NCBI GenBank assembly: GCA_020831965.1
Contig: JAFIFP010000007.1
Span: 310,001-374,000 of the forward strand
Reading direction: 5' to 3'
DNA from: Idiomarina sp.
GTDB taxonomy: Bacteria; Pseudomonadota; Gammaproteobacteria; Enterobacterales; Alteromonadaceae
DNA length: 64,000 bases
Shown here: positions 1-64,000 of the stretch, in pieces
Numbering within the stretch: the stretch's first letter is position 1
Layout of the letters: every line of letters begins with the position of its first letter
The notes under the pieces: generated by a model
What the model saw: only the letters and a program-made list of their open reading frames with translations
Databases searched by the model: none
What the model was told of the DNA's origin: nothing
Translations under genes and position numbers: made by a program

Positions 1-3000
1 ACAGCTGATCACGCTGCTGACGCGTCAGCTTACCTTGAGTCACAAGCCCATTGAGCAAAATCTTAATGTTTACTTCGTTATCTGAGCAATCAACACCACC
101 GACATTATCGATAAAGTCAGTGTTTACGCGACCGCCTCTCATGGCGTACTCAATTCGGCCAAGTTGGGTAAAGCCTAAGTTACCCCCCTCGCCCACGATC
201 TTCGCTTTAAGATCACGGCCGTTAATACGAAGCACATCATTCGCTCGATCGCCGACTTCAACGTCAGTCTCTTTGGCTGCTTTTACGTAGGTGCCGATAC
301 CACCGTTCCAGAGCAGGTCTACTTCTGCGGACAGTAGGCCTTTGATGATCTCCGTTGGTGTCATTGTACGCTTCTGAGTACCGAGTAACTTCTTCATTTG
401 CGGCGTAAGCTCAATAGCCTTTGCACTCCGCAAGAAAATACCGCCGCCCTCGCTGATCAAGCTGCGATCGTAGTCGTCCCAAGAGGAGCGCGGCAAGTTG
501 AATAAGCGCTCTCGCTCTTTATAAGACTTCGCGGCGTTTGGTTCTGGGTCAATGAAAATGTGCATGTGGTTAAAAGCACCCACCAAACGCGTGTGTTTCG
601 ATAACAACATGCCATTACCGAATACGTCCCCACCCATGTCGCCAATACCCACGCAGGTAAAATCAGTAGTTTGACAATCAATACCCATTTCGCGGAAGTG
701 ACGTTTAACTGATTCCCAGCCGCCTCGTGCGGTAATACCCATCTTTTTATGGTCGTAACCGACAGAGCCACCTGAAGCAAAAGCGTCACCTAGCCAGAAT
801 TTGTATTCTGCTGAGATGGCATTGGCGATGTCAGAGAAAGTCGCGGTACCTTTATCGGCGGCAACTACAAGATAAGCGTCTTCTTCGTCATGCCGCACCA
901 CATCGCGAGCCGGCACAATTTCACCATCAATAATGTTGTCTGTAATATCCAACAAACCACGAATAAAGGTGCGATAGCAATTCTGCCCTTCGGCGAACAT
1001 CGCATCACGCTCTTCAGGAAGTTGTTTACAGACGAATCCGCCTTTCGCGCCGACTGGCACGATAACAGTATTTTTTACTTGCTGCGCTTTAACTAAGCCG
1101 AGTACTTCGGTACGGAAGTCTTCGCGACGGTCAGACCAACGTAGGCCACCGCGGGCGACTTTTCCGCCTCGTAAATGGACACCTTCGACACGCGGTGAAT
1201 AGACGAAGATCTCAAACTTCGGCAGTGGCAGTGGCATTTCTGGAATTTCTGACGGTAAGAACTTCACCGACACATAATTTTTTTCATTCCCTTCCAAGTC
1301 ATTTTGGAAGAAGTTTGTGCGCAAGGCGGCCTGAATTAGGTCGATGTAGCGGCAGATAATACGATCATCATCGAGGCTAGCCACGCTATCAAGTTCAGCT
1401 TGCAGCTTTTGCACAATACCTTCGATTTTCTTCTCGACCCCTTTCACGCCCGGCTCGAACTTGGTGTAGAACAACTTAACTAACAGTTTCGCAATTTTCG
1501 GATAACGCGTGAAAGTGCTCTCGATGTAACTTTGGCTAAACGTTACGCCAATTTGACGCATGTATTTCGCGAACATTCGAAGAATGATCACATGTCTACC
1601 TGTCATACCGGCACTGAGAATTAACCGGTTGAAACCGTCATCTTCGTAGTCACCACTCCATACACGTGCAAAAGCTTGTTGGAAATTATCACGGATCTTT
1701 TCGAGATCTAACGCACCCGCAGTATGGAGCATGAAGAAGTCGAGCACCCAGAATACATGGCCATCATTCGTCTTGATTTGGTAAGGACTCTCATTGATTA
1801 CACGAAGCCCAAAGTTTTCCAACATGGGCAAGACGTCAGACAAATGAATTGGCTCATCCTTATGGAAAAGCTTTAATTTGACCCGGTTCGAGTCATTTTG
1901 TACTTCTTGTGCGCGATAGAACAACATGCCTAAACGGTGGGCGTCATCCAATGCCTCAAGCTGATCAATGTCAGCGAGCGCTACCGAGGGTAATACGTCC
2001 TCTTTATATGCGCGTGAAAAACCATTCGCATAACGTCGCATAAAGGAGCGCGCTTTCGCTTCGCCGTGTGCACTAATCAGCAAGCTCTCGAGGTTGTCTT
2101 CCCAAGAACGTGAAGCTTCCGTTAAGTTCTGTTCCAATTCTTTCACGTTGATATCCTGTCCGCTGTCCTGCACTCGAATTGTGTATTGAGTTCGCGCTAA
2201 GGCTGACTCTGAGAAAAATGTCGTAAAATCGACATCCTCTTGGGCACCGAGGGTACGTGCCAAAATACTCTGGGTTTTCTCACGCAGCGCCGTGTTGTAG
2301 CGCTCTTTCGGAACATACACCATCGCCGTAATAAATCGCCCGAAAATATCTCGGCGAATGAATACACGCGTAATGTCGCGTTCTTGAATTTGTAAAATAC
2401 CCATAGAAGTGCTGAGCAAATCGTCGATAGATGACTGCACAATCTCGTCGCGTGGGTATGTTTGCAGAATGTTTAACAATGCCTTGCTAGCATGAGAGTT
2501 TGGTGTGTGGCGGCTGCGTTCGAGAACATGCTGAATCTTTTCACGGACCAAAGGAATGTCCATGGCACTGTCGTTGTAAAAACTGGCCGAATATAAACCG
2601 ATAAAACGATCTTCACCAATCACTCGACCGTCTTTGTCAAAACGCTTAATACCAATGTAATCCCCATAAGCAGGACGATGCACACGCGACTTTGAGTTGG
2701 TTTTAGTGAGTAGCAGCAACTCGTCATTATTCATTGCAGCAAGACGCGCCGCTTTTGGCATTTCTGAAAGTTTACGTGGCGCGTTATCAGCGCTATTTTT
2801 CAGCAACCCCAAGCTACTACCTTTATCCTGGTGAATTTCATAGTCACCTTCAACAGCAACCACCGAGTAACTGCGATAGCCCATCAAAGTGAAATGATCA
2901 TCCGCCAACCAACTGAGAAAACGTTCAGCTTCTGCTAATACTTCTTTACTACCAGGAAAGTTACGGGTCTTTAGCGAGCTCACAACTTCTTTCAGCTTAC

Positions 3001-3589
3001 TCTTCATCGGCTGCCAATCGCTTACCGCGAGTGTGACCTCAGACATCACAGACACGAGCTCTTGCTTTAACGCTTTAATGTCGGCCGCGTCAGTTTGTCG
3101 ATCAATCTCGATCAGGAACGCTGTATCGGTCTGTGCCTTAGTGTCGACCCGCCCTGCTTCTAAAATCTCCGTAACGCTCCCATCTTTGCCACGACGGTGA
3201 ACTAACGGAGCATGCAGAAATAGATGTGCTTGGATTCCAAAACGATTAAGCGCCATACGCACGGAATCCACCATGAAGGGCATATCGGTTTGAATAATTT
3301 CGATAACAGTATGAGGTGATTCCCAACCATGTTTACTGACTTCGGGGTTATAGACGCGGATTTGTGCTTTCGCGTTGGCTTCATATTTATTGAAGCTATG
3401 CCATAAGCCGACAATTGCACCATAGATATTGCTGTGGTCACGTCCTACGATGTCATCTCGAGAAACGTTCCGATAGAAACGCATCGTGAACTCTTCTACG
3501 AGATTCGCAGTAGGCTCTGGAAGCTTTTTCCGAATGACTTCAGAAACTTTTTCGAGAAGAACAGGAGGCTGACCATTCACCGACGTCAT
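1..3589 (-). CDS. gdhB: NAD-specific glutamate dehydrogenase, large (about 180 kDa) type; C-terminal part beyond the window
   Basis: The product oxidises glutamate to 2-oxoglutarate and ammonium with NAD+ in the cytoplasm, feeding amino-acid carbon into the TCA cycle. I read an uninterrupted frame from the left edge back to an ATG at 3589, with an AAGGA-type ribosome site just upstream. About 1,196 of the roughly 1,600 residues usual for this family are visible. The N-terminal part is the long regulatory region of the family. The catalytic part begins near residue 800 and includes RGGLRWSDR, the glutamate-binding segment, then KNTVIVPVGAKGGF and later GIGDMGGDVFGNGMLLS. No frameshift or stop was seen in the visible part. 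It is first in its direction after a 194-bp gap, so it is probably a single transcription unit. Family assignment is firm; the gene is cut by the window edge. Confidence 0.95.
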   Translation of the reverse strand, partial: MTSVNGQPPVLLEKVSEVIRKKLPEPTANLVEEFTMRFYRNVSRDDIVGRDHSNIYGAIVGLWHSFNKYEANAKAQIRVYNPEVSKHGWESPHTVIEIIQTDMPFMVDSVRMALNRFGIQAHLFLHAPLVHRRGKDGSVTEILEAGRVDTKAQTDTAFLIEIDRQTDAADIKALKQELVSVMSEVTLAVSDWQPMKSKLKEVVSSLKTRNFPGSKEVLAEAERFLSWLADDHFTLMGYRSYSVVAVEGDYEIHQDKGSSLGLLKNSADNAPRKLSEMPKAARLAAMNNDELLLLTKTNSKSRVHRPAYGDYIGIKRFDKDGRVIGEDRFIGLYSASFYNDSAMDIPLVREKIQHVLERSRHTPNSHASKALLNILQTYPRDEIVQSSIDDLLSTSMGILQIQERDITRVFIRRDIFGRFITAMVYVPKERYNTALREKTQSILARTLGAQEDVDFTTFFSESALARTQYTIRVQDSGQDINVKELEQNLTEASRSWEDNLESLLISAHGEAKARSFMRRYANGFSRAYKEDVLPSVALADIDQLEALDDAHRLGMLFYRAQEVQNDSNRVKLKLFHKDEPIHLSDVLPMLENFGLRVINESPYQIKTNDGHVFWVLDFFMLHTAGALDLEKIRDNFQQAFARVWSGDYEDDGFNRLILSAGMTGRHVIILRMFAKYMRQIGVTFSQSYIESTFTRYPKIAKLLVKLFYTKFEPGVKGVEKKIEGIVQKLQAELDSVASLDDDRIICRYIDLIQAALRTNFFQNDLEGNEKNYVSVKFLPSEIPEMPLPLPKFEIFVYSPRVEGVHLRGGKVARGGLRWSDRREDFRTEVLGLVKAQQVKNTVIVPVGAKGGFVCKQLPEERDAMFAEGQNCYRTFIRGLLDITDNIIDGEIVPARDVVRHDEEDAYLVVAADKGTATFSDIANAISAEYKFWLGDAFASGGSVGYDHKKMGITARGGWESVKRHFREMGIDCQTTDFTCVGIGDMGGDVFGNGMLLSKHTRLVGAFNHMHIFIDPEPNAAKSYKERERLFNLPRSSWDDYDRSLISEGGGIFLRSAKAIELTPQMKKLLGTQKRTMTPTEIIKGLLSAEVDLLWNGGIGTYVKAAKETDVEVGDRANDVLRINGRDLKAKIVGEGGNLGFTQLGRIEYAMRGGRVNTDFIDNVGGVDCSDNEVNIKILLNGLVTQGKLTRQQRDQL

Positions 3590-3783
3590 TATTATATATT
3601 CCTTGTCTGCGGAGGATATAAGCAAAGTCCTTCTATTTTCGGACTTTATTTGCAGAAAAGCAATGTTACTTGAGCTGGTGGGATGAGTTTATTTTCAAGG
3701 CTTCCAGGGGATTTTAATTCTATTCAAACAAAGCAAATTAGTATGCTCTAAAGCGCCCTTTTCACGCATAAAAACGCGGGTAG

Positions 3784-4014
3784 CTAAAAGCTCTGCAACA
3801 ACTCTAAGGAAATAAAACGATGTTGTTCGTCGGTTCGCAGACGAAAACGTCCCCGAATACCGTTCGAAGTAATAAAAGGAACCAGTCGACGCATGGGGAT
3901 TTGGACGCGTAAACCCCGTTCTGAGGTCACTACCACACTCGTCAGCCCACGCGTGTAATAGTGATATTCCACGTCTTGCGTCGACATTAAAATGGAGAAA
4001 AGGTACTCATGCAT
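3784..4014 (-). CDS. DUF2835 family small protein
   Basis: A cytoplasmic protein of about 76 residues matching the DUF2835 family in length and pattern: an aromatic N-terminus, then RGLRVQIPMRRLVPFIT and GIRGRFRLRTDEQHRFISLE. The family function is unknown. An upstream in-frame ATG at 4026 would add four residues. I prefer 4014 because family members begin close to the conserved core, although neither start has a strong ribosome site. It lies just downstream of pepN (26-bp gap) on the same strand and could be co-transcribed with it. No cysteine motif or membrane segment is visible. Confidence 0.75.
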   Translation of the reverse strand: MHEYLFSILMSTQDVEYHYYTRGLTSVVVTSERGLRVQIPMRRLVPFITSNGIRGRFRLRTDEQHRFISLELLQSF

Positions 4015-4039
4015 ACCAGGCCCCATCAGACACTACCTT

Positions 4040-6640
4040 TTAATTTAGACTTTGCTCAATTTTCTCGAAAAGATCGGGAGCTAACTGCGGCAGCTCGCGA
4101 AGGTTCTCAAGCACAGCTTTCAACTTCACTTGACGTTCTGGATCGAGCCGGCGCCATTTTAACAAAGGTGAAATTAACCGCGAAGCGACCTGAGGGTTAC
4201 TGGTATTAAGACGGCCGATTACCGATTCCATCCAGCGATAACTTTCCCCATCAGCACGGTGAAGCTGACCTAGATTATGTGTGAAACTGGCTAAAAGTGC
4301 ATAAACACGGTTTGGGTTATTCCAGTTAAATGCGGGATGCTCGGTGAGCTCCTTTACCTGGTCCAATACGTCCGAGCCAGATTGCGTCGCTTGTACTGCT
4401 AACCATTTATCCATCACCAACGCGTTGGCTGACCAGCGTTCGGCGAACAGCTCAAGCAGCCTTGGTGCAACCGGATGATTGCTATGAACTGCCGCTTGCA
4501 GAGCACCAAAAACTAGCGTCATGCTTTGCTCTGCCTTGAATTGTTGCACGATGGCATTGAGACTGCGTGGATCATGGTGGTGCATTGCCATGTAATTCAG
4601 CGCCACATTGCATAGCATACGCGCGGCAATTGCTTCGGATGAAAAATCAGCGCTCGATGAAAACAAACGATGCCAAACACTCATCAAGGGCTCAAACAGT
4701 CGTACCGACATTTCAGTCTTTAACTCAGCAACGGCACGAACAATGCCATCCACTGGTATTTCATCAAATTCTGATGCGACCGCTTCCTCGGAGGGAATCT
4801 GCAATAATAACGCCGTCATCGCTGGTTCCGACTTTTCATCGGCGAGGATTTCGGACAAAGTCGTCAACAAAGACGCAGATAGGGCAATGGGCTTATTAGT
4901 CGCGATAGCGGTTTTAAGCGACCGCAGGTAAAGCCGTTGAACTGCATCCCAACGCAAGAAAGGGTCACTTGCAAAACTGGTCAACAGAATCAGGTCTTGT
5001 TCGGCGAGCTCGAAATCTAAACGCACAGGGGCTGAAAAATTAGCAAGCAAGCCAACCACGGGCGCCGCTGTAAAACCTGAAAACCGGAACTCTTGAGTGG
5101 TCTCAGTAAGCTCTATTACCTGAGTTTCAGCAAGTTCTGGTGGCGTTATCTGTCCGTTACCCGCTGCAATGAATTCAAGTTGAATCGGAATATGAAAAGG
5201 CTGTTTGACTGGTTGTTCTGGGGTCGCGGGAGTATGTTGATGCATTACCAACGTTAAAACTCCATGTGTCTCGTCAAAGCGGCTTTCAACCTGAACCCTT
5301 GGTGTGCCCGCTTGCGCATACCACCGTCGGAACTGAGTGAAATCTCTGTCATTGGCAGCTTCCATCGATGCAACGAAGTCTTCGCAAGTTACCGCCTCAC
5401 CGTCATGACGGCGCACATATTCACGCATCCCCTGCTGGAATCCGTCCTCGCCGAGTAAGGTATGAAGCATACGAATCACTTCAGCACCCTTGTTGTAGAC
5501 AGTTACGGTATAGAAGTTATTCATTTCCATCACTTTATCAGGACGGATTGGATGCGCCATTGGACCTGCATCTTCTTCGAATTGGTGTGTTCGCATTATC
5601 CGAACATCCTGAATGCGGTTTACTGCACGCATTCCTCTGTCCGCACTAAACTCTTGATCGCGAAATACCGTGAGACCTTCTTTAAGGCTCAACTGAAACC
5701 AATCTCGACACGTAATTCTATTGCCAGTCCAATTATGAAAGTACTCATGCCCGATAACGGACTCAACATTTAAAAAATCTTGGTCAGTCGCAGATTCAGG
5801 ATCAGCGAGTACATATTTAGCGTTAAAGACATTCAGGCCTTTATTCTCCATGGCGCCCATGTTGAAGAAATCAACAGCAACGATCATATAGATATCTAAA
5901 TCATAACTGAGACCGAAACGCTCCTCATCCCAAGCCATTGAATTCTTCAATGAGGTCATCGCAAACTGCGCGCGGTCGAGACTGCCTTTATCTACATAAA
6001 GCTCCAGCGCAACGTCTCGCCCTTCACTGGTGGTAAAGCTGTCATGCAGAACATCGAAGTCGCCTGCAACAAGCGCAAACAAATAACAGGGCTTTGGAAA
6101 TGGGTCGTGCCACTTTACCCAATGTTGATCGCCGTCCTCGCCCGTATCGACGCGATTTCCATTGGATAGCAAAAACGGATAAGCCGCTTTATTACCATGA
6201 ACTTTGGTTGTATAGACCGATAAAACATCCGGGCGATCAAGGAAATAAGTGATACGCCGAAAGCCTTCAGCTTCACACTGAGTACAAAAAGCCCCACCTG
6301 ATTTATAAAGCCCTTCGAGTGCAGTGTTCTTTTTAGGGTTAATCTCAGTCTCAATGCGAAGCTTACAATGCTGTGGTACGTCGTAAATGATGAGTCCGGT
6401 CGCTGAGACTTCATAATCTGTGCCTGAAGCCAACAGTTGGCCATCGAGCTCTAACCGCCGCAAACTTAATTGTTCACCATCCAGTGTCAAACGTCGCGTT
6501 GAGGTCAAACGCTCTACTTCCAACTCTGCAACGACTCGCGTTTGCTCATCATCTAACCAGATCGTGAGATCGATCGTTGGAATGGCAAACGCAGGCGCTT
6601 GGTAGTCTTTGCGATATCTCGCTTGCGGTCTCAGGTCCAT
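4040..6640 (-). CDS. pepN: Aminopeptidase N (M1 family zinc metallopeptidase)
   Basis: This cytoplasmic aminopeptidase removes N-terminal residues from peptides and is a main route of peptide recycling in gammaproteobacteria. At 866 residues it has the usual PepN length. The exopeptidase motif GAMENKGLN is followed by the zinc site HEYFHNWTGNR, with the third ligand glutamate in LKEGLTVFRDQEF. The C-terminal third is the long helical domain typical of PepN. The start codon overlaps the stop of nhaC by one base (TAATG), suggesting translational coupling with that upstream gene. No signal peptide is seen, as expected. Confidence 0.96.
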   Translation of the reverse strand: MDLRPQARYRKDYQAPAFAIPTIDLTIWLDDEQTRVVAELEVERLTSTRRLTLDGEQLSLRRLELDGQLLASGTDYEVSATGLIIYDVPQHCKLRIETEINPKKNTALEGLYKSGGAFCTQCEAEGFRRITYFLDRPDVLSVYTTKVHGNKAAYPFLLSNGNRVDTGEDGDQHWVKWHDPFPKPCYLFALVAGDFDVLHDSFTTSEGRDVALELYVDKGSLDRAQFAMTSLKNSMAWDEERFGLSYDLDIYMIVAVDFFNMGAMENKGLNVFNAKYVLADPESATDQDFLNVESVIGHEYFHNWTGNRITCRDWFQLSLKEGLTVFRDQEFSADRGMRAVNRIQDVRIMRTHQFEEDAGPMAHPIRPDKVMEMNNFYTVTVYNKGAEVIRMLHTLLGEDGFQQGMREYVRRHDGEAVTCEDFVASMEAANDRDFTQFRRWYAQAGTPRVQVESRFDETHGVLTLVMHQHTPATPEQPVKQPFHIPIQLEFIAAGNGQITPPELAETQVIELTETTQEFRFSGFTAAPVVGLLANFSAPVRLDFELAEQDLILLTSFASDPFLRWDAVQRLYLRSLKTAIATNKPIALSASLLTTLSEILADEKSEPAMTALLLQIPSEEAVASEFDEIPVDGIVRAVAELKTEMSVRLFEPLMSVWHRLFSSSADFSSEAIAARMLCNVALNYMAMHHHDPRSLNAIVQQFKAEQSMTLVFGALQAAVHSNHPVAPRLLELFAERWSANALVMDKWLAVQATQSGSDVLDQVKELTEHPAFNWNNPNRVYALLASFTHNLGQLHRADGESYRWMESVIGRLNTSNPQVASRLISPLLKWRRLDPERQVKLKAVLENLRELPQLAPDLFEKIEQSLN

Positions 6641-8103
6641 TAAGCGCGCGCCTCGGCTTCTGGCTGCGGCTCCAAACGTAAAATATTAAAATTCGTGAAG
6701 CCATAGACAATAGTCAAGATCGGCACCAAAAACAGGAAGAATGCATAAGGTGCGTAGGTCAACGGATACACACCCAATACAGAGAACATGTAAGCACCAC
6801 AGGTATTCCACGGAATTAATGGTGATGTAATGGTTCCGCTAGACTCTAATGCGCGAGACAAAACGCGGGGGTCGAGACCTTCGTCTGCATAGGCTTGACG
6901 GAACATGCGCCCGGGCAAAACGATTGCCATATATTGATCGGCGGTCAAAACGTTCGCACCAAAGCAGGTAAATACCGTTGCTGTAATCAATGAACCTGTG
7001 GACTTTACTAACTTAAGAATACCGCGAATTAATTTCTGTAGTAGCCCTGTGTGCTCCATCACTGCGCCAAACGTCATCGCCGTAAGAATCAACCAAACAG
7101 TATTCGTCATACTGCTCATGCCACCGCCACTCACTAAGCTTTCCAAGTCTGGATTATTAGCGCTGATACTCACACCATTTGCTAATGCACTCCAAACCAC
7201 TTCAAAGGCACCCACAAATACACCACGCTCACTACTTGCCAAGGTCGCGATCATTTCACCTTGGAATAGCATTGCCCACAAAGCACCAACGAGCGCACCA
7301 ACCAAGATCGAAGGTAACGCAGGCTTCTTAAACACAGCCAGTGCGAATAACACCGCCAATGGCACTAACATCACGGGGCTGATATTAAATAACTCATCCA
7401 ATTCTGCTTGCATGGCCACGAGCGAGTCGAGGTTCGCAGTACTATGACTTGCAAGCCCTAACATCAAGAACAAAACCAATGAAATGATGAATGCGGGGAC
7501 TGCTGTATAGGTCATGTAACGAATGTGCGCGAACAGCTCGGAACCACTTACCGCTGGAGCAAGATTCGTTGTATCAGACAGGGGTGACATTTTGTCACCA
7601 AAATAGGCACCTGAAATCACTGCACCCGCGGTAATCGCAAGATTAAGCTCCATCCCTGTCGCAACACCTATCAGCGCAACACCAATAGTTGCCGCAGTCG
7701 TCCATGAGCTCCCGATGGAGATCGCGACTATTGCACAAATCAAACAGGTGGCAGCATAAAACCAACTTGGGCTAAGTAATTCGAGACCATAATAAATCAT
7801 GGTCGGAACAATACCCGCTAAGAGCCAGCTGCCAATCAAGGCGCCCACCATTAAAATAATCAGGATCGCTCCAAGTGCGACCGATATGCCGCTAGTAATG
7901 CCCTGCTCTATCGTATCCCAACGGTAACCGTTTGAAAAAGCGATGATTGCCGCAATTGCAGCGGCAATCAGTAGAGCAATCTGATTTGGACCATACGATG
8001 AGTCTTCACCATACAAATACACGGAGCTAGCTAGCATTACGATCAGTGCTAGCAGTGGAATAACCGCTTGTAAGTACGATGGCTTCTTAATTGTTTCTGC
8101 CAT
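6640..8103 (-). CDS. nhaC: NhaC-family Na+/H+ antiporter
   Basis: An inner-membrane antiporter of 487 residues with about 12 hydrophobic segments and no signal peptide. NhaC-type features include the glycine-rich SIGSSWTTAATIGVALIGVA segment and the GAYFGDKMSPLSDTTNLAP motif, the acidic/serine signature of the NhaC/YqkI branch. It probably expels Na+ (or exchanges Na+ with another solute, as some NhaC homologues such as malate:lactate antiporters do) in exchange for protons. It lies between an SNF transporter and pepN on the same strand, so three peptide/amino-acid or sodium genes run together. The substrate beyond Na+ cannot be told from sequence. Confidence 0.85.
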   Translation of the reverse strand: MAETIKKPSYLQAVIPLLALIVMLASSVYLYGEDSSYGPNQIALLIAAAIAAIIAFSNGYRWDTIEQGITSGISVALGAILIILMVGALIGSWLLAGIVPTMIYYGLELLSPSWFYAATCLICAIVAISIGSSWTTAATIGVALIGVATGMELNLAITAGAVISGAYFGDKMSPLSDTTNLAPAVSGSELFAHIRYMTYTAVPAFIISLVLFLMLGLASHSTANLDSLVAMQAELDELFNISPVMLVPLAVLFALAVFKKPALPSILVGALVGALWAMLFQGEMIATLASSERGVFVGAFEVVWSALANGVSISANNPDLESLVSGGGMSSMTNTVWLILTAMTFGAVMEHTGLLQKLIRGILKLVKSTGSLITATVFTCFGANVLTADQYMAIVLPGRMFRQAYADEGLDPRVLSRALESSGTITSPLIPWNTCGAYMFSVLGVYPLTYAPYAFFLFLVPILTIVYGFTNFNILRLEPQPEAEARA

Positions 8104-8141
8104 GAATTCAGATTCCGTTTCTAATAAAAGTAAAATTCAGA

Positions 8142-9518
8142 TTAAAAAACACCCAGCAATTGCAGGAAGATTAAAATAATGGCGATTGGCGCTAAGTACC
8201 GAACGCAGATCTGCCAAATCGTATAGACAGAGCCAGATGCCGCTAACTCTTCACGAGTAAACTGGGTTTTCATTACCCAACCTGTGAATACTGCGGCCAT
8301 TAACCCACCCAACGGCAACAATACATTGGAGGCAATATGATCGATTGCATCAAATATTGTGGGGAGTGGTTTACCGAAGAAATTCCAATCAATCTGAGTC
8401 CAAGCCGCGCCGCTGAACGAAAACACAGTAGCTAGGCCAATTAACCACAGCACAGCACCAGAGGTGATCGCAGCGCCCCAGCGCGTCATACCGAATTGTT
8501 CTTGAATAAACGCGACAGAAGCTTCAATCATTGCAATGGCCGAAGTAAACGCGGCGAGTACCAGCATCACAAAGAATACCGTTGCCGTGATAGTTGTGAA
8601 CGGCATCGCGGCAAACGCTAGAGGTAAGGTTTGGAAAATCAAACCTGGACCTTCTCCCGGTTCAAGTCCATAGCCAAATACGATTGGGAAAATAGCCAAG
8701 CCCGCTACGATCGCAACGACAGTATCAGCAACGGCAATCCAAATTGATGTCCGGACAATTGACGTGCCCTTCGGCAAGTAAGAACCGTAGATAATCATGA
8801 CACCCGAGGCTAAGCTCAGGGTAAAGAATGCATGACCTAGCGCAATAAGTACGCCTTGCGTTGTGAGCTCGGAAAAGTTAGGGCTAAAAATAAATGACGC
8901 TGCGGCACCAAAATCACCAATGTTTGCGGCGTAGATTGCGATAATCACCAGAAGCACTAATAGTAAAGGCATCAGCAAGCGAACCGCACGCTCTAAACCG
9001 TGTTTAAAGCCTTTACCCACAACCAGGACTGTACCTACGATAATAATAGTGCTGAAGAATAATAGCTCGCTTGCAGAACCCACCATACTGCCGAATACGA
9101 CACCTACGGTTTCTTCGTTGATACCGACAAAAGTGCCTCGTGCAGCCTTAACCATATAGGACAATGCCCAACCCGCAATGACTGTATAAAAGGTTAAGAT
9201 CATAAAGCCGGCAAACATACCCATCCAGCCTGTGACTTGCCAAGCGGGATGAACCCCTGATTCGGTAGCGAGCTTACGCGCCGCAAAACCAGGTGAGGAC
9301 CGACCACGACGACCAATCATTACTTCTGCCATCAATACTGGTACGCCAATCATAAAGATAAATAGCAGGTAGATAAGCACAAATGCCCCACCGCCATTTT
9401 CTCCCATGATGTACGGGAACTTCCAGATATTACCTAGCCCAACAGCTGCAGCAGTAGCGGCTAAAACGAATGAAAAATTACTAGACCAGCGATTATGGGT
9501 TGGTTGTTGTGTCGTCAT
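8142..9518 (-). CDS. Sodium-dependent transporter, SNF (neurotransmitter:sodium symporter) family
   Basis: A 458-residue inner-membrane symporter of the LeuT fold. The N-terminal signature WSSNFSFVLAATAAAVGLGN followed by IWKFPY and GGGAFVL forms the unwound TM1 Na+/substrate site of this family, and about 11-12 hydrophobic segments follow. Bacterial members import amino acids with Na+. The exact substrate is not predictable. The gene is 38 bp upstream of nhaC and downstream of the prc terminator, so it probably starts its own transcript, perhaps shared with nhaC and pepN. Coupling an Na+-driven importer to an Na+ antiporter would keep the sodium gradient, which is an inference from position. 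Confidence 0.9.
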   Translation of the reverse strand: MTTQQPTHNRWSSNFSFVLAATAAAVGLGNIWKFPYIMGENGGGAFVLIYLLFIFMIGVPVLMAEVMIGRRGRSSPGFAARKLATESGVHPAWQVTGWMGMFAGFMILTFYTVIAGWALSYMVKAARGTFVGINEETVGVVFGSMVGSASELLFFSTIIIVGTVLVVGKGFKHGLERAVRLLMPLLLVLLVIIAIYAANIGDFGAAASFIFSPNFSELTTQGVLIALGHAFFTLSLASGVMIIYGSYLPKGTSIVRTSIWIAVADTVVAIVAGLAIFPIVFGYGLEPGEGPGLIFQTLPLAFAAMPFTTITATVFFVMLVLAAFTSAIAMIEASVAFIQEQFGMTRWGAAITSGAVLWLIGLATVFSFSGAAWTQIDWNFFGKPLPTIFDAIDHIASNVLLPLGGLMAAVFTGWVMKTQFTREELAASGSVYTIWQICVRYLAPIAIILIFLQLLGVF

Positions 9519-9568
9519 AGTTGAGTCTTTTTTATAATTGTTGTTGTTTTGAGCTCTTTAAACGGCTC

Positions 9569-9602
9569 TAAAAAAGTCAGGCGACTTGAAGGTCGCCTGA
9601 CT
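9569..9602 (-). terminator. Rho-independent terminator after prc
   Basis: An exact 11-bp stem (9575-9585 with 9592-9602) encloses a 6-nt loop. On the minus strand it is followed by a run of T (complement of 9571-9575). It lies 9 bp after the prc stop and before the SNF transporter gene, so it ends the yeaC-msrC-proQ-prc transcript. Confidence 0.9.
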
Positions 9603-9610
9603 CAGTAGTT

Positions 9611-11635
9611 TTAACTTGCTCGGCGTAACAGGTCAATAAAATCTAGGGTGATAAGCAAGGTCTCAGAAAGATACGGATCGGACTCCTGAAACTCGCTTGG
9701 AACATCATCCCAACTTTCAACTGTTTCTTTCCCAGCTCTTTTCAGACGTTCGTTAGCGCGCTGAAGTCTGCGCATACGGTCGCGCTCTGATTCCGCTTCT
9801 CGATCTGCCCTTACCAAGCTGACATAGTCACGCTCTTGGTACTCGCGATAACGTTCAATGTCCTCAAAAATGTAGGCAAACTCTGGATTCGCAGCAATTC
9901 GTGATTGATGTTGCTCGCTTAATGACTCAAGCAGTGTGCCATTAATGTTACCTAATCGTGTGAAATCTACTGCTTCAATCTGATCCCAGGGCAACGCATT
10001 TTCTGCACGGCTCTCACCAAAGTCTTCTGGATTGACTGGTGTTGGGTAAGCAATATCTGGTATCACACCGCGATGCTGCGTACTACCACCGTCGATACGA
10101 TAGAACTTCGCAATAGTGTACTGCACACTTCCCATCGGCTTTGGATAGAAGTCAAAACGACGTTGTAGACCACGATGTTGCTGCACTGTGCCCTTACCAA
10201 AGGTTTGTTCTCCGACAATCAATGCACGACCATAGTCTTGGAGTGCAGCAGCAAATATCTCAGAGGCAGATGCGCTGAAGCGATCAACAAGTACAACGAG
10301 TGGACCATCGTAATGAGTTTTGGGGTCTGGATCACGGCTCACATCAATACGACCGCTACTATCCCTTACTTGAACAATAGGGCCCGACGGAATAAACAAC
10401 CCTGTCAGGTAAATAGACTCATTGAGTGCTCCACCACCATTGCCACGAAGGTCGATTACTAATCCTTCAACATCATGACTAGGTAATTCTTCCAGCAAAG
10501 TTTTTACGTCACCGGTAAGGTCGTTATAGAAACTCGGAATGGCGATCACGCCAACCCGACGGTCATCGTCCATCGTTTCAACGCTTAATTTGGCTTCACG
10601 ATCTTCTAGACGTACTTGTTCACGGGTAATTTCAACAGTCTGAGGTGACCCGCCCGAGCCTTGACTTTCACGCAATACTTGCAGACGAACAACACTTCCT
10701 TTAGGTCCTGTAATCAGCTCCACTACATCATCGAGACGCCAACCAATTACGTCAACAAACTCTTGATCTCCTTGCGCAACCGCAATAATTCGGTCATTAG
10801 GATTTAGTTCACCTGAGCGCTCCGCAGGTCCACCAGGAACTAAGCTGCGGATGACGGTGTAATCATATTCGGCTTGCAACACTGCACCGATGCCCTCAAG
10901 AGACAAGTTCATGTTTTGTTGGAAGCGCTCTGCATTTCTTGGTGACAGATAGCTGGTATGAGCATCAACGCTGCGCGCAAATGCATTCATTACTGCTTGA
11001 AATGCGTCTTCGCTCTGTGTTTGCGTGAGACGTTGAATTGCAGTTTGATAGCGGCGCGTCAGGTTTTCCCGAATTTCCTCGTCGCTACGCCCCGCCATCG
11101 CCAAGTTTAAAGCATCGCTACGAACACGTTGCTCCCAAATGGCATCGAGTTCATCCGAAGCTGTCGCCCACGGGGACTCCGATCGGTCAAAATAGTACCG
11201 CTCTCCGTCGCGATCAAAGTCGAAGTCACGCTCAAGAATTTTGAGCGCGTAGGCATAACGCTCATAGCGTCGCTGTAACTGCTTTTGATAAATGGCAAAA
11301 GGAACACTCAATTCACCACCGGTTAAAAGCTTATGAAAATTCTCGCGATGCTCCACATGCTCGTCGTAGTCCGACTGCAGCATAAACATTCGGTTGTAAT
11401 CCAGTTGCTCGAAGAGACGGTCAAAGATTTGCTTTCCCATGGCCTCGTTCAGTTCAACGCGACCATAATGGTAACGGGTAAAAAACGCTCCGATTCGGCG
11501 ACTGGCAGTCACTTGCTGAGACTCTGCCGAAACAGTTGGGATATCTTCTAATTTATACTGCGGCTCAGCAGCTTGTGCGCTCGGAAACAAGAGCGTTGCT
11601 GCGACGATTCCTGGAATAACCCATTGTTTAAACAT
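9611..11635 (-). CDS. prc: Carboxy-terminal processing protease (tail-specific protease, S41)
   Basis: A periplasmic serine protease that trims or degrades proteins from their C-terminus, including cell-wall and ssrA-tagged substrates. At 674 residues it has the usual Prc length. It starts with a signal peptide ending near SAQAAEP, then a helical N-terminal domain, a PDZ domain (GIGAVLQAEYDYTVIRSLVP region) and the S41 catalytic domain. The catalytic serine sits in DRFSASASEIFAAALQDYG and the lysine in VGEQTFGKGTVQ. The DUF3340-type C-terminal region is present. It is 11 bp downstream of proQ, the order also seen in E. coli. Confidence 0.96.
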   Translation of the reverse strand: MFKQWVIPGIVAATLLFPSAQAAEPQYKLEDIPTVSAESQQVTASRRIGAFFTRYHYGRVELNEAMGKQIFDRLFEQLDYNRMFMLQSDYDEHVEHRENFHKLLTGGELSVPFAIYQKQLQRRYERYAYALKILERDFDFDRDGERYYFDRSESPWATASDELDAIWEQRVRSDALNLAMAGRSDEEIRENLTRRYQTAIQRLTQTQSEDAFQAVMNAFARSVDAHTSYLSPRNAERFQQNMNLSLEGIGAVLQAEYDYTVIRSLVPGGPAERSGELNPNDRIIAVAQGDQEFVDVIGWRLDDVVELITGPKGSVVRLQVLRESQGSGGSPQTVEITREQVRLEDREAKLSVETMDDDRRVGVIAIPSFYNDLTGDVKTLLEELPSHDVEGLVIDLRGNGGGALNESIYLTGLFIPSGPIVQVRDSSGRIDVSRDPDPKTHYDGPLVVLVDRFSASASEIFAAALQDYGRALIVGEQTFGKGTVQQHRGLQRRFDFYPKPMGSVQYTIAKFYRIDGGSTQHRGVIPDIAYPTPVNPEDFGESRAENALPWDQIEAVDFTRLGNINGTLLESLSEQHQSRIAANPEFAYIFEDIERYREYQERDYVSLVRADREAESERDRMRRLQRANERLKRAGKETVESWDDVPSEFQESDPYLSETLLITLDFIDLLRRAS

Positions 11636-11646
11636 TCATACTCCCA

Positions 11647-12306
11647 TCAGACATGATGAAGTTCAGACATAGGTACCTTCAATGTCATACCTGTATCTAA
11701 CTGAACTTGCGCTTCAGTCTTATCAATCGTTGTCACCGTGGCAATCACGGGTGACTTACCAAGCTTTACACTCACGCGTTGGCCGATCTTCAAAGCTTTC
11801 GGATCAACCATTTCTTTCATGCTCACTTTCGGCTCTTCAGTCTTTACCGCTGATTTCGGTTTGACAGGTTTAGCACGTGGTTTGTTCACATTACTTTTAG
11901 GTTTACGCGGTGCTGCCTTGGGTGGATTTTTGTCTTTACGTTCCTTTTGCGCTCTTTCTCTAGAAGCTTGTAAAGTCTCCTGCGCATGTTGTTCATGGTC
12001 CGCTTCAACAATACCCGCTTCTTTGCCGTCTAAATCGACTCGAGCCACACCCGCTTTTACTGAACGCAAGTAACGCCAAGAACTTGTGTATTGGCGCAAG
12101 GCAGTACGTAAACGTGTTTTACTCACTTTCTCGTCATCCGCAAGGCGGCTGGCTAGATCGTCAAAAATGCCAATTTTTAAAGGGTGCGCATCACCATCCG
12201 TAGAAAAGCATGCCGGAAAACACTCAGCCAAATAGGTAATGACCGCTTTGCTGTTGGTCAGCCGTTCTGGCTGGTTGCTTACTTCTTCGATACTATTATT
12301 CGTCAC
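11647..12306 (-). CDS. proQ: RNA chaperone ProQ (FinO-like domain)
   Basis: An RNA-binding protein that stabilises and matches sRNAs and mRNA 3' ends. The N-terminal FinO-like domain (about residues 15-120; LAECFPACF, KIGIFDDL, LRTALRQYTSSWRYL) is followed by a Lys/Pro/Ala-rich linker. A C-terminal Tudor-like domain (KIGQRVSVKLGKSPVIATVT) ends the protein. Length fits ProQ. I chose the GTG at 12306 because AGGAG (complement of 12314-12318) is 7 nt upstream. The ATG at 12312 would be only one base from that site. The start overlaps the end of the upstream small gene, and prc follows directly. Confidence 0.93.
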   Translation of the reverse strand: MTNNSIEEVSNQPERLTNSKAVITYLAECFPACFSTDGDAHPLKIGIFDDLASRLADDEKVSKTRLRTALRQYTSSWRYLRSVKAGVARVDLDGKEAGIVEADHEQHAQETLQASRERAQKERKDKNPPKAAPRKPKSNVNKPRAKPVKPKSAVKTEEPKVSMKEMVDPKALKIGQRVSVKLGKSPVIATVTTIDKTEAQVQLDTGMTLKVPMSELHHV

Positions 12307-12589
12307 CGTCATGCTCCTGCTCTATGCGACGTATTAACTGTTGGACATGATCGCCCAATTCATCTAAATCTGCTTCAACTAGGGCGGGCTCTCGAACCCA
12401 ATTCGCACTTAGTTCTACAATAAGCTGTTCAGCGCGTTCCGCCGTCCAATAATCGCTTTCCTGCATAGCCTCTGCTGCGCTATACAAAAGTCCATTGAAC
12501 TGATCGGCTGCATGCTCCGCCTCTTCTTCGAACGATTCCATATCTGCTGCCGTGACTAAATAGGGTCGAACGTCGAATTCAAATATCAT
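12296..12589 (-). CDS. Small acidic protein of unknown function between msrC and proQ
   Basis: A 97-residue very acidic, probably all-helical protein rich in Glu, Asp and Ala, with no cysteine, signal peptide or membrane segment. I do not recognise the family. The ATG at 12589 overlaps the msrC stop as ATGA, and its end overlaps the proQ start, so it is translationally coupled on both sides. An alternative start at 12601 exists but lies inside msrC. Position within a tight operon supports a real gene. A link to ProQ or RNA metabolism is only inferred from location. Confidence 0.72.
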   Translation of the reverse strand: MIFEFDVRPYLVTAADMESFEEEAEHAADQFNGLLYSAAEAMQESDYWTAERAEQLIVELSANWVREPALVEADLDELGDHVQQLIRRIEQEHDGDE

Positions 12590-13080
12590 ACTTGGTCCCA
12601 ATGCAGCGACTCTAAAACCGGCAACAAGTTTTCGATACCTTGTTTATCTGTCTCTTTAAAGCGCGCTGGGTGTGGGCTATCAATGTCTAAGACTGCAATA
12701 ACCTCTCCCTCAAACCGAATCGGCACCACGAGCTCAGACTCGCTTGCTGAATCACAAGCAATATGCCCCGGAAACGCATGAACATCATCAACCCATTGAG
12801 TTTCGCCGGTAGCCACCGCTGTACCGCAAACTCCCTTCCCAATCGGAATGCGCACACAGGCAACTTTACCCTGAAAAGGACCTAAAACTAATTCGCCATT
12901 CTTCATAAGATAAAAGCCTAGCCAATTGAGATGAGGTAACTGGTCGAATAAGACCGCACTGATGTTAGCGAGGTTAGCAATTAAATCGGGTTCGCCTTCG
13001 GTCACTGCTGCAAGCTGCTGCTTAAGCAGCGCGTAGTGTTCTGCTGTACCTATTTCACCACTTGTTGAAATATCAAACAC
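12586..13080 (-). CDS. msrC: Free methionine-(R)-sulfoxide reductase (GAF domain)
   Basis: This cytoplasmic enzyme reduces free L-methionine-R-sulfoxide. The roughly 164-residue protein is a single GAF domain with the family motifs LNWLGFYLM, LGPFQGKVACVRIP, GKGVCGTA and FPGHIACDS. The three cysteines used in catalysis and disulfide exchange are present, as in E. coli YebR. I start it at the GTG at 13080, which has AGGAG 10 nt upstream and lies 4 nt after the yeaC-like stop. A longer frame to 13167 would overlap yeaC by 83 bp and adds residues with no family match. The overlapping stop and start with the next gene suggest an operon. Confidence 0.92.
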   Translation of the reverse strand: MFDISTSGEIGTAEHYALLKQQLAAVTEGEPDLIANLANISAVLFDQLPHLNWLGFYLMKNGELVLGPFQGKVACVRIPIGKGVCGTAVATGETQWVDDVHAFPGHIACDSASESELVVPIRFEGEVIAVLDIDSPHPARFKETDKQGIENLLPVLESLHWDQV

Positions 13081-13084
13081 GCGA

Positions 13085-13393
13085 TTACTGCTCCTGATCG
13101 GTATTGATAGAAAATCTGGCGATGGTGTCTTCCGAACCGAGTGAAGCACGCTGACGCAACTCTTCACGCATGTCGCGTTTAGTTTTCACGACAAGATCAC
13201 CGTTCTTATTAATGGAGAAGTGCTCAGACTGGTCTAGGCGCTTGGCTTGATAAAGCATCACGAGCTGCATTGCATTCTCACGCTGCGCATCAGTGAGCTT
13301 CTGACCATCGGGCCAGCGACCTGTTTCCACAGCTTCTCGCATGCGTTCATAGATTTCTGGGCTCATGGCCCGAAGTACGTCGTCGTACTGCAT
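13085..13393 (-). CDS. YeaC-like DUF1315 family protein
   Basis: A 102-residue cytoplasmic protein matching the DUF1315/YeaC family. Motifs are MSPEIYERMREAVETGRWPDG, LTDAQRENAMQLVMLYQAK and EHFSINKNGDLVVKTKRDMREEL. The molecular function is not known. It is the second gene of the minus-strand operon running to prc, 10 bp after the zinc-ribbon gene. Its stop overlaps the msrC ribosome site. Confidence 0.85.
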   Translation of the reverse strand: MQYDDVLRAMSPEIYERMREAVETGRWPDGQKLTDAQRENAMQLVMLYQAKRLDQSEHFSINKNGDLVVKTKRDMREELRQRASLGSEDTIARFSINTDQEQ

Positions 13394-13403
13394 AAGTTAA
13401 CTT

Positions 13404-13739
13404 CTAACGCTGTCGCTTTAAAATAAAAATTCGTCCGCGGGTGATGGCATACCAAATGAAACTCACACCTGCGACGGAAGGCGCGATTACAGTAGAGATA
13501 TGGCTCGTCCACCCTTCTCCGCCCCAATCATAAAAGGTACCGCCTAAGCCCGCAATGAATAAAAGCAGCGCAACCATCTGTTGCGTAATCAACGCATTAA
13601 GGCGGTCCGCGCGCTTCAAAGCAGCCTGTTGCGCTAAACTATCGGTGTCATGGGCTCCAAGTAGGAAGCCGCAATGTTCACAGCTCGCAGCTTTGTCTGA
13701 CACTTTCTTACCACACCCGGGACAGCTAATAATAGCCAT
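13404..13739 (-). CDS. Zinc-ribbon small membrane protein
   Basis: A 111-residue protein with an N-terminal zinc ribbon (CPGCGKKVSDKAASCEHCG, two CxxC pairs spaced 12 residues) and a charged linker. Two hydrophobic segments follow, near residues 53-70 and 82-100, ending in a basic tail. It is probably an inner-membrane protein with the ribbon in the cytoplasm. Function is unknown; similar zinc-ribbon plus transmembrane proteins are common and uncharacterised. It is the first gene of the operon that includes yeaC, msrC, proQ and prc. Confidence 0.75.
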   Translation of the reverse strand: MAIISCPGCGKKVSDKAASCEHCGFLLGAHDTDSLAQQAALKRADRLNALITQQMVALLLFIAGLGGTFYDWGGEGWTSHISTVIAPSVAGVSFIWYAITRGRIFILKRQR

Positions 13740-14001
13740 TGAGTCTCTCCTGTTGTCGCCACTTCATCATGCGGCAACATTTAATTCTCAGATTCAAACT
13801 GCATAATAGCAGCCCTGCAGCTCGGGATCACGCGACAGGCAACGTCTGGCGTGTAAAATCCGTCCAATCGCCCTACGATCTCGACCAACAACTGTTGAAT
13901 GCGGCTAAGTAGCTTTGAATACGTAGAGCTTTTTATTCAACTGTGGCAGAGTATGCCAAATTACAAAACAACAAAACAGTAACAACTCAGGGGTCATTCA
14001 C

Positions 14002-15525
14002 ATGGAAGCTTTTGTCAGCACTGTGAACAGTATCATTTGGAGTCCGGCACTCGTATTTTTGTGTCTTGGCGCCGGTCTGTTCTATTCGATACTTACGCGC
14101 TTTGCGCAAGTTCGCCATTTCAAAGAAATGGTACGCCTATTGTTCAACTCATCTGAGTCTTCAAAAGGTATCTCATCGTTCCAAGCCTTAGCAGTCACAC
14201 TCTCTGGTCGCGTGGGCGTTGGTAATATCGCAGGTGTCGCTGCTGCAATAGGTTTTGGTGGTCCAGGTGCAGTGTTCTGGATGTGGGTTGTTGCGTTCCT
14301 TGGTGCAAGCACGGCTTATGCTGAATCAACCTTGGGTCAAATTTATAAAGAAGACGACAACGGCCAATACCGCGGTGGTCCGGCGTATTACTTCGAGAAA
14401 GCGCTCGGCCAAAAATGGCTAGGGATCCTATTCGCCGTCTCAGCAATTATTGCGTGCGGAATCTTCCTGCCAGGTATCCAAGCGAATGCAGTAGGCAACG
14501 CCGTCACTGTTGTCTTCGGTGAAGGCAATATGGTCACCACGGACTTCGGTGAAGTCGGCACCAATAAGCTCATTGCGCTTGCGATTATATTAATTGTGCT
14601 CGGTTTTATTATTTTCGGCGGCATTAAGCGTATCGCGCACTTCACGCAAATCGTTGTACCCTTTATGGCGATTGCTTACATCATTATGGCGCTTGTCATT
14701 GTGTTCTTGAACATTTCACAAGTGCCCGGGATATTTGCGCTCATAATCTCTGATGCCTTTACAGCCCAGGCCGGCTTTGGTGCTGCCATTGGTTGGGGGG
14801 TAAAACGTGGTATCTACTCGAATGAAGCTGGACAAGGCACAGGACCTCATGCATCGTCTGCCGCCGAAGTTGAGCACCCTTCCCAACAAGGCTTAGTACA
14901 AGCATTCTCTGTCTATGTAGATACGCTCTTCGTCTGTACCGCAACCGCCTTAATGATTCTGATCACTCAGCAGTACAATATTGTTGATGAAGTAAGCGGT
15001 AGCTTGATTCTGCAAAACATTGCTGCTGACACTGAAATTGCTTCGCCAGCATTTACGCAGATGGCTTTGAATAGTGTCTTTGGTAACTTTGGCCAAGGCT
15101 TCGTCGGGGTCGCAATATTCTTCTTCGCATTCACAACCATTCTCGCCTACTACTACATCGCCGAAACGAACGTGGCCTATCTCGCCCGGTACTTTAAAAG
15201 TCAGTCGTCGCTGTTCTGGGTCAAGATCGTTATTATGTTCATGGTCGCTTACGGTACCGTAAATAACTCTGGATACATCTGGAATCTCGGTGATATAGGG
15301 GTTGGGCTGATGGCTTGGATTAACATTTTGGGGATCCTCGCTATCTTCTTCGTCGCCAAGCCAGCCATCATGTGCTTACACGACTATGAAGCGCAGAAGA
15401 AAGCGGGTGGCGTAATTACCTTCGATCCTCAGAAACTCGGTATTCAAAAAGCAGAGTTCTGGGAAAAACGTCTGGCCAAGCAACGGGCCGACGAGGCAGC
15501 AAAAGCTTCGAAGCCTGCAGAGTAA
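14002..15525 (+). CDS. Alanine/glycine:cation symporter (AGCS family)
   Basis: A 507-residue inner-membrane Na+-coupled importer for alanine or glycine. Family signatures include ALAVTLSGRVGVGNIAGVAA, the GGPGAVFWMWVVAFLGAST segment, GGPAYYFEKALG and GWGVKRGIYSNEAGQGTGPHA. About 10-11 hydrophobic segments and a charged cytoplasmic C-terminal tail are visible. An AGGGG ribosome site precedes the ATG. The 262-bp gap upstream, divergent from the zinc-ribbon gene, should hold its promoter. A strong terminator follows, so the gene is monocistronic. Confidence 0.93.
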   Translation: MEAFVSTVNSIIWSPALVFLCLGAGLFYSILTRFAQVRHFKEMVRLLFNSSESSKGISSFQALAVTLSGRVGVGNIAGVAAAIGFGGPGAVFWMWVVAFLGASTAYAESTLGQIYKEDDNGQYRGGPAYYFEKALGQKWLGILFAVSAIIACGIFLPGIQANAVGNAVTVVFGEGNMVTTDFGEVGTNKLIALAIILIVLGFIIFGGIKRIAHFTQIVVPFMAIAYIIMALVIVFLNISQVPGIFALIISDAFTAQAGFGAAIGWGVKRGIYSNEAGQGTGPHASSAAEVEHPSQQGLVQAFSVYVDTLFVCTATALMILITQQYNIVDEVSGSLILQNIAADTEIASPAFTQMALNSVFGNFGQGFVGVAIFFFAFTTILAYYYIAETNVAYLARYFKSQSSLFWVKIVIMFMVAYGTVNNSGYIWNLGDIGVGLMAWINILGILAIFFVAKPAIMCLHDYEAQKKAGGVITFDPQKLGIQKAEFWEKRLAKQRADEAAKASKPAE

Positions 15526-15541
15526 TTTAATGGATACAAAC

Positions 15542-15577
15542 AAAAACGCCGTCTAACAATTAGACGGCGTTTTTTTA
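15542..15577 (+). terminator. Strong terminator after the alanine symporter, probably bidirectional
   Basis: A GC-rich stem (aacgccgtcta with tagacggcgtt) with a short AT loop is flanked by A-run and T-run, so it can stop transcription of the symporter gene (+) and of the convergent carboxypeptidase gene (-). Confidence 0.92.
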
Positions 15578-15598
15578 TGCCCGCGGGTCCCCTGAGGA

Positions 15599-16726
15599 TT
15601 AACGCAGCATCGGTAAGACATCTAAGACAGCTTTCAACGTGTCTCGGCCAAACTGGCGTGAGCGGCTGTCTGACCAGCCCTGATAGGGATCAGGAAGGTC
15701 ATCATTGTCTTTGAAAGGCATTTCAATCGTGAACGCAAGACAGTTGAAGCGCTCACCCACGGCGGCAGAGGCCACGGTTAGGTTTGCTGTACCCGGCGCA
15801 TCGCGCTCATAACCATGAGTCACCTGGAACTCAGGAGTTGCTGCTAAATACGCAGTACGAAAGGCTTCTTCAAGTTGTTCATGGCGCTTATCGTACGAAG
15901 GAATTCCCTCACAGCCCGCGATAAAGTTGTATGGGATAGCCTCATCGCCATGCACGTCGAGAAAGCAATCTACTCCAACTTCATTCATTTTACGCAATAC
16001 ATGAAACACTTCAGGACTGCGCTCAAGGCTTGGTTCTGCCCACTCTCGGTTAAGGTTGACGCCAATCGCATTGGTTCGCAAATGCCCGCGCACACTGCCG
16101 TCAGGATTCATATTCGGTACAATATAAAACAGAGCTTGTTCAAGTAATTGACGAGAAACCGGCTCATCCTCGTTCAACAAATGCTCGAGTAGCCCCTCGA
16201 TAAACCACTCAGCCATAGTTTCACCGGGATGCTGGCGAGCAGTAACCCATATGTTCCGCTTCCCTTCCGCTGGCTCACCTACCACGAGTAATGACATCTC
16301 ACGACCATCAAGAGTCTCACCTAAATGTTCCTGTCGGACCCAAGCAGACTGTTGCGCCCACTGCAGCAAATCTTGATGCCGTTCCCAGCTATAAGGCGCA
16401 AAATAAGCGAAGTATACTGACTCTTGCTCAGGGGTATGTCGAATCACTAATTCACTACCATTGAACTCTGTTGGCACCCGGAACCAGTGCTCACGGTCGT
16501 AACTGGCAACAGCCTGGTAGTTCTCCCAACCTTTGGGATATGCGGCTCCTGCAACATCCTTAATGGTGAGCACATGCTCTTCTTGGTGTGCAGAGACCAG
16601 CTTGAAATGGAACCATTGAAAGAACTCTGAATTTGTATCGGGACGAATTTTCAACTCAATTGCGTTTGGAGATTCGACGGACAACACTTCAATGTTGCCG
16701 CTATCGAAAGCACTTGTGATGTACAT
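15599..16726 (-). CDS. M14-family zinc carboxypeptidase (cytosolic-type with N-terminal beta-sandwich)
   Basis: A 375-residue metallocarboxypeptidase of the M14 subfamily that includes cytosolic carboxypeptidase-like proteins. The N-terminal 120 residues form the beta-rich domain typical of that branch. The catalytic part has the zinc ligands in TARQHPGETMAEW (His and Glu) and FLDVHGDEAIPYN (His), and a candidate catalytic Glu in FTIEMPFKDN. No signal peptide is seen, so it acts in the cytoplasm. The substrate is not predictable. It is convergent with the symporter gene and is separated from the upstream gap gene by a stem-loop. Confidence 0.9.
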   Translation of the reverse strand: MYITSAFDSGNIEVLSVESPNAIELKIRPDTNSEFFQWFHFKLVSAHQEEHVLTIKDVAGAAYPKGWENYQAVASYDREHWFRVPTEFNGSELVIRHTPEQESVYFAYFAPYSWERHQDLLQWAQQSAWVRQEHLGETLDGREMSLLVVGEPAEGKRNIWVTARQHPGETMAEWFIEGLLEHLLNEDEPVSRQLLEQALFYIVPNMNPDGSVRGHLRTNAIGVNLNREWAEPSLERSPEVFHVLRKMNEVGVDCFLDVHGDEAIPYNFIAGCEGIPSYDKRHEQLEEAFRTAYLAATPEFQVTHGYERDAPGTANLTVASAAVGERFNCLAFTIEMPFKDNDDLPDPYQGWSDSRSRQFGRDTLKAVLDVLPMLR

Positions 16727-16740
16727 AGACCGCTCCTAAA

Positions 16741-16768
16741 GTGAAGAAGCGCCCTGAGGCGCTTCTTC
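16741..16768 (-). terminator. Stem-loop terminator after gap
   Basis: An exact 11-bp stem (16743-16753 with 16758-16768) has a CTGA loop. On the minus strand the stem ends in a T-rich stretch but lacks a perfect T-run. It lies 16 bp after the gap stop and just before the carboxypeptidase start. Confidence 0.7.
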
Positions 16769-16783
16769 AATAACTAAAAACTA

Positions 16784-18232
16784 TTACAACGGTAAGGTGA
16801 GTACTTTAAAGCCAGCCATGTCTTGAACACAGCGAAGCACCTGACAACTGTAGCCGAATTCATTGTCGTACCAAACGTAAAGTACTGCCCGGTCACCATC
16901 GACGATAGTCGCTTGTGAATCCACGATACCCGCATACCGACTGCCGACGAGATCTGAAGAAACGATCTCAGTTGAGGCGGTGTAATCAATTTGATTTTGC
17001 AGCTCGGAAAATAACGCAGCTTCACGCAAGAAATTGTTCAGCGACTCTTTATCCGTTGCTTCTTTCAGATTCAAATTCATGATTGCCATAGACACATTCG
17101 GTGTCGGCACACGAATTGCGTTACCTGTTAACAAGCCGGCTAATTCAGGTAATGCTTTCGCTACTGCTTTTGCGGCACCTGTTTCGGTCAGAACCATATT
17201 CAGTGGCGCTGAACGACCGCGACGGTCAGCTTTATGGAAGTTATCGATCAGGTTTTGGTCATTCGTGTAAGCATGGACTGTTTCTACATGACCATTACGA
17301 ATACCAAAGCGATCGTTCATCGCTTTCAGTACCGGCGTGATCGCATTGGTAGTGCAACTTGCAGCAGACAAGATTAAGTCGTCGGCAGTAATGTCTTTAT
17401 CGTTTACACCATGCACGATGTTCTTGATAGCGCCTTTCGCTGGGGCTGTAAGCAGAACTTTTTTAGTACCTTTTGACTTCAGGTGCAGACCAAGTCCTTC
17501 CTCATCTTTCCATATACCCGTGTTATCTACGATAATCGCGTCTTTAATGCCGTAAGCAGTGTAATCAATCTCGTCCGGTGAGTTCGCATAAATCACTTGG
17601 ATACGTGTACCGTTCGCCTTGATTGCATTGTTTTCGTGGTCGACTGTAATGGATCCATTAAATGGACCATGAACTGAGTCGCGACGCAGTAGGCTCGCTC
17701 GCTTCTCTAAATCGTTTCCCTTGCCTCCACGCACGACAATGGCGCGCAGACGAAGCTTATTGGTGCGACCATTACGCTCAATCATTAGACGCGCAAGTAA
17801 TCTCCCGATGCGACCAAAGCCATACAATACGACATCTTGTGGTTCCTGATCATCGGTGCGGCCAATGGCATCTGCAAGCTCTCGTTCGAGATACTGTTCA
17901 ATTGTTTCGTTGCCCTGTTTCTTGCCTTTGTGTAGATAACCGAAGGCCAGCTTACCAATGTCAACACGAGCACTTGAAATATCAATTTTCGAAAGCGCTT
18001 CTAAGAATGGAAAGCTTTCGCGTAAACGGAGTTTCTCACCCTCGTGCTGACGCACAAGCCGATGCGCTTTGATAATATCAATAGTTGAGCCAGCAATAAG
18101 GCTGCGACCATAGACTAGAATTTCAACACCTTTGGTCCGATACAAACGGCCAATCAGTGGTTGCATCAGCTCGGCATACTCTTGGCGTTCTTCCCAGCTT
18201 TGCAAGGTACGGTCGTTTTGGAGGTCTGTCAT
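16784..18232 (-). CDS. gap: Glyceraldehyde-3-phosphate dehydrogenase, long form
   Basis: The enzyme oxidises glyceraldehyde-3-phosphate with NAD(P)+ and phosphate in glycolysis or gluconeogenesis. At 482 residues it is about 145 longer than the usual 335-residue enzyme. The extension of about 130 residues is N-terminal and helical, as in the long GAPDH of marine gammaproteobacteria. The nucleotide fold starts at DVVLYGFGRIGRLLARLMIE. The catalytic cysteine is in SAASCTTNAITPV and the phosphate-binding loop in HAYTNDQNLIDN. The isoform role (glycolytic or gluconeogenic) is not decided by sequence. Confidence 0.94.
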   Translation of the reverse strand: MTDLQNDRTLQSWEERQEYAELMQPLIGRLYRTKGVEILVYGRSLIAGSTIDIIKAHRLVRQHEGEKLRLRESFPFLEALSKIDISSARVDIGKLAFGYLHKGKKQGNETIEQYLERELADAIGRTDDQEPQDVVLYGFGRIGRLLARLMIERNGRTNKLRLRAIVVRGGKGNDLEKRASLLRRDSVHGPFNGSITVDHENNAIKANGTRIQVIYANSPDEIDYTAYGIKDAIIVDNTGIWKDEEGLGLHLKSKGTKKVLLTAPAKGAIKNIVHGVNDKDITADDLILSAASCTTNAITPVLKAMNDRFGIRNGHVETVHAYTNDQNLIDNFHKADRRGRSAPLNMVLTETGAAKAVAKALPELAGLLTGNAIRVPTPNVSMAIMNLNLKEATDKESLNNFLREAALFSELQNQIDYTASTEIVSSDLVGSRYAGIVDSQATIVDGDRAVLYVWYDNEFGYSCQVLRCVQDMAGFKVLTLPL

Positions 18233-18416
18233 GAGGTTAAACCTTTACACGTAGTTTCAATAATCCGTTCTGAACATCGGCTACAGGTGCAGACGAAAGA
18301 GCAATGGCTGCAACACGAACCGGGCGAAAAACGCCCGCAATTGTACTTAAAAACAGCGGTTGCGGCTAGGGACAATCTATTGACCCACTGGCGAAGTTGT
18401 CCTGAATTCTTGCCGC

Positions 18417-18812
18417 TTACGCTTTTGGTTTAAAGATTAACGCGATCGAATTGACACAGTAACGCTGCCCCGTCGGCTCCGGCCCATCTGAAAACACATG
18501 TCCCAGATGCCCGCCACATTGTTTACAGATAATCTCTGTCCGCTGCATACCATGTGAATGGTCGGCTTGATAGATAACGTTGCCTGCGGCCGCTTGTGCA
18601 TAAAAACTTGGCCAGCCGCAGCCAGCATCAAATTTAGTGTTGCTAGAAAACAACCAAGCGTCACAGCCTTTGCAGTGATAATCACCTGGCCTTAACTCGT
18701 CGAGCAGCTCTCCGCTGAACGGCCTTTCAGTCCCTTTTTCTCGGAGTACGCGATATGCATCAGCCGTTAACAACTCTCGCCATTCTTGTTCTGTTTTTTC
18801 ATTCGTCATCAC
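18417..18812 (-). CDS. msrB: Peptide-methionine (R)-S-oxide reductase
   Basis: A cytoplasmic repair enzyme of 131 residues reducing methionine-R-sulfoxide in proteins. The structural zinc is held by two CxxC pairs (YHCKGCDAW and [14 protein letters not shown]). The catalytic cysteine is in RYCVNSIAL. Length and motifs are complete. It is divergent from pyruvate kinase and 184 bp upstream of gap on the same strand. With msrC nearby, the window holds two methionine-sulfoxide repair enzymes acting on different substrates. Confidence 0.96.
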
Positions 18813-18897
18813 TGCGTTACCGTCTTATTTATGTCATGCCATAACTGCTATTATGATAGCATTCTTCGATGATTTAATTTTTCAGAAGGTTCCTTCC

Positions 18898-20358
18898 ATG
18901 TCCCCAAGCTCAACAAATGTTCCCGCTCTTCGTCGTACTAAAATTGTGACGACCCTCGGCCCTGCTACAGACCGACCTGGAGTCCTACGCAAACTGATTG
19001 AAGCCGGTGCGAATGTTGTACGGTTAAATTTTTCCCATGGCGACGCCCATGATCATATTCGTCGAGCAACAGAGGTGCGTCAGATTGCGCAAGAGCTCGG
19101 TGTCTACGTGGGGATACTTGGAGACCTACAAGGGCCAAAAATCCGCGTCGCTCGCTTTAAGGATTCGTCGATTGAACTGACTAATGGGCAAACATTTATT
19201 TTGGATGCTAACCATCCTGCAAATGAAGGGACTGCAGAAATTGTCGGGCTTGATTATCCTACCTTACCTCAAGATGTAACCCCCGGCGACGTTCTCCTAC
19301 TCGATGATGGACGTATCCGTTTGTCAGTGACTTCAGTGTCAGATAACCAAGTAACAACATCAGTCGTCATTGGTGGAATTCTGTCAAATAACAAAGGAAT
19401 TAACCGACTCGGCGGCGGACTCTCTGCCGGCGCGCTAACTGATAAAGATCTGAAAGATATTAAAACCGCTGCGGCCATTGACGTAGATTATATGGCAGTC
19501 TCCTTCCCACGTTCGAGTGATGATTTAAATCGAGCGCGCGCCCTACTTCGTGAGGCCGGTTGCGACGGCGCGATTTGCGCCAAAATTGAGCGCGCCGAAA
19601 CTGTGGCGACCGACGCGGCGCTTGACGACATCATTCTCGCTTCCGACGCTGTGATGGTTGCCCGTGGCGATCTCGGTGTCGAAATCGGTGATGCCCAATT
19701 GGTAGGTAAGCAAAAACGTATAATTCAACGGTCGCGTGAATTACAACGCGTTGTGATTACGGCAACCCAAATGATGGAAAGTATGATTGATAGCTCTATG
19801 CCAACTCGAGCAGAAGTTATGGATGTTGCTAATGCAGTACTCGATGGCACCGATGCTGTGATGCTCTCCGCGGAGACGGCCGCAGGCAAGTTCCCCGTCG
19901 AAACTGTTGCAGCTATGAGTGAAATTTGTAAGGGCGCAGAGGAATACCCAACCAAAAACTTGAAACAGAAACTCGAGCCCGACACTATTACCTCAGTATC
20001 AGAGGCGAATGCGTTAGCCGCTATGTATACAGCCAATCACCTCGCTGGCGTGAGCGCGATTATTGCACTTACAGAGTCTGGGCAAACTGCCCGCCTGATG
20101 TCTCGAATAAATACCACGCTGCCGGTGTTCGCTCTCTCACGCCATCACCGCACGCTCACCCGCGCATCACTCTATCGAGGGGTCTACCCACTCTATTTTG
20201 ACTCAACCCAGTCTGATGCACACAAGGTATTTCTTAATGCTATTGGCTTGGCCGAAGAGCGCCATTATGTGAAGCCTGGAGATTATGTGATCTTAACCCA
20301 TGGCGACATCATGGAAACCATTGGCGCCAGTAACACCAGCAAGATCATGGTGGTTTAG
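18898..20358 (+). CDS. pykA: Pyruvate kinase, type II (PykA-like)
   Basis: It converts phosphoenolpyruvate and ADP to pyruvate and ATP at the end of glycolysis. The 486-residue protein has [16 protein letters not shown] at the start and [12 protein letters not shown]. The active-site stretch [11 protein letters not shown] is followed by [12 protein letters not shown] and [12 protein letters not shown]. The length and N-terminus fit the PykA branch. I start it at ATG 18898, which has an AGAAGG site upstream; the longer frame from 18853 adds 15 residues unlike the family. It is divergent from msrB and convergent with the lipoprotein gene. Confidence 0.96.
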
Positions 20359-20366
20359 GTTAGGGT

Positions 20367-21224
20367 TCAGTTTACGTTACGCTGACGCATCATCGAGCGG
20401 ATATCCCTTTGGTATCCCTCGATATTTCGCAACACACTGCGTCGTTGCCGGTCAGTAAGACTGGCATACAAGAACACAAGAGCATCGATCGTTCCCTGCT
20501 GGTTGGCATCCATATGTTGCTGTAACGCATCTGGCCTTAAACTTTCAGGGTTTGAAATGAGTAACGTCATTCCCGCCCGCAATACTTCTGGGTTGTCACG
20601 TTCGACCAAAGTTTCCCTTAGAACCACCAGCCAGCGCTCGCGGTAATCGAACCAGAGCTCGTTGACATCGGGAGTTTCTGTTGCAAGTTTTAACATGATC
20701 TCTGACTGCTCGTTGGTCGGGCGCCCTGCGATATTACGGAACTGGCGTTCAAATGGCGTCAAACGCCGCTCAATCCTCTCCTCCGCATCTCGGTTGCGAT
20801 ACTCTTCACGTTGCTCATCAAGGCTTTCCATCAGGTTTTCGAGCAGCTGTGCCATTTGCTCATCATTGAGCATTGGGGTTAAACGCAATACGGGTTCGAG
20901 TACAGCGTCGCGCAGATCAAACCAATAGCTAGGGAGTTTTTCGGCAAGATTTTCTAAGAAATTAGCGTCGATCGTGTCGCGCTCAATGGCGAAACGAACG
21001 TCAGATAGGAGTTGATGATACTTGGGTAGCTCGCTCTCTGCGTGCCATTGAATCAGTTTATCCACTTCACCGCGCACAGCACGCCGTTGTTCACGGTCAA
21101 GGTCCATATAACGGGCAAGCTGCCAACTTACAAGCGTATCGGCAAAGCGATACCCTAGCTGCCGAGAGCAGCTAGCAGTAGAGAATATAAGTACAAGAAT
21201 AATTAGCCATTGGAGCGCGCGCAT
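20367..21224 (-). CDS. DUF6279-type lipoprotein
   Basis: A 285-residue predicted lipoprotein. The signal peptide ends in a lipobox (STASC, cysteine at residue 19), followed by an almost entirely helical, Arg/Glu-rich domain with QLGYRFADTLVSWQLARYMDLD, LTPFERQFRNIAGRP and a terminal NIEGYQRDIRSM. This matches the DUF6279 family in length and pattern; its role is unknown. The product should be anchored to the inner or outer membrane facing the periplasm. It is convergent with pykA, with 8 bp between the stops. Confidence 0.8.
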   Translation of the reverse strand: MRALQWLIILVLIFSTASCSRQLGYRFADTLVSWQLARYMDLDREQRRAVRGEVDKLIQWHAESELPKYHQLLSDVRFAIERDTIDANFLENLAEKLPSYWFDLRDAVLEPVLRLTPMLNDEQMAQLLENLMESLDEQREEYRNRDAEERIERRLTPFERQFRNIAGRPTNEQSEIMLKLATETPDVNELWFDYRERWLVVLRETLVERDNPEVLRAGMTLLISNPESLRPDALQQHMDANQQGTIDALVFLYASLTDRQRRSVLRNIEGYQRDIRSMMRQRNVN

Positions 21225-21305
21225 ACCTTGCCTCGTGTTGAGTTTGCAGCATTGTATCTTACGCTAGCATGAGATGGATTGATCAAAACTCGGTAGTAGC
21301 AGACC

Positions 21306-22133
21306 CTAGTTTCCGAGAATAAGTTGTTTGATCTTATCTTTGTATGAACGGCTAACTTTCAGTTCCTTGCCGTTATGCAACACAATATGATACTCACCAT
21401 TTTGGCGACTACAGAGCTTTTCAACTTGATGCACGTTGACGATCGCAGAGCGGTGAATCCGTTGGAACATCTTAGGATTAAGTTCTTGCTCAAGTTCTTT
21501 CATGGTGCGACGGAGGATGTGGGTTTCATTACCTGCGTGAATACACATGTAATCACCGGCAGCGTCGACCCACTCAATAGCATTGATTGCCACGCGGGTA
21601 ATCTCACCACTGTCTTTGATGGCAATGTGCTCGGGGTAGTTATTCTGCACGAGACTACCGCCCTCTGCGAGCTGTCGAAGAATGTCTTCACAATCTTCCC
21701 CAGTCATTTCCGCAACAAGCTCAAGAAGCCGTTGCTGCTGAGTATTTCCTAACTCGTGACCCAAAGCCTCAATGATTCTGTCAATTGCGGCGGCTAGGCG
21801 CACTTCGTCAACAGGCTTCAAAATGTAGTCGAGTGCCCGAACTTCAAAAGCGCGAATAGCATACTGGTCATAAGCCGTGACGAAAACAACTAGTGGCATG
21901 CTCTCAACGGATTGTTTCAGCTGGCGCAGCACATCAAAGCCACTCCAACCGGGCATTTGAATATCAAGGAACACCAAGTCAGGCTGTTCTTCTTGAATCA
22001 CCTTGACGGCGTCACGGCCGTTAGAACATTCGCCAATAATGTCGATTATAGGAAATTGTGCCAATCGAACGGTTAGCCCTTTACGCGCTAACGGCTCGTC
22101 GTCAACCACTAACGTACGAATTGGTTTACTCAT
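21306..22133 (-). CDS. LytTR-family response regulator
   Basis: A 275-residue DNA-binding response regulator. The receiver domain comes first (LVVDDEPLARKG; phosphoacceptor Asp in DLVFLDIQMPGWSG; TAYDQYAIRAFEVRALDYILKP). A C-terminal LytTR domain follows (GDYMCIHAGNETHILRRTMKELEQEL, FQRIHRSAIVNVHQVEKL). The start at 22133 overlaps the stop of the kinase gene as ATGA, so the two are translationally coupled. The longer frame to 22178 adds 15 residues that lie inside the kinase gene. Targets are not known. Confidence 0.92.
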   Translation of the reverse strand: MSKPIRTLVVDDEPLARKGLTVRLAQFPIIDIIGECSNGRDAVKVIQEEQPDLVFLDIQMPGWSGFDVLRQLKQSVESMPLVVFVTAYDQYAIRAFEVRALDYILKPVDEVRLAAAIDRIIEALGHELGNTQQQRLLELVAEMTGEDCEDILRQLAEGGSLVQNNYPEHIAIKDSGEITRVAINAIEWVDAAGDYMCIHAGNETHILRRTMKELEQELNPKMFQRIHRSAIVNVHQVEKLCSRQNGEYHIVLHNGKELKVSRSYKDKIKQLILGN

Positions 22134-23224
22134 GGGTGCTCTGCTAATTGCCACGGAATACGAATTTCTGCCACACAACCAGACGGCTCATTAGCAGACA
22201 GAGTAAATGAGTAACGCTTTCCATACAAGGCTCTAAGTCGTTCTTGTGTATTCACTAGTCCAACACCTCGAACCTTGCCAACCAAAACATCCTCAGAAAA
22301 ACGTGTGGGGCCATTATCCTCAACTCGAATAACGAGAGTTTCGTTATGCTCGACTTGAGCACGAATCGAAATTACGCCTTGAGCCTCTAGCTTTGATATG
22401 GCGTACTTAATGGAATTCTCGATTAGCGGCTGTAGAATCAAACTAGGTACGAGCCCCTCCGCCGCCTGCGGGGTCACATCCACATCAACGCGTAAACGAT
22501 CGGCGAAACGCACTTTTTCTATATCTAAATACAACATCAAAGCGTCAATTTCTCGAGCCAACGTAATACGCTTGATCGGCTCGTTGTCGAGAGAAAAACG
22601 TAAGAAGTCGCTTAGCTTCGACATCATTTGATTGGCGGTCTTATTTTCATTCACCAAAATGAGTGTCGAAATTGCATTCAAGGTGTTGAATAAAAAGTGA
22701 GGATTTAACTGATAACGGAGCATTTTGAGCTGAGACTGGTGAGCCATTGAAGCCGCAGTCAATGCTTTCTGCTTTTCATCCTGCAACAACTGATAATACT
22801 TGATAACGAAGTATAAACCGCTCCAAGTAAGCATAATGTAAAATTTCGCCACACTATGCTGAAAGTAGAATATCCAGCTGTGGGGGCGATAGCCGAACTT
22901 ATAAATTTCCCAGTGCGTCGCATTATCAATCACCGCCCAAATCGCTGCGGCACCATAACTGCAGAGCACAACTACTGAAACAAGGAGTAGTGGCGGAATA
23001 TTCCAAATTTGGCGATAGAAGTAACGTAAAGGAATTGTTAATAAGAAACCTGCATAAGCTCCCATCAGAATGATTACGACATAGACATCGCGCATCTCCT
23101 GCATGAGTGAGCCAATATACTGGACCAATGCATACCCGAACCAGCCTGCAATCTGCAGCGCCCAGAACATTTTATTACGGTCTTCTAATACGATACGCCA
23201 GTTCAAGTGAGATAGTTTCCCCAA
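22130..23224 (-). CDS. LytS/YehU-type membrane sensor histidine kinase
   Basis: A 364-residue inner-membrane sensor kinase. Four to five hydrophobic segments occupy residues 20-150. A short coiled linker leads to the His_kinase domain with the phosphoacceptor in RYQLNPHFLFNTLNAISTLI. A degenerate HATPase follows (LILQPLIENSIKYAI; VEDNGP; GVGLVNTQERL). The signal is unknown. It shares an ATGA overlap with the LytTR regulator downstream, forming a two-component system. It is divergent from the M61 peptidase gene. Confidence 0.92.
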   Translation of the reverse strand: MGKLSHLNWRIVLEDRNKMFWALQIAGWFGYALVQYIGSLMQEMRDVYVVIILMGAYAGFLLTIPLRYFYRQIWNIPPLLLVSVVVLCSYGAAAIWAVIDNATHWEIYKFGYRPHSWIFYFQHSVAKFYIMLTWSGLYFVIKYYQLLQDEKQKALTAASMAHQSQLKMLRYQLNPHFLFNTLNAISTLILVNENKTANQMMSKLSDFLRFSLDNEPIKRITLAREIDALMLYLDIEKVRFADRLRVDVDVTPQAAEGLVPSLILQPLIENSIKYAISKLEAQGVISIRAQVEHNETLVIRVEDNGPTRFSEDVLVGKVRGVGLVNTQERLRALYGKRYSFTLSANEPSGCVAEIRIPWQLAEHP

Positions 23225-23359
23225 AACAATTCATTAACAATACTACTCTAAAGTAATAGCCCCGCCGATGCCGTTGGTCTGCTCGTTACGGCTATTTATC
23301 GCAGGTTTCTTGTAAGGCTGCTCATGGTAGACTGCAGAGACCTACTTATCGGAGGTGCT

Positions 23360-25174
23360 ATGTCATCACCTGTCATTCATTATCATGTGTTCGCTAGTGA
23401 GCCACATCATCATTATTTCGATGTCACGCTCGAAATAACGGATCCAGACCCCAACGGGCAGCTTCTGCGGCTGCCTGCCTGGATACCCGGAAGTTATATG
23501 ATACGTGACTTCGCACGCCACATCGTCGAATTTGAGGCTAGCTGCGATAAGACTGCGGTCACTTACACACGTCCAGATAAAAGCACTTGGCAACTCGAAC
23601 CTTGTCAGGGCTCAATTTTTGTTAAGTATCGCGTATACGCCTTCGATAACTCAATTCGCGCCGCGTACCTCGACCACACTTACGGATTTTTCAACGCTAG
23701 CAGTCTCTGTCTTGAGGTCGTTGGACAGAGTTATCTTCCATGTCTGCTAAATCTGCACCCTCCAACCGATCCCTTTCTCTCCAAATGGCGCACCGCCACC
23801 GGTCTACACAAAGACAAGGTGGACGAGCGAGGGTTTGGTTGTTACCGAGCGAGTGATTATGCAGAGCTAGTCGATACGCCAGTACTCCTCGGAGAACTTA
23901 CGCAAGCGACTTTTGAGGTCAATAACACACCGCATCACCTCGTTTTGGCGGGGAAACACTACGCCAACTTACAGAAAATTATCGAAGATTTAACAAAAAT
24001 TTGCACAGAACAGCAGGCGCTGTTCGGCGAGGCTCCAGATTTTGAAGAATATTACTTCTTGACCATTGTCACTACCGATGGCTATGGAGGTCTTGAGCAT
24101 CACAACAGCACCGCTCTCATGTGTGCAAGAGAGTCATTAGAAACTATCGAGTCAAAGCGCTCGCCTGCTTACCTCGATTTTTTGAGTTTATGTAGCCACG
24201 AATACTTCCATAATTGGAATGTAAAGCGACTCAAACCGAAAGAGTTTATTCCTTATCAGCTAACGCACGAAACTTATACCGATCAGCTCTGGTTCTATGA
24301 AGGAATGACGTCTTACTATGACGATTTGATGGTGCTCCGTGCCGGCATCATGACGCAAGAAGAATACTTGGTAGCATTAGGAAAGCTGATCTCACGTGCC
24401 CTACGGGGGGCAGGTCCAGCCAGACAATCATTGGTGGAGTCTAGCACCTTAGCTTGGACGACCTTTTACCAACAAAACGAGAACGCCCAGAACGCGATTT
24501 CCAGTTACTACAGCAAAGGTGCGGTCGTGGCGCTACTTATCGATTTAATGATCCGCGAAGCAAGCAATGGCAAGGAATCACTTGATGATGTATTTAGGGC
24601 TCTTTGGGAATCCTATGGTAAGAATTTGAAAGGAACAACAGTCGACGACTTAATCAATGCACTTGCTCGCACTGATGAGATTCGAAACTTCCTACAAACA
24701 GCGTTGTATCAACCAAACGAACTGCCTTGGCGGCATTGGTTAGAAAAGTCTGGTTTGACGATTGATATGGCTGCTTCAGATCCTATTACTATGCAACCCG
24801 GCCCCGCAGGAGCTGAGCAAATTGTTGGTTTAGGAGCTGTTTTCTCTGAACAACCTGATGGCATGCAAATTCAGCGTGTGTTTGAACACAGCGCAATTGC
24901 AAATGCCGGACTGAGTGCAAAAGACACCCTCGTTGCGGTAGATAACATCAAGTGCACAGCCAAGACACTCAAGCTTCTTCAGCAACGTTTTCAGCCCGGA
25001 GACCGTGTTATCGTGCATTTTTTCAGGGACGAGCAGTTGTTCAATCGCGAGCTTACTTTCGCGGTGCCGATTCGCGACAATATTCAACTATCTCTCACTG
25101 AAGTGCATTCAGAAGTAAAACCTGAAACGAAGAACGCCCAAGCAATCACTTGGGCGCCTTGGCATAACCTATGA
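23360..25174 (+). CDS. M61-family (glycyl aminopeptidase-like) peptidase with PDZ domain
   Basis: A 604-residue zinc metallopeptidase. The N-terminal beta domain (HYHVFASEPHHHYFDVTLEI; LPAWIPGSYMIRDFARHIV) is typical of M61. The zinc site is HEYFHNWNVKRLKP with the third ligand Glu in WFYEGMTSYYDD. A PDZ domain is near residues 490-570 (VFEHSAIANAGLSAKDTLVAVD). No signal peptide is visible, so it is probably cytoplasmic. I start it at ATG 23360, which has GGAGG 5 nt upstream, rather than at 23324. It likely takes part in peptide breakdown. It is convergent with the M23 gene. Confidence 0.93.
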   Translation: MSSPVIHYHVFASEPHHHYFDVTLEITDPDPNGQLLRLPAWIPGSYMIRDFARHIVEFEASCDKTAVTYTRPDKSTWQLEPCQGSIFVKYRVYAFDNSIRAAYLDHTYGFFNASSLCLEVVGQSYLPCLLNLHPPTDPFLSKWRTATGLHKDKVDERGFGCYRASDYAELVDTPVLLGELTQATFEVNNTPHHLVLAGKHYANLQKIIEDLTKICTEQQALFGEAPDFEEYYFLTIVTTDGYGGLEHHNSTALMCARESLETIESKRSPAYLDFLSLCSHEYFHNWNVKRLKPKEFIPYQLTHETYTDQLWFYEGMTSYYDDLMVLRAGIMTQEEYLVALGKLISRALRGAGPARQSLVESSTLAWTTFYQQNENAQNAISSYYSKGAVVALLIDLMIREASNGKESLDDVFRALWESYGKNLKGTTVDDLINALARTDEIRNFLQTALYQPNELPWRHWLEKSGLTIDMAASDPITMQPGPAGAEQIVGLGAVFSEQPDGMQIQRVFEHSAIANAGLSAKDTLVAVDNIKCTAKTLKLLQQRFQPGDRVIVHFFRDEQLFNRELTFAVPIRDNIQLSLTEVHSEVKPETKNAQAITWAPWHNL

Positions 25175-25179
25175 TGTTA

Positions 25180-26025
25180 TTAGTCGCGCGGTGGTACCAA
25201 TAACTGCGGGTCAACACGGACTTGCCCCCAGTTAATACGCCAGTCAAGGTGGGGACCCGTCGCGCGGCCAGTCGCTCCGATCTCAGCGATCAGCTCGCCC
25301 TGCTTCACTTCTTGGCCAACCTCTACATGAATCGCGTGTAAATGAATAAAGGTAGAAAAAACGCCATGCCCGTGATCCACAATCAGTGTACCGCCCGACA
25401 ACACCATGTCAGGATGCGTTAAGGTCACAATACCATCTGCAGGCGCATATACAGGACTCCCCGTGGGTGCTGCAATGTCTAAACCCCAGTGCGGTGCACG
25501 AGGCTGACCATTTAGAATGCGTTGGCTGCCATAAACACCTGTTATCCGGCCTTCAGCTGGCCAAATAAACTGTGTGGTGAAATCAGTGCGCTCTGAGCGT
25601 ACTTGGCGTGCATGCCAAACTTCTTCGTTATTCGCACGAATCTGACGTTGCACTTCAGGATCTGGAGTCACGGTCTGCTGTGGTAAACCATCCACTCGCT
25701 GTATATCGAATTTGCGTGACTCAATTGGAAAAGACTCTTCCCAGACTTGGCCGTTCGCATAGCGCACACGTAACTGCACAGGCCCTTCGTCATCACGACC
25801 AATACCGAATACAAAGTCACCGTGCCGACCGACTTGAATGGTGTCGCCGTTAAACTCAACAGTCGCCCCTGGAGTTGTTCGACCGATCACCATTCCACCC
25901 TGCACGAAATTCCCTCGTAAAGAAGGCTCCGGAATCGACATATCAGCTTGCGCCGAACTCACTCCACTCAACAGAACGCACAGGCTCAGCATGAGCACGA
26001 GTTTCATAACGATACGATTAGGCAT
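25180..26025 (-). CDS. M23-family secreted peptidoglycan endopeptidase (LytM domain)
   Basis: A 281-residue periplasmic or envelope protein. After a signal peptide ending near SSAQA there is a beta-rich N-terminal region. The M23 domain follows: HWGLDIAAPTGSPVYAPADG (zinc His and Asp), HGHGVFSTFIHLHAIHVEVG and GATGRATGPHLDWRIN, with all zinc residues present. It may cleave peptidoglycan cross-bridges or regulate amidases. The ATG at 26025 has AGGGAG 9 nt upstream and overlaps the end of the pterin-synthase gene by 8 bp, suggesting coupling. Confidence 0.9.
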   Translation of the reverse strand: MPNRIVMKLVLMLSLCVLLSGVSSAQADMSIPEPSLRGNFVQGGMVIGRTTPGATVEFNGDTIQVGRHGDFVFGIGRDDEGPVQLRVRYANGQVWEESFPIESRKFDIQRVDGLPQQTVTPDPEVQRQIRANNEEVWHARQVRSERTDFTTQFIWPAEGRITGVYGSQRILNGQPRAPHWGLDIAAPTGSPVYAPADGIVTLTHPDMVLSGGTLIVDHGHGVFSTFIHLHAIHVEVGQEVKQGELIAEIGATGRATGPHLDWRINWGQVRVDPQLLVPPRD

Positions 26026-26896
26026 ATCCAATGGCTCCCTTTCCAACCCCTTCATAGGCGATGACTTTTACATCAACTTGGGGCTCTTCTTGTTTGATTT
26101 GCTGAGCAATATACTCCGCAATGCATTCTACAGTGGAATCTGTTGGAATAACTTCGTTACCCACTTTAGGCAAGGCAAGTTCAAATCGCCCCTGCTCCGC
26201 CAGATAACTGTAAAAAATATGCTCATCACCCACAACCTTTGAGCCTATCTCTGACAAGTGCATGTCCGGTTGAGTAACCACGTCTTCTTCAGACCCCACA
26301 TAAATATCTTCCCAGCGTTTGGACCATTTTTGCTCCCACCGTGGCGTCCGCATTCCGTCAATATAAACCTGTATCGCGGAGCGGTGACCATGAGCAATGC
26401 GCTGACAGTTGCCGTCATGCTTTTTTAAACCATGGGTGTAATGGTAATAAAAGCCTTGAATCGCCTCTTCCCGCAGGGTTAGGCGTATGCCATTCACATT
26501 GTTAGGTAACTCGCGCTTAATCACCGCACGCAGGTAGGCATTCACTGAGTCCATGGTGATGGTGGCTGAGTCAATAAAAGCGAAAGCATCAGCTGGGCAG
26601 TAGAGATGTAGCGACCCTTTGGGCCTTAAAAAATCAACCCAATAATGCTCGCTATCGGGATCTTTAGTCGCTTTGGAAATCTCATTCTCAACGGGTATCA
26701 GTAGCTTATGATCGACTGAATCATCGATGATGCGTTTTATTTGCTTTTTCACACGACCAAAATCCAGCACCATGGATTGATCGTTTAGAGAGCCATCGAG
26801 CTCGATATCGACGATCCAACTCTCACCTACCATGCCGCGCTCAGGGCACAGGTATGAGAAATCCATAACGGTTAGATCGTTTACAAATAACAGCAT
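26018..26896 (-). CDS. 6-pyruvoyl-tetrahydropterin synthase/QueD-like protein with two tandem domains
   Basis: A 292-residue cytoplasmic protein with a duplicated PTPS/QueD fold, about twice the usual 120-140 residues. The first half has MVLDFGRVKKQIKRIIDDSVDHKLLIP, the typical metal-side helix. The second half carries HGHRSAIQVYIDG. QueD enzymes convert dihydroneopterin triphosphate to 6-carboxytetrahydropterin for queuosine synthesis. The two-domain form found in marine gammaproteobacteria has no settled role. It shares an 8-bp overlap with the M23 gene downstream. No queuosine gene is near. Confidence 0.78.
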   Translation of the reverse strand: MLLFVNDLTVMDFSYLCPERGMVGESWIVDIELDGSLNDQSMVLDFGRVKKQIKRIIDDSVDHKLLIPVENEISKATKDPDSEHYWVDFLRPKGSLHLYCPADAFAFIDSATITMDSVNAYLRAVIKRELPNNVNGIRLTLREEAIQGFYYHYTHGLKKHDGNCQRIAHGHRSAIQVYIDGMRTPRWEQKWSKRWEDIYVGSEEDVVTQPDMHLSEIGSKVVGDEHIFYSYLAEQGRFELALPKVGNEVIPTDSTVECIAEYIAQQIKQEEPQVDVKVIAYEGVGKGAIGYA

Positions 26897-26957
26897 GCTA
26901 AATTCCCGAAAACTAAACTGCGATGATTATACCGGATCGAACGCCACCCGATAAGCT

Positions 26958-27629
26958 TTAGGCACGAAACCATTGCCATAAAAGATTAAGCGCCAATAGC
27001 CAAAGTAGACCGCCCATCACACGATCAAACCAATAACCATGGGACAAAAGCCAGCCACGTAAACGTGTACGACCTAATAAGAGTGACACACAGGCGAACC
27101 ATGTAAAGGTGGCAATAGCGAGATATATCCCATATCCCGCCTTCACAATGAGTGGTGTTTGGGGCGAGATAATTGAGGTAAAAAGCGCCAAAAAGAACAT
27201 TGTCGCTTTGATATTCAAGCCATTGGTTAGAAAGCCAATACCAACCGCGCGTGCGATGCTAGGAGGCGTACCCGCAGGATCGCGCTTGCTTTCACTGAGG
27301 TTATCACTATTCTTGACCGGCGAAACTAGAGGCGGCTTCGTAAAAATAAGCTGCTTTCCCAACCAAAAGAAGTATCCCGCAGCACACAGTAAGAGAGCTG
27401 CATACAACCAAGGTGTTTGTGAAATCACTAAAGCTAACCCAAGCACCGAGTAAGTAATATGAATCAAAATGCCTAAGCCGATCCCGAGGCTGACGTAAAC
27501 CGCAATACGCGCCCCATAGCACACGCTATATCGACTCACCACAGCGAAGTCGGGGCCAGGACTCATAACTGCCAACAGATGGGCTAAGGCCATAGCAAGA
27601 AACTCGATAAGATACGGATACTGGGTCAT
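26958..27629 (-). CDS. LysE/RhtB-family amino-acid exporter
   Basis: A 223-residue inner-membrane protein with six hydrophobic segments. The family start is ALAHLLAVMSPGPDFAVVSR, with GIGFLTNGLNIKATMFFLALF in the middle. Such proteins export amino acids or homoserine-type compounds. The substrate is unknown. It is divergent from a LysR regulator across a 103-bp gap, the common arrangement of an exporter with its own inducer-sensing regulator. Confidence 0.9.
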   Translation of the reverse strand: MTQYPYLIEFLAMALAHLLAVMSPGPDFAVVSRYSVCYGARIAVYVSLGIGLGILIHITYSVLGLALVISQTPWLYAALLLCAAGYFFWLGKQLIFTKPPLVSPVKNSDNLSESKRDPAGTPPSIARAVGIGFLTNGLNIKATMFFLALFTSIISPQTPLIVKAGYGIYLAIATFTWFACVSLLLGRTRLRGWLLSHGYWFDRVMGGLLWLLALNLLWQWFRA

Positions 27630-27732
27630 GACAAGAATTCACTCTGGTAAATATAGAAACAGTAAAGATGGAGCTTGCAGCTTTGTTCAAGGCTGACTAT
27701 AGTTTACAAAAAGTAACAGTGAAAATACTTTT

Positions 27733-28635
27733 ATGAAAAAGAGCGAATTTCCATCTCTCAATGCGTTACGTGTCTTTGAGGCCGTTGCTCGCCTGAATAG
27801 CTTTAAGCACGCCGCCGCTGAACTGGGTGTCACGCAATCAGCGATTAGCCGCCAGCTCACTACTTTGGAACAACAGCTCGGTGTGAAGTTGATTCAACGA
27901 GACAATCGCGTGCATGCCCTCACCTCTGCTGGAGCCGCTTTAGCTCCAGAATTACATCGAATTTTCAGGCAGCTTGAACGTGTCGTCAAACATACCATGA
28001 AAGAAGGCGAAAGTGCCCGCCGTTTAATAACCATTGGCATTAGTCATGAGCTTTACGACGCTTGGCTAAAAGATGCCCTTGAGGAGTTCCGTCAGCTCTA
28101 TCCGCATCTGCGCGTCCGTTGTATTCAAGCACCTGAGTACTTGAGCCGCGTAAACGAGGACGCGGAAATCTCTCGTCTCCTCCGCAACGACATGGACGCC
28201 ATGATTACCTTTGGTCAGAGCCAGCAACGCGCCTTGCTCGCGACTGAGCTTGCACCCAGCCCTTTAATGGCTGTAGTCAGCACTCAAATGAGCACTGAAC
28301 AGGGTGTTGCAGGTGAATTCGAACTCTACGCGATTCAACACCAAGAGAATGCTACCTCATGGCTCCGTCAGCAGAAGCAATTGAATGTAAGTCATAGCGT
28401 TGAAACTACATCTACCTTAATGGCGCTCACATTGGTTACTCAACAACCCGGTGTGGTCTTAGTACCAGCGCTCTACGCCAGTCTCTTGAAGAGCTCTGAG
28501 GTACATATTCTCGATGGCGATCAAGGCAATACCCAGCCACTTACCGTAATGATTCGCCGAGAGGATGATCGTGAGTTAGGCATGGTGGCCCTGCTCCAAT
28601 GGCTCCAACATAAATGCCGTAAATTTCAGCGCTAG
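27733..28635 (+). CDS. LysR-family regulator divergent from the LysE exporter
   Basis: A 300-residue LysR-type transcription factor. The N-terminal winged helix-turn-helix reads SLNALRVFEAVARLNSFKHA with TQSAISRQLTTLEQQLG, closest in style to the GcvA branch. A periplasmic-binding-like effector domain follows. It probably binds the 103-bp divergent region (27630-27732) and controls the exporter gene, which is inference from position. The effector is unknown. Length is normal and no defect was seen. Confidence 0.9.
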   Translation: MKKSEFPSLNALRVFEAVARLNSFKHAAAELGVTQSAISRQLTTLEQQLGVKLIQRDNRVHALTSAGAALAPELHRIFRQLERVVKHTMKEGESARRLITIGISHELYDAWLKDALEEFRQLYPHLRVRCIQAPEYLSRVNEDAEISRLLRNDMDAMITFGQSQQRALLATELAPSPLMAVVSTQMSTEQGVAGEFELYAIQHQENATSWLRQQKQLNVSHSVETTSTLMALTLVTQQPGVVLVPALYASLLKSSEVHILDGDQGNTQPLTVMIRREDDRELGMVALLQWLQHKCRKFQR

Positions 28636-28646
28636 TCCTAGAACCA

Positions 28647-29525
28647 TTACATTGTGAGATAGCGAATATGACCAAGGAAGGCGCGAGACACCGGGCCTAA
28701 CGAGTCCGCATCGTTAAAGTTTAAGTAGAAGTTCGTCGAACGCTCGGAACCTCGCTCAAGCTTTAACGCTTTCAAGCGCCCATCCTCTAAATGACTCTGC
28801 ACCGCATGCCGAGGCAACCAAGCAAAACCGAGATTCAAACAGAGCAGTTCAATTGATGTGGACACATGACTCACAGTCCAGCGCTGATCGGCTCCTAGCC
28901 ACCCAAAGTCTTTCTTTTGAGAGGTTCCAGAGTCGCGCAAAACAATTTGTCGACAGGACTTCAGGGCTTCCATAGCCACAGTACCATGCTCAAGGCTCAA
29001 TGGATGGTCAGCACCAGCGACGGCGATAAACTGAACACTACAAATATCTTCGCTTAAATTCTCAGCGAGAGTAAAAGGTGAAATCGCGACATCCGCATGC
29101 CCTTGGCGCAAGAGCTCATCAGCTCCGGACAAGACGGTTTCGATCATCTCAATTCGAATTAACGGATATTCGTCAGAAACATTAGAAAGCGCTTGATAGA
29201 GCGGAGGTTTTGGAAAAGCTTCGTCTACCGCAATGCGCAAATTCGACTCCACCCCCACTTGCATGTTACTTGCCACATTCTCCATCCGCTCGACTTCATC
29301 TAATAAGTAGCGAATGCGGCGCAATAACTGTTCGCCGGCGGGTGTCAGAGACAGGTGACGTTGCTCATAAACAAATAAAGGAACACCTAACTGCTGCTCA
29401 AGCTTTTGTACAGCGTGATGAACACTTGAGGGGCTTTTGTGAAGTACTTCCGCCGCTTGATTAAAGCCGCCATGTTCGACAACGGCTTTAAACATCTGCC
29501 ATTGCTTGATTGTTGAGCGTGCCAT
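28647..29525 (-). CDS. LysR-family regulator divergent from the DODA-type dioxygenase
   Basis: A 292-residue LysR-type regulator. The DNA-binding domain is TIKQWQMFKAVVEHGGFNQAAEVLHKS followed by VHHAVQKLEQQLGVPLF. A normal effector domain follows. It ends 11 bp after the convergent end of the previous LysR gene and starts 144 bp from the divergent dioxygenase gene, so it may regulate that gene. Regulon and effector are unknown. Confidence 0.88.
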   Translation of the reverse strand: MARSTIKQWQMFKAVVEHGGFNQAAEVLHKSPSSVHHAVQKLEQQLGVPLFVYEQRHLSLTPAGEQLLRRIRYLLDEVERMENVASNMQVGVESNLRIAVDEAFPKPPLYQALSNVSDEYPLIRIEMIETVLSGADELLRQGHADVAISPFTLAENLSEDICSVQFIAVAGADHPLSLEHGTVAMEALKSCRQIVLRDSGTSQKKDFGWLGADQRWTVSHVSTSIELLCLNLGFAWLPRHAVQSHLEDGRLKALKLERGSERSTNFYLNFNDADSLGPVSRAFLGHIRYLTM

Positions 29526-29669
29526 GGAAATCCCCTACCAACAGGTTTTATCGACCTTCACTTTCGCTTCGATCGAATCAATTCGCTCATCTTATTCTAT
29601 TTTATGAAATGATTTAAGGCCTAAAAGCGCGTCTAATGGTTGTATTGAGAACTGCTCCGAGAGATGTGT

Positions 29670-30476
29670 ATGAGCTCGCAACAACCTGTTCTTTTCGTCT
29701 CACATGGAGGTGGCCCTTTGCCGTTACTCGGCGATCCTAGCCATCAAGGACTGATTGAGGTATTTCAGGATATTCGTAAAGATCTCATGGCAATTAAAAA
29801 ACAGCCTCAAGCCCTACTCTTTATTAGTGCCCATTGGGAAGCAAGTCCCATCGAGATTACGGCCCTGGAGCAAAACCACTTGTATTATGACTACTTCAAC
29901 TTTCCGCTACAGGCCTATGAGATTGGCTACCCAGCTCCGAGTGCACCTGATTTAGCTCAAGCTGTTCAACGACTACTGGAAGCACACCACATAACATCAG
30001 CGCTTAATTACACTCGCGGTCTCGACCATGGCGTTTTTGTACCTGCTAAGCTGCTATTTCCAGAGGCCAAGATTCCCTGTTTCCAAATATCGTTGCAGCC
30101 AGAACTTAATGCGGAAAACCACATTCTGCTGGGCAAAGCATTACAGGCGTCGCGAGCTATGGGCGTACTCATTATTGGCTCGGGTTTCTCCTTCCATAAT
30201 ATGCAAGCCTTTATGGGCAAACCTCATGCCGAAGGGAAAGCACTAAACCTCAAGTTTGAGCAATGGCTTCGCGACACGCTAACGCATGAGGATAGAGCCT
30301 ATCGAGAAGCGCAGTTAGAAAATTGGGAACGCGCACCAGGCGCTCGCTATTGCCACCCGCGTGAAGAACACCTCATGCCGCTCTTGGTATGCGCAGGCGT
30401 CGCAGCGACGTCAGTAAGCAAGCACTGGGAGTGCAATGTATTGGGAATGCAAGGCTCATGCTATTGGTGGACATGA
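29670..30476 (+). CDS. Extradiol ring-cleavage dioxygenase, 4,5-DOPA dioxygenase (YgiD/LigB) family
   Basis: A 268-residue cytoplasmic enzyme of the LigB superfamily that opens catechol-type rings next to the diol. Metal ligands expected for the DODA branch are in LFVSHGGGPLPLLGD (His), FISAHWEAS (His), YTRGLDHGVFVP (His) and GSGFSFHNM (His). Length matches YgiD. In E. coli the homologue acts on DOPA; the natural substrate here is unknown. I prefer ATG 29670 with GAGAG upstream over 29664. Confidence 0.9.
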   Translation: MSSQQPVLFVSHGGGPLPLLGDPSHQGLIEVFQDIRKDLMAIKKQPQALLFISAHWEASPIEITALEQNHLYYDYFNFPLQAYEIGYPAPSAPDLAQAVQRLLEAHHITSALNYTRGLDHGVFVPAKLLFPEAKIPCFQISLQPELNAENHILLGKALQASRAMGVLIIGSGFSFHNMQAFMGKPHAEGKALNLKFEQWLRDTLTHEDRAYREAQLENWERAPGARYCHPREEHLMPLLVCAGVAATSVSKHWECNVLGMQGSCYWWT

Positions 30477-30495
30477 GCCTGCTACTAACATCCTG

Positions 30496-31398
30496 TTAAT
30501 CTCGAGTTTCAGCGGTGACCGTTATTATATCGCCGTATTGTCCAGCCCATGCCAAACCAACATCTGGAATAGTAATTCGCATAGGCACTCGCCAATCCTG
30601 TGATGGCCCCGACAATGAAAGATCTAGCCCATCTAAGTTCGACAGCGACATTAAAGTGTTTTGTAATCGAACTTGGTAAGGAATCAATGCCTCAGGTCTG
30701 TCGTTATGGCGCAACATACCCTGATTGGCACTCGATATGGAGAGACGAACATCAGCGTTACTGCGGACAATTAAGTCAAATTCTCGGGTCGTGCCAGAGT
30801 GTAGTGCACCTAAGTCAATGCGGTAGTGGGAGTTACTGCCTTGCATCCAACTCAGGCCTTCGGCGCGAACTTTTAACGAAACCAATGACGCGATCGTAAA
30901 CTCGAACTGCGCATTCTTGCTCTCTCGAATGGTATTGGTCACATCATCTCCATTCAACAGTGCTTCGATGGTTGCAACATAGGTTCCTGGATTCGCAAAT
31001 CCGGCTTGAGGAACCCGAAACCAGAATCGCTGACGCTCCCGGTTGGCTTGCAACGGGAGAATCCAACCGTCGCCGTCCGGCGTTCTCATTAACGGATTAC
31101 GGTTGTCATCGAAGGGCTGAGCATTCAAGCGATATAAGCCGTTATCAAACTCAATATAGTCACCCCTATTTCCGCGCATAGTAACGAAGCTAATGCACTC
31201 CTTGAGGTTTCCCACTAGACGAACTTCCCCTGGAATCCACATTGTTAACTGCTCTTCCTGGCGGAATTCTGCTTGATGGCTCGATAACGTAAAAAACCAG
31301 TTACCGGCACAGGCCGGATTACCTTGTTGTGCATAGACTTTTGGCACGGTAACACAAGCAAAAAGTACAGCAGCTAGAGTTAGAAGTTTAATGTTCAT
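30496..31398 (-). CDS. Probable tip or adhesin subunit of the chaperone-usher pilus
   Basis: A 300-residue secreted protein with a signal peptide ending near KVYAQQ and two cysteines in the mature N-terminal part (NPACAG, LKECIS). The rest is beta-rich, ending in a terminal strand (YGDIITVTAETRD) that resembles a donor-accepting subunit end. I do not recognise a named family. It overlaps the usher gene by 11 bp and is last in the order pilin-chaperone-usher-this gene. This is where the tip adhesin lies in archaic (Csu-type) systems. The tip assignment is inference from position and secretion. Confidence 0.6.
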   Translation of the reverse strand: MNIKLLTLAAVLFACVTVPKVYAQQGNPACAGNWFFTLSSHQAEFRQEEQLTMWIPGEVRLVGNLKECISFVTMRGNRGDYIEFDNGLYRLNAQPFDDNRNPLMRTPDGDGWILPLQANRERQRFWFRVPQAGFANPGTYVATIEALLNGDDVTNTIRESKNAQFEFTIASLVSLKVRAEGLSWMQGSNSHYRIDLGALHSGTTREFDLIVRSNADVRLSISSANQGMLRHNDRPEALIPYQVRLQNTLMSLSNLDGLDLSLSGPSQDWRVPMRITIPDVGLAWAGQYGDIITVTAETRD

Positions 31399-33784
31399 AA
31401 TTTAATTGTCCTGTCGGCCGTAAAACACCGATCCGAATTAGCGAGCTATCTGAAGCTGGTACGTCAAACCGATAGCTTACTTCAGGGCGTTGAATCAGCT
31501 GTATAACGTATGTGCCGGGAGATAGCCTCTCAGCAACAAAACGACCAGCGCTGTTCGTAAACAATGTAGTGCGATAATCTTCACCGTGAATATGGCCAGC
31601 CTGCAGCGACAACGGCTCACCAGCATCATCGACAAGTTGACCGATGATCGTATATGAGTTGTCTGAGCCGACTTCGATGTAAACAGCTGTTTGCGCTCCC
31701 GATCGGATCGCGTACTGGCCTGGCCCAAAATCATAGCCCACAGGCGCGTCAGGAACGTCAACTTGAACTCCACCGACGCCGTGTCGCTGCCCCGAGGAAA
31801 CCAGCGCCCCCATGCGTCGCGTACCAAAGGCTTGCACGCCGTCACTGGACGGGTTTACATGAACTCGCGATTGGCTCAATGTACGATGTGGTTTAACCAC
31901 AACAACAGGACCTGGTGTGGCGCGCCCCCAACCAAAATGTCCGTCAACGAGAGCTAGAGATGTATTTCCGCGCACGCCAACGACTTCATTGTCACCAAAT
32001 GGAGTGGATGTATAGTCTGCATAAGCACCTACACGAGCCCGATTGAGCACGTAATCAAAGCGGCCGAGCACTTGATCACTCTCTCCAATTCTAACCCCAG
32101 TCAGTTGGTAGCTGCGATTATGCACCACATCGCGGCTAATTCGGCCAAACTCAATACTTGTACGATCTGCAAGGGAATTGGTACTGGTTCTAAAACGGTG
32201 GCCGCTACGCGAATTAAAGAGCTGATAATCGAAAGTGAAGAAAACCGTGCGATCGCGCTCAGCGTTAGCAAAAAAAAGTGTTTCGCGAGCGCCGGCTCCG
32301 AAACGGAAATTACGCCACCGATAAAAGGTTCGCGCTTCCACCGTGCGTCGGCTCAGCGAACCAATAGTGCGGTCATCAACAGCGGATAACGTGCCAAACC
32401 ATCCATCCCGGAAATAAGCATTATAATTTGCAAGAACTCTGCGACCGCTTCGAACTCCGAAGAATTGCCATGAATTCGGATTAAAGTTATCAAACTCTTC
32501 GTAGGATACCCGCAGATTTGGTGAGCCAAACTCATCAGCTCCGAATACACGTTGTTGCCATTCAACACTCAACGCATCACCCGTCGGGTTGTTTTCATCA
32601 GCATAATCGACTTGCGAATAACGTAACGACACATTACCAATTGGCGTGCCCATAGTAGCAGTTAGTCCGTAAACTTGTGCTGACTCTGCATACTGAGCGT
32701 TTGCGCCAAGCGTAAAGTAACTCGACACTCCACGCTCAACATAGGCGGTAACAATGGGATTTTCTTCGTCATAAATAATGCCGCGAGAAAAATCATACTC
32801 AGAGGGATAACCGATGGAAGCACCATACTGAGTTAAGCGTGGGCTCAATAGCTGAGCATTATAAAACTGACTAAATCGTTGAACGTCGGTTTCACCTGTA
32901 TTGTAGGTGATGAGTACTTCGATATCGTTACTACCCTGACCGAGAGGCAGATCTGAGAGGTTATAACGCCCTGCTCCCAATCTAAATTGACCGAGCTGAA
33001 GGCCATTCACGAAAACGATGATCTCACCACTCTCGAGCATCACTATTTCTTGGTTCACGCCCGGAGAGATGCGGCGGGTCGGTTGTAACTCTGAATATAG
33101 TGACTCGAAAGAGAATCCTCCGAGACTCACTGTGCTTAAATGCCCTGAGGTAGTAGAGGAAACATCTCCAAGAGAAAATCTAACGGGGTGACTCGGACGG
33201 TCATGAAACAGCACAAAGTCGCCGCGACGAATGTCGACTCCATCAATCGCAGAGCGCTCTATCAAATTAGCAGACCAACGTGCATTCACGCCTTGAATTC
33301 CTCCAATGTTTGCTGAACCTACCCAATCAATATTCGTTAGTCGGTTGTCAGTCTGAACTTCATACTCACTAAATCCACTAAAGTTTGAGAAAACTTGCCA
33401 GCTCGCGTTAGCGATAGAGCGAGCATCGTCAGCTTGGGTGCGATCAAATGAAATCACGTTGGTGCCCAATGCTCTTGCGTCCAAAATTATCTCGAGCTCG
33501 ATCGTGCGTGGATTGATCTGAGAGCGAATACCTAACCTTGCCAACTCTTCTATTGTCATCAAATCTGTATTTGCTAACTGTGTACGAAGCTCTGAAGAGA
33601 TGCGATTCTGAAGTGCGTTGGCTAGGTCTCGGGCGCTTACGCCACGCAATTGACCGCGCTCAAGCTCCACATGCACTCGGCCGTACTCGCGGCCATCGTA
33701 AATCAGCGGCATCTCAATCACTGTCGCCATGCTCGACGTAATAACGCCGAAAAAAGCAATAACGCCCAGAACAAATCGCAACAT
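31388..33784 (-). CDS. Outer-membrane usher of a chaperone-usher pilus
   Basis: A 798-residue outer-membrane protein with a signal peptide (ending SSMA). It has an N-terminal domain, a long beta-barrel segment (many alternating aromatic strands, such as FGAHHF-like motifs absent but RYSQVDYADENN and YRWRNFRFGAGARE) and a C-terminal PapC-type domain (GQLVDDAGEPLSLQAGHIHG; SYRFDVPASDSS). It recruits chaperone-subunit complexes and extrudes the fibre. It starts 5 bp after the chaperone stop and overlaps the tip gene. The exact usher clade is uncertain. Confidence 0.88.
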   Translation of the reverse strand: MLRFVLGVIAFFGVITSSMATVIEMPLIYDGREYGRVHVELERGQLRGVSARDLANALQNRISSELRTQLANTDLMTIEELARLGIRSQINPRTIELEIILDARALGTNVISFDRTQADDARSIANASWQVFSNFSGFSEYEVQTDNRLTNIDWVGSANIGGIQGVNARWSANLIERSAIDGVDIRRGDFVLFHDRPSHPVRFSLGDVSSTTSGHLSTVSLGGFSFESLYSELQPTRRISPGVNQEIVMLESGEIIVFVNGLQLGQFRLGAGRYNLSDLPLGQGSNDIEVLITYNTGETDVQRFSQFYNAQLLSPRLTQYGASIGYPSEYDFSRGIIYDEENPIVTAYVERGVSSYFTLGANAQYAESAQVYGLTATMGTPIGNVSLRYSQVDYADENNPTGDALSVEWQQRVFGADEFGSPNLRVSYEEFDNFNPNSWQFFGVRSGRRVLANYNAYFRDGWFGTLSAVDDRTIGSLSRRTVEARTFYRWRNFRFGAGARETLFFANAERDRTVFFTFDYQLFNSRSGHRFRTSTNSLADRTSIEFGRISRDVVHNRSYQLTGVRIGESDQVLGRFDYVLNRARVGAYADYTSTPFGDNEVVGVRGNTSLALVDGHFGWGRATPGPVVVVKPHRTLSQSRVHVNPSSDGVQAFGTRRMGALVSSGQRHGVGGVQVDVPDAPVGYDFGPGQYAIRSGAQTAVYIEVGSDNSYTIIGQLVDDAGEPLSLQAGHIHGEDYRTTLFTNSAGRFVAERLSPGTYVIQLIQRPEVSYRFDVPASDSSLIRIGVLRPTGQLNYEH

Positions 33785-33788
33785 ATCT

Positions 33789-34583
33789 TTATCGCGGCTG
33801 AATTACTCGAACGTCCACGCGACTTATCCGTTCTTCAAGTTCCCCTTCAACGAGTTCCAGAGCTAAACGACTCTCAAAGCCCGGAAGCAAGAATCGAGCA
33901 CTCACGGCCCCAGCGAAATCTTCCCATCTTAAAACTTTCTGTTCATTACTCTCGGTGATAAGTGTCAATTCAACACTCTGTAAATCTTGTACGCCAGTAC
34001 CGTTATTTGTCAGTACAACAACCCCTTGGGTATTGTCGAGATCCATTGCATCTTCGGAACGATAGATGCCCTGATCAGCTATCGCGCTGTAGCTAACGCG
34101 GGCTACAGGCTCCGCCACTGCACTCGGTGGAGAAACGAACATTAACGCTGAGACGTTCATCAGAAAACGCACTCCCGAGCCTTCTACCGGCTCTAGGTCA
34201 ACAGGAAGCTGCTGGAATAATAGCCGATAGCCCACAGTTTGAGAGAGGTCTGCATCACCTAGATATTGCACACGAAAAACTTGAAACTCGCCGGGTTCAA
34301 CAAAAGTCTGCGGAGGCATAACCAGAAAGTCATCATCTGCAGGTACATTGATCTGTTGGCCATTCTCGTCGATCTCACGGCGCAACACCGACACTTCGAT
34401 TGTGAGGGGCGTTGTATTTGTATTGGTCAGTCGAAAGGTACCAGACGCGAGTGAGCCCGATTCTGACAAAAATATAACTAACGGTTGAACTTGATAAGCT
34501 TTGACAACACCAGAACTGATTACAAAAAAGAGAAGTCCAAACAAAGCTAGTTTCAATTGAATTTTCATTGTTATTCTTTTCAT
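33789..34583 (-). CDS. Periplasmic pilus chaperone
   Basis: A 264-residue secreted protein with signal peptide (SSGVVKA) and the two immunoglobulin-like domains of pilus chaperones. It shows YQVQPLVIFLSESGSLASGT, FRLTNTNTTPLTIEVSVLRR, DDDFLVMPPQTFVEPGEFQVFRVQYLGD and, in domain 2, VVVLTNNGTGVQDLQ. It donates a strand to pilus subunits and delivers them to the usher. ATG 34568, five codons in, is an alternative start. It lies downstream of a terminator that separates it from the pilin gene, so it should be expressed less than the pilin. Confidence 0.86.
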   Translation of the reverse strand: MKRITMKIQLKLALFGLLFFVISSGVVKAYQVQPLVIFLSESGSLASGTFRLTNTNTTPLTIEVSVLRREIDENGQQINVPADDDFLVMPPQTFVEPGEFQVFRVQYLGDADLSQTVGYRLLFQQLPVDLEPVEGSGVRFLMNVSALMFVSPPSAVAEPVARVSYSAIADQGIYRSEDAMDLDNTQGVVVLTNNGTGVQDLQSVELTLITESNEQKVLRWEDFAGAVSARFLLPGFESRLALELVEGELEERISRVDVRVIQPR

Positions 34584-34593
34584 CCGCTATAAC

Positions 34594-34621
34594 GAAAAAA
34601 AGGCGGCCTAATCGGCCGCCT
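34594..34621 (-). terminator. Strong terminator/attenuator between pilin and chaperone genes
   Basis: An exact 8-bp GC-rich stem (34601-34608 with 34614-34621) with a 5-nt loop is followed on the minus strand by seven T (34594-34600). It lies 16 bp after the pilin stop, inside what is otherwise a co-directional operon. Confidence 0.92.
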
Positions 34622-34637
34622 CAAGTCTATCTCAATA

Positions 34638-35129
34638 TTAATCTACGATTACAGTTACACGGACTGTGTCAGTGTAAGTACCGCGAGTTTCCAAACCAGT
34701 CGTTTGCGGACGGATGCTGAAAGAACGACTTTGAACGGCACCTTGCAGGCCTTGACCAGCTGGACGATTAACTTCAAACACACCACTGCTCGCTAAGCCC
34801 GAATCATTACCAACAGACATTTCATAGTCGATCAGGTTGTCACCAGATGCTAAGCCACCATTCTCTGACTCATATTGAATGTTTGCAGATCCACGGCCGT
34901 CGTTACACCAAACACCTACGGACGCAGTTGTTTGTGAACCAGCAGCTGAGCTTAGATCTAAGTTTTGGCAACGACTATCTGGGCAGTAGACTGTCACACG
35001 GCACTGCTCATAAATAGTTCCGCTTAATTCAAAAGTCGCAGTTTCAGAATTTTCAGCTGTTACGTTCGCAACAGCAGTACCAGCTAACATTAAGCCTGCA
35101 AGCGCAGGAATAAGACGTAAAGTTTTCAT
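34638..35129 (-). CDS. Major pilin subunit, spore-coat-U-like
   Basis: A 163-residue secreted subunit with a signal peptide ending in AGTAVA. The mature part has a cysteine pair region (EQCRVTVYCPDSRCQNLD), a further cysteine (VGVWCNDG) and the terminal strand GTYTDTVRVTVIVD, the pattern of SCPU-domain pilins in archaic (Csu-like) systems. AGGAAG precedes the ATG. It is the first gene of the pilus operon. A strong terminator follows, favouring high pilin levels. Upstream lies a 20-bp tandem repeat that may be regulatory. Confidence 0.8.
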   Translation of the reverse strand: MKTLRLIPALAGLMLAGTAVANVTAENSETATFELSGTIYEQCRVTVYCPDSRCQNLDLSSAAGSQTTASVGVWCNDGRGSANIQYESENGGLASGDNLIDYEMSVGNDSGLASSGVFEVNRPAGQGLQGAVQSRSFSIRPQTTGLETRGTYTDTVRVTVIVD

Positions 35130-35154
35130 TTAATTCTTCCTAAAAGCCATTTTT

Positions 35155-35194
35155 ATTTGTGGGGGACGAACTTCATTTGTGGGGGACGAACTTC
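35155..35194. repeat. Exact 20-bp tandem direct repeat in the pilin leader
   Basis: Two identical copies (35155-35174 and 35175-35194) of a unit containing GTGGGGGACGAACTTC lie head to tail, 26 bp upstream of the pilin ATG. The unit appears nowhere else that I noticed. It could be a regulator site, a leader structure or a recent duplication. Confidence 0.9.
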
Positions 35195-35247
35195 CGTTCA
35201 ATCGTCGGAAGCTATCTTAGGTCCTGAATGGTTGAGAAGAAATCACC

Positions 35248-35280
35248 GATCCTAACGATATTTTTACATTGTTTAGGATC
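35248..35280. promoter_or_regulatory. Inverted repeat, candidate operator upstream of the pilus operon
   Basis: GATCCTAA (35248-35255) and its exact reverse complement TTAGGATC (35273-35280) are separated by 17 AT-rich bases. The site lies between the LuxR-type regulator and the pilin gene. The spacing is close to two helical turns, which suits a dimeric regulator. No T-run follows, so it is not a normal terminator. Confidence 0.5.
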
Positions 35281-35314
35281 AAAAGCGGGTTATGATCGAT
35301 CTAAACAGTTTGGT

Positions 35315-35995
35315 TTAATTAACCTCTTCACGGTCGTGCAGGGCTGCAACGACGCTGAGAATCTCTTGTCGAGAATTTACATCGAGCTTTCTAAATACTC
35401 TGGCTACATGCGACTTCACTGTATTTTGACTAATAAAGAGTTGTTCCGCGATAGCCGTATTGGTTGCGCCCTGAATCAAAAGCTGTGTGATCTGTAATTC
35501 GCGCTTACTGAGATCATAAATCGAAGCCAACTGATCACCTGCGTCGGCAAGCCGTGAACCACCCTCTTGATACTCACGCAATGCGCGCTCTACTACGCGG
35601 CGCGAAAACCAGCTTTCGCCATCACCAAGTCGACGCATCGCTTTCATGAGCACTTCCGGGGTATCCGACTCGAATAACACACCGTTGAAACCACCTTTTA
35701 ACAGCGCCAAGCTAAAGTCTGTCGCAGGGTTGCTGACATCAAACAGTACGTACATATCTTCACGTGTTTCAATGGAATAGGTTGCCGCGCTTCGCACCGA
35801 AGACGTGCAGGCTGACTCTTCGATAAGATAAATGGTGGGAACAATCTGATTCTGACGAATAGACATATGCCACTGCTTCTCGTAAGACACGAGTGGCGCC
35901 GTGAAACAGATATCTAAAATTGACTTAAGCTTTAAAAATGTCGAGTAATTTTCAGCAATGACAACGAAGTTTCGCACTTCTTTTATTTCTTCCAT
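35315..35995 (-). CDS. CsgD-like LuxR-family transcription regulator
   Basis: A 226-residue regulator with an N-terminal receiver-like domain that lacks a clear phosphoacceptor acidic cluster and a C-terminal LuxR helix-turn-helix. The latter reads LSKRELQITQLLIQGATNTA, IAEQLFISQNTVKSHVARVF and RKLDVNSRQEI. This layout resembles CsgD/UhpA-type regulators that turn on extracellular fibres and biofilm genes. It lies directly upstream of the pilus operon on the same strand and probably controls it. That target is inferred from position. Confidence 0.85.
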   Translation of the reverse strand: MEEIKEVRNFVVIAENYSTFLKLKSILDICFTAPLVSYEKQWHMSIRQNQIVPTIYLIEESACTSSVRSAATYSIETREDMYVLFDVSNPATDFSLALLKGGFNGVLFESDTPEVLMKAMRRLGDGESWFSRRVVERALREYQEGGSRLADAGDQLASIYDLSKRELQITQLLIQGATNTAIAEQLFISQNTVKSHVARVFRKLDVNSRQEILSVVAALHDREEVN

Positions 35996-36194
35996 GACTC
36001 ATAAACCACTTCAACGGACACAGGGCAATACTTAAGGAGTTGTCTAATTTTGTCAAGGTTACCCAGATTGCATTTCATTTACAAACAACTAAGTGGTTTA
36101 TATTAGTGAGATTTTTTAGGTAGACGGAAGGCACAGTAAGCAAGCGACGTTGAATCAATGGGTTCAATGGCTGTGGAAATTATCGATATCGAAT

Positions 36195-36254
36195 TGGTGC
36201 CCGGGGCCGGACTTGAACCGGCACGCTGTTTCCAGCGAGGGATTTTAAATCCCC
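36195..36254 (-). other. Prophage attachment site: 3' half of tRNA-Leu(UAA)
   Basis: Read on the minus strand, this segment is the anticodon stem-loop with UAA, the long variable arm (CTGGAAACAG), the T arm (GGTTCAAGTCC) and the acceptor end with encoded CCA of a tRNA-Leu. The sequence diverges from any tRNA right after the anticodon stem (from about 36255), so the D arm and 5' acceptor strand are missing. This is the remnant left at one end when a phage integrates into a tRNA gene. The restored whole tRNA should be at the other end, beyond the window. Confidence 0.88.
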
Positions 36255-36290
36255 GCAAGTTTCCTTTTTTTACTTGGCCTTCAAAGCATC

Positions 36291-36379
36291 TCTTGGAAGA
36301 TGATTTAAAGAAAAACTCCCAAATAAGCCCTCAAATTCATACTAGTCTTAACTAATCTTCCAAGATAATCTTAACTAAT
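36291..36379. repeat. Short direct and inverted repeats beside the attachment core (candidate integrase arm sites)
   Basis: TCTTAACTAAT occurs twice in direct orientation (36346-36356 and 36369-36379, 23 bp apart). TCTTGGAAGAT (36291-36301) has an exact reverse complement at 36355-36365. They lie on the phage side, 35-125 bp from the tRNA core, where tyrosine integrases bind arm sites. Confidence 0.55.
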
Positions 36380-36409
36380 ACTGTTCACTTTCTATCATCT
36401 GGAGGCACC

Positions 36410-37084
36410 TTGAGCTCAGGTACTGATTGGAAATTTTACGCGGCTGTATCGACCTGCCTGTTTTTAGCGGGGACTGTCATAGGAGCTACATTGAGCATAG
36501 ATGCAGAAAGCATCGCTTTGGTAGCCAGTTTAGTGACCGCTTTTGGAACTGTTTTATTGGGTATTGCAGCTATTTATGGAGTTAGCAACTGGTACAACCA
36601 ACAACAATTCTTAAAAAGGGGAGAGAGAGCAGAGAAAGCTTTGAAAGCAATGGCGTCTATCAGTCAACCGGCTGAAAGAATTCTGGCATATACTCGAAGC
36701 CACAGACCCTTACCGCCTGAAGCTCCAGCAAATCAGATCATGTCTTGGGGTACTTTAACAAAAAATAGGTTTATTAAAGTAGTTCAAGCTGCAACTGAGA
36801 TAAAAGAGCAATTAACCGTCGCGAAGCAGTTGCTAATCTGGTTCGAAAATGACTCAATAAAGGGAAATATCTCCTCAATGCTCGAACACTCGGAAATGGT
36901 ATTATTTGCAGCGTCTATGTTTTGGGATCCTAGCGATGCAGATACGCTATCCTTCGAGAATAGAGAGGAACAAGGAATAGCTAACGCTATGATAAAGGAG
37001 CTCTTAGATTCGACACCAAAGCTGATCGAAGCTCACTCATCTATTCAAAGATTTCTCATTCCACTTGCTGAATTAAAAAGGTAG
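36410..37084 (+). CDS. Membrane protein of unknown function, first of a two-gene cassette at the prophage end
   Basis: A 224-residue protein with two hydrophobic segments (about residues 8-26 and 34-56) and a long helical cytoplasmic part rich in charged residues (RGERAEKALKAMASIS onward). I do not recognise the family. The start is TTG at 36410, with GGAGG only four bases upstream. It reads on the plus strand, opposite to all other visible phage genes, and lies between the attachment site and the tail genes, a common place for phage cargo (morons). The second gene starts 4 bp after its stop. A role in defence or superinfection exclusion is only a guess from location and membrane topology. 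Confidence 0.75.
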   Translation: MSSGTDWKFYAAVSTCLFLAGTVIGATLSIDAESIALVASLVTAFGTVLLGIAAIYGVSNWYNQQQFLKRGERAEKALKAMASISQPAERILAYTRSHRPLPPEAPANQIMSWGTLTKNRFIKVVQAATEIKEQLTVAKQLLIWFENDSIKGNISSMLEHSEMVLFAASMFWDPSDADTLSFENREEQGIANAMIKELLDSTPKLIEAHSSIQRFLIPLAELKR

Positions 37085-37088
37085 CAGT

Positions 37089-37727
37089 ATGGAACTGAGC
37101 GAACACGTCCCAGAACGCCGAAATTTAACAGTTATTTCACTAGCGTTCATCGCCTATTATTTCGGGGGCGGTGAATTAGTCGGAGATAAACTTCACTTGG
37201 GTGTAGTCAGTGCTGAATTTTCTAATGCGAAATTTTTAGCAATCATGGCGTGGATCATATTCGGTTGGACAATCTGGAGGTTTTGGGTTGTGACCAGAAA
37301 CCAACTCATAGTCAGCTTGAACAGAGAGTTGAAGGACGAATTCTTCTTCAATAAGTATCTTGCCATCGCAGAAGAACTCATCAGCAAATCAGATGACTCG
37401 AATACAGCACCACAGAAAATATCAGTCACGGGGGTGCGGGTCGCACGATTTATGATTAACATTGATGTCTCACTATCACTAAAGCATGGCGCAGGATTCC
37501 ATGTGAGTAATTTAGGTGAACAGCATAAGTTACTTCATTACGATTGCTACATTACTCGAGGTACCAGCGCTCTGACTATATCTTTTCGAAGTCCCCTATG
37601 GTTCAAGTACTCATTACCTACCTTGATTCGATTAGTGACATGCTATCCAACAACCGCTTCAATATTCGCTCCCTACACTCTCGCTGGACTTGCGCTACTG
37701 GGTGGGCTTCTTTCATTAATAAACTGA
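37089..37727 (+). CDS. Membrane protein of unknown function, second of the prophage-end cassette
   Basis: A 212-residue protein with hydrophobic segments near residues 13-30, 48-70 and 190-211 and a soluble domain between the second and third (RELKDEFFFNKYLAIAEE and later beta-rich parts). The family is unknown. It is 4 bp downstream of the partner gene and clearly in one transcript with it. Base composition is AT-rich, like the partner and unlike the tail genes, which suggests separate acquisition. It ends convergent with the small tail-end gene at 37753. Confidence 0.75.
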   Translation: MELSEHVPERRNLTVISLAFIAYYFGGGELVGDKLHLGVVSAEFSNAKFLAIMAWIIFGWTIWRFWVVTRNQLIVSLNRELKDEFFFNKYLAIAEELISKSDDSNTAPQKISVTGVRVARFMINIDVSLSLKHGAGFHVSNLGEQHKLLHYDCYITRGTSALTISFRSPLWFKYSLPTLIRLVTCYPTTASIFAPYTLAGLALLGGLLSLIN

Positions 37728-37752
37728 AGTTCTGAGTAGGGTAATGTCCGCA

Positions 37753-38097
37753 TCAACTTTGCTGCAGATGATGAACTTGAAAATGCTGCTCACACAGCTC
37801 GATCAGGTTCGTGTTCTCGTCGACAACTGCTTCCGAGAAGTACAACCAATCATTGCCTTCGTGCGAAAAGATTAACGGCTCCTTGCCGTCATCTTTTGCC
37901 TGAGCGTTGGTCCAGTAGCAAACGTTGTAGTTCACTGTACAGTGACTGCTCTCACTCTGCTCGTAGTCATGAGAGCCAACATTTAGCGTTGACTCCTTGC
38001 TCTGGCTCTTATTGAACGATACCTGACGAATACAAAAAACAGGATCGGTATGTGTGATGCCGTGACGATCGACGTAAGTACCTTGAAACTGAATCAT
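37753..38097 (-). CDS. Hypothetical phage protein, last gene of the late region
   Basis: A 114-residue soluble protein, acidic at its C-terminus, with three cysteines and no signal peptide or membrane segment. I do not recognise the family. Its start overlaps the stop of the upstream gene at 38097, and it is the last minus-strand gene before the convergent cargo pair. It may be a small tail-associated or cytosolic accessory protein. The coupling supports a real gene. Confidence 0.6.
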   Translation of the reverse strand: MIQFQGTYVDRHGITHTDPVFCIRQVSFNKSQSKESTLNVGSHDYEQSESSHCTVNYNVCYWTNAQAKDDGKEPLIFSHEGNDWLYFSEAVVDENTNLIELCEQHFQVHHLQQS

Positions 38098-38336
38098 TAT
38101 GCTTTCCCCCGTGGTGTTCTTTTGCGACGAGTGCCAGACTGTTCCTTCAAAGATCTAACCGCATCAAGCACATCTTCATAAGCAAAGCCTTTCTCTCCAT
38201 CTGGCTTTAGCCCCGCTGCCTTTGCAATTTGCGCGAGTAAGTTATCTCGCACCCGAATTTGTCCTTCTAAGTGACTGCGAAGATCATAGATTTCAGCCTT
38301 GAGTTGTAGGCTCTGATCATATTCAGCTTTGTTCAT
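38097..38336 (-). CDS. Small hypothetical phage protein, helical with basic tail
   Basis: A 79-residue protein, helical (KAEYDQSLQLKAEIYDLRSH) with a basic C-terminus (TRRKRTPRGKA). I do not recognise it. ATG 38336 has GAGG upstream and fits better than the GTG or ATG of the longer 83-residue frame. It lies between a putative tail protein and a hypothetical gene, with the downstream stop/start touching. Role unknown. Confidence 0.6.
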   Translation of the reverse strand: MNKAEYDQSLQLKAEIYDLRSHLEGQIRVRDNLLAQIAKAAGLKPDGEKGFAYEDVLDAVRSLKEQSGTRRKRTPRGKA

Positions 38337-38387
38337 GTGCTGCCTCATTTCTGTGTGGTTTAGAAAATACGTTAATTATCTGATTAC

Positions 38388-39644
38388 TTACTCGAGCCCG
38401 GCCGTGCCAATATTCAGGTTGTACCCCATCGCTATTGGCGTTATTGACTGGGCTGTATTGCTTTGATTTCGCACCTCGACCTCAACCGTTCCAGCAACGG
38501 TGCCGTTGGTTTGAGCAGAGAATGATGAATCTAGAAAGAAAAAGCTTCTTTGTGCGAAGCTACCCCAAGTCGACCAGGTATTGGCGGCGAGCGTAGTTTG
38601 GTTTCCAATGCTTCCAACTCTGCCCACCACGGTTACTCCAGATGGAGTGTTTACAGGTATAAAGCGCCAACGGAATTCGAGCAATCGAGCTGCCTGTCCG
38701 TAACCTATCTCCGGATTCCCATCTGGCCGGCTTTCATTCATAGCCCAGTCAAAGGTGTGTTGCTGAACGATAGATGGGTCGATATTTTCTGAACGAACCG
38801 CGTCTCGCTCTACCCAGTACACAAAGTGATGGGCACCGAAGAAGCTTCTGAGACTTAGCTCATTCGTCGTAGAAATCGCGTTGTTCTCTGGGATATTAGG
38901 AACTAGGAGACCGCTTCGTCGATAACTCGTCAAACGAGTAAAGGCTCCTGATGCTGCACCAGCTCCGAAGAATTCTTTTAATGCACGAGTAGAAACGCCA
39001 GCACTTTCACTGAATCCGGAAGGTATCTTGAAAGAGTCATTACCCGCACCGGCTGTTGTGACCGTCCAAGAGTCGCTGACACCATTGAGATCTAGAGTCA
39101 TCGTTCTTGGTTGGCCAAGAACCGGATTTGAGCGCATCCGACAAACTATTTTGTCACCATTGTTTACCGTCCTAGATATCGCGCTAAATGCCCCTCCATT
39201 AACACTAAATGCGCCCTCTGAACCAATAGGAATTGAAGCGCTCGCAGTGATACCTACATTGATTCCTGACACGGTAATTTCGTTCGATACATATAAATTG
39301 TTTGGTGCAACGTTGACCAAGTTGTTTAGCGTGAATTGATTCGGTGTCGCATTATTCACGTTGATAGTTAACGCTGGCCCAGTCCAACTAGGTGTTGCGT
39401 TAGTTACAGTGAAAACCCCCGAAGTGTTTACTGTCCGAACTTCTTGGTCAAAAGGGAAATTAAGGACGATAAGACCTGTCGGAGTAAACAAGTTAGCCGG
39501 TGGATCTAGGCTTATTGGATCAAAACCACCATCATTTGATTGATAGATGAGGGTAATCGTATCGCCAACATTTGCGTTTATGGAGGATGGTGTAGCGGTA
39601 AGAGAGCCAAACTGAACATTCAAGTTAACATTGAAGTTAGCCAT
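38388..39644 (-). CDS. Putative distal tail protein with beta-rich repeats
   Basis: A 418-residue beta-rich protein with Ig-like character in its first 200 residues (PSSINANVGDTITLIYQSND; AFSVNGGAFSAISRTVNNGD) and no signal peptide. The C-terminal half contains SLRSFFGAHHFVYWVERDAV and many aromatic strands. Position directly after the tail-tip gene (8-bp overlap) suggests a tail fibre, receptor-binding or decoration protein. That is inference; no named family was recognised. Confidence 0.65.
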   Translation of the reverse strand: MANFNVNLNVQFGSLTATPSSINANVGDTITLIYQSNDGGFDPISLDPPANLFTPTGLIVLNFPFDQEVRTVNTSGVFTVTNATPSWTGPALTINVNNATPNQFTLNNLVNVAPNNLYVSNEITVSGINVGITASASIPIGSEGAFSVNGGAFSAISRTVNNGDKIVCRMRSNPVLGQPRTMTLDLNGVSDSWTVTTAGAGNDSFKIPSGFSESAGVSTRALKEFFGAGAASGAFTRLTSYRRSGLLVPNIPENNAISTTNELSLRSFFGAHHFVYWVERDAVRSENIDPSIVQQHTFDWAMNESRPDGNPEIGYGQAARLLEFRWRFIPVNTPSGVTVVGRVGSIGNQTTLAANTWSTWGSFAQRSFFFLDSSFSAQTNGTVAGTVEVEVRNQSNTAQSITPIAMGYNLNIGTAGLE

Positions 39645-42600
39645 TCACCACTCGTCCTAGTTGGGCCTCAAGTCTTTCGATACGATCCATTGCATGAGCG
39701 AAAGCTGCATATAATTCAGGAACCAGTTGCCCACTGGATAGACTGTCAGGACGACCCTTTTCATCGAAGGTGACTGGCTCGCGCAGGACCTCTGCAACGT
39801 CCTCAGCAATCAACCAACGCTGTCTTCTGCGCTCCTTGTTCTCTTTGTAGTGTCCCACCGAAACACCCTTCCGCCCAATTCGCCGCACGTTATCAGCAGC
39901 TTTGGATGGTGGAATATGTTGCTCAATGTTCTTGTAGCGCCGAGACGATAAGGTGTCTAGGTCGAAGACGTGTAAAACACCATCAAAATTTAATCGAGCA
40001 GATGAGCTCGTGGGAGATGCGGTGCCGCCATAAAAACGTCCGGGAGAGCGTGAGCCTCCGGAGACAATTAAGCCTCCGTCACACAAAGTTAATCCGTCAC
40101 CTCGAACCTCTAGACCAATATCAGAAGCATTGTAAGCCTTAAATAGGCTGCGCCCTGAAGAATTTGTTCCCATCGTGACGGCAAGAGCCAAAGCACCGTT
40201 TCCAGGATTATTCGCATTAATAAAGACAGATGGAACGGAGGTTGTTCCTCCTTGCCCCATAATAACTCGATTAGAAAACGTATTTATCCCGGTAAAGGTT
40301 TGATTTTGGTTTAGAACAGCTAGTTCGTTATATGTACCGTTATGACCACTTATCCAAGCTCTATCACCTGAAGTCCCTACCAGTAGCGATGAATAGTTAG
40401 AGGCCGCGCTTCTAAATAATAAAAATCCTCCGTTTGCTGGAACGTTTGAAGCGCTTCCGCCCAACCAGTACATTCCTGAGTTATCTAAAGAAAGAACGTT
40501 GCCGTTAAATGTATCTCTCTCAGTACTGACTAAGCGAGCGTTAGTGAGAATGTTGGAAGATTGCAGTACAACAGAGTTAGGAAGCCTGTTTACATTTAAC
40601 GTACCACTAGAAACATTCGAAGCATTTAGATTAGTCAGGCCTGAGCCATTACCCGAATAATTCCCTTGCGTCAGGTTAAGGCCTCCAGAACTTAAAACCA
40701 TGTCTGAAGTGGTATTTCTACCAAAAGTTATAGTCTGAGTTTGCCCATCAAGTTCTATCCCAAGCATATAATTGGTCGCACTAATAGAACACTGCATTCC
40801 AATTCTAGTAGCGTGAGTTGAATTTGGGTTGTTAGCAGACCAAAACCTAGCTGACATACTGGGTAAAGCATTCCCAGTAGGTGCTCTAAAAAGAATATCA
40901 GCTTCGGCCCAACCACTTTGCGCTCTATGGTTGATTTCAATAGGTGTTCTGTTTTGGCTAGAATTTGGATAAGCCCAATTAGTTCCTTGAGTAAACGTTT
41001 TACTGCCAATAATTGTTTGGGTTGTATTCGTTAGAACCGCAGTGCTCGGCAATCTTCCTGCATCTATAGTTCCGCTAGAAATGCTTGAAGCGCTCAAATT
41101 CGTAATACCAGAGCCATTGCCAGATGCAACTCCAGACCAAGAAATAGCGCCAGAAGTGGTTATCGTTAATTGGTTTGGGCTACCGGCCGTACCAATATTG
41201 AAATCGCCGTTGGCTGCTTTCCATATTCTATGGGCTATGGGATTAGAACTCGTAATTCCAATTCCGTTACCGACACCATCACCATTTTGGAGAATTCGAA
41301 GCACTCCAGAAGTACCTACACCTACACCACCATCAACGATAACTGTGTTTGAGAATGTGTTGTTGCCAGTAAAAATCTGATTAGCAGCAAGCCTTGCAAT
41401 AGTGTTGGGGATTCTCGCATCAGCAAAGGTTCCTGCAGTAACCTTGCTTGCATTCAGATTTGGAATTCGAGCGTCAGCTAACGTACCACTTGTAATATCA
41501 CCCGCAGCGTGGGTATGACTCGCTGGCGGAAACGCTGCGCGCGTGTCGATGCCTGATCTCGATACCAGACTTACTGGCGACGTTCCGTTACCAACAAGCA
41601 CTGCGTTGGCCGTCAGCGTTGGGTGTCCGGTACCACCCTTCGCTACGGAAACTGGTGCCAATGTGAGCGAGCGGTTTGGTGAGCTTCCTGAAACTAAGAA
41701 GTCACTGCTGACACTATCAAACGGTTTGTCTTGAATTTCATCCCAGTCCAGCATCACGGTAATTCCATCGTCGGACTGAATACTTTCACTTGCGGCCGCG
41801 GTTACGAATCCATTAGGAATGGGTGTGCCGGTGATTGCTGTAATGTGGAGTTCATAGCTAACCGCAATATCATCCGGAGGAGTGAACGTGGTATCCAGTG
41901 CAGCGCTGATGGCCACACTATAAATGGTCTTGCCTCCCCCACTATCTTCCGGCGTGACAGTTCCTGTTATCGTGACTTCTGTGTTGCCACCAAAGGACAA
42001 CCAGGTACCGGTCGACGTTTCACGAATGCGAACTTTAACTGTCGGAGCTGGAGGCGGAGAACCGCTTCCGGACACAAGCGTATTACCGCCAATGTTAAAA
42101 GACACATGGTTCTCGAATCCTCCGGAGTTATATCCACCCAAAGAAGTCGCACCAACGCCGGAAGAAAAGTTTCTAGTTCCCGATACCGAGCCACCGGTCG
42201 TTTCTGCATCGGGATTACGGCGAACCAGCGTCCGGAGGAAGTCTGGCCGCAAGTGGTTATCCTGAACCCAGCCGAACGGAACTGACAACTCATCTCGCAC
42301 TGTCAATGTATCCAGCACTGCGTCACCACCCTGCAGCCTGTTGGCATCCAGCGTACGGATCCGTGCTTCATTGATGAACGTAATACCGTCCTCAACAACT
42401 AACGGAAAATCGCCAGCGTCCTCGAGGTCATCTTCTGGATTGTTAAGAAACCCAATTTGGTTTGCAGAGAAGTAAATCTTCGACCCTTCGATTTCGTCTG
42501 CCAGCATTCCAAACCCGGCGACGACACCATTAGTGCTTACGCGAACGGTTCTTTGCGTTCTGAGTGCTCCAGTCTCTTCGTAGATGTAACTTTTAATCGT

Positions 42601-44751
42601 CTCATCGTAGGCAGAAATCTTGCCATCGATGACGCCGCCGATTTGTGACACCTGATGAATCAGGCCTTCCTCGGGATCGTCAATGAGGTCGATGCGCGCT
42701 CTCAATTCTTGGGTAAGGGCCGCATCCGGAATGGCGCCGTCCAGCACATCGATGATCCGTTCCGGAGCCTTCAAAGTCTTTGTTTGAACGGATATCCATT
42801 CACTAACACCTAGGGCATTTCGAGTTCTTGCAAACACCCAGTAGTCTTTATCACTACTTAAAGACGCAACCAGCACACTGGTACCGGACGTGCTCATGAA
42901 CGCTTCAGCTCGATCGCTCGTCTCGGAAACCTCAATATCAAATGTCGTGTTGTACGCCGCACCGGTGAGCTTCGGCATCACTTGTAATGTGAAGTTATCT
43001 GGCACTACTACAATGGAAGAAGGCGCAACTGGTAACGCGACAGTGAATGTCACGATCGCATCATCGGAAGAGTATCCGGAATTGCTCAGCGCGCTGATGC
43101 GGATTCGATAGTTACCAATATCAAGGCGCGGAAGAACAAATGTTTCGGCTGGGCGAGTATCAGAAAGGACTTCTAACCAGTTGCTCTCCGACTGCACTTC
43201 GACGACAACGCGATAAGTTCTAACGAAGGTATCCGCTTCGTGCTGCCAGCGCACGAGACCTGTTGTGCTCAACGTCGAATCAAACTCAATCGCAACGTTT
43301 GTTGGTGCACTTAAATTCCAAGGGTCTCCCAAGTTTGTTGCCGGCTCGCGCTGGTTATACTCGAGTACTGACCAAGGATAAATGTCATCAAAGTGAGCGG
43401 TGAGGTTCAGGCGTAGCTGGTCGCTCTTGTCACTAACCATTTCCTGTACACGGAACTTTCTTTGCACCCAGCCACGATTCGGATCCGTGAAATCAATAAT
43501 GCTGCTCGGTAGTATCTTGCTCGTCTTTGAACTTCTCCGGATCGTAATCTCCAGAGGACTCGCGTCACGCGAAAGGCGCGCAAGTACTTTAGCCATTTGC
43601 ATCGCTTCAGCTGGAGATTTGATAGTGTCGATGGTTACTGAGTGACGCAGAGGAACATTGTTATCCTCTTCTAACCATTGTTGATACAGCGGATCATCTA
43701 CCTCTGGATAGCTAACCTCATCATTCTCATAGCCCAAAGCGGGATTTCTAAAACGCACCGTTACCTGGTTGTAGCGACTCGACTTAGTCTGAGACTTGCT
43801 AATGACTTCGCCGATAACGTCATCAGAGACAATGGAACAAATGGAAGGACCTGCATCTTCGATAACAAGGTTAAGCTGGCCAGCGGTCGGAGGGAGATAG
43901 CCTCTACAACTCGAAAGGAGCGTTCGGGTATTTTCGAGTATGGAGTTTTCAGTGTTAAGGGTCGTGTTGCAGGTAAACAGGGGAACTGTCTTTGTCTCAG
44001 GAGCAATAGGAGAGCATATGGTTTGCCGGGTTTCGGTATCGTATTCACAGCGCTCACGATGCACTGTGATTTGATTACCTTGGTCACACCGATCAGCCGC
44101 CAGCGCGAACAATGATGCATTCAGCCTAGAGGAATGATAGCCCTTTCCAAAGCGCTGATTTGTCAAATAATCCCACGTATGCAGCGCGGGGTTTTCGGTC
44201 CATTTCACAACGTCGTCGCGGATATCAAGAACCTTTCTACCCCGTAACGTGACGGTTACTTGTGGATCCTGCCCGCGCCATACCTTCTGATCACGATCCC
44301 GCTCGTAACGCACGTAAAGCAGTGCAGTCCCACGGCACCGATGATTGACCGACCAAAGCCCGTTGGTCTCGGAGACTAAGTCTGGAAAAGCTTGCTGGTC
44401 ATCTGTACCGGGTAGCCACTGAATTCGATGCCACTGCCCGCCGCCTCGTTTCGTAAAACGGCTATCCGAGGAGATAACCTTATCGAAGTAAACCTCTTCA
44501 ACAGCATCAATTTCACCTTCACCAATTTCATAGACCACATGAAGGTACTGATTCTTACTGGAGCCATCAGTGACATGCTTGAAGATCGGTCGCGCTTGAA
44601 TGTTATCCCGACCATAGACAACTCGAATTGGCCCATCAGTTCGAGTGACGTCTATCTCAACTCCATTTTTCCTGCCATCCGGCATGGGTACGAGCCAAGA
44701 GATAACCGTTCCAACAACTCTCCTGAGTGGTCTAAATAGGCCCTTAATCAC
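39637..44751 (-). CDS. Tail-tip/host specificity protein (lambda J-like) fused to a tail fibre and C-terminal S74 chaperone
   Basis: A 1,704-residue structural protein at the tip of the tail. The N-terminal third matches the central tail hub of J-like proteins (YGRDNIQARPIFKHVTDGSS; NRGWVQRKFRVQEMVSDKSD). Fibronectin-III-like segments lie at about residues 480-670, and a coiled region (EGLIHQVSQIGGVIDG) follows. After about residue 1,000 it turns into a repetitive fibre with SSGTLADARIPNLNASKVTA-type repeats. The end is a Peptidase_S74 intramolecular chaperone (SSRRYKNIEQHIPPS) that trimerises the fibre and then cleaves itself. It should decide host range. Confidence 0.88.
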   Translation of the reverse strand: MIKGLFRPLRRVVGTVISWLVPMPDGRKNGVEIDVTRTDGPIRVVYGRDNIQARPIFKHVTDGSSKNQYLHVVYEIGEGEIDAVEEVYFDKVISSDSRFTKRGGGQWHRIQWLPGTDDQQAFPDLVSETNGLWSVNHRCRGTALLYVRYERDRDQKVWRGQDPQVTVTLRGRKVLDIRDDVVKWTENPALHTWDYLTNQRFGKGYHSSRLNASLFALAADRCDQGNQITVHRERCEYDTETRQTICSPIAPETKTVPLFTCNTTLNTENSILENTRTLLSSCRGYLPPTAGQLNLVIEDAGPSICSIVSDDVIGEVISKSQTKSSRYNQVTVRFRNPALGYENDEVSYPEVDDPLYQQWLEEDNNVPLRHSVTIDTIKSPAEAMQMAKVLARLSRDASPLEITIRRSSKTSKILPSSIIDFTDPNRGWVQRKFRVQEMVSDKSDQLRLNLTAHFDDIYPWSVLEYNQREPATNLGDPWNLSAPTNVAIEFDSTLSTTGLVRWQHEADTFVRTYRVVVEVQSESNWLEVLSDTRPAETFVLPRLDIGNYRIRISALSNSGYSSDDAIVTFTVALPVAPSSIVVVPDNFTLQVMPKLTGAAYNTTFDIEVSETSDRAEAFMSTSGTSVLVASLSSDKDYWVFARTRNALGVSEWISVQTKTLKAPERIIDVLDGAIPDAALTQELRARIDLIDDPEEGLIHQVSQIGGVIDGKISAYDETIKSYIYEETGALRTQRTVRVSTNGVVAGFGMLADEIEGSKIYFSANQIGFLNNPEDDLEDAGDFPLVVEDGITFINEARIRTLDANRLQGGDAVLDTLTVRDELSVPFGWVQDNHLRPDFLRTLVRRNPDAETTGGSVSGTRNFSSGVGATSLGGYNSGGFENHVSFNIGGNTLVSGSGSPPPAPTVKVRIRETSTGTWLSFGGNTEVTITGTVTPEDSGGGKTIYSVAISAALDTTFTPPDDIAVSYELHITAITGTPIPNGFVTAAASESIQSDDGITVMLDWDEIQDKPFDSVSSDFLVSGSSPNRSLTLAPVSVAKGGTGHPTLTANAVLVGNGTSPVSLVSRSGIDTRAAFPPASHTHAAGDITSGTLADARIPNLNASKVTAGTFADARIPNTIARLAANQIFTGNNTFSNTVIVDGGVGVGTSGVLRILQNGDGVGNGIGITSSNPIAHRIWKAANGDFNIGTAGSPNQLTITTSGAISWSGVASGNGSGITNLSASSISSGTIDAGRLPSTAVLTNTTQTIIGSKTFTQGTNWAYPNSSQNRTPIEINHRAQSGWAEADILFRAPTGNALPSMSARFWSANNPNSTHATRIGMQCSISATNYMLGIELDGQTQTITFGRNTTSDMVLSSGGLNLTQGNYSGNGSGLTNLNASNVSSGTLNVNRLPNSVVLQSSNILTNARLVSTERDTFNGNVLSLDNSGMYWLGGSASNVPANGGFLLFRSAASNYSSLLVGTSGDRAWISGHNGTYNELAVLNQNQTFTGINTFSNRVIMGQGGTTSVPSVFINANNPGNGALALAVTMGTNSSGRSLFKAYNASDIGLEVRGDGLTLCDGGLIVSGGSRSPGRFYGGTASPTSSSARLNFDGVLHVFDLDTLSSRRYKNIEQHIPPSKAADNVRRIGRKGVSVGHYKENKERRRQRWLIAEDVAEVLREPVTFDEKGRPDSLSSGQLVPELYAAFAHAMDRIERLEAQLGRVVNG

Positions 44752-45299
44752 TCGTCACCCCAAATCACAGGCTTATTCGTATCTGGAGCGAAATCGAAAC
44801 CAAGGTCGCCAGGAAAATAGCGCTGCTGACTTCGCGTTGTGGTGTGGCGTCCATTCTGTGCTTCAAAGTTAGCCCATTCACTGGCAACACTGACAAGAAT
44901 GAATCGACTGGTGTTCTTGCTGTTAATTTGATGATCGATGATGTCCCAGGTGTGCTCATGAATAGGATCGGGAATTAGCTGTCCGTCATCATCGAGATAA
45001 GCAGTCCATTGAGTTACCGGTCGGTTGATTTGCGTTGTTCCCTCAAACTCAGCGATAAGATCTTGATTCACCCCGTCCAGCGTGATGCGACGCTGAGCGA
45101 CACGGATTTCGGTGTTCTTTTTGATTTCATCGAAGTCGAGAATGTAGCCATTGGAGATGTATGTAACACCTCCCCACTGCACGTCATGACCAGCGGTTGT
45201 GAGATGCAATGTAATGTTGGCCAGCGCAAACTTGAACAGCTGACATTTGGGTAAGCGACCGTCGATGGCCGCTTGCACTGCAGGTGTGACGGAGGGCAC
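44748..45299 (-). CDS. Minor tail protein (tail assembly, gpL/K-side equivalent)
   Basis: A 183-residue protein between the tape measure/distal tail genes and the tail-tip gene. It has KCQLFKFALANITLHLTTAG, VQWGGVTYISNGYILDFDEI, a pattern seen in DUF2163-type and similar minor tail proteins of siphoviruses. It overlaps the tail-tip gene by 4 bp (ATGA-type) and meets the previous gene at 45299. It probably helps build the baseplate or hub. The precise family is uncertain. Confidence 0.65.
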   Translation of the reverse strand: MPSVTPAVQAAIDGRLPKCQLFKFALANITLHLTTAGHDVQWGGVTYISNGYILDFDEIKKNTEIRVAQRRITLDGVNQDLIAEFEGTTQINRPVTQWTAYLDDDGQLIPDPIHEHTWDIIDHQINSKNTSRFILVSVASEWANFEAQNGRHTTTRSQQRYFPGDLGFDFAPDTNKPVIWGDE

Positions 45300-45907
45300 T
45301 ATCTCAAATCCTCATACGCATCAATTTCTAGTCTCGTGATTTCTTTGTCATTGCCGCGTACCCTGAACTTGAGCACATCTGGGCGCATGACAAAGCGGCC
45401 AGCACAGTCTCTAACCTTCAATAAGGTGTCCACCGAAACGGCCTCTTTAAGTCCTGGGCGAAAGTAAATCGTGGTTTCACCCGAGCCGTTCGTGTTCGCA
45501 TCTTTGGTGAGGATGTACAGCTTTGTTCTTCCTGCGATCTGGAAGTAATCACCGGCTTTGTGCTGACCGATTACATTCGAAGCGCACTGCTTGAGTTGAA
45601 GAAATTTCTGGCCAGCCGGCGCCGCAGTTCTCACAGCTGGACTTCCTCCCGCCACACCCAAAGGTTTATCGGTGTAGCCGGGCAATACCAGGTCAAACGG
45701 AACGCCCCCAATGAAGTCATGAAGCAGTCCAAACACGCGGCGATGCTCCGGCTTTGTTAGTGGCCATGAGCGAAGGCGAATCTCAAAGCGGTGATGACTG
45801 CTATCTCGGATGTTTTCAACAAGAGTTTCAGACTCAGTTCTCAGCTCTGGAGTGTTGCTATCGAGCTCCAACTGCTCGTTGACAAACTCAATAGGAAAAT
45901 TAGGCAA
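45299..45907 (-). CDS. Distal tail / baseplate protein
   Basis: A roughly 202-residue protein, after the tape measure gene in the usual place of a distal tail protein. It has RFEIRLRSWPLTKPEHRRVF, GGVPFDLVLPGYTDKPLG and a beta-rich C-terminal half (YIFRPG-type and LEIDAYEDLR). I start it at TTG 45907 because GGGGG lies 8 nt upstream and the residues before it overlap the end of the tape measure gene. ATG 45928 is the alternative. The assignment rests on position and general look. Confidence 0.62.
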   Translation of the reverse strand: MPNFPIEFVNEQLELDSNTPELRTESETLVENIRDSSHHRFEIRLRSWPLTKPEHRRVFGLLHDFIGGVPFDLVLPGYTDKPLGVAGGSPAVRTAAPAGQKFLQLKQCASNVIGQHKAGDYFQIAGRTKLYILTKDANTNGSGETTIYFRPGLKEAVSVDTLLKVRDCAGRFVMRPDVLKFRVRGNDKEITRLEIDAYEDLR

Positions 45908-48179
45908 CGCGCATCCCCCTATCTTCAAACACCGAAAGCACGGCGTTCGCGACGGTATCTCTGTTTCTCATGATCAAGTCGACCACCGCGTCATCTGTGA
46001 GTGCAGACATATTGAAGTTAAGATTCACCTCTTCTCTCCCGCCGCCGGCTATCGCTTGGCGTAGGTTCTCATTACTGGTGATTTGCCCACGGCCTCCGCG
46101 CAGGTCGAGTAACTCTGGTCCACGCTCGCCAACTAACCAGGTTCCCGGAGCAACCGGGCCACCGTTCGCTCTTGCGCCGGCTAATTGCGTTCCTTGGATA
46201 TTGGAAACAAGGCCAACCGTCGCGGCTCCGACACTTGCCATGGCGGCGAGATTAATTGGCCATGGATTGTTTGCGGCTTTCGCAATACCGTTCCAGATTT
46301 GCACCGCGGAGTCCGCAACAGCGAATGCCTTACTCGCGGCGAAGAGTCCTCGGTAGATTCCGGTCTGTTTGCCGCGCCATACCTCAGCTAAACCCGCAAG
46401 CCCATCAAATAACTGAGAGTAGCCACCAAGCATCATGCTGCGCTTAGCAGCTGTCAGTTGAGAGAGCTGATCATTGTGCGCGACATGTAAGTCGCGCTCC
46501 ATTTCGAGAAACTCTTCTTCTGTCAGGTGCTTTTGTTCTAGGAACTCGCGAAGCTGCTCAATGCGACGTTCATGGCGACTTTCGAGGATCTGATACTCGT
46601 CCATGCTGAATTGCATGATGCGCTGAATTTCGCGTTGTGCGGATTCTGATTCCGCTTGAATTCTTGCCGCCTCTGCTTCCCGCAAGGCTTCTGATTGCCG
46701 TTCATACGCAGCAACTTCATTCGCCCGGTAGTGCTCGCGCATGGCTTCAAGTGATTCAAAGCCGAGTCGCTCAAGCGCTTCCTGATCTGCATAGAGCTGG
46801 CTTATTTGCTCCAACTGATTACGGTGGGCAATCTCTCGCTTCCCTTCCTCATCGGAATAGGTCATGTCCATCACACGGATCAGATTGAGGCTGTGCTCTT
46901 GAGCTCGCGCTAACTCGCGTGCTCTCGCCTCTTCTTCAGTTCGAGCCTGTTCCTCGAGGCGCGCGCGTCGGCGCTCTGCTTCTTGAGCTTCGGCCTGCTC
47001 CCGTGCTTCTCGCTGTTCCCGCTCTAAATTTTGCTGCTGCACTTCAAGCGCAAAACGTCGCGAGTACAAGTCGCTGAGCAATCGTTCTTGCTCAAGTGCT
47101 TGAGCATTTATCCGCGCGGCCTCTTGCGCACTGCGCGCATTCTCAATAGGGCGTCGCTCAACACGGTCTTCCTCAGCCTTCGCTATCTTGGCCTCAACTT
47201 CTTTAAGTTGACGCTCTATCTCTGCAGGATCGATGATTCGCATAGGAGAGCTATTACGAAGTCGTGTCGTAATCCCCTGCATGGAGTCGTCTAACAATCG
47301 AAGTCCACTGGCGGCAACTGAAGTTACGCCTGTCGTTTGGCCTATCTCGCGGAGCATCTCACGCCAGCTTTGTCCTAAGCCATCACTGGCACCGGCCACA
47401 CCGATGTTTTCAGCAGAGCCTGCGCCGCCGATTCGTTGCTCTAGCATCGCCAATATTTGCTCTTGCGCCTTAGCAACCTCACCTGTGCGCACGAAGGACT
47501 CGACCACTTCCTGTTGGGATCGAGAAACAAATATCCCCTCGCGTCTCAGTCTCGATAACGCTTCAGCCGGCTCCTCCAAGATCTGACCTAGCCGCCGTGC
47601 CGACGAGGCAATATCCTGCTCCGTAACCGTGGCGAAGTCCTGCGCAAGACGAATCGTACGCTCAAACTGTTCGCCGGTTACATTAGAAAAACGCAATAGC
47701 TGACTCTGCGCGCGTCGAACATCAGCTTCACTAGCAAGCGTACTTCTTCCCACCTCATCAGCCATGCGAACGAGCTCATCGCGAGTAAAACCCACAGCAT
47801 TGTTTGTGGCTCGTAGTTGCGCTTGGAGTACAGCTTGGCTTCTTTCAAAGCGATCCGTTTCCGCTGCTGCAGAGCCTAAGACTGTCACTGCAGCTCCAAC
47901 CCCAACACCAAGAGCAAGGCCACTGGCACCGACTGAACGCAGACCTGTCGCTATAAAGCTTAGGCGCCCAGAGATCCCATTTAGAGGTCCTTGTAATACT
48001 GCGGCGGAATTCGCGGCACGACGAAACGTATTAGATAAGCGGGCGTTTTGGTCATTGGCGGCACGTGCCCGCTGGTTATAGCGGGCGGTGTCACGACCAA
48101 CTCGTTGCATCTCACGCTGAAAGCGAGCTGTATCCGCATCAAGGCGGGCTACCATTGTCGCTATCGTGTTTCGACTCAT
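45900..48179 (-). CDS. Tail tape measure protein
   Basis: A 759-residue protein that sets tail length and is ejected with the DNA. N-terminal coiled segments (RFQREMQRVGRDTARYNQRA) precede small-residue-rich hydrophobic stretches (GASGLALGVGVGAAVTVLGS). A long Glu/Arg/Ala coiled coil spans residues 330-560, and a glycine-rich tail follows. Size and place between the tail chaperone and the distal tail genes fit. ATG 48179 has AAGGAG 10 nt upstream. The C-terminal tail overlaps the distal tail gene start. Confidence 0.9.
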   Translation of the reverse strand: MSRNTIATMVARLDADTARFQREMQRVGRDTARYNQRARAANDQNARLSNTFRRAANSAAVLQGPLNGISGRLSFIATGLRSVGASGLALGVGVGAAVTVLGSAAAETDRFERSQAVLQAQLRATNNAVGFTRDELVRMADEVGRSTLASEADVRRAQSQLLRFSNVTGEQFERTIRLAQDFATVTEQDIASSARRLGQILEEPAEALSRLRREGIFVSRSQQEVVESFVRTGEVAKAQEQILAMLEQRIGGAGSAENIGVAGASDGLGQSWREMLREIGQTTGVTSVAASGLRLLDDSMQGITTRLRNSSPMRIIDPAEIERQLKEVEAKIAKAEEDRVERRPIENARSAQEAARINAQALEQERLLSDLYSRRFALEVQQQNLEREQREAREQAEAQEAERRRARLEEQARTEEEARARELARAQEHSLNLIRVMDMTYSDEEGKREIAHRNQLEQISQLYADQEALERLGFESLEAMREHYRANEVAAYERQSEALREAEAARIQAESESAQREIQRIMQFSMDEYQILESRHERRIEQLREFLEQKHLTEEEFLEMERDLHVAHNDQLSQLTAAKRSMMLGGYSQLFDGLAGLAEVWRGKQTGIYRGLFAASKAFAVADSAVQIWNGIAKAANNPWPINLAAMASVGAATVGLVSNIQGTQLAGARANGGPVAPGTWLVGERGPELLDLRGGRGQITSNENLRQAIAGGGREEVNLNFNMSALTDDAVVDLIMRNRDTVANAVLSVFEDRGMRVA

Positions 48180-48408
48180 TACCAAGGATCTCCTTGAGTA
48201 GAGCAATTTCTTGCTCTACATCAGTGGGTACTATGGGTTTATTCTTCTGCTTGTCCTTGGGAGACTGCAGTTCTTCAGAGAGGATTTTGAAGTAACAAAG
48301 AAGCTCCGTGATGTCCCGAGACGACTGCTCTGACAACCACTGGCTTTTAGTCTTTCCTTGGCTTAACGCGACTCTCCAGGCGAATCTTTCGAAGGGTCGC
48401 TCTCTGAG
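48139..48408 (-). CDS. T extension of the tail assembly chaperone, made by -1 frameshift (gpGT)
   Basis: This 89-codon frame is open from the slippery site AAAAAAC (48408-48414 on the minus strand) to a stop at 48139, with no stop in between. It begins LRERPFERFAWRVALSQGKT and continues KSQWLSEQSSRDITELLCYF, the look of lambda T-type chaperone domains. The G frame codons GAA AAA AAC give a classical A AAA AAC heptamer. A fused product of about 222 residues (133 of G plus 89 of T) is predicted. A separate TTG start at 48336 is possible but less likely. It overlaps the tape measure start by 41 bp. Confidence 0.8.
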   Translation of the reverse strand, partial: LRERPFERFAWRVALSQGKTKSQWLSEQSSRDITELLCYFKILSEELQSPKDKQKNKPIVPTDVEQEIALLKEILGNESKHDSDNGSPP

Positions 48409-48806
48409 TTTTTTTCCAACTCATCCATCGCCCGATCGCTCAGTGCGTTAATTGTGTCAGCGCGAAGATAGACTCGCGTAATGCCCTTTGAAGGCCAACG
48501 AGCAATTGCTTCTGCCAAATCAATAAGACTCAACCCACCGCGATCCGACTCCGGCATTGCTGCCGCAATTACGAGAGACGGATAGAGTCGACGCCACGCT
48601 TTTTGATTGAGTTTCTCCGTATCGCTCTTGTCCCGGAAGATCTCATTCTGAATGGCATCCTCATATTCAGCGCGGCTCAGTCCATCCATTTCCTGAATCG
48701 TAATTTCACGACCGCCCCACTCAGGAACCTTGATAGTTTCCGACTTGAGCGGAGGGGTTTTTAAAAACGCCTGAGCGTTTAACTTAGTCACCTTGCGACT
48801 GGCCAT
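48363..48806 (-). CDS. Tail assembly chaperone (lambda gpG-like)
   Basis: A 147-residue cytoplasmic protein that binds the tape measure protein during tail assembly. Motifs include VPEWGGREITIQEMDGLSRA, EYEDAIQNEIFRDK and WRRLYPSLVIAAAMPESDRG. It lies between the tail tube and tape measure genes as in lambda. Near its 3' end is the A AAA AAC heptamer that leads to the GT fusion. It overlaps the tail tube gene by 23 bp. Confidence 0.85.
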   Translation of the reverse strand: MASRKVTKLNAQAFLKTPPLKSETIKVPEWGGREITIQEMDGLSRAEYEDAIQNEIFRDKSDTEKLNQKAWRRLYPSLVIAAAMPESDRGGLSLIDLAEAIARWPSKGITRVYLRADTINALSDRAMDELEKNSESDPSKDSPGESR

Positions 48807-49227
48807 TTACGGATCCCCATTCAACATCGCCACTCATTTTTCCTTTGACGGTTGCTTTCAAAATGTTTTCTTTCTCAGGGCTATTCACCCGAAACCCAAG
48901 AAGCGCCATTTCAAAGCGAGCCGTCACACCATTCGGAAACTCAATTTCAAAGTCGCGAACTTCACGATTCTTAGCAGCGACGCGAAAAGCTTGTTGGTTG
49001 GTACTCTCCTTGTTGTAGTCGAATACGATGTCCTTATCATCACCATCAATCATTCCGGAAATGTATCGCTTCGAGAGCTGATCTAAGCCAGCACGCTCGA
49101 CTGCTGGGGCTTCACTTCCGGTATCACCGATAGCCTCGATATCATCAATCAGTGTGTAATCTTCACCGATCTTCATCTTGAATTTTGTGCCCGCGCCGAG
49201 CACAACTGGTTGGGTTACTTCAGGCAT
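48784..49227 (-). CDS. Major tail tube protein
   Basis: A 147-residue beta-rich protein that stacks to form the flexible tail tube. It has LIDDIEAIGDTGSEAPAVER, RYISGMIDGDDKDIVFDYNK and GVTARFEMALLGFRVNS, the features of siphovirus tail tube (gpV-like) proteins. It lies after the tail-terminator gene and before the chaperones, the normal order. Length is at the lower end for the family. Confidence 0.82.
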   Translation of the reverse strand: MPEVTQPVVLGAGTKFKMKIGEDYTLIDDIEAIGDTGSEAPAVERAGLDQLSKRYISGMIDGDDKDIVFDYNKESTNQQAFRVAAKNREVRDFEIEFPNGVTARFEMALLGFRVNSPEKENILKATVKGKMSGDVEWGSVNGQSQGD

Positions 49228-49229
49228 GA

Positions 49230-49625
49230 CTAAGTCTCCTCTGGAGGGGTATAAATTACATGTGCACTAATCGAAACCACCCCGACTGATTTCTCCTTGT
49301 CTTCACCTGCACCGCCGCAACGGATAAGGTGAATGAAGAAGTTGCTCTTGGGGCCACTAAAATTCGACAGTACTTTTGAGATTCGACGAGCAAGGCTTTT
49401 CGCTTCGTCATAAGAGTTGTGCCAAATATCAAACTCAATATCTTGCTTAACAATTCGAGCAGCACCGCCATCAAGACGCCGAAGAAATGGGGGTTCCTCG
49501 GATGTATAGGTAATCGCAGGAATCTCATCATCGAGAGTCCTGTCGATAGGTATGACGCGATCGGCAACCTGCTCAGTTACTTCGGTATCTTGTAAGAGAA
49601 TTTCCCTAATAGCGTTTTCAATCAT
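49230..49625 (-). CDS. Tail completion/terminator protein, DUF3168 family
   Basis: A 131-residue protein with the DUF3168 pattern: MIENAIREILLQDTEVTEQV, IPAITYTSEEPPFLRRLDG and a strand-rich middle. It caps the tail tube for joining to the head (gpU-like). It overlaps the gp10-like gene by 4 bp and lies 2 bp before the tail tube gene. Confidence 0.8.
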   Translation of the reverse strand: MIENAIREILLQDTEVTEQVADRVIPIDRTLDDEIPAITYTSEEPPFLRRLDGGAARIVKQDIEFDIWHNSYDEAKSLARRISKVLSNFSGPKSNFFIHLIRCGGAGEDKEKSVGVVSISAHVIYTPPEET

Positions 49626-50131
49626 CGTGAATCTCTCGCTTTTCTGGTGGCCTGAACGACGATCATTTCAGCGAGTGCGTCTCTAAATTCCAGCAATGTT
49701 CTCTGTTGTGATGATTCAAACGCATCAGCCAGGTATGACTTGGGTTGAAATCCGGGGTGCTTCACCCGTCCAACAACGCGACCATTGATCACGGCAACAG
49801 CTTTGTTTCTTCTTCGGTTTCTGCCGCGGCCTCTCATCTCTGAGGGAATATCATGCGGAGCTACCCCTCGCTCAACAAGGCGCATATACCAGGCGCGTCG
49901 TCCAAACACACCGACGGTACCTGACGCAAGCTGATCCGTTCGCTTATCGATTTTGTATCGAATGCTGCGACGACCTTTACCGGATCGAACAGGAATGTTT
50001 TGTCTCATAGCCTTCGCGGGGATCTTTAAGGCTTCTCTCAGTGCTCGTTCACTGGCCTCGACCGCATACTCTCCGCCGAGCTCATTAAGGGCGTCGACTA
50101 AACCTCGAAGGCCATCAATGCGAAAGGTCAT
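49622..50131 (-). CDS. HK97 gp10-like head-tail joining/tail completion protein
   Basis: A 169-residue basic protein of the gp10 family: MTFRIDGLRGLVDALNELGG, RALREALKIPAKAMRQNIPV, RSGKGRRSIRY and GFQPKSYLADAFESS. It acts in joining heads and tails. The ATG at 50131 overlaps the previous stop (ATGA) and has GGAG 8 nt upstream, better than 50152. The arginine-rich C-terminus is normal. Confidence 0.85.
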   Translation of the reverse strand: MTFRIDGLRGLVDALNELGGEYAVEASERALREALKIPAKAMRQNIPVRSGKGRRSIRYKIDKRTDQLASGTVGVFGRRAWYMRLVERGVAPHDIPSEMRGRGRNRRRNKAVAVINGRVVGRVKHPGFQPKSYLADAFESSQQRTLLEFRDALAEMIVVQATRKARDSR

Positions 50132-50460
50132 CGAATGAACTCCGTCTGCCAAATAAACTCAATGTTTTGTTCGCCCGGATTTTCAATGCGATGGACTTTG
50201 TAAACCTTACCTTTGAACTCGATGGCCAAGTCGTCACGGTGGCTCAAGTCTCGAATAAAACGAGTCCGAAATATCTTCAATAGCGGGTTCTCGTCACCGC
50301 CCATTTCCTCTTTATAGATGCTTTCGGACTTGATTATCTGGGCCCATGCTTTGCGCAACTCTTGGTAATCTTCCTTGCGCGCTTCACCCGAATCGGAACG
50401 CACTTTAACCTTCAGAAGAATTCTCACTCGATGCCGAAGCTTGCCTGCGTCAATAGCCAT
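50128..50460 (-). CDS. Head closure protein (SPP1 gp16-like, PF05521 type)
   Basis: A 110-residue beta-barrel protein: MAIDAGKLRHRVRILLKVKV, YQELRKAWAQIIKSES, IRDLSHRDDLAIEFKGKVYK and VHRIENPGEQNIEF. This is the pattern of phage head closure proteins that plug the portal after DNA packaging. It lies in the usual connector cluster, touching the gene before (50460) and overlapping the one after. Confidence 0.88.
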   Translation of the reverse strand: MAIDAGKLRHRVRILLKVKVRSDSGEARKEDYQELRKAWAQIIKSESIYKEEMGGDENPLLKIFRTRFIRDLSHRDDLAIEFKGKVYKVHRIENPGEQNIEFIWQTEFIR

Positions 50461-50786
50461 TAGATGTGAATAATCCGGTAGCGCCCCACAGCCTTCTCGT
50501 ATGCGGGGTTATCTTTTAGCGTGCTTAAACTTGTCAGTCCGCGATTTTCATAGATGTCAGAGAGAATCATTAGAATCCCTTGGCGCAGACGTGGAGTAAT
50601 CACAACACCGGTTTCGTCTTCTGCGGCTTCTAATGCCTCTTGGTCTTCATAAATGACTCGCTGGATATCGTCCTGGACAATATCTACTGCTACATCAATT
50701 TTTTCATTGATGTAGTCATCATCCGCCTCATCATCTAGCTCTAGCCGTAGCTGTCGCTTGGCCGATTCCAGCGAGACTAATGGCAT
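50460..50786 (-). CDS. Head-tail connector (HK97 gp6-like)
   Basis: A 108-residue helical protein: MPLVSLESAKRQLRLELDDE, NEKIDVAVDIVQDDIQRVIY and LRQGILMILSDIYENRG. It matches the gp6-like connector (PF05135) that forms a ring below the portal. It starts at the stop of the Ala-rich gene and ends at the start of the head closure gene. Confidence 0.87.
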   Translation of the reverse strand: MPLVSLESAKRQLRLELDDEADDDYINEKIDVAVDIVQDDIQRVIYEDQEALEAAEDETGVVITPRLRQGILMILSDIYENRGLTSLSTLKDNPAYEKAVGRYRIIHI

Positions 50787-51088
50787 TACGCTTTACCTTT
50801 GCCTGACTTGGTTTTGACGGCGGAAGCTGTTTTCGAATTTGACTCGTCCTCAGCTTTGGTATCCGCTTCAGCTTTCGCCTTAGCTTCTTCCTCAGCCTCT
50901 GCTTTAGCCTTCGCCTCTGCTGCCGCTTTTGCTTCAGCCTCTTTGGCCGCGTCATTATCTTCGAGTGCACCAATCGCCTTCGCATGACTAAGCGCTACTT
51001 CGGGTAAGCTCTCATATTCGCCCACGGGATAGGCTACTACTGTCACGCCATCTTCAGAGGCTTTGAACTGCTTCGTTACTTTAAGCAT
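50786..51088 (-). CDS. Low-complexity Ala/Lys/Glu-rich phage protein
   Basis: A 100-residue protein. The first 40 residues look folded (MLKVTKQFKASEDGVTVVAY). From about residue 47 it turns into a low-complexity Ala/Lys/Glu stretch of about 35 residues and a basic tail. It lies between the capsid and connector genes, where some phages have a small head protein. The function is unknown. The charged helix may be a spacer or binding arm. Confidence 0.7.
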   Translation of the reverse strand: MLKVTKQFKASEDGVTVVAYPVGEYESLPEVALSHAKAIGALEDNDAAKEAEAKAAAEAKAKAEAEEEAKAKAEADTKAEDESNSKTASAVKTKSGKGKA

Positions 51089-51110
51089 CGTTCTTCTCCA
51101 GTGTTATAAA

Positions 51111-51136
51111 ACAGCAAGGCCCCAATAAGGGGCCTT
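51111..51136 (-). terminator. Stem-loop after the capsid gene
   Basis: AAGGCCCC (51116-51123) pairs with GGGGCCTT (51129-51136) over a 5-nt loop. On the minus strand it is followed by GCTGTTTTAT, a weak T-run. It lies 30 bp after the capsid stop and may lower transcription of the downstream genes or protect the capsid mRNA. Confidence 0.65.
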
Positions 51137-51165
51137 TGCTGACTCTATGGTTGCCGCTTAACTAC

Positions 51166-52389
51166 TTATGCAGCGCGACCAGTTAGTGCTTTGATTGCGG
51201 CTGCATCTTGTAACACACAGTCAAAGCGGTGGAACGCGAGGAAACCAGTCTGGTCGAATTCGGCATAACGCTCTACCAAACGCTTGATAACCATGTACAT
51301 CACACGACGCAAGATGAACTGGTCCCAATCTCCGTAGGCGGCGAACTTCGCACCCGCTTCAAGATCAGGGATTGCCTGGTCAATGAAGTACCGCTCACCC
51401 AGCACAGTTGCAGGAGCTGCACCGGCAACAGCAGGCAGCCAGATCGGCCGCCCTTGGTCATCTTCCATTTCGGTAATCTTCAATAACGTATTGTCATTGA
51501 AACCGAACGCAGACTTCGGACTCGCACGATATGCTGGATCAACCGAGTGCTTTAAGCGGGCAAAGTCCTTCCAGCTAATCGCACCTACCGCATTGGTAGT
51601 GTGTCCACTGGAGATGGCAGTGATTACACCCGTCGGTTGCTCTGGAGTACCCGCGCCGCTACCCGTCGCAATGAGCTTCGCCTCACCGCGGCCAATACGC
51701 GAAGCAATTCGCTTCGCGATAACACCCTGCACATCCACGCCGTTATCGTTGAGTAGCTCGTTGGATACGAGGATGATTTTTGAAGATAGCTTTTTAGCAC
51801 CAAGCAGCTTCTCACCGAACGTAATATCTTGCTTGCCTGTCTCTTGGTTCTCTCCAACGAGTTCACCAATTTCCGTGGTACCGTCAGTTGTTGGCCAGTT
51901 GATCGGGTTACCCGATGTAGTGGTCAATACCTGACAGAAGTTTGCGATGCCACCGTATGCCTTCATGGACTCATGAATGCGATTAAGCATTTCTTTGGGA
52001 ACCGTATAGCCCCCTTTGTCACCAGGGTTTGTCGCATTCGCTCGCATTTCAGCGAGAAGCGCGCGCTGCTCTGCATCCATTTCTTGAGGGCCATGGCGAA
52101 GCATCATATCGAAGGCTTCGTTGCGACGATCATCAGCACTGCGTTCTTCGCGCTGACCATCTTGGTTGTTGCGGACGTCGTCCTGATTGTCCTGAACAAA
52201 CCGAGTGTCCAGTTCACGAAGCTCCTCTTCGCGTTTGATTTGCTCATCCAATGAATCGAGCGATCCCTTCATACCTTTCCAAGAGTCGCGTTGCTCGGTC
52301 GTCCATTCGTTTTCGCCAATGGACTCGTGTAGCGCTCGCATGTCGCGAGCGATGTTGTCGCGCTTTTGGCGCAGTTCATGCAGCTTCAT
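51166..52389 (-). CDS. Major capsid protein (HK97 fold)
   Basis: A 407-residue head protein. The N-terminal 100 residues are the coiled delta domain (MKLHELRQKRDNIARDMRAL) that is removed by the head protease. The mature part begins near residue 105-125 and has DKGGYTVPKEMLNRIHESMK, STDGTTEIGELVGE-type and RGEAKLIATGSGAGTPEQPT. It is followed by a stem-loop and preceded by the protease gene. All usual parts are present. Confidence 0.94.
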   Translation of the reverse strand: MKLHELRQKRDNIARDMRALHESIGENEWTTEQRDSWKGMKGSLDSLDEQIKREEELRELDTRFVQDNQDDVRNNQDGQREERSADDRRNEAFDMMLRHGPQEMDAEQRALLAEMRANATNPGDKGGYTVPKEMLNRIHESMKAYGGIANFCQVLTTTSGNPINWPTTDGTTEIGELVGENQETGKQDITFGEKLLGAKKLSSKIILVSNELLNDNGVDVQGVIAKRIASRIGRGEAKLIATGSGAGTPEQPTGVITAISSGHTTNAVGAISWKDFARLKHSVDPAYRASPKSAFGFNDNTLLKITEMEDDQGRPIWLPAVAGAAPATVLGERYFIDQAIPDLEAGAKFAAYGDWDQFILRRVMYMVIKRLVERYAEFDQTGFLAFHRFDCVLQDAAAIKALTGRAA

Positions 52390-52399
52390 AGAATTCTCC

Positions 52400-53002
52400 T
52401 TAGCAGCTGATTAATTGTAAAAAGCGCTCGCGAGCGCCTTTCTGGTTGATGATTTTTTGCCGGTGTTCAGCGAGGGCTTCTTTGTATGCTTCCAAGCTTC
52501 TTGCGCTCACCTTAGTGTCCGGATAAGCAGGGAAGGTAACGGGGCTCACATCGAAGAGTTTCGAGATACGATGTACCGTCCGAACAAGCACCCCGTCCTC
52601 GTCTTCATCCCATTTGTCACCATCTCGAGCGACACGAAATGCGAATGATGATTGATCGATGTCTCCACGCTTGAGTGGTGCGATAACGAGGTCTTTGATG
52701 GTTTGGGTATCTGGTGCGTCAGCTTCATAGTTAAGCGCTTCCTCATCCACGCTCAAACGAAGCGTTCCACTTTTCGTGCGCCCTAAGATGAAGTTGCCAT
52801 CATGATTGAGTAAACAGCGGACATCATCAGCAAGTACATCATCGAATGCACCAGGCATGATCACTTCCCGAAAGCCCCCTAGGTTTTCCGAGCGCACATT
52901 GAACACTGATGCTTGACCTACGATTAATGACGTTCCACTCTCTTCGTTCGAACGCAATTCAAGGGAACTTTGGAAAATGCGTTTTTCAATGTTATTGCTC
53001 AT
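52400..53002 (-). CDS. Prohead (HK97 family) protease
   Basis: A 200-residue serine protease that cuts the capsid delta domain during head maturation. It has SLIVGQASVFNVRSENLGGF, DVRCLLNHDGNFILGRTKSG (catalytic His), and DIDQSSFAFRVARDGDKWDE (catalytic Ser region). Length is normal. It overlaps the portal gene by 11 bp and lies 10 bp before the capsid gene. Confidence 0.92.
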   Translation of the reverse strand: MSNNIEKRIFQSSLELRSNEESGTSLIVGQASVFNVRSENLGGFREVIMPGAFDDVLADDVRCLLNHDGNFILGRTKSGTLRLSVDEEALNYEADAPDTQTIKDLVIAPLKRGDIDQSSFAFRVARDGDKWDEDEDGVLVRTVHRISKLFDVSPVTFPAYPDTKVSARSLEAYKEALAEHRQKIINQKGARERFLQLISC

Positions 53003-54233
53003 CTTTTTTATCCTTATCCGACTTGTCGTTTACATCATCAGGTTTTGATGCGTTGACACTAACCAGAAACTCGCTCAAACCGTCGACCTCTTCTAGATCT
53101 TCAAACGCACGAGCTTCATTTCGATTCATCCACCCATCAGTGATGCCATAGTGATAGAACTTGGCGCGCTCCTCTGGCGTGCCCCGCAGTAAGCCGGCTA
53201 AATTGAATTTCACGTAATAACCTGCAGCACGCTCGGCACGAGTGAATATCTTGCGGTTAAGTTCTTGCTCCCACTTAATGACAATTGGCATTGTCGTGTG
53301 GCGAACGAATCCAATGGCCTGATGGGTGATGTTGGAAAATGTTGCCTTCTCTAGGTCATTGATCATGTGAGAAGGAACGTTATAGATTCCTGCGATTTCT
53401 GAACGGGTTAACTTCCTGCTCTCAAGAAACTGGGCTTCTTCCGGAGGAATTGTGATGCGCTGGTATTCTAGATCTGCCGGCAGTAGTAGCGTTTTATTCT
53501 CTTCTTTTTTTAAGGCTGCAGTTGCGCTTTTCCAGGCATCTTTTAGTAGAACCCAGGAGTCTTTATTGAGAGCAGTTCCTTTATGAGTCACAAGCGCCGA
53601 TGGTCGCCCCCCTTGACCAAAGAAAGTGAGTCCATAGCGCTGCGCCGCCAAACCCAGCCCGATCGTTTCTGCATGTTGTCGAATTGGCGACGTTCCCCAC
53701 CGCGCATTACTGCCAATGGCGCGTATGTGAACCATATCCTCCGGCGAAATAGCCCGCCCGGTTTCTGCGTCTGCCTCTGGGTCAAACGAAGCATATACAA
53801 TGCGACCACCATGCTTTTCTAAACTAGAGTGAGAAGCTGCATGGCGAACTAACTCCCGCAATTCTCCTCGAGGAGAACGCTTTAGTTCAGTGAGCCCATT
53901 CCCCCAACCACAGACATCAGCCTGGACTATTTCTCGCCAGTCGTAACTTGATTGCCATGGATTAGGTTCGTCATGGAGTAAATAGAAAGCGGGATGATCC
54001 TTAGCTTTTTCTACCTTGCCATTGCGTGAGCGGAGAACATGAAGGGGAAGCTGAGCAATAGTGGAAGACAGAACATATATACATGCGTATACGGCAGCTA
54101 AGCGTTTGGCAGTGTCAGGTGTAACCTGAGTTCCAGCCATAGACGGAAATAGCTCCTGAATTGCATCATAGTCAGATATCGGGACCGAAGGATTTTCTAA
54201 ACTAGATGAACGCTGGAGCATATCGAAAATCAT
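52992..54233 (-). CDS. Phage portal protein (HK97-type)
   Basis: A 413-residue ring protein through which DNA enters and leaves the head. It has VYACIYVLSSTIAQLPLHVL, RNGKVEKAKDHPAFYLLHDE, LTFFGQGGRPSALVTHKGTA and the conserved end RSEIAGIYNVPSHMINDLEK. Length is normal for PF04860. The start overlaps the stop of the 51-residue gene as ATGA; the end overlaps the protease gene. Confidence 0.93.
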   Translation of the reverse strand: MIFDMLQRSSSLENPSVPISDYDAIQELFPSMAGTQVTPDTAKRLAAVYACIYVLSSTIAQLPLHVLRSRNGKVEKAKDHPAFYLLHDEPNPWQSSYDWREIVQADVCGWGNGLTELKRSPRGELRELVRHAASHSSLEKHGGRIVYASFDPEADAETGRAISPEDMVHIRAIGSNARWGTSPIRQHAETIGLGLAAQRYGLTFFGQGGRPSALVTHKGTALNKDSWVLLKDAWKSATAALKKEENKTLLLPADLEYQRITIPPEEAQFLESRKLTRSEIAGIYNVPSHMINDLEKATFSNITHQAIGFVRHTTMPIVIKWEQELNRKIFTRAERAAGYYVKFNLAGLLRGTPEERAKFYHYGITDGWMNRNEARAFEDLEEVDGLSEFLVSVNASKPDDVNDKSDKDKKDEQ

Positions 54234-54385
54234 TTACCGCCCCCTGCCTGAGCTCGTAGAGCAAACACCAGCATAAGGACTCCCACAACCACAAAAGCGA
54301 TATCGAGCCCAAATCTGATCGTCACGCCCGCGGCCAACATCCCCAGACCAGATAAGCCAATTAAATCGATGATCAGTTTTCTCAT
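54230..54385 (-). CDS. 51-residue membrane protein between terminase and portal
   Basis: A very short gene (51 codons plus stop). Its product begins [20 protein letters not shown] and has one or two hydrophobic segments, ending in a glycine-rich tail. It overlaps the terminase stop by one base (TGATG) and the portal start as ATGA, so it is translationally coupled on both sides, which strongly supports it. No known function. Small membrane proteins occur at this place in other HK97-like phages. Confidence 0.75.
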   Translation of the reverse strand: MRKLIIDLIGLSGLGMLAAGVTIRFGLDIAFVVVGVLMLVFALRAQAGGGK

Positions 54386-56112
54386 CACGTCATGAATTCC
54401 TCTGGGTTGTAATCACTGAGCGGATCGAAGTCTTCGTTCTGTTCCATCGCTCTACCGATAGCCATAATCGCCGACACTGCGCCATCGATTTTGCTTTGGC
54501 TGTTCTTCTTGTCTTTCACCGGGCGAATCATCTTATCGTCGCCGGTCGAGGCCTTAACCACATTTCCGATACACCAGGCCAAAATCGGATTGCCGTCATG
54601 ATGGACTCGGCCGTTAAGAATCGCGGCTTCGAGCTCCTTCATCGGCTCAGACATGTTCTGGTAGTTCTGGGGAATATTTACTGGATTAAACCCGTCATCA
54701 TCGAGATCGTGGGAAATTGCCATGGCCCCATAGGGATCCAGTGGCACCTCACGAATAGCAACTTCGTGTGACCAATCTTTTATGTCCTGGTGTATCTGTC
54801 TGAAGTCGAGCTCCGCGCCATCGGTCACAGTCAGTAGATTCATGTTGACCCACTTCTGGTAGCGCTTTGCTAACGCTTTGTTGTCGTTCTCGTAAACCGT
54901 GTCGTAAGGAAGGTAGAACTTTGGAGCCACAAAATAATAATGACGTTTCCCTCCGATTATCCGCCAAAACGTCGGTACTGCTGCCGCCAAGTCCAGTCTG
55001 CTCGCAAGGTCTATCCCGATAATGCAGTCCTGTCCTGCAAAGTCCTCAAACCTCATAGTAGGATCAGCACAAGCCTTCCAGCTTTCCAAATTGAAGTATG
55101 CGGTCTTCGCGGACACCCAAACATTAAGGTGTTTGGTTTTAAACGTATTGGTAAAGGATGCTTGCCTTATGGCTCTTTGCTGTTGGCTTAGAAGGTAATC
55201 TTCGTTCACCGACACACCCATGTTTGGGTTTGCCTTTCTCAATACCTTGGGATCTGTCCAGTCGTCGTCTTCATCTATGGTGTAGATGATTCCGAACAAC
55301 TCATCATCGGGAGCAATACCCTCGAGCATCTCAACAACTTCTCGCCGCTTGTCGTAGCAAGGGCCCTCAATATTTCGGCCAGCCGTTGTGATGATCCAGA
55401 GCAAAGGCTGCTCTCTGCTCCCCATTCCTGTGAGCATCGTCTCGTATTGATCGGCACTGTCGTGCTCATGGTACTCGTCAATAAGCGCGCCATGAGGCGA
55501 AGACCCATCACCTGGCTTTCCAATTAATGGTTCAAAGCGAGCTCCATCCAATGCTTTCGCAAGCGATGCTGCGTTTATCGTGACCTTAAAGCGCTTAAGC
55601 AAAGCTGGCGTTCGGGAACACATGAGCTTAGCCGGTCGGAATACTTCCCAAGCCTGTTTCTCAGTTGTAGCCCCGGAATAAATCTCAGCGCCGAATTCAC
55701 TATCTGCACAGAACAAATAGATACCAATCCCTGCAGTTTTAGCGCTCTTACCGTTCTTACGCGGGACCTCAACATATCCCTCACGGAAGCGGCGGGTACC
55801 GCCTCTCTTCTTTACCCATCCAAATACAACAACAATGATGAATTGCTGCCAAGGTCCAAGCTCAAGCTTTTGCTTAAGCTGCGCCCATTTGCCTTTGGTA
55901 TGGGGCAGCTTCTCGATAAAGCGGCAGACTCGTTCTGCCTTGTCTTTATCAAACCGATACTTAAAGCTCTTCTTCTTCGATTCCTCGAGATCATTCAGGT
56001 GGCGTTCACATGCCAAGCGAACGTACTTGCATGCAGGAATTCTCCCGGCAACCACGTCTCTCGCGTACTTCATCGCTCGATTAACGTGGGGGTAACGCTC
56101 TCTCTTTGCCAT
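54385..56112 (-). CDS. terL: Terminase large subunit
   Basis: A 575-residue motor that packages DNA and cuts it. The Walker A-like motif is PRKNGKSA near residue 120 and Walker B is [12 protein letters not shown]. The C-terminal nuclease has [13 protein letters not shown] and further acidic residues. Length and order fit the HK97/Terminase_1 group. It overlaps the small subunit gene by one base at 56112. Confidence 0.94.
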
Positions 56113-56585
56113 TAGAACTCATCAAATTCGCCAGGGCCTTCACCTGCCTGCCCAACTAATGAAACCCGTGCACTTGGTGTTAGCCCAAGTGAAGAACCGA
56201 AACTAGCCATCTGGCGAAGAGCTTCATTAGCAGCCGTAAGCGCGGGATTTTTAATAGGGCCACCTTGACCACCGGTTACCACGATTCCATTCTTGTTGAC
56301 ATATTTTTGTGCAGCCCGCCAGTTAGAGTAGGCTGTACAGAATGCTTCAACGTTGTGCAGGTCTGTTACCGCAATGACCTTGGCCTTGCACAGCTCCCCG
56401 GTGATAAGATTCCACATGGTGCGAGCGTCATCGCTCAACCACTCAGGAGCTTCCACCCCTTCAATCATTTTGAAGGCTGGTTCATCACCAGATATTTTTC
56501 GCTTGCCTGGATTGCCGTCCTGCTTCTTTGCCGCTGTTGGTTTTGCCTTACGGCCGCGGCCCGGGACAACTGATTTTCCGCTCAT
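56112..56585 (-). CDS. terS: Terminase small subunit, P27 family
   Basis: A 157-residue DNA-recognising subunit: [20 protein letters not shown] at the basic start, [40 protein letters not shown] and [18 protein letters not shown] at the end, the pattern of P27-type small terminases. It directs the large subunit to the packaging site, probably in the gap just upstream. Confidence 0.92.
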
Positions 56586-56688
56586 CGTCGACCACCGGTT
56601 TAATTTTTAATTTCGCGGGTACGTAAATTTGGCCAGGGGGGCGGTACTGCAAAACGGAGGTTGTAGAGATTTGACCTCCCCCCCAGGG
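56586..56688. other. 103-bp gap between HNH and terminase genes; candidate packaging-site region
   Basis: No gene is seen. It contains a GC-rich stretch with runs of G and C (56634-56642 and 56678-56687), with AT-rich sequence at one side. In many HK97-like phages with an HNH gene beside P27 terminase, the cos site is here. Placement is inferred only. Confidence 0.3.
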
Positions 56689-57036
56689 TCATTCCCGCGC
56701 CGTCTTGGCCTCGTGGCACGACTTACAGAGGCTTTGCAAGTTATCCTCACCGTCTGTGCCACCTTTCGCTTTGGGGACAATGTGGTCGACGTGAGTGGCC
56801 TCTGTGTACCGGCCTAAACTTAGGCAGTGAATGCACAAGTTATCGTCACGTTCGAGAATTAAACGACGAAGTTTTACCCAGTCTTTCCCATATCCACGCT
56901 TGTGACGGTTGCCATGCTTTCGCTGCCAACGGTCCCAGTTAGTAGTGCCCTGTTCTTCATGGTCATCACAATATCCACTGGCATTTCGTGTCAGCTTGCG
57001 ACAGGTTCTACAGGGCTTAGATATCCGGCGAGCCAT
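56689..57036 (-). CDS. HNH endonuclease
   Basis: A 115-residue nuclease. Zinc-binding cysteines in CRTCRKLTRNASGYCDDHEE precede the HNH motif CIHCLSLGRYTEATHVDHIV with NLQSLCKSCHEAKTA. HNH proteins next to the terminase help cut at the packaging site in HK97-like phages. It overlaps the holin gene end by 20 bp. Confidence 0.92.
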   Translation of the reverse strand: MARRISKPCRTCRKLTRNASGYCDDHEEQGTTNWDRWQRKHGNRHKRGYGKDWVKLRRLILERDDNLCIHCLSLGRYTEATHVDHIVPKAKGGTDGEDNLQSLCKSCHEAKTARE

Positions 57037-57265
57037 CAGGATCCAGTTTTCTCAACAACTCTTCACGAAGTAATGCTTTGTACTCTGCTTCGAGTTTGTA
57101 GCGGCGCTGCTGATACAACAGGTTAACCACGAAGGTCATTACTGATATTACAATTCCAACAACCAGAGCCCATTCTGTCAGCGTGAAAGCTCCAGCCGCA
57201 GCTAGCGTTCCTGAAGTGGTATATGTAGCAACGCTCGATGCATTGATTACTTTCTCCATTGGCAT
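57017..57265 (-). CDS. Phage holin (P2/HP1-like)
   Basis: An 82-residue protein with one strong hydrophobic segment, probably with a second weak one at the N-terminus: YTTSGTLAAAGAFTLTEWAL, VVGIVISVMTFVVNLLYQQR and a charged tail. This is the pattern of Phage_holin_2_3 proteins. It would make the membrane holes that release endolysin. I start it at ATG 57265 (GAGG 6 nt upstream) rather than at the 57346 codon. Confidence 0.78.
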   Translation of the reverse strand: MPMEKVINASSVATYTTSGTLAAAGAFTLTEWALVVGIVISVMTFVVNLLYQQRRYKLEAEYKALLREELLRKLDPDGSPDI

Positions 57266-57293
57266 CATTGTCCTCATATTCGGCTGCATACAA

Positions 57294-57530
57294 TCACTCC
57301 ACACCTGCACACTGTTCCAGGTCTGCAATATATTTGAGGAGGTCAATCTGACTTTGATTGCTCATCCAAATCCCCTCGTCGACTCGTTTTGTCTCCAGGA
57401 CTGGACGTTCTATCTTGCACTGGGTCTGTGCTCTCATTGGCGGTAGCGGAACTGTCTGGCTGCTGCACGCTACCAAAGCGACGGCCCCACTCACTATCAG
57501 GGTCATTTTCAATCGACTCATGACGTTCAT
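57294..57530 (-). CDS. Rz1-like outer-membrane spanin (lipoprotein)
   Basis: A 78-residue lipoprotein with a signal peptide and a lipobox (VALVAC, cysteine at residue 22), then a proline stretch (TVPLPPMRAQTQC) and the terminal QIDLLKYIADLEQC, the usual look of o-spanins. It overlaps the 57343-57600 gene in another frame, the classic Rz/Rz1 arrangement. AGGAG lies 10 nt before ATG 57530. Confidence 0.75.
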   Translation of the reverse strand: MNVMSRLKMTLIVSGAVALVACSSQTVPLPPMRAQTQCKIERPVLETKRVDEGIWMSNQSQIDLLKYIADLEQCAGVE

Positions 57531-57600
57531 CGCGTTTGCGCTCCTCTCGGTAACCAATCGCATACAAGAGGATGTATACGATAGCTTTGATCCAACGCAC
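57343..57600 (-). CDS. Small membrane protein overlapping Rz1; possible inner-membrane spanin
   Basis: An 85-residue protein with a short N-terminal hydrophobic segment (residues 3-17) and a long hydrophilic, low-complexity tail. It overlaps the Rz1-like gene for 188 bp in a different frame, as i-spanin genes do. It lacks the long coiled coil usual for i-spanins, so the role is uncertain. It follows the 57603 gene with a 2-bp gap. Confidence 0.55.
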   Translation of the reverse strand: MRWIKAIVYILLYAIGYREERKRDERHESIENDPDSEWGRRFGSVQQPDSSATANESTDPVQDRTSSPGDKTSRRGDLDEQSKSD

Positions 57601-57602
57601 GC

Positions 57603-57860
57603 TTACTCTCGCCTTGCTTCGTTCTGTGGCAAGCCACCGCTCAAGCGGTCGAGCCAGTACTCAAATTCCACAAGAACTTTATCGAACTTATCGAGCCATC
57701 GGTCATCGCGTTGACTAGGTGTGATGGCTGCGAACTTAGCCAACCCATAAACAACACCACGCATCGCTCCAACAGCGGCTAACACCATAACCAAACCATC
57801 AGCACCAAAGAATGCGGTGACGATGGCAATGAGTAAAACAACTAAACCTTTGATGAGCAT
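57603..57860 (-). CDS. Small two-span phage membrane protein (possible second holin or antiholin)
   Basis: An 85-residue protein with two hydrophobic segments (about residues 4-19 and 22-42) and a charged amphipathic tail (DDRWLDKFDKVLVEFEYWLD). It is in the lysis block between the terminators and the spanins. It may be a holin or a holin partner. The family is not recognised. Confidence 0.6.
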   Translation of the reverse strand: MLIKGLVVLLIAIVTAFFGADGLVMVLAAVGAMRGVVYGLAKFAAITPSQRDDRWLDKFDKVLVEFEYWLDRLSGGLPQNEARRE

Positions 57861-57875
57861 AACGCCCCCTTAAAC

Positions 57876-57902
57876 GCAAAAACCCAGCACAATGGCTGGG
57901 TT
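57876..57902 (-). terminator. Terminator, second of a tandem pair below the accessory genes
   Basis: AACCCAGC (57881-57888) pairs with GCTGGGTT (57895-57902) over a 6-nt loop. On the minus strand it is followed by a T-run (complement of 57878-57882). Confidence 0.85.
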
Positions 57903-57922
57903 CAGAAGTCGGTTAGCGGATA

Positions 57923-57952
57923 CAAAAACGCCCCGAACTTTCGTTCAGGGCG
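57923..57952 (-). terminator. Terminator, first of a tandem pair below the accessory genes
   Basis: Minus-strand GCCCTGAAC pairs with GTTCGGGGC (57930-57938 with 57943-57951), with one U-G pair and a GAAA tetraloop. It is followed by T5 (complement of 57924-57928). It lies 36 bp after the stop of the 57988 gene. Confidence 0.9.
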
Positions 57953-57987
57953 CATAATTTCAAACTAACACGAATAGCTTAACTAAA

Positions 57988-58890
57988 TTACGGAGATACT
58001 ACAAGAGGCGTTTGTCTGTTGTTTTCTCTAAAGGTTATATATTCGTCTGGACTAAAAGAACTTACCGTCAAAATCTCCTCCATCGGAACTACTACCCTAT
58101 ATCCGTTATAGATCTTCGCTTTTTCATCTGACATTCGACGCTTAGCTTCCTTTATACGAGCCTCCAGCTCAGGCTTAGTTAAGTTCTTTTTACTCTTTAA
58201 TTTTCTGACGAAATTCTCTGTTTTAATATTTAGCTTGTTGTGCAGTTGATAGTAACGAGTTGCATAGTACTGAGTGATCTCAGTATCCAGAGTATCTTTA
58301 TCCAGGTATCCACTGTACATAGGCACTACGGCGATATGAGAAAAGTTAGCTCTATGAACACTTGGGGCAACGATAAAACCTATGTATACCTTCCTGCTCT
58401 TTAAAACTATTCGTGAGTAACTCTCCATCGGGGCGTCCTCTATGGTTCTGCCTGCTTGAAGCATTACCCAACGACCAAGATCGCTCGCCTGGTCAAATAT
58501 CACATCAAAACGTCTTTCACGACTTCCCTTTCGACGATCAAAAAGAACAACTAATATACTAAAAATCGAGTTTATTATTAGGTACCAAAAAACAAAAATA
58601 ACGTGCTCAAAAAGAAAAATATAGTTGCTACCAATGTCAGGAAGATTGGAGATTCTAGCCAGCCCAGCCCACATCCCCTCGTCTCCAGAGCTTTTTGATT
58701 GAAACCAATCATGCAAATACAGAATCAATAGTGTCGCGATTATAAAATGTGCAAAACCAACCATAAGAACCTTCGCGAAGGCGAGTCTCGTGTTAGCTTC
58801 TTGGAGGAGGATTTTTCCGTAAAAACTAGAAGAAAGGTGTGAATAACCAAGGAAGAAGATAAGGACAAAAAATATCGAAGTTAATAACAT
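57988..58890 (-). CDS. Accessory membrane protein of unknown function
   Basis: A 300-residue protein with three to four hydrophobic segments (near residues 3-20, 42-61 and 92-117) and a soluble C-terminal domain of about 180 residues (RRKGSRERRFDVIFDQASDL to the end). It contains a Lys/Arg-rich helical part (KLKSKKNLTKPELEARIKEA). I do not recognise it. The gene is clearly more AT-rich than its neighbours and is closed by two terminators, which points to an inserted cargo gene (moron) within the late region. It may change the host envelope or block other phages; that is a guess. Confidence 0.75.
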   Translation of the reverse strand: MLLTSIFFVLIFFLGYSHLSSSFYGKILLQEANTRLAFAKVLMVGFAHFIIATLLILYLHDWFQSKSSGDEGMWAGLARISNLPDIGSNYIFLFEHVIFVFWYLIINSIFSILVVLFDRRKGSRERRFDVIFDQASDLGRWVMLQAGRTIEDAPMESYSRIVLKSRKVYIGFIVAPSVHRANFSHIAVVPMYSGYLDKDTLDTEITQYYATRYYQLHNKLNIKTENFVRKLKSKKNLTKPELEARIKEAKRRMSDEKAKIYNGYRVVVPMEEILTVSSFSPDEYITFRENNRQTPLVVSP

Positions 58891-58905
58891 CCCTGTCTAC
58901 AACCT

Positions 58906-59163
58906 CTATCCGACGACACGACCTGCCATTTTTAGATCGCGAAGGTGCGCTTTTTCGACATGACGGTAAATGCTATCCAGTACTGCATCATCGGACATTT
59001 TAACCGACACAGAACCAGAGCTCTTATCAACATCAAGTACTTTTGAAGCGGCAAACAGCTCATCTTCTGAAAGCGAACTAAGCCTAGACTGCTTACCAAA
59101 AAGTGTATTTATAATTGAAGTAACCACGTTCGTATTCCATCTATTAGTAGTACTTTTTTTCAT
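58906..59163 (-). CDS. Small accessory protein of unknown function
   Basis: An 85-residue soluble protein with a helical acidic centre (SRLSSLSEDELFAASKVLDV) and a basic end. It is not recognised. I start it at ATG 59163 with AAAAGGAAG upstream; the GTG at 59193 has no such site. It lies 15 bp before the 57988 gene and shares its AT-rich composition, so the two form a likely cargo pair. Confidence 0.65.
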   Translation of the reverse strand: MKKSTTNRWNTNVVTSIINTLFGKQSRLSSLSEDELFAASKVLDVDKSSGSVSVKMSDDAVLDSIYRHVEKAHLRDLKMAGRVVG

Positions 59164-59192
59164 GTAGAACTTCCTTTTGGAAATTACTAACA

Positions 59193-59579
59193 CTAGTAAC
59201 GTACAGTTTTAGTATATATCTTGTCTACTAAAATTGCATCTACCCACGCAGTACCGGCCGCTACCAGCACGTCCACTCGGGTCCTATGAATTTTCAAAAC
59301 GCGCGCAGTAGCTGCAGTATTTCCCTCTAACCAGTAGAAAAGAGCTGTAGCCTTGCTCATTTCTTCATCTCTTGTACGCAGTTTTGATATAGCTCGATCA
59401 ACCTCTAGCGCTTGCTCATCAGAGATAGCATAAACTTTGCCAGCATTGCGACACATGATTTTTGCAAAAGGTGCCATATCAGGAAAATACAATTTCAATA
59501 ACTCGGACTCCGACTTAGCCCAAACGGCCCATTGCTTTAGTAGCCAGCATGTATCCTTTTCAAGTTGAATTCCACTCAT
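59193..59579 (-). CDS. Q-like late antiterminator
   Basis: A 128-residue DNA/RNA-polymerase-binding regulator with the look of Phage_antitermQ proteins: LKQWAVWAKSESELLKLYFP, APFAKIMCRNAG, ISDEQALEVDRAISKLRTRD, and a helix-turn-helix-like end TAATARVLKIHRTRVDVLVA. Such proteins let RNA polymerase read through terminators into late genes. Place at the head of the late block fits this, including the two terminators downstream. It lies 2 bp after the endolysin gene. Confidence 0.75.
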   Translation of the reverse strand: MSGIQLEKDTCWLLKQWAVWAKSESELLKLYFPDMAPFAKIMCRNAGKVYAISDEQALEVDRAISKLRTRDEEMSKATALFYWLEGNTAATARVLKIHRTRVDVLVAAGTAWVDAILVDKIYTKTVRY

Positions 59580-59581
59580 TG

Positions 59582-60268
59582 CTATTGCCCCTGCACATCT
59601 TGTGCGGCATGGCGCAGGTTTTCGGCAACTCTGCGAGTCCAGCCTCTCCCAAACTGGTCGAAGTGACGAAGCTTTGAATAGAAGTCTAGGCGTTCGGCGG
59701 CGAAGCGCTTGATTAGCAATGCCTGGTCTGTTTCCTTAATTGCTGCCTGGGTAATTGGGCCAACAATGCCATCATCAGCAACTCCGGCCGCGCGCTGTAG
59801 CATGCGTATTGCGTTACCTATCCCGTGATTCACGGCAGCATCAAACACTTGAAAACCAATGGCTGGATGGTAGCTGTCTGCGCCCGAACGTTTCCAGTAT
59901 CCACGGTAATAGATATCCTTCGCGTGAGTGAGCGTCAGATCTTCCATCTTGCCAGCATAACCATACTCCCGAGCTGTGCGCTCTGTAATACCAAAGTTAG
60001 TTGCCCCGCCCGGATCCGATGGATGGTCCACATAACCGCCCTCATGAGCAATCACTCGGTCAAAGATGGCCGTGAAAGCATTGTAGTTGGCACAGGAAGA
60101 AGACTTGGCCGTGTTCTCAGCTCGAAACTCTTCGTCCTCAAGCCGCGTGTAGTAATCTTTGATTCCATCGCTCATTTCATCGTTCTCCGGATTAGTCGTT
60201 GCAGTGCTCGGATTCCATCCAGGTAACGCTCTCCAAATCCACCGGAGGCTTTCTATTAGTTTGTTCAT
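59582..60268 (-). CDS. Endolysin, GH108 N-acetylmuramidase with peptidoglycan-binding domain
   Basis: A 228-residue lysozyme-like enzyme that breaks the host wall. The catalytic Glu is in VIAHEGGYVDHPSDPGGATN (Glu76), with FGITERTAREYGYAGK and GYWKRSGADSYHPAIGFQVF typical of GH108. A PG_binding_3-type end (DDGIVGPITQAAI) follows. About 60 extra residues precede the domain without a signal peptide. A second start at ATG 60175 (31 codons in) also has a GGAG site. Release needs the holin. Confidence 0.92.
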   Translation of the reverse strand: MNKLIESLRWIWRALPGWNPSTATTNPENDEMSDGIKDYYTRLEDEEFRAENTAKSSSCANYNAFTAIFDRVIAHEGGYVDHPSDPGGATNFGITERTAREYGYAGKMEDLTLTHAKDIYYRGYWKRSGADSYHPAIGFQVFDAAVNHGIGNAIRMLQRAAGVADDGIVGPITQAAIKETDQALLIKRFAAERLDFYSKLRHFDQFGRGWTRRVAENLRHAAQDVQGQ

Positions 60269-60346
60269 TAAGTCCTCGAAATGGATTTAATAAATTCCCC
60301 CTAGTGATAATCTCAATTAGCCGCTAATTCACATCTATCAAGCCTT

Positions 60347-61534
60347 TCAGGCTGTGCAGACTTCATCGTGTGTCGGTAATATGTCGGACAGTTTTGCTTC
60401 AATTAAGCCATGCCACCGCTCCAGTGCTTCAAGCTTCTGCTGATCCAAAGCGGTGTGAATATAGGTTCTATCGAGCTTCGTCATGGCATGGTTTAACAAG
60501 CGCTCTGCCACGAGATAATCAATGCCTAAGTCAGCCCACCAAGAGCGTGCGAGCTTGCGCAAGTCATGCGCCGACCAATGCCCTTGTGAGAGTGTCCGAA
60601 TCAATCGTGTGGCATCTTGGCGTTTGAGTGGCCCCCGCTCTCCGGGAAAGACATACTCCCCTTTCACCGATTGCGCGCGCTTCTTCAAAAGCGTTGCGGC
60701 AAAGTCCGTCAGTGGGATCCGATGCTCTCGACCTGTCTTGGTAATATCGGCGGGCAACGTCAGTCGCTTCGCCCCCCAATCGATGTGGCGCCATTTAATT
60801 TGTCGGGTTTCCCCGATGCGCGTACCGTGTAGCAACAACAGCATGCTCAATGTTTGCGTCGGTTCGTGAGCGCCGTGAATCGACTTGAGAACGCCGTCCA
60901 AGTCAGAGCCCTGCAGTCGACTTCCTCGAGGAGCAATCGGCCGGTCGATAAAGTCGGTGAAATTAATCCCCTCGATGGGGTTTGTCCGTAGGCGCCCAAA
61001 TCGATGCGCTAACTTGAATGCGCGTTTGAGCACGGCAAAATGGAAGCGCACCGTAGCCAGGGCATATTGGTTTTGCATAGGCCAAATGAATATCTCATCG
61101 AGAAGCTGGCGACTCAGCGCCGCAATTGGATGCTCTCCTAGGCGGGGAACTAAATGACGTCCAATACTGCTGTCGATATTCAAACGTCGATCATTGCTCA
61201 AGGTGCGATCAAGCTTCACTCGCTCACGGTACCAATTCAGGAGTTGTCCTGTTTGATGCCACGACTCGGAGTCACCAGAGCCTGCTTGTGTGGCATTCGT
61301 GAGATCCGGCAGATTCTTGAATAGCTGACGCGCCGATGTGTCAGGCCAGTTACCCAGTTTCGTTCGAATGGTCTTTGCAGACTCGTAACGGACCCAGTAC
61401 CAGCTGCCGCGCTGGCGGCACTGACGAAATCGAAGGAGAATGGGATAGCGCGTATCTCGAACATCCGTCGCTGCCGTACTCTCTCCAATCCGCCGCAGTT
61501 CGGCGTCTGATATCTGGGTGCGCACCGTTGTCAT
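60347..61534 (-). CDS. int: Tyrosine-family phage integrase
   Basis: A 395-residue site-specific recombinase with an N-terminal arm-binding region and a core-binding region at about residues 90-200. The catalytic set is Arg239 ([11 protein letters not shown]), Lys266 ([12 protein letters not shown]), His323 and Arg326 ([10 protein letters not shown]), His349 ([10 protein letters not shown]) and nucleophile Tyr358 (RTYIH). All expected residues are present. It probably catalysed insertion into tRNA-Leu. It lies between csrA (4-bp overlap at 61531) and the endolysin gene, well away from this attachment site. Confidence 0.95.
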
Positions 61535-61710
61535 CCGTGAACTTCATCCTCGAGCTTGGTGCGAAGGTAGACTTCCTCGCGATGCACCGGAACATGCTTT
61601 GGAGCTTTGACGCCGATCTTTACTTGTCCGCCCTGCATGCCCAGAATGACGACTTCAATATCATCCCCAATCATGAACTTCTCGTTTTCCCTACGCTTGA
61701 ATATCAGCAT
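61531..61710 (-). CDS. csrA: Phage-encoded CsrA-type RNA-binding regulator
   Basis: A 59-residue protein with the full CsrA pattern: [40 protein letters not shown] and [10 protein letters not shown]. The RNA-binding arginine 44 is conserved at the canonical place, as is Arg6. CsrA dimers bind GGA motifs in mRNA leaders and repress or stabilise them. The ATG 61710 overlaps the stop of the P-like gene (TGATG) and has AAGGAG 6 nt upstream. It overlaps the integrase gene by 4 bp. A chromosomal csrA is expected elsewhere, so this is probably an extra copy. Confidence 0.92.
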
Positions 61711-62477
61711 CACTGACTCCTTTTTGTGGTGTGTTTGGCCTCTTTGGCCGACTCCCGTATCCGGGCAATCTCTCTCATGAGAGGCGAGTTTGGATCCGGT
61801 CTCCCAAATTTACGCTCGTACTGGAAGCAGAGCGGTTCTGGATCGGTAAAATCCGCGATTGCCTCATGAATTTCTGGCAGGTTCCCTTCCACTTGCGCCA
61901 CCCGAAGGTATTTCTGGTAGGACTTGCTCACCATGGCACGGCGACGCTCACTGGTCGCACTGCTAAAGTCCGTGCCGATATCACGGACCACAAAGCGACT
62001 CAGGCGATGCTTAAACGGATAGTCTTCACCTGGATGATCACGTCTGAACACATCGATGCAGCGCCACACTTCGTCATAGCATTCATCAAAGCTGGGTAAG
62101 CCCAACTCTTCCGCGCTAGGCCGACACATCTCAACGAACTCCACGGGGTTTGGCGTGAATGGATTCTCATGAGCGCGGCCTGGCACTCGTTCAATTCCAC
62201 GACGAAGATCCACGACACCCAAATTGGCCTTGACCAGCTGCCGGCCATACTCCTTCATCGTCTCGACGAGGACATCGGCAAACTTGCCAGCAAAATCTCG
62301 GCAGTACATGTTAAAGGCTGGTACCAGCTCGCCCATCAGCACCTTCCAGAGCTCTTGTTTAAGAGCCTCCGGAGAATGCCCTTGATTGTTCAAAGACTCT
62401 TGCGGTGGCGCTTTTCGCGCGTGTGCCGCTTGAACCGTTCTGTTCATTTGATTTACCAAGGTGTTTTGGTCGCGCAT
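61710..62477 (-). CDS. Replication protein P-like (helicase loader candidate)
   Basis: A 255-residue protein. The part near [20 protein letters not shown] resembles the N-terminal helix region of lambda P-like proteins, followed by [15 protein letters not shown]-type and an Arg-rich middle. In lambda-like phages P loads the host DnaB helicase and follows gene O, as here. The start is at ATG 62477 with AGGGAG 7 nt upstream, giving a 119-bp overlap with the O-like gene. ATG 62336 with GGAAGG is an alternative without overlap. The assignment depends on order and general similarity. Confidence 0.65.
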
Positions 62478-63216
62478 AGCTTTTCTCCCTGCCGCACCAC
62501 ACTCGCCATTCGGCAAGCCAGTCGGCTAACGTTCGTGAAGTGTTCCGATGCTTTGCATGAAAGCAAAAGCTCTGAAACACGCCAGACAGCTGCTCGTCAT
62601 CAAGTTGAAGCCCCGTCGTTTTAGCGACGAGAATAAAGTCACTGGTACAATTCAATTCGTGGCCGCACAAAAAATCGCCGCGGCCCTCTAGAGAGAGAGG
62701 ATCTTGATCAGATAGATCAGAGGTGTGGCGCTCATGCTGTGGCGCTCCTTTGGCGCTCCTTGGGGCGTTCCTAGTGGCGCTCATATCTGACGAATCCCCC
62801 GTAATTACTGGGTTTTCTTGTGGCGCTCCGTGTGGCGCTGACTGTGGCGGTGCTTCCGTGGCGCTCATGTGGCTCTCCTCATTTGGACGGACTTTTCCTA
62901 CCGTCGCTAATGGAAGTCGGAAAACCATGTTTTCTCCGGGCGCTGATTCATGCATGCGTTCTATCCAGCCGTATCGTTCGAGCTTGCGTAACGCGCGCTT
63001 TATCTGATCCTTTGTAGGTATCGAAATCGGTTCACGACTCCCCCGCTCCGGACGAAACTCCAAATGTTCACGGATCCCTTGGTAAGAGATTCTCCGCTTC
63101 GCTCCGACGACACCGGACGTAAAATCCATGTGCCATCGCAGGTAAAGATAAAGAGAACGCTCCCGATCGCTGATGTGGGAGTCAGCGAAGAGCGCACGGC
63201 ATTCTTGCTGATTCAT
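62359..63216 (-). CDS. O-like phage replication initiator
   Basis: A 285-residue DNA-binding protein. The N-terminal winged-helix part has ISDRERSLYLYLRWHMDFTS and IPTKDQIKRALRKLERYGWI. A low-complexity middle is encoded by a DNA repeat array at 62724-62877 (the iterons). The C-terminal part (LSGVFQSFCFHAKHRNTSRT) resembles DnaT-like domains. It probably opens its own origin as lambda O does. ATG 63216 overlaps the stop of the zinc-finger gene (ATGA); the longer frame to 63306 lies inside that gene. Confidence 0.78.
   Translation of the reverse strand: MNQQECRALFADSHISDRERSLYLYLRWHMDFTSGVVGAKRRISYQGIREHLEFRPERGSREPISIPTKDQIKRALRKLERYGWIERMHESAPGENMVFRLPLATVGKVRPNEESHMSATEAPPQSAPHGAPQENPVITGDSSDMSATRNAPRSAKGAPQHERHTSDLSDQDPLSLEGRGDFLCGHELNCTSDFILVAKTTGLQLDDEQLSGVFQSFCFHAKHRNTSRTLADWLAEWRVWCGREKSYARPKHLGKSNEQNGSSGTRAKSATARVFEQSRAFSGGS
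62724..62877. repeat. Iteron array, candidate phage replication origin inside the O-like gene
   Basis: About ten degenerate copies of the 9-mer TGTGGCGCT (plus strand) lie at 62724, 62738, 62749, 62760, 62773 and, after a 46-bp step holding an AT-rich part (62782-62818), at 62819, 62831, 62843, 62857 and 62869. Spacing is 11-14 bp, about one helical turn. Five copies match all nine bases or nearly so; those at 62760, 62843 and 62869 are weaker. The layout resembles initiator-binding sites inside lambda O. Confidence 0.75.
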
Positions 63217-63410
63217 AATCGTCCGGCCTGCTTCTCTCGTCGCTCCCAGTCCGCCGCGCACTTGGCAGAGCACCAACGCGAATTGCCAACATCCTCGTCG
63301 CCACATTCAAGGCAATACCCTCGAGGGAGTGGGCCTGTCGGTTTGCGTTTGGAGAGCGCTACGCTCAGCGCATGCGACTCTTCCTGCTGTGCTACATCAA
63401 CAACATCCAT
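63213..63410 (-). CDS. Small zinc-finger phage protein (DUF2116/TraR-like)
   Basis: A 65-residue protein with a helical start (MDVVDVAQQEESHALSVALS) and a C-terminal four-cysteine zinc finger: GYCLECGDEDVGNSRWCSAK and CAADWERRE. Similar proteins are common in prophage early regions; the function is not known. ATG 63410 has GGAGG 5 nt upstream. The stop overlaps the start of the O-like gene. Confidence 0.82.
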   Translation of the reverse strand: MDVVDVAQQEESHALSVALSKRKPTGPLPRGYCLECGDEDVGNSRWCSAKCAADWERREKQAGRL

Positions 63411-63443
63411 GAACACCTCCATTCGTTGTTATTGTTCTTCCGC

Positions 63444-64000
63444 TTATTTGGCGGTGATGTTTACCGGTCCGCCCCGCTTTCTCTCCAAGGCAAGCTCTAA
63501 CCGTCGCTGCATTGCGGCAAGCTGCTGTCGCGCTTCAGCGATTTCTTTAATGGCTTTGGGGATATGGGGCAAATCATGTTCGTGAATTTCGTGATCACGG
63601 AATATAAGACTGACTGCAGCAATGGCCTCCCCTGCTTCTTTCAGGAATTCGCCGTAACACGCCGCGGAATCATCACCATCAAGCAAAGGAACACCCACAT
63701 AGCCAAGACGGTTTGCGAGCGCTCGACGACAATGTGCCTGGTAAGGTTGAGATAGGCCGGCAATAAGAGATTCAACTACATCGGCTGGACACCGGTTATG
63801 GCCATCGACTTCTAAGTACCGCGTGATGGCTTTCCGCCAATTCATAGCGTCGCGCAGCGTATCGCCAGAGGCACTAAACTCGATGGACTGTTGGCTGTGA
63901 GGAATGCGCTCGTGGTAATCCTGAACGACTCGAATACAATAGCTTTCCCAACTGTCGCGGGTCTCGAGCAGCATACGTCGCACTGCGTCGCCTATGAGAT
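63444..64000 (-). CDS. Phage early protein, possibly regulatory (may be cut by the window edge)
   Basis: A protein of at least 179 residues. The N-terminal half has HTH-like character (NWRKAITRYLEVDGHNRCPA) and the C-terminal half is a helical coil (IPKAIKEIAEARQQLAAMQR). The frame is open through the right edge beyond GTG 63983, so the true start may lie outside the window. The placement upstream of the replication genes suggests a CII/YmfL/YdaT-type regulator, but I cannot assign a family from sequence alone. Confidence 0.6.
   Translation of the reverse strand, partial: LIGDAVRRMLLETRDSWESYCIRVVQDYHERIPHSQQSIEFSASGDTLRDAMNWRKAITRYLEVDGHNRCPADVVESLIAGLSQPYQAHCRRALANRLGYVGVPLLDGDDSAACYGEFLKEAGEAIAAVSLIFRDHEIHEHDLPHIPKAIKEIAEARQQLAAMQRRLELALERKRGGPVNITAK

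Follow-up and report, generated by a model that had tools for sequence, protein, structure and literature searches.

A strongly diverged csrA gene in the predicted early operon of a lambda-like prophage of Idiomarina sp.

CsrA, a small protein that decides which mRNAs are translated, governs carbon storage, motility and biofilm formation, and one of its homologues on mobile DNA is LvrC, which resides on Legionella elements that differ from the element described here in type or in gene order. The same difference applies to RsmM of Pseudomonas aeruginosa phages and other mobile CsrAs (PMC7366521), and to CsrT of Legionella elements (cited in PMC7366521), all of which are likewise located on mobile elements; a transfer role common to mobile CsrAs is, in the text of that article, only proposed. 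A survey published in 2020 reported csrA in 30 of 2517 phages (PMC7366521). In a study from 2025, which called the role of phage csrA previously untested, knockdown of the homologue PTXU04_00028 of phage PTXU04 resulted in smaller plaques (PMC11879866); the likeness of this gene, which belongs to a different phage, to the one analysed here is by description. In Salmonella, cI was expressed more strongly and prophage release was reduced when the host CsrA was overexpressed (PMC12371270), and as far as that report goes, CsrA levels can therefore touch the lysis-lysogeny choice.

Matches to the phage CsrA studied here were found in 85 of 50,697 phage records, all with <60% identity, and these include at least one mislabelled stretch of host DNA, a sister of the mislabelled Acinetobacter record and a 691-kb Salmonella record. 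In addition, 500 csrA-containing stretches of viral contigs were confirmed by a profile-guided scan. csrA is thus a known and common phage gene. The initial annotation had called a copy embedded in a lambda-like replication-integration operon unusual; as far as carriage by a phage is concerned, this is not supported, given these counts, the 2020 survey and the 2025 knockdown. The record CAKLQH020000034.1 ('Acinetobacter phage MD-2021a') shows the order epd-alaS-thrA-csrA and is therefore probably bacterial DNA in a phage collection. Among the regulators of PHROG 9500, those of Vibrio phage VvAW1, Providencia phage PSTCR8lys and Pseudomonas phages phi297 and H66 also represent a phage-borne CsrA core. 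In VvAW1, csrA likewise shares bases with both of its annotated neighbours. In PSTCR8lys, phi297 and H66, its distance downstream of cI is 0.8-2.9 kb and its reading direction that of cI, and it does not follow P as in the present case.

The window analysed is a 64,000-nt stretch (positions 310,001-374,000 of its contig) of a 2.67-Mb Idiomarina sp. genome, and its features are listed in Table 1; L003 denotes the stretch that continues rightward past the window, on which position 13712 corresponds to 73712 on the window scale.

Table 1. Features of the prophage in the window and in the adjoining stretch L003.
Feature	Position	Strand	Evidence or remark
attL	36193..36253		perfect repeat, 61 bp, of the tRNA-Leu 3' end
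Q-like antiterminator	59193..59579	minus	PF06530, 7.4e-7
Endolysin (GH108), downstream of the recombinase	59582..60268	minus	PF05838, 6.5e-28
Internal tyrosine recombinase (second of the prophage)	60347..61534	minus	PF00589, 3.1e-20
Phage csrA	61531..61710	minus	intact ORF, ATG start, TGA stop, 59 aa
Lambda-P-like helicase loader	61710..62516	minus	PF06992, 8.4e-14; PHROG 109, 1.2e-14; the frame is open from 62516, with some uncertainty about the start; 62477 was used in the family scans
O-like replication initiation protein	62359..63219	minus	weak: PHROG 270, 6e-5; PHROG 1408, 9e-5; without Pfam match; stronger PHROG matches are families of unknown function
DksA-like zinc-finger protein	63213..63422	minus	PHROG 54, 3.6e-8; without Pfam match
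CII-like activator	63444..63998	minus	PHROG 4834, 1.3e-21; full ORF runs beyond the window to L003 4250
Attachment-side tyrosine recombinase	L003 12602-13636		PF00589, 3.6e-8; PHROG 1, 4.9e-43; ends 75 bp from attR
attR	L003 13712-13772 (window scale 73712-73772), past the window		partner 61-bp repeat

The csrA product matched Pfam PF02599 (CsrA) over residues 1-51 (1.7e-23; 82.7 bits, cut-off 27) and PHROG 9500 ('CsrA-like regulator') with 3.6e-23, so that its assignment to the family is far beyond chance. The initial annotation had described a 59-residue CsrA in which the core, Arg6 and Arg44 are kept, and this holds; it gave neither the strand nor the departure at positions 4 and 5 (Phe and Lys instead of Leu and Thr). 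Val42, His43 and Glu46 are also retained, and the residues at positions 33, 36-37 and 42-46 are typical of the family. The best PDB sequence match was P. aeruginosa RsmA (7.4e-16), and a Shine-Dalgarno-like AAGGAG precedes the ATG. The fold of the family consists of five strands followed by a C-terminal helix (PMC7366521), RsmA orthologs form an intertwined dimer with exchanged strands (PMC3791407), and RNA binding is reported to need Arg44 (PMC3791407 and PMC7366521). The AF2 monomer model of the phage protein (mean pLDDT 74) contains three strands and a helix at residues 46-58, and the stretches corresponding to strands 1 and 5 are left unpaired in it. The top 15 PDB matches of this model were CsrA, RsmA or RsmE chains, and the best full-length matches were CsrA-family chains with rmsd of 4.5-6.6 A.

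The two att repeats bound a prophage of 37.5 kb in tRNA-Leu. The intact tRNA-Leu is at its right end, where Rfam reports a tRNA, with no such match for the left-hand copy; apart from tRNAs, the Rfam scan of the window and L003 detected nothing. CI-, Cro/CII- and integrase-like genes were found in L003. Judged by the cI, cro, CII, P, Q, endolysin, terminase, portal and capsid genes, their lambda-like order and the att repeats, and with the O match being weak, the element is classified as a lambda-like temperate prophage. A search for a second, chromosomal csrA, suggested initially, located one beside alaS (L004 5261-5449) in chromosomal context, whereas the copy in the window is surrounded by phage genes and att ends. 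The latter encodes a real, intact CsrA of phage ownership; genes of this kind are known, but its RNA-reading strand is unusual.

The recombinase next to csrA lies 12.2 kb inside attR, between the P and the endolysin/Q genes, and does not adjoin an att site. It is probably not the integrase of the prophage, because another integrase ends 75 bp from attR, and this recombinase in L003 is the likely integrase. The earlier placement of csrA between replication and integrase genes is therefore supported on the side of the P gene only, and the analysis corrects which recombinase likely integrates the prophage.

Both gene overlaps reported initially were confirmed: base 61710 is common to the TGA of the lambda-P-like gene and the ATG of csrA (TGATG), and the recombinase ATG begins at 61534, generating a 4-bp ATGA overlap with the csrA end. 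A consensus scan of positions 59000-64000 detected no promoter-like sites (0, compared with 3.6 expected) and no terminator-like sites on the minus strand, which, together with the overlaps on both sides, fits co-transcription of csrA from upstream. csrA should thus sit in a rightward early (pR-type) operon, cro/cII-O-P-csrA-recombinase, for which a CI-controlled promoter is expected. Its assignment to a phage early replication operon in the initial annotation agrees with the P-, O- and CII-like neighbours and with a gene order that is that of a phage.

The phage CsrA probably acts early (pR-type expression), as an RNA-binding protein that regulates the translation of mRNAs of the phage, the host or both. 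Upon derepression of the operon by infection or induction, CsrA would be made alongside the replication proteins, would dimerise and would attach to single-stranded GGA-type sites close to the ribosome-binding sites of phage mRNAs, host mRNAs or both, the translation or stability of which would be shifted in the phage's favour. The family matches, Arg6 and Arg44, the signs of co-transcription, the prophage genes and the plaque precedent described in PMC11879866 support this reading; Phe4 and Lys5 in the RNA-reading strand, the outlier divergence and the lack of upstream GGA enrichment weaken it. It draws on sequence, namely on family membership, operon position, prophage borders, the second csrA in the genome and divergence, and we infer early expression, dimerisation, RNA binding and targets. 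If csrA were instead expressed in the lysogen, it might act as a lysogenic-conversion factor that reprograms host carbon storage, motility and biofilm, in keeping with the established roles of CsrA and with the good Shine-Dalgarno-like sequence that the gene itself has; but the gene is located between P and the recombinase in a presumed CI-repressible operon, overlaps on both sides and has no local promoter-like site, and we consider such a role very unlikely. Early translational control is favoured over it because no promoter- or terminator-like site lies in 59000-64000 and co-expression with O and P is expected. As for host targets and partners, no Cas1 was found in the host, so CRISPR control is unlikely to be a CsrA target here, and the CsrB and RsmZ models of Rfam gave no match in the genome, a negative that is weak for RsmZ, the model of which passes its cut-off in 0 of 14 control genomes.

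Six residues (R239, K266, H323, R326, H349 and Y358), which we take to be the catalytic set of a tyrosine recombinase, are invariant in six aligned members of the family of the csrA-linked recombinase. Its relatives (<=46% identity) are distributed among Pseudomonas, Vibrio, Shewanella, related genomes and phages; the best 80 of 133 genome stretches and the best 80 of 594 viral stretches that were confirmed are considered here, and rarer arrangements may escape this selection. The loci compared (n=168, with flanks of up to about 6 kb) comprise 167 with a recombinase relative and one P-protein locus. The recombinase start overlaps an upstream ORF of at least 50 codons in 110 of the 163 scored among these best loci, many of them near-copies (4 bp in 89 and 1 bp in 21, with neither in 53). 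The upstream proteins vary between phages, and csrA occupies this place in none of the 167. These results indicate that the overlap belongs to the slot and not to csrA, the overlap of which with the recombinase looks like the local filling of a variable gene slot and by itself gives no link of CsrA to integration. The overlap with 'int', by which the initial annotation saw csrA fused into the operon, is thus nothing special but a frequent trait of the relatives, and a gene overlapping the recombinase need not form a functional pair with it.

The variable slot and the unusual divergence of the phage CsrA would also suit a dispensable passenger without selected function. The reading frame is, however, intact, the residues at the family-typical positions given above are kept, the Shine-Dalgarno-like sequence is recognisable and csrA occurs in many other phages, and we regard a mere passenger as distinctly unlikely.

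A csrA-recombinase cassette common to many phages was considered and rejected, as csrA was present in 7 of the 168 loci and always on the opposite strand at a distance of 4.7-5.7 kb; one further opposite-strand match near the recombinase relatives (E 0.14) was taken as chance. Among the best 80 of the 500 viral csrA stretches, a recombinase of the csrA-linked profile was found in 6, none closer than 2 kb, and single-sequence scans of viral contigs with the CsrA and the recombinase queries yielded nothing confirmed. By sequence comparison, the order P-csrA-recombinase of the prophage is seen nowhere else among the loci examined, and no description of an arrangement of CsrA with a tyrosine recombinase or in a prophage operon was found in the accessible portion of the open-licence literature. 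As a sign of an integrase role, tRNAs near the recombinase relatives were also recorded, and any tRNA was present in 2 of 60 genome loci. The annotations of phages K303 and PARCL1pr contain no integrase besides the member of this family, which may therefore be a true integrase in those phages. Vibrio phage R20L has two annotated tyrosine recombinases, and the one of the internal family starts 1 bp inside a gene for an ATP-binding protein.

The host CsrA encoded beside alaS belongs to the same family and has the canonical start MLILTRR, whereas the phage CsrA contains Phe4-Lys5. The two proteins are identical at 30 of their first 50 residues. The host CsrA shares a median of 48/50 with 45 genome-derived CsrAs (its own included), and a recent duplication of the host csrA is thus ruled out. 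None of the compared rows exceeds 34/50 identity to the phage CsrA, whereas every member of the viral set has a nearest neighbour there with at least 35/50; no close relative of the phage CsrA was found. By these comparisons the protein is a strongly diverged, long-branch outlier among CsrA/RsmA members, and it could for that reason be decaying or specialised. The phylogeny of the csrA copies proposed in the initial annotation was built from 117 rows, but with few columns and an end branch of 1.25, it leaves the phage CsrA unplaced and in no starred set.

Leu4 is present in 45/45 genome-derived and 71/71 viral in-register CsrAs, Thr5 in 44/45 and 71/71, and Arg6 in 45/45 and 71/71; neither Phe4 nor Lys5 occurs in either set. 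The genome-derived set consists of bacterial genome loci, the host's own included, some of which reside in a prophage or another mobile element. The viral set contains at least one mislabelled host record, was reduced from 73 rows by two that were out of register and was drawn in part with a pattern permitting only L/F at position 4 and T/K at position 5; H43-R44 served as the filter for both sets, so that conservation there is by construction. In a viral sample drawn with positions 4-5 left free (at least 80 matches, of which 71 were unique and one, containing stop codons, was discarded as a chance match), Leu4 was found in 69/70 and Thr5 in 65/70 of the matches listed, with no Phe4 or Lys5 among these 70; G33 and E46 were also present in 68/71. 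A fixed-register F4-K5 pattern, which detects the window gene and covers genes of exactly the same register, found no viral contig. L4-T5 is a near-invariant trait of the compared sets, not a published membership criterion, and the phage CsrA lacks it.

In RsmN, the leucines of strand 1 pack against the two guanines, and the adenines next to these are recognised by backbone amides of that strand (PMC3791407). On our own assignment of residue equivalence between RsmN strand 1 and positions 4-5 of the phage CsrA, Phe4 and Lys5 would be part of the RNA-reading strand; stacking would still be possible for Phe4, and Lys5 brings an additional charge, so that RNA binding may persist with a changed strength or preference. 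An unlikely alternative is a specificity-changed or dominant-negative CsrA, in which Phe4-Lys5 alter base reading or a heterodimer disables the host CsrA, so that host Csr control is lifted rather than added to. The near-invariance of L4-T5 elsewhere and the contacts of RsmN strand 1 with guanines and adenines described in PMC3791407 speak for it, but Arg6, Val42, His43, Arg44 and Glu46 are kept, and the reading of adenines by backbone amides reported for RsmN makes a side-chain change tolerable. More speculative, and in our view a long shot, is a scheme in which the Phe4-Lys5 CsrA recognises a different RNA motif or poisons the host CsrA by heterodimerisation and, being made with the replication proteins, would replace host post-transcriptional control at the onset of the lytic phase. 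A Phe4-Lys5 copy in an operon of predictable timing provides a compact test case for whether phages reuse or rewire Csr control; the interest of the gene is moderate to low unless F4-K5 proves to alter specificity.

GGA motifs near gene starts bear on the rather doubtful possibility that CsrA is a phage-internal regulator, either of the P-csrA-recombinase mRNA that encodes it (autoregulation) or of the timing of the early-late switch. The csrA start site bears AAAAAGGAG; around the start of the recombinase, too, there is an ANGGA site. ANGGA sites occur near the starts of 17/50 prophage genes and 6/44 host genes (p 0.03), and at least two GGAs near the starts of 18/50 and 3/44 (p 0.0009), these prophage counts resting on automatic gene calls (n=50), at least one of which is wrong (the P gene). 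Genes with at least two GGAs are also more frequent in the prophage than in viral loci of the recombinase family (18/50 vs about 183/1105, the latter back-calculated from a fraction of 0.166; p 0.002), and the fraction in csrA-containing viral loci is 0.233 compared with 0.166, in sets that differ in taxa. Against such a regulator, ANGGA is as common (20/52 genes) in the related phage K303, where the csrA profile finds no csrA, and GGA upstream of the Shine-Dalgarno zone is not enriched over gene interiors in the prophage (0.56 vs 0.70 per 43 nt, one-sided p 0.88). The Shine-Dalgarno zone and overall GGA content explain the excess of genes with at least two GGAs at least partly. GGA-rich leaders, for which the initial annotation had recommended a search, were accordingly rejected as a feature of the prophage: upstream GGA is not enriched over gene interiors and ANGGA is no more frequent than in K303, although the higher frequency of genes with at least two GGAs relative to related viral loci remains on the positive side.

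Additional csrA copies were observed in other genomes. At least two copies are present in 12 of the 16 congeners searched, and five congeners possess a second, non-alaS csrA locus with alignable flanks of about 7-11 kb, the flanking genes of which, in the two of the five that were read, presumably correspond to greB and tex, which they resemble. An identical 60-aa CsrA is encoded in three genomes of two genera (L224 1721-1981, L226 5387-5569 and L229 5951-6133); in L224 and L226, its neighbours are a small conserved ORF on one side and, on the other, an ORF resembling a DEDDh-type exonuclease. To judge from this distribution, the 60-aa gene is perhaps a horizontally moving csrA cassette.

Two further gene groups were identified in the prophage itself. 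Three plus-strand ORFs that overlap one another (L003 5651-6973; window scale 65651-66973) adjoin the cI-like gene. One is small and gave no match in PHROGs, Pfam or PADLOC, another encodes an HTH protein that matches PDC-M64B of PADLOC (3.7e-13), and the product of the third resembles PD-T4-9_C weakly (6e-4) and lacks a Pfam match; we presume that they may form a defence module of the toxin-antitoxin-chaperone type. Just inside attL and against the late genes, two plus-strand ORFs of 224 and 212 aa (36410-37727), without Pfam or PADLOC match, are possible morons.
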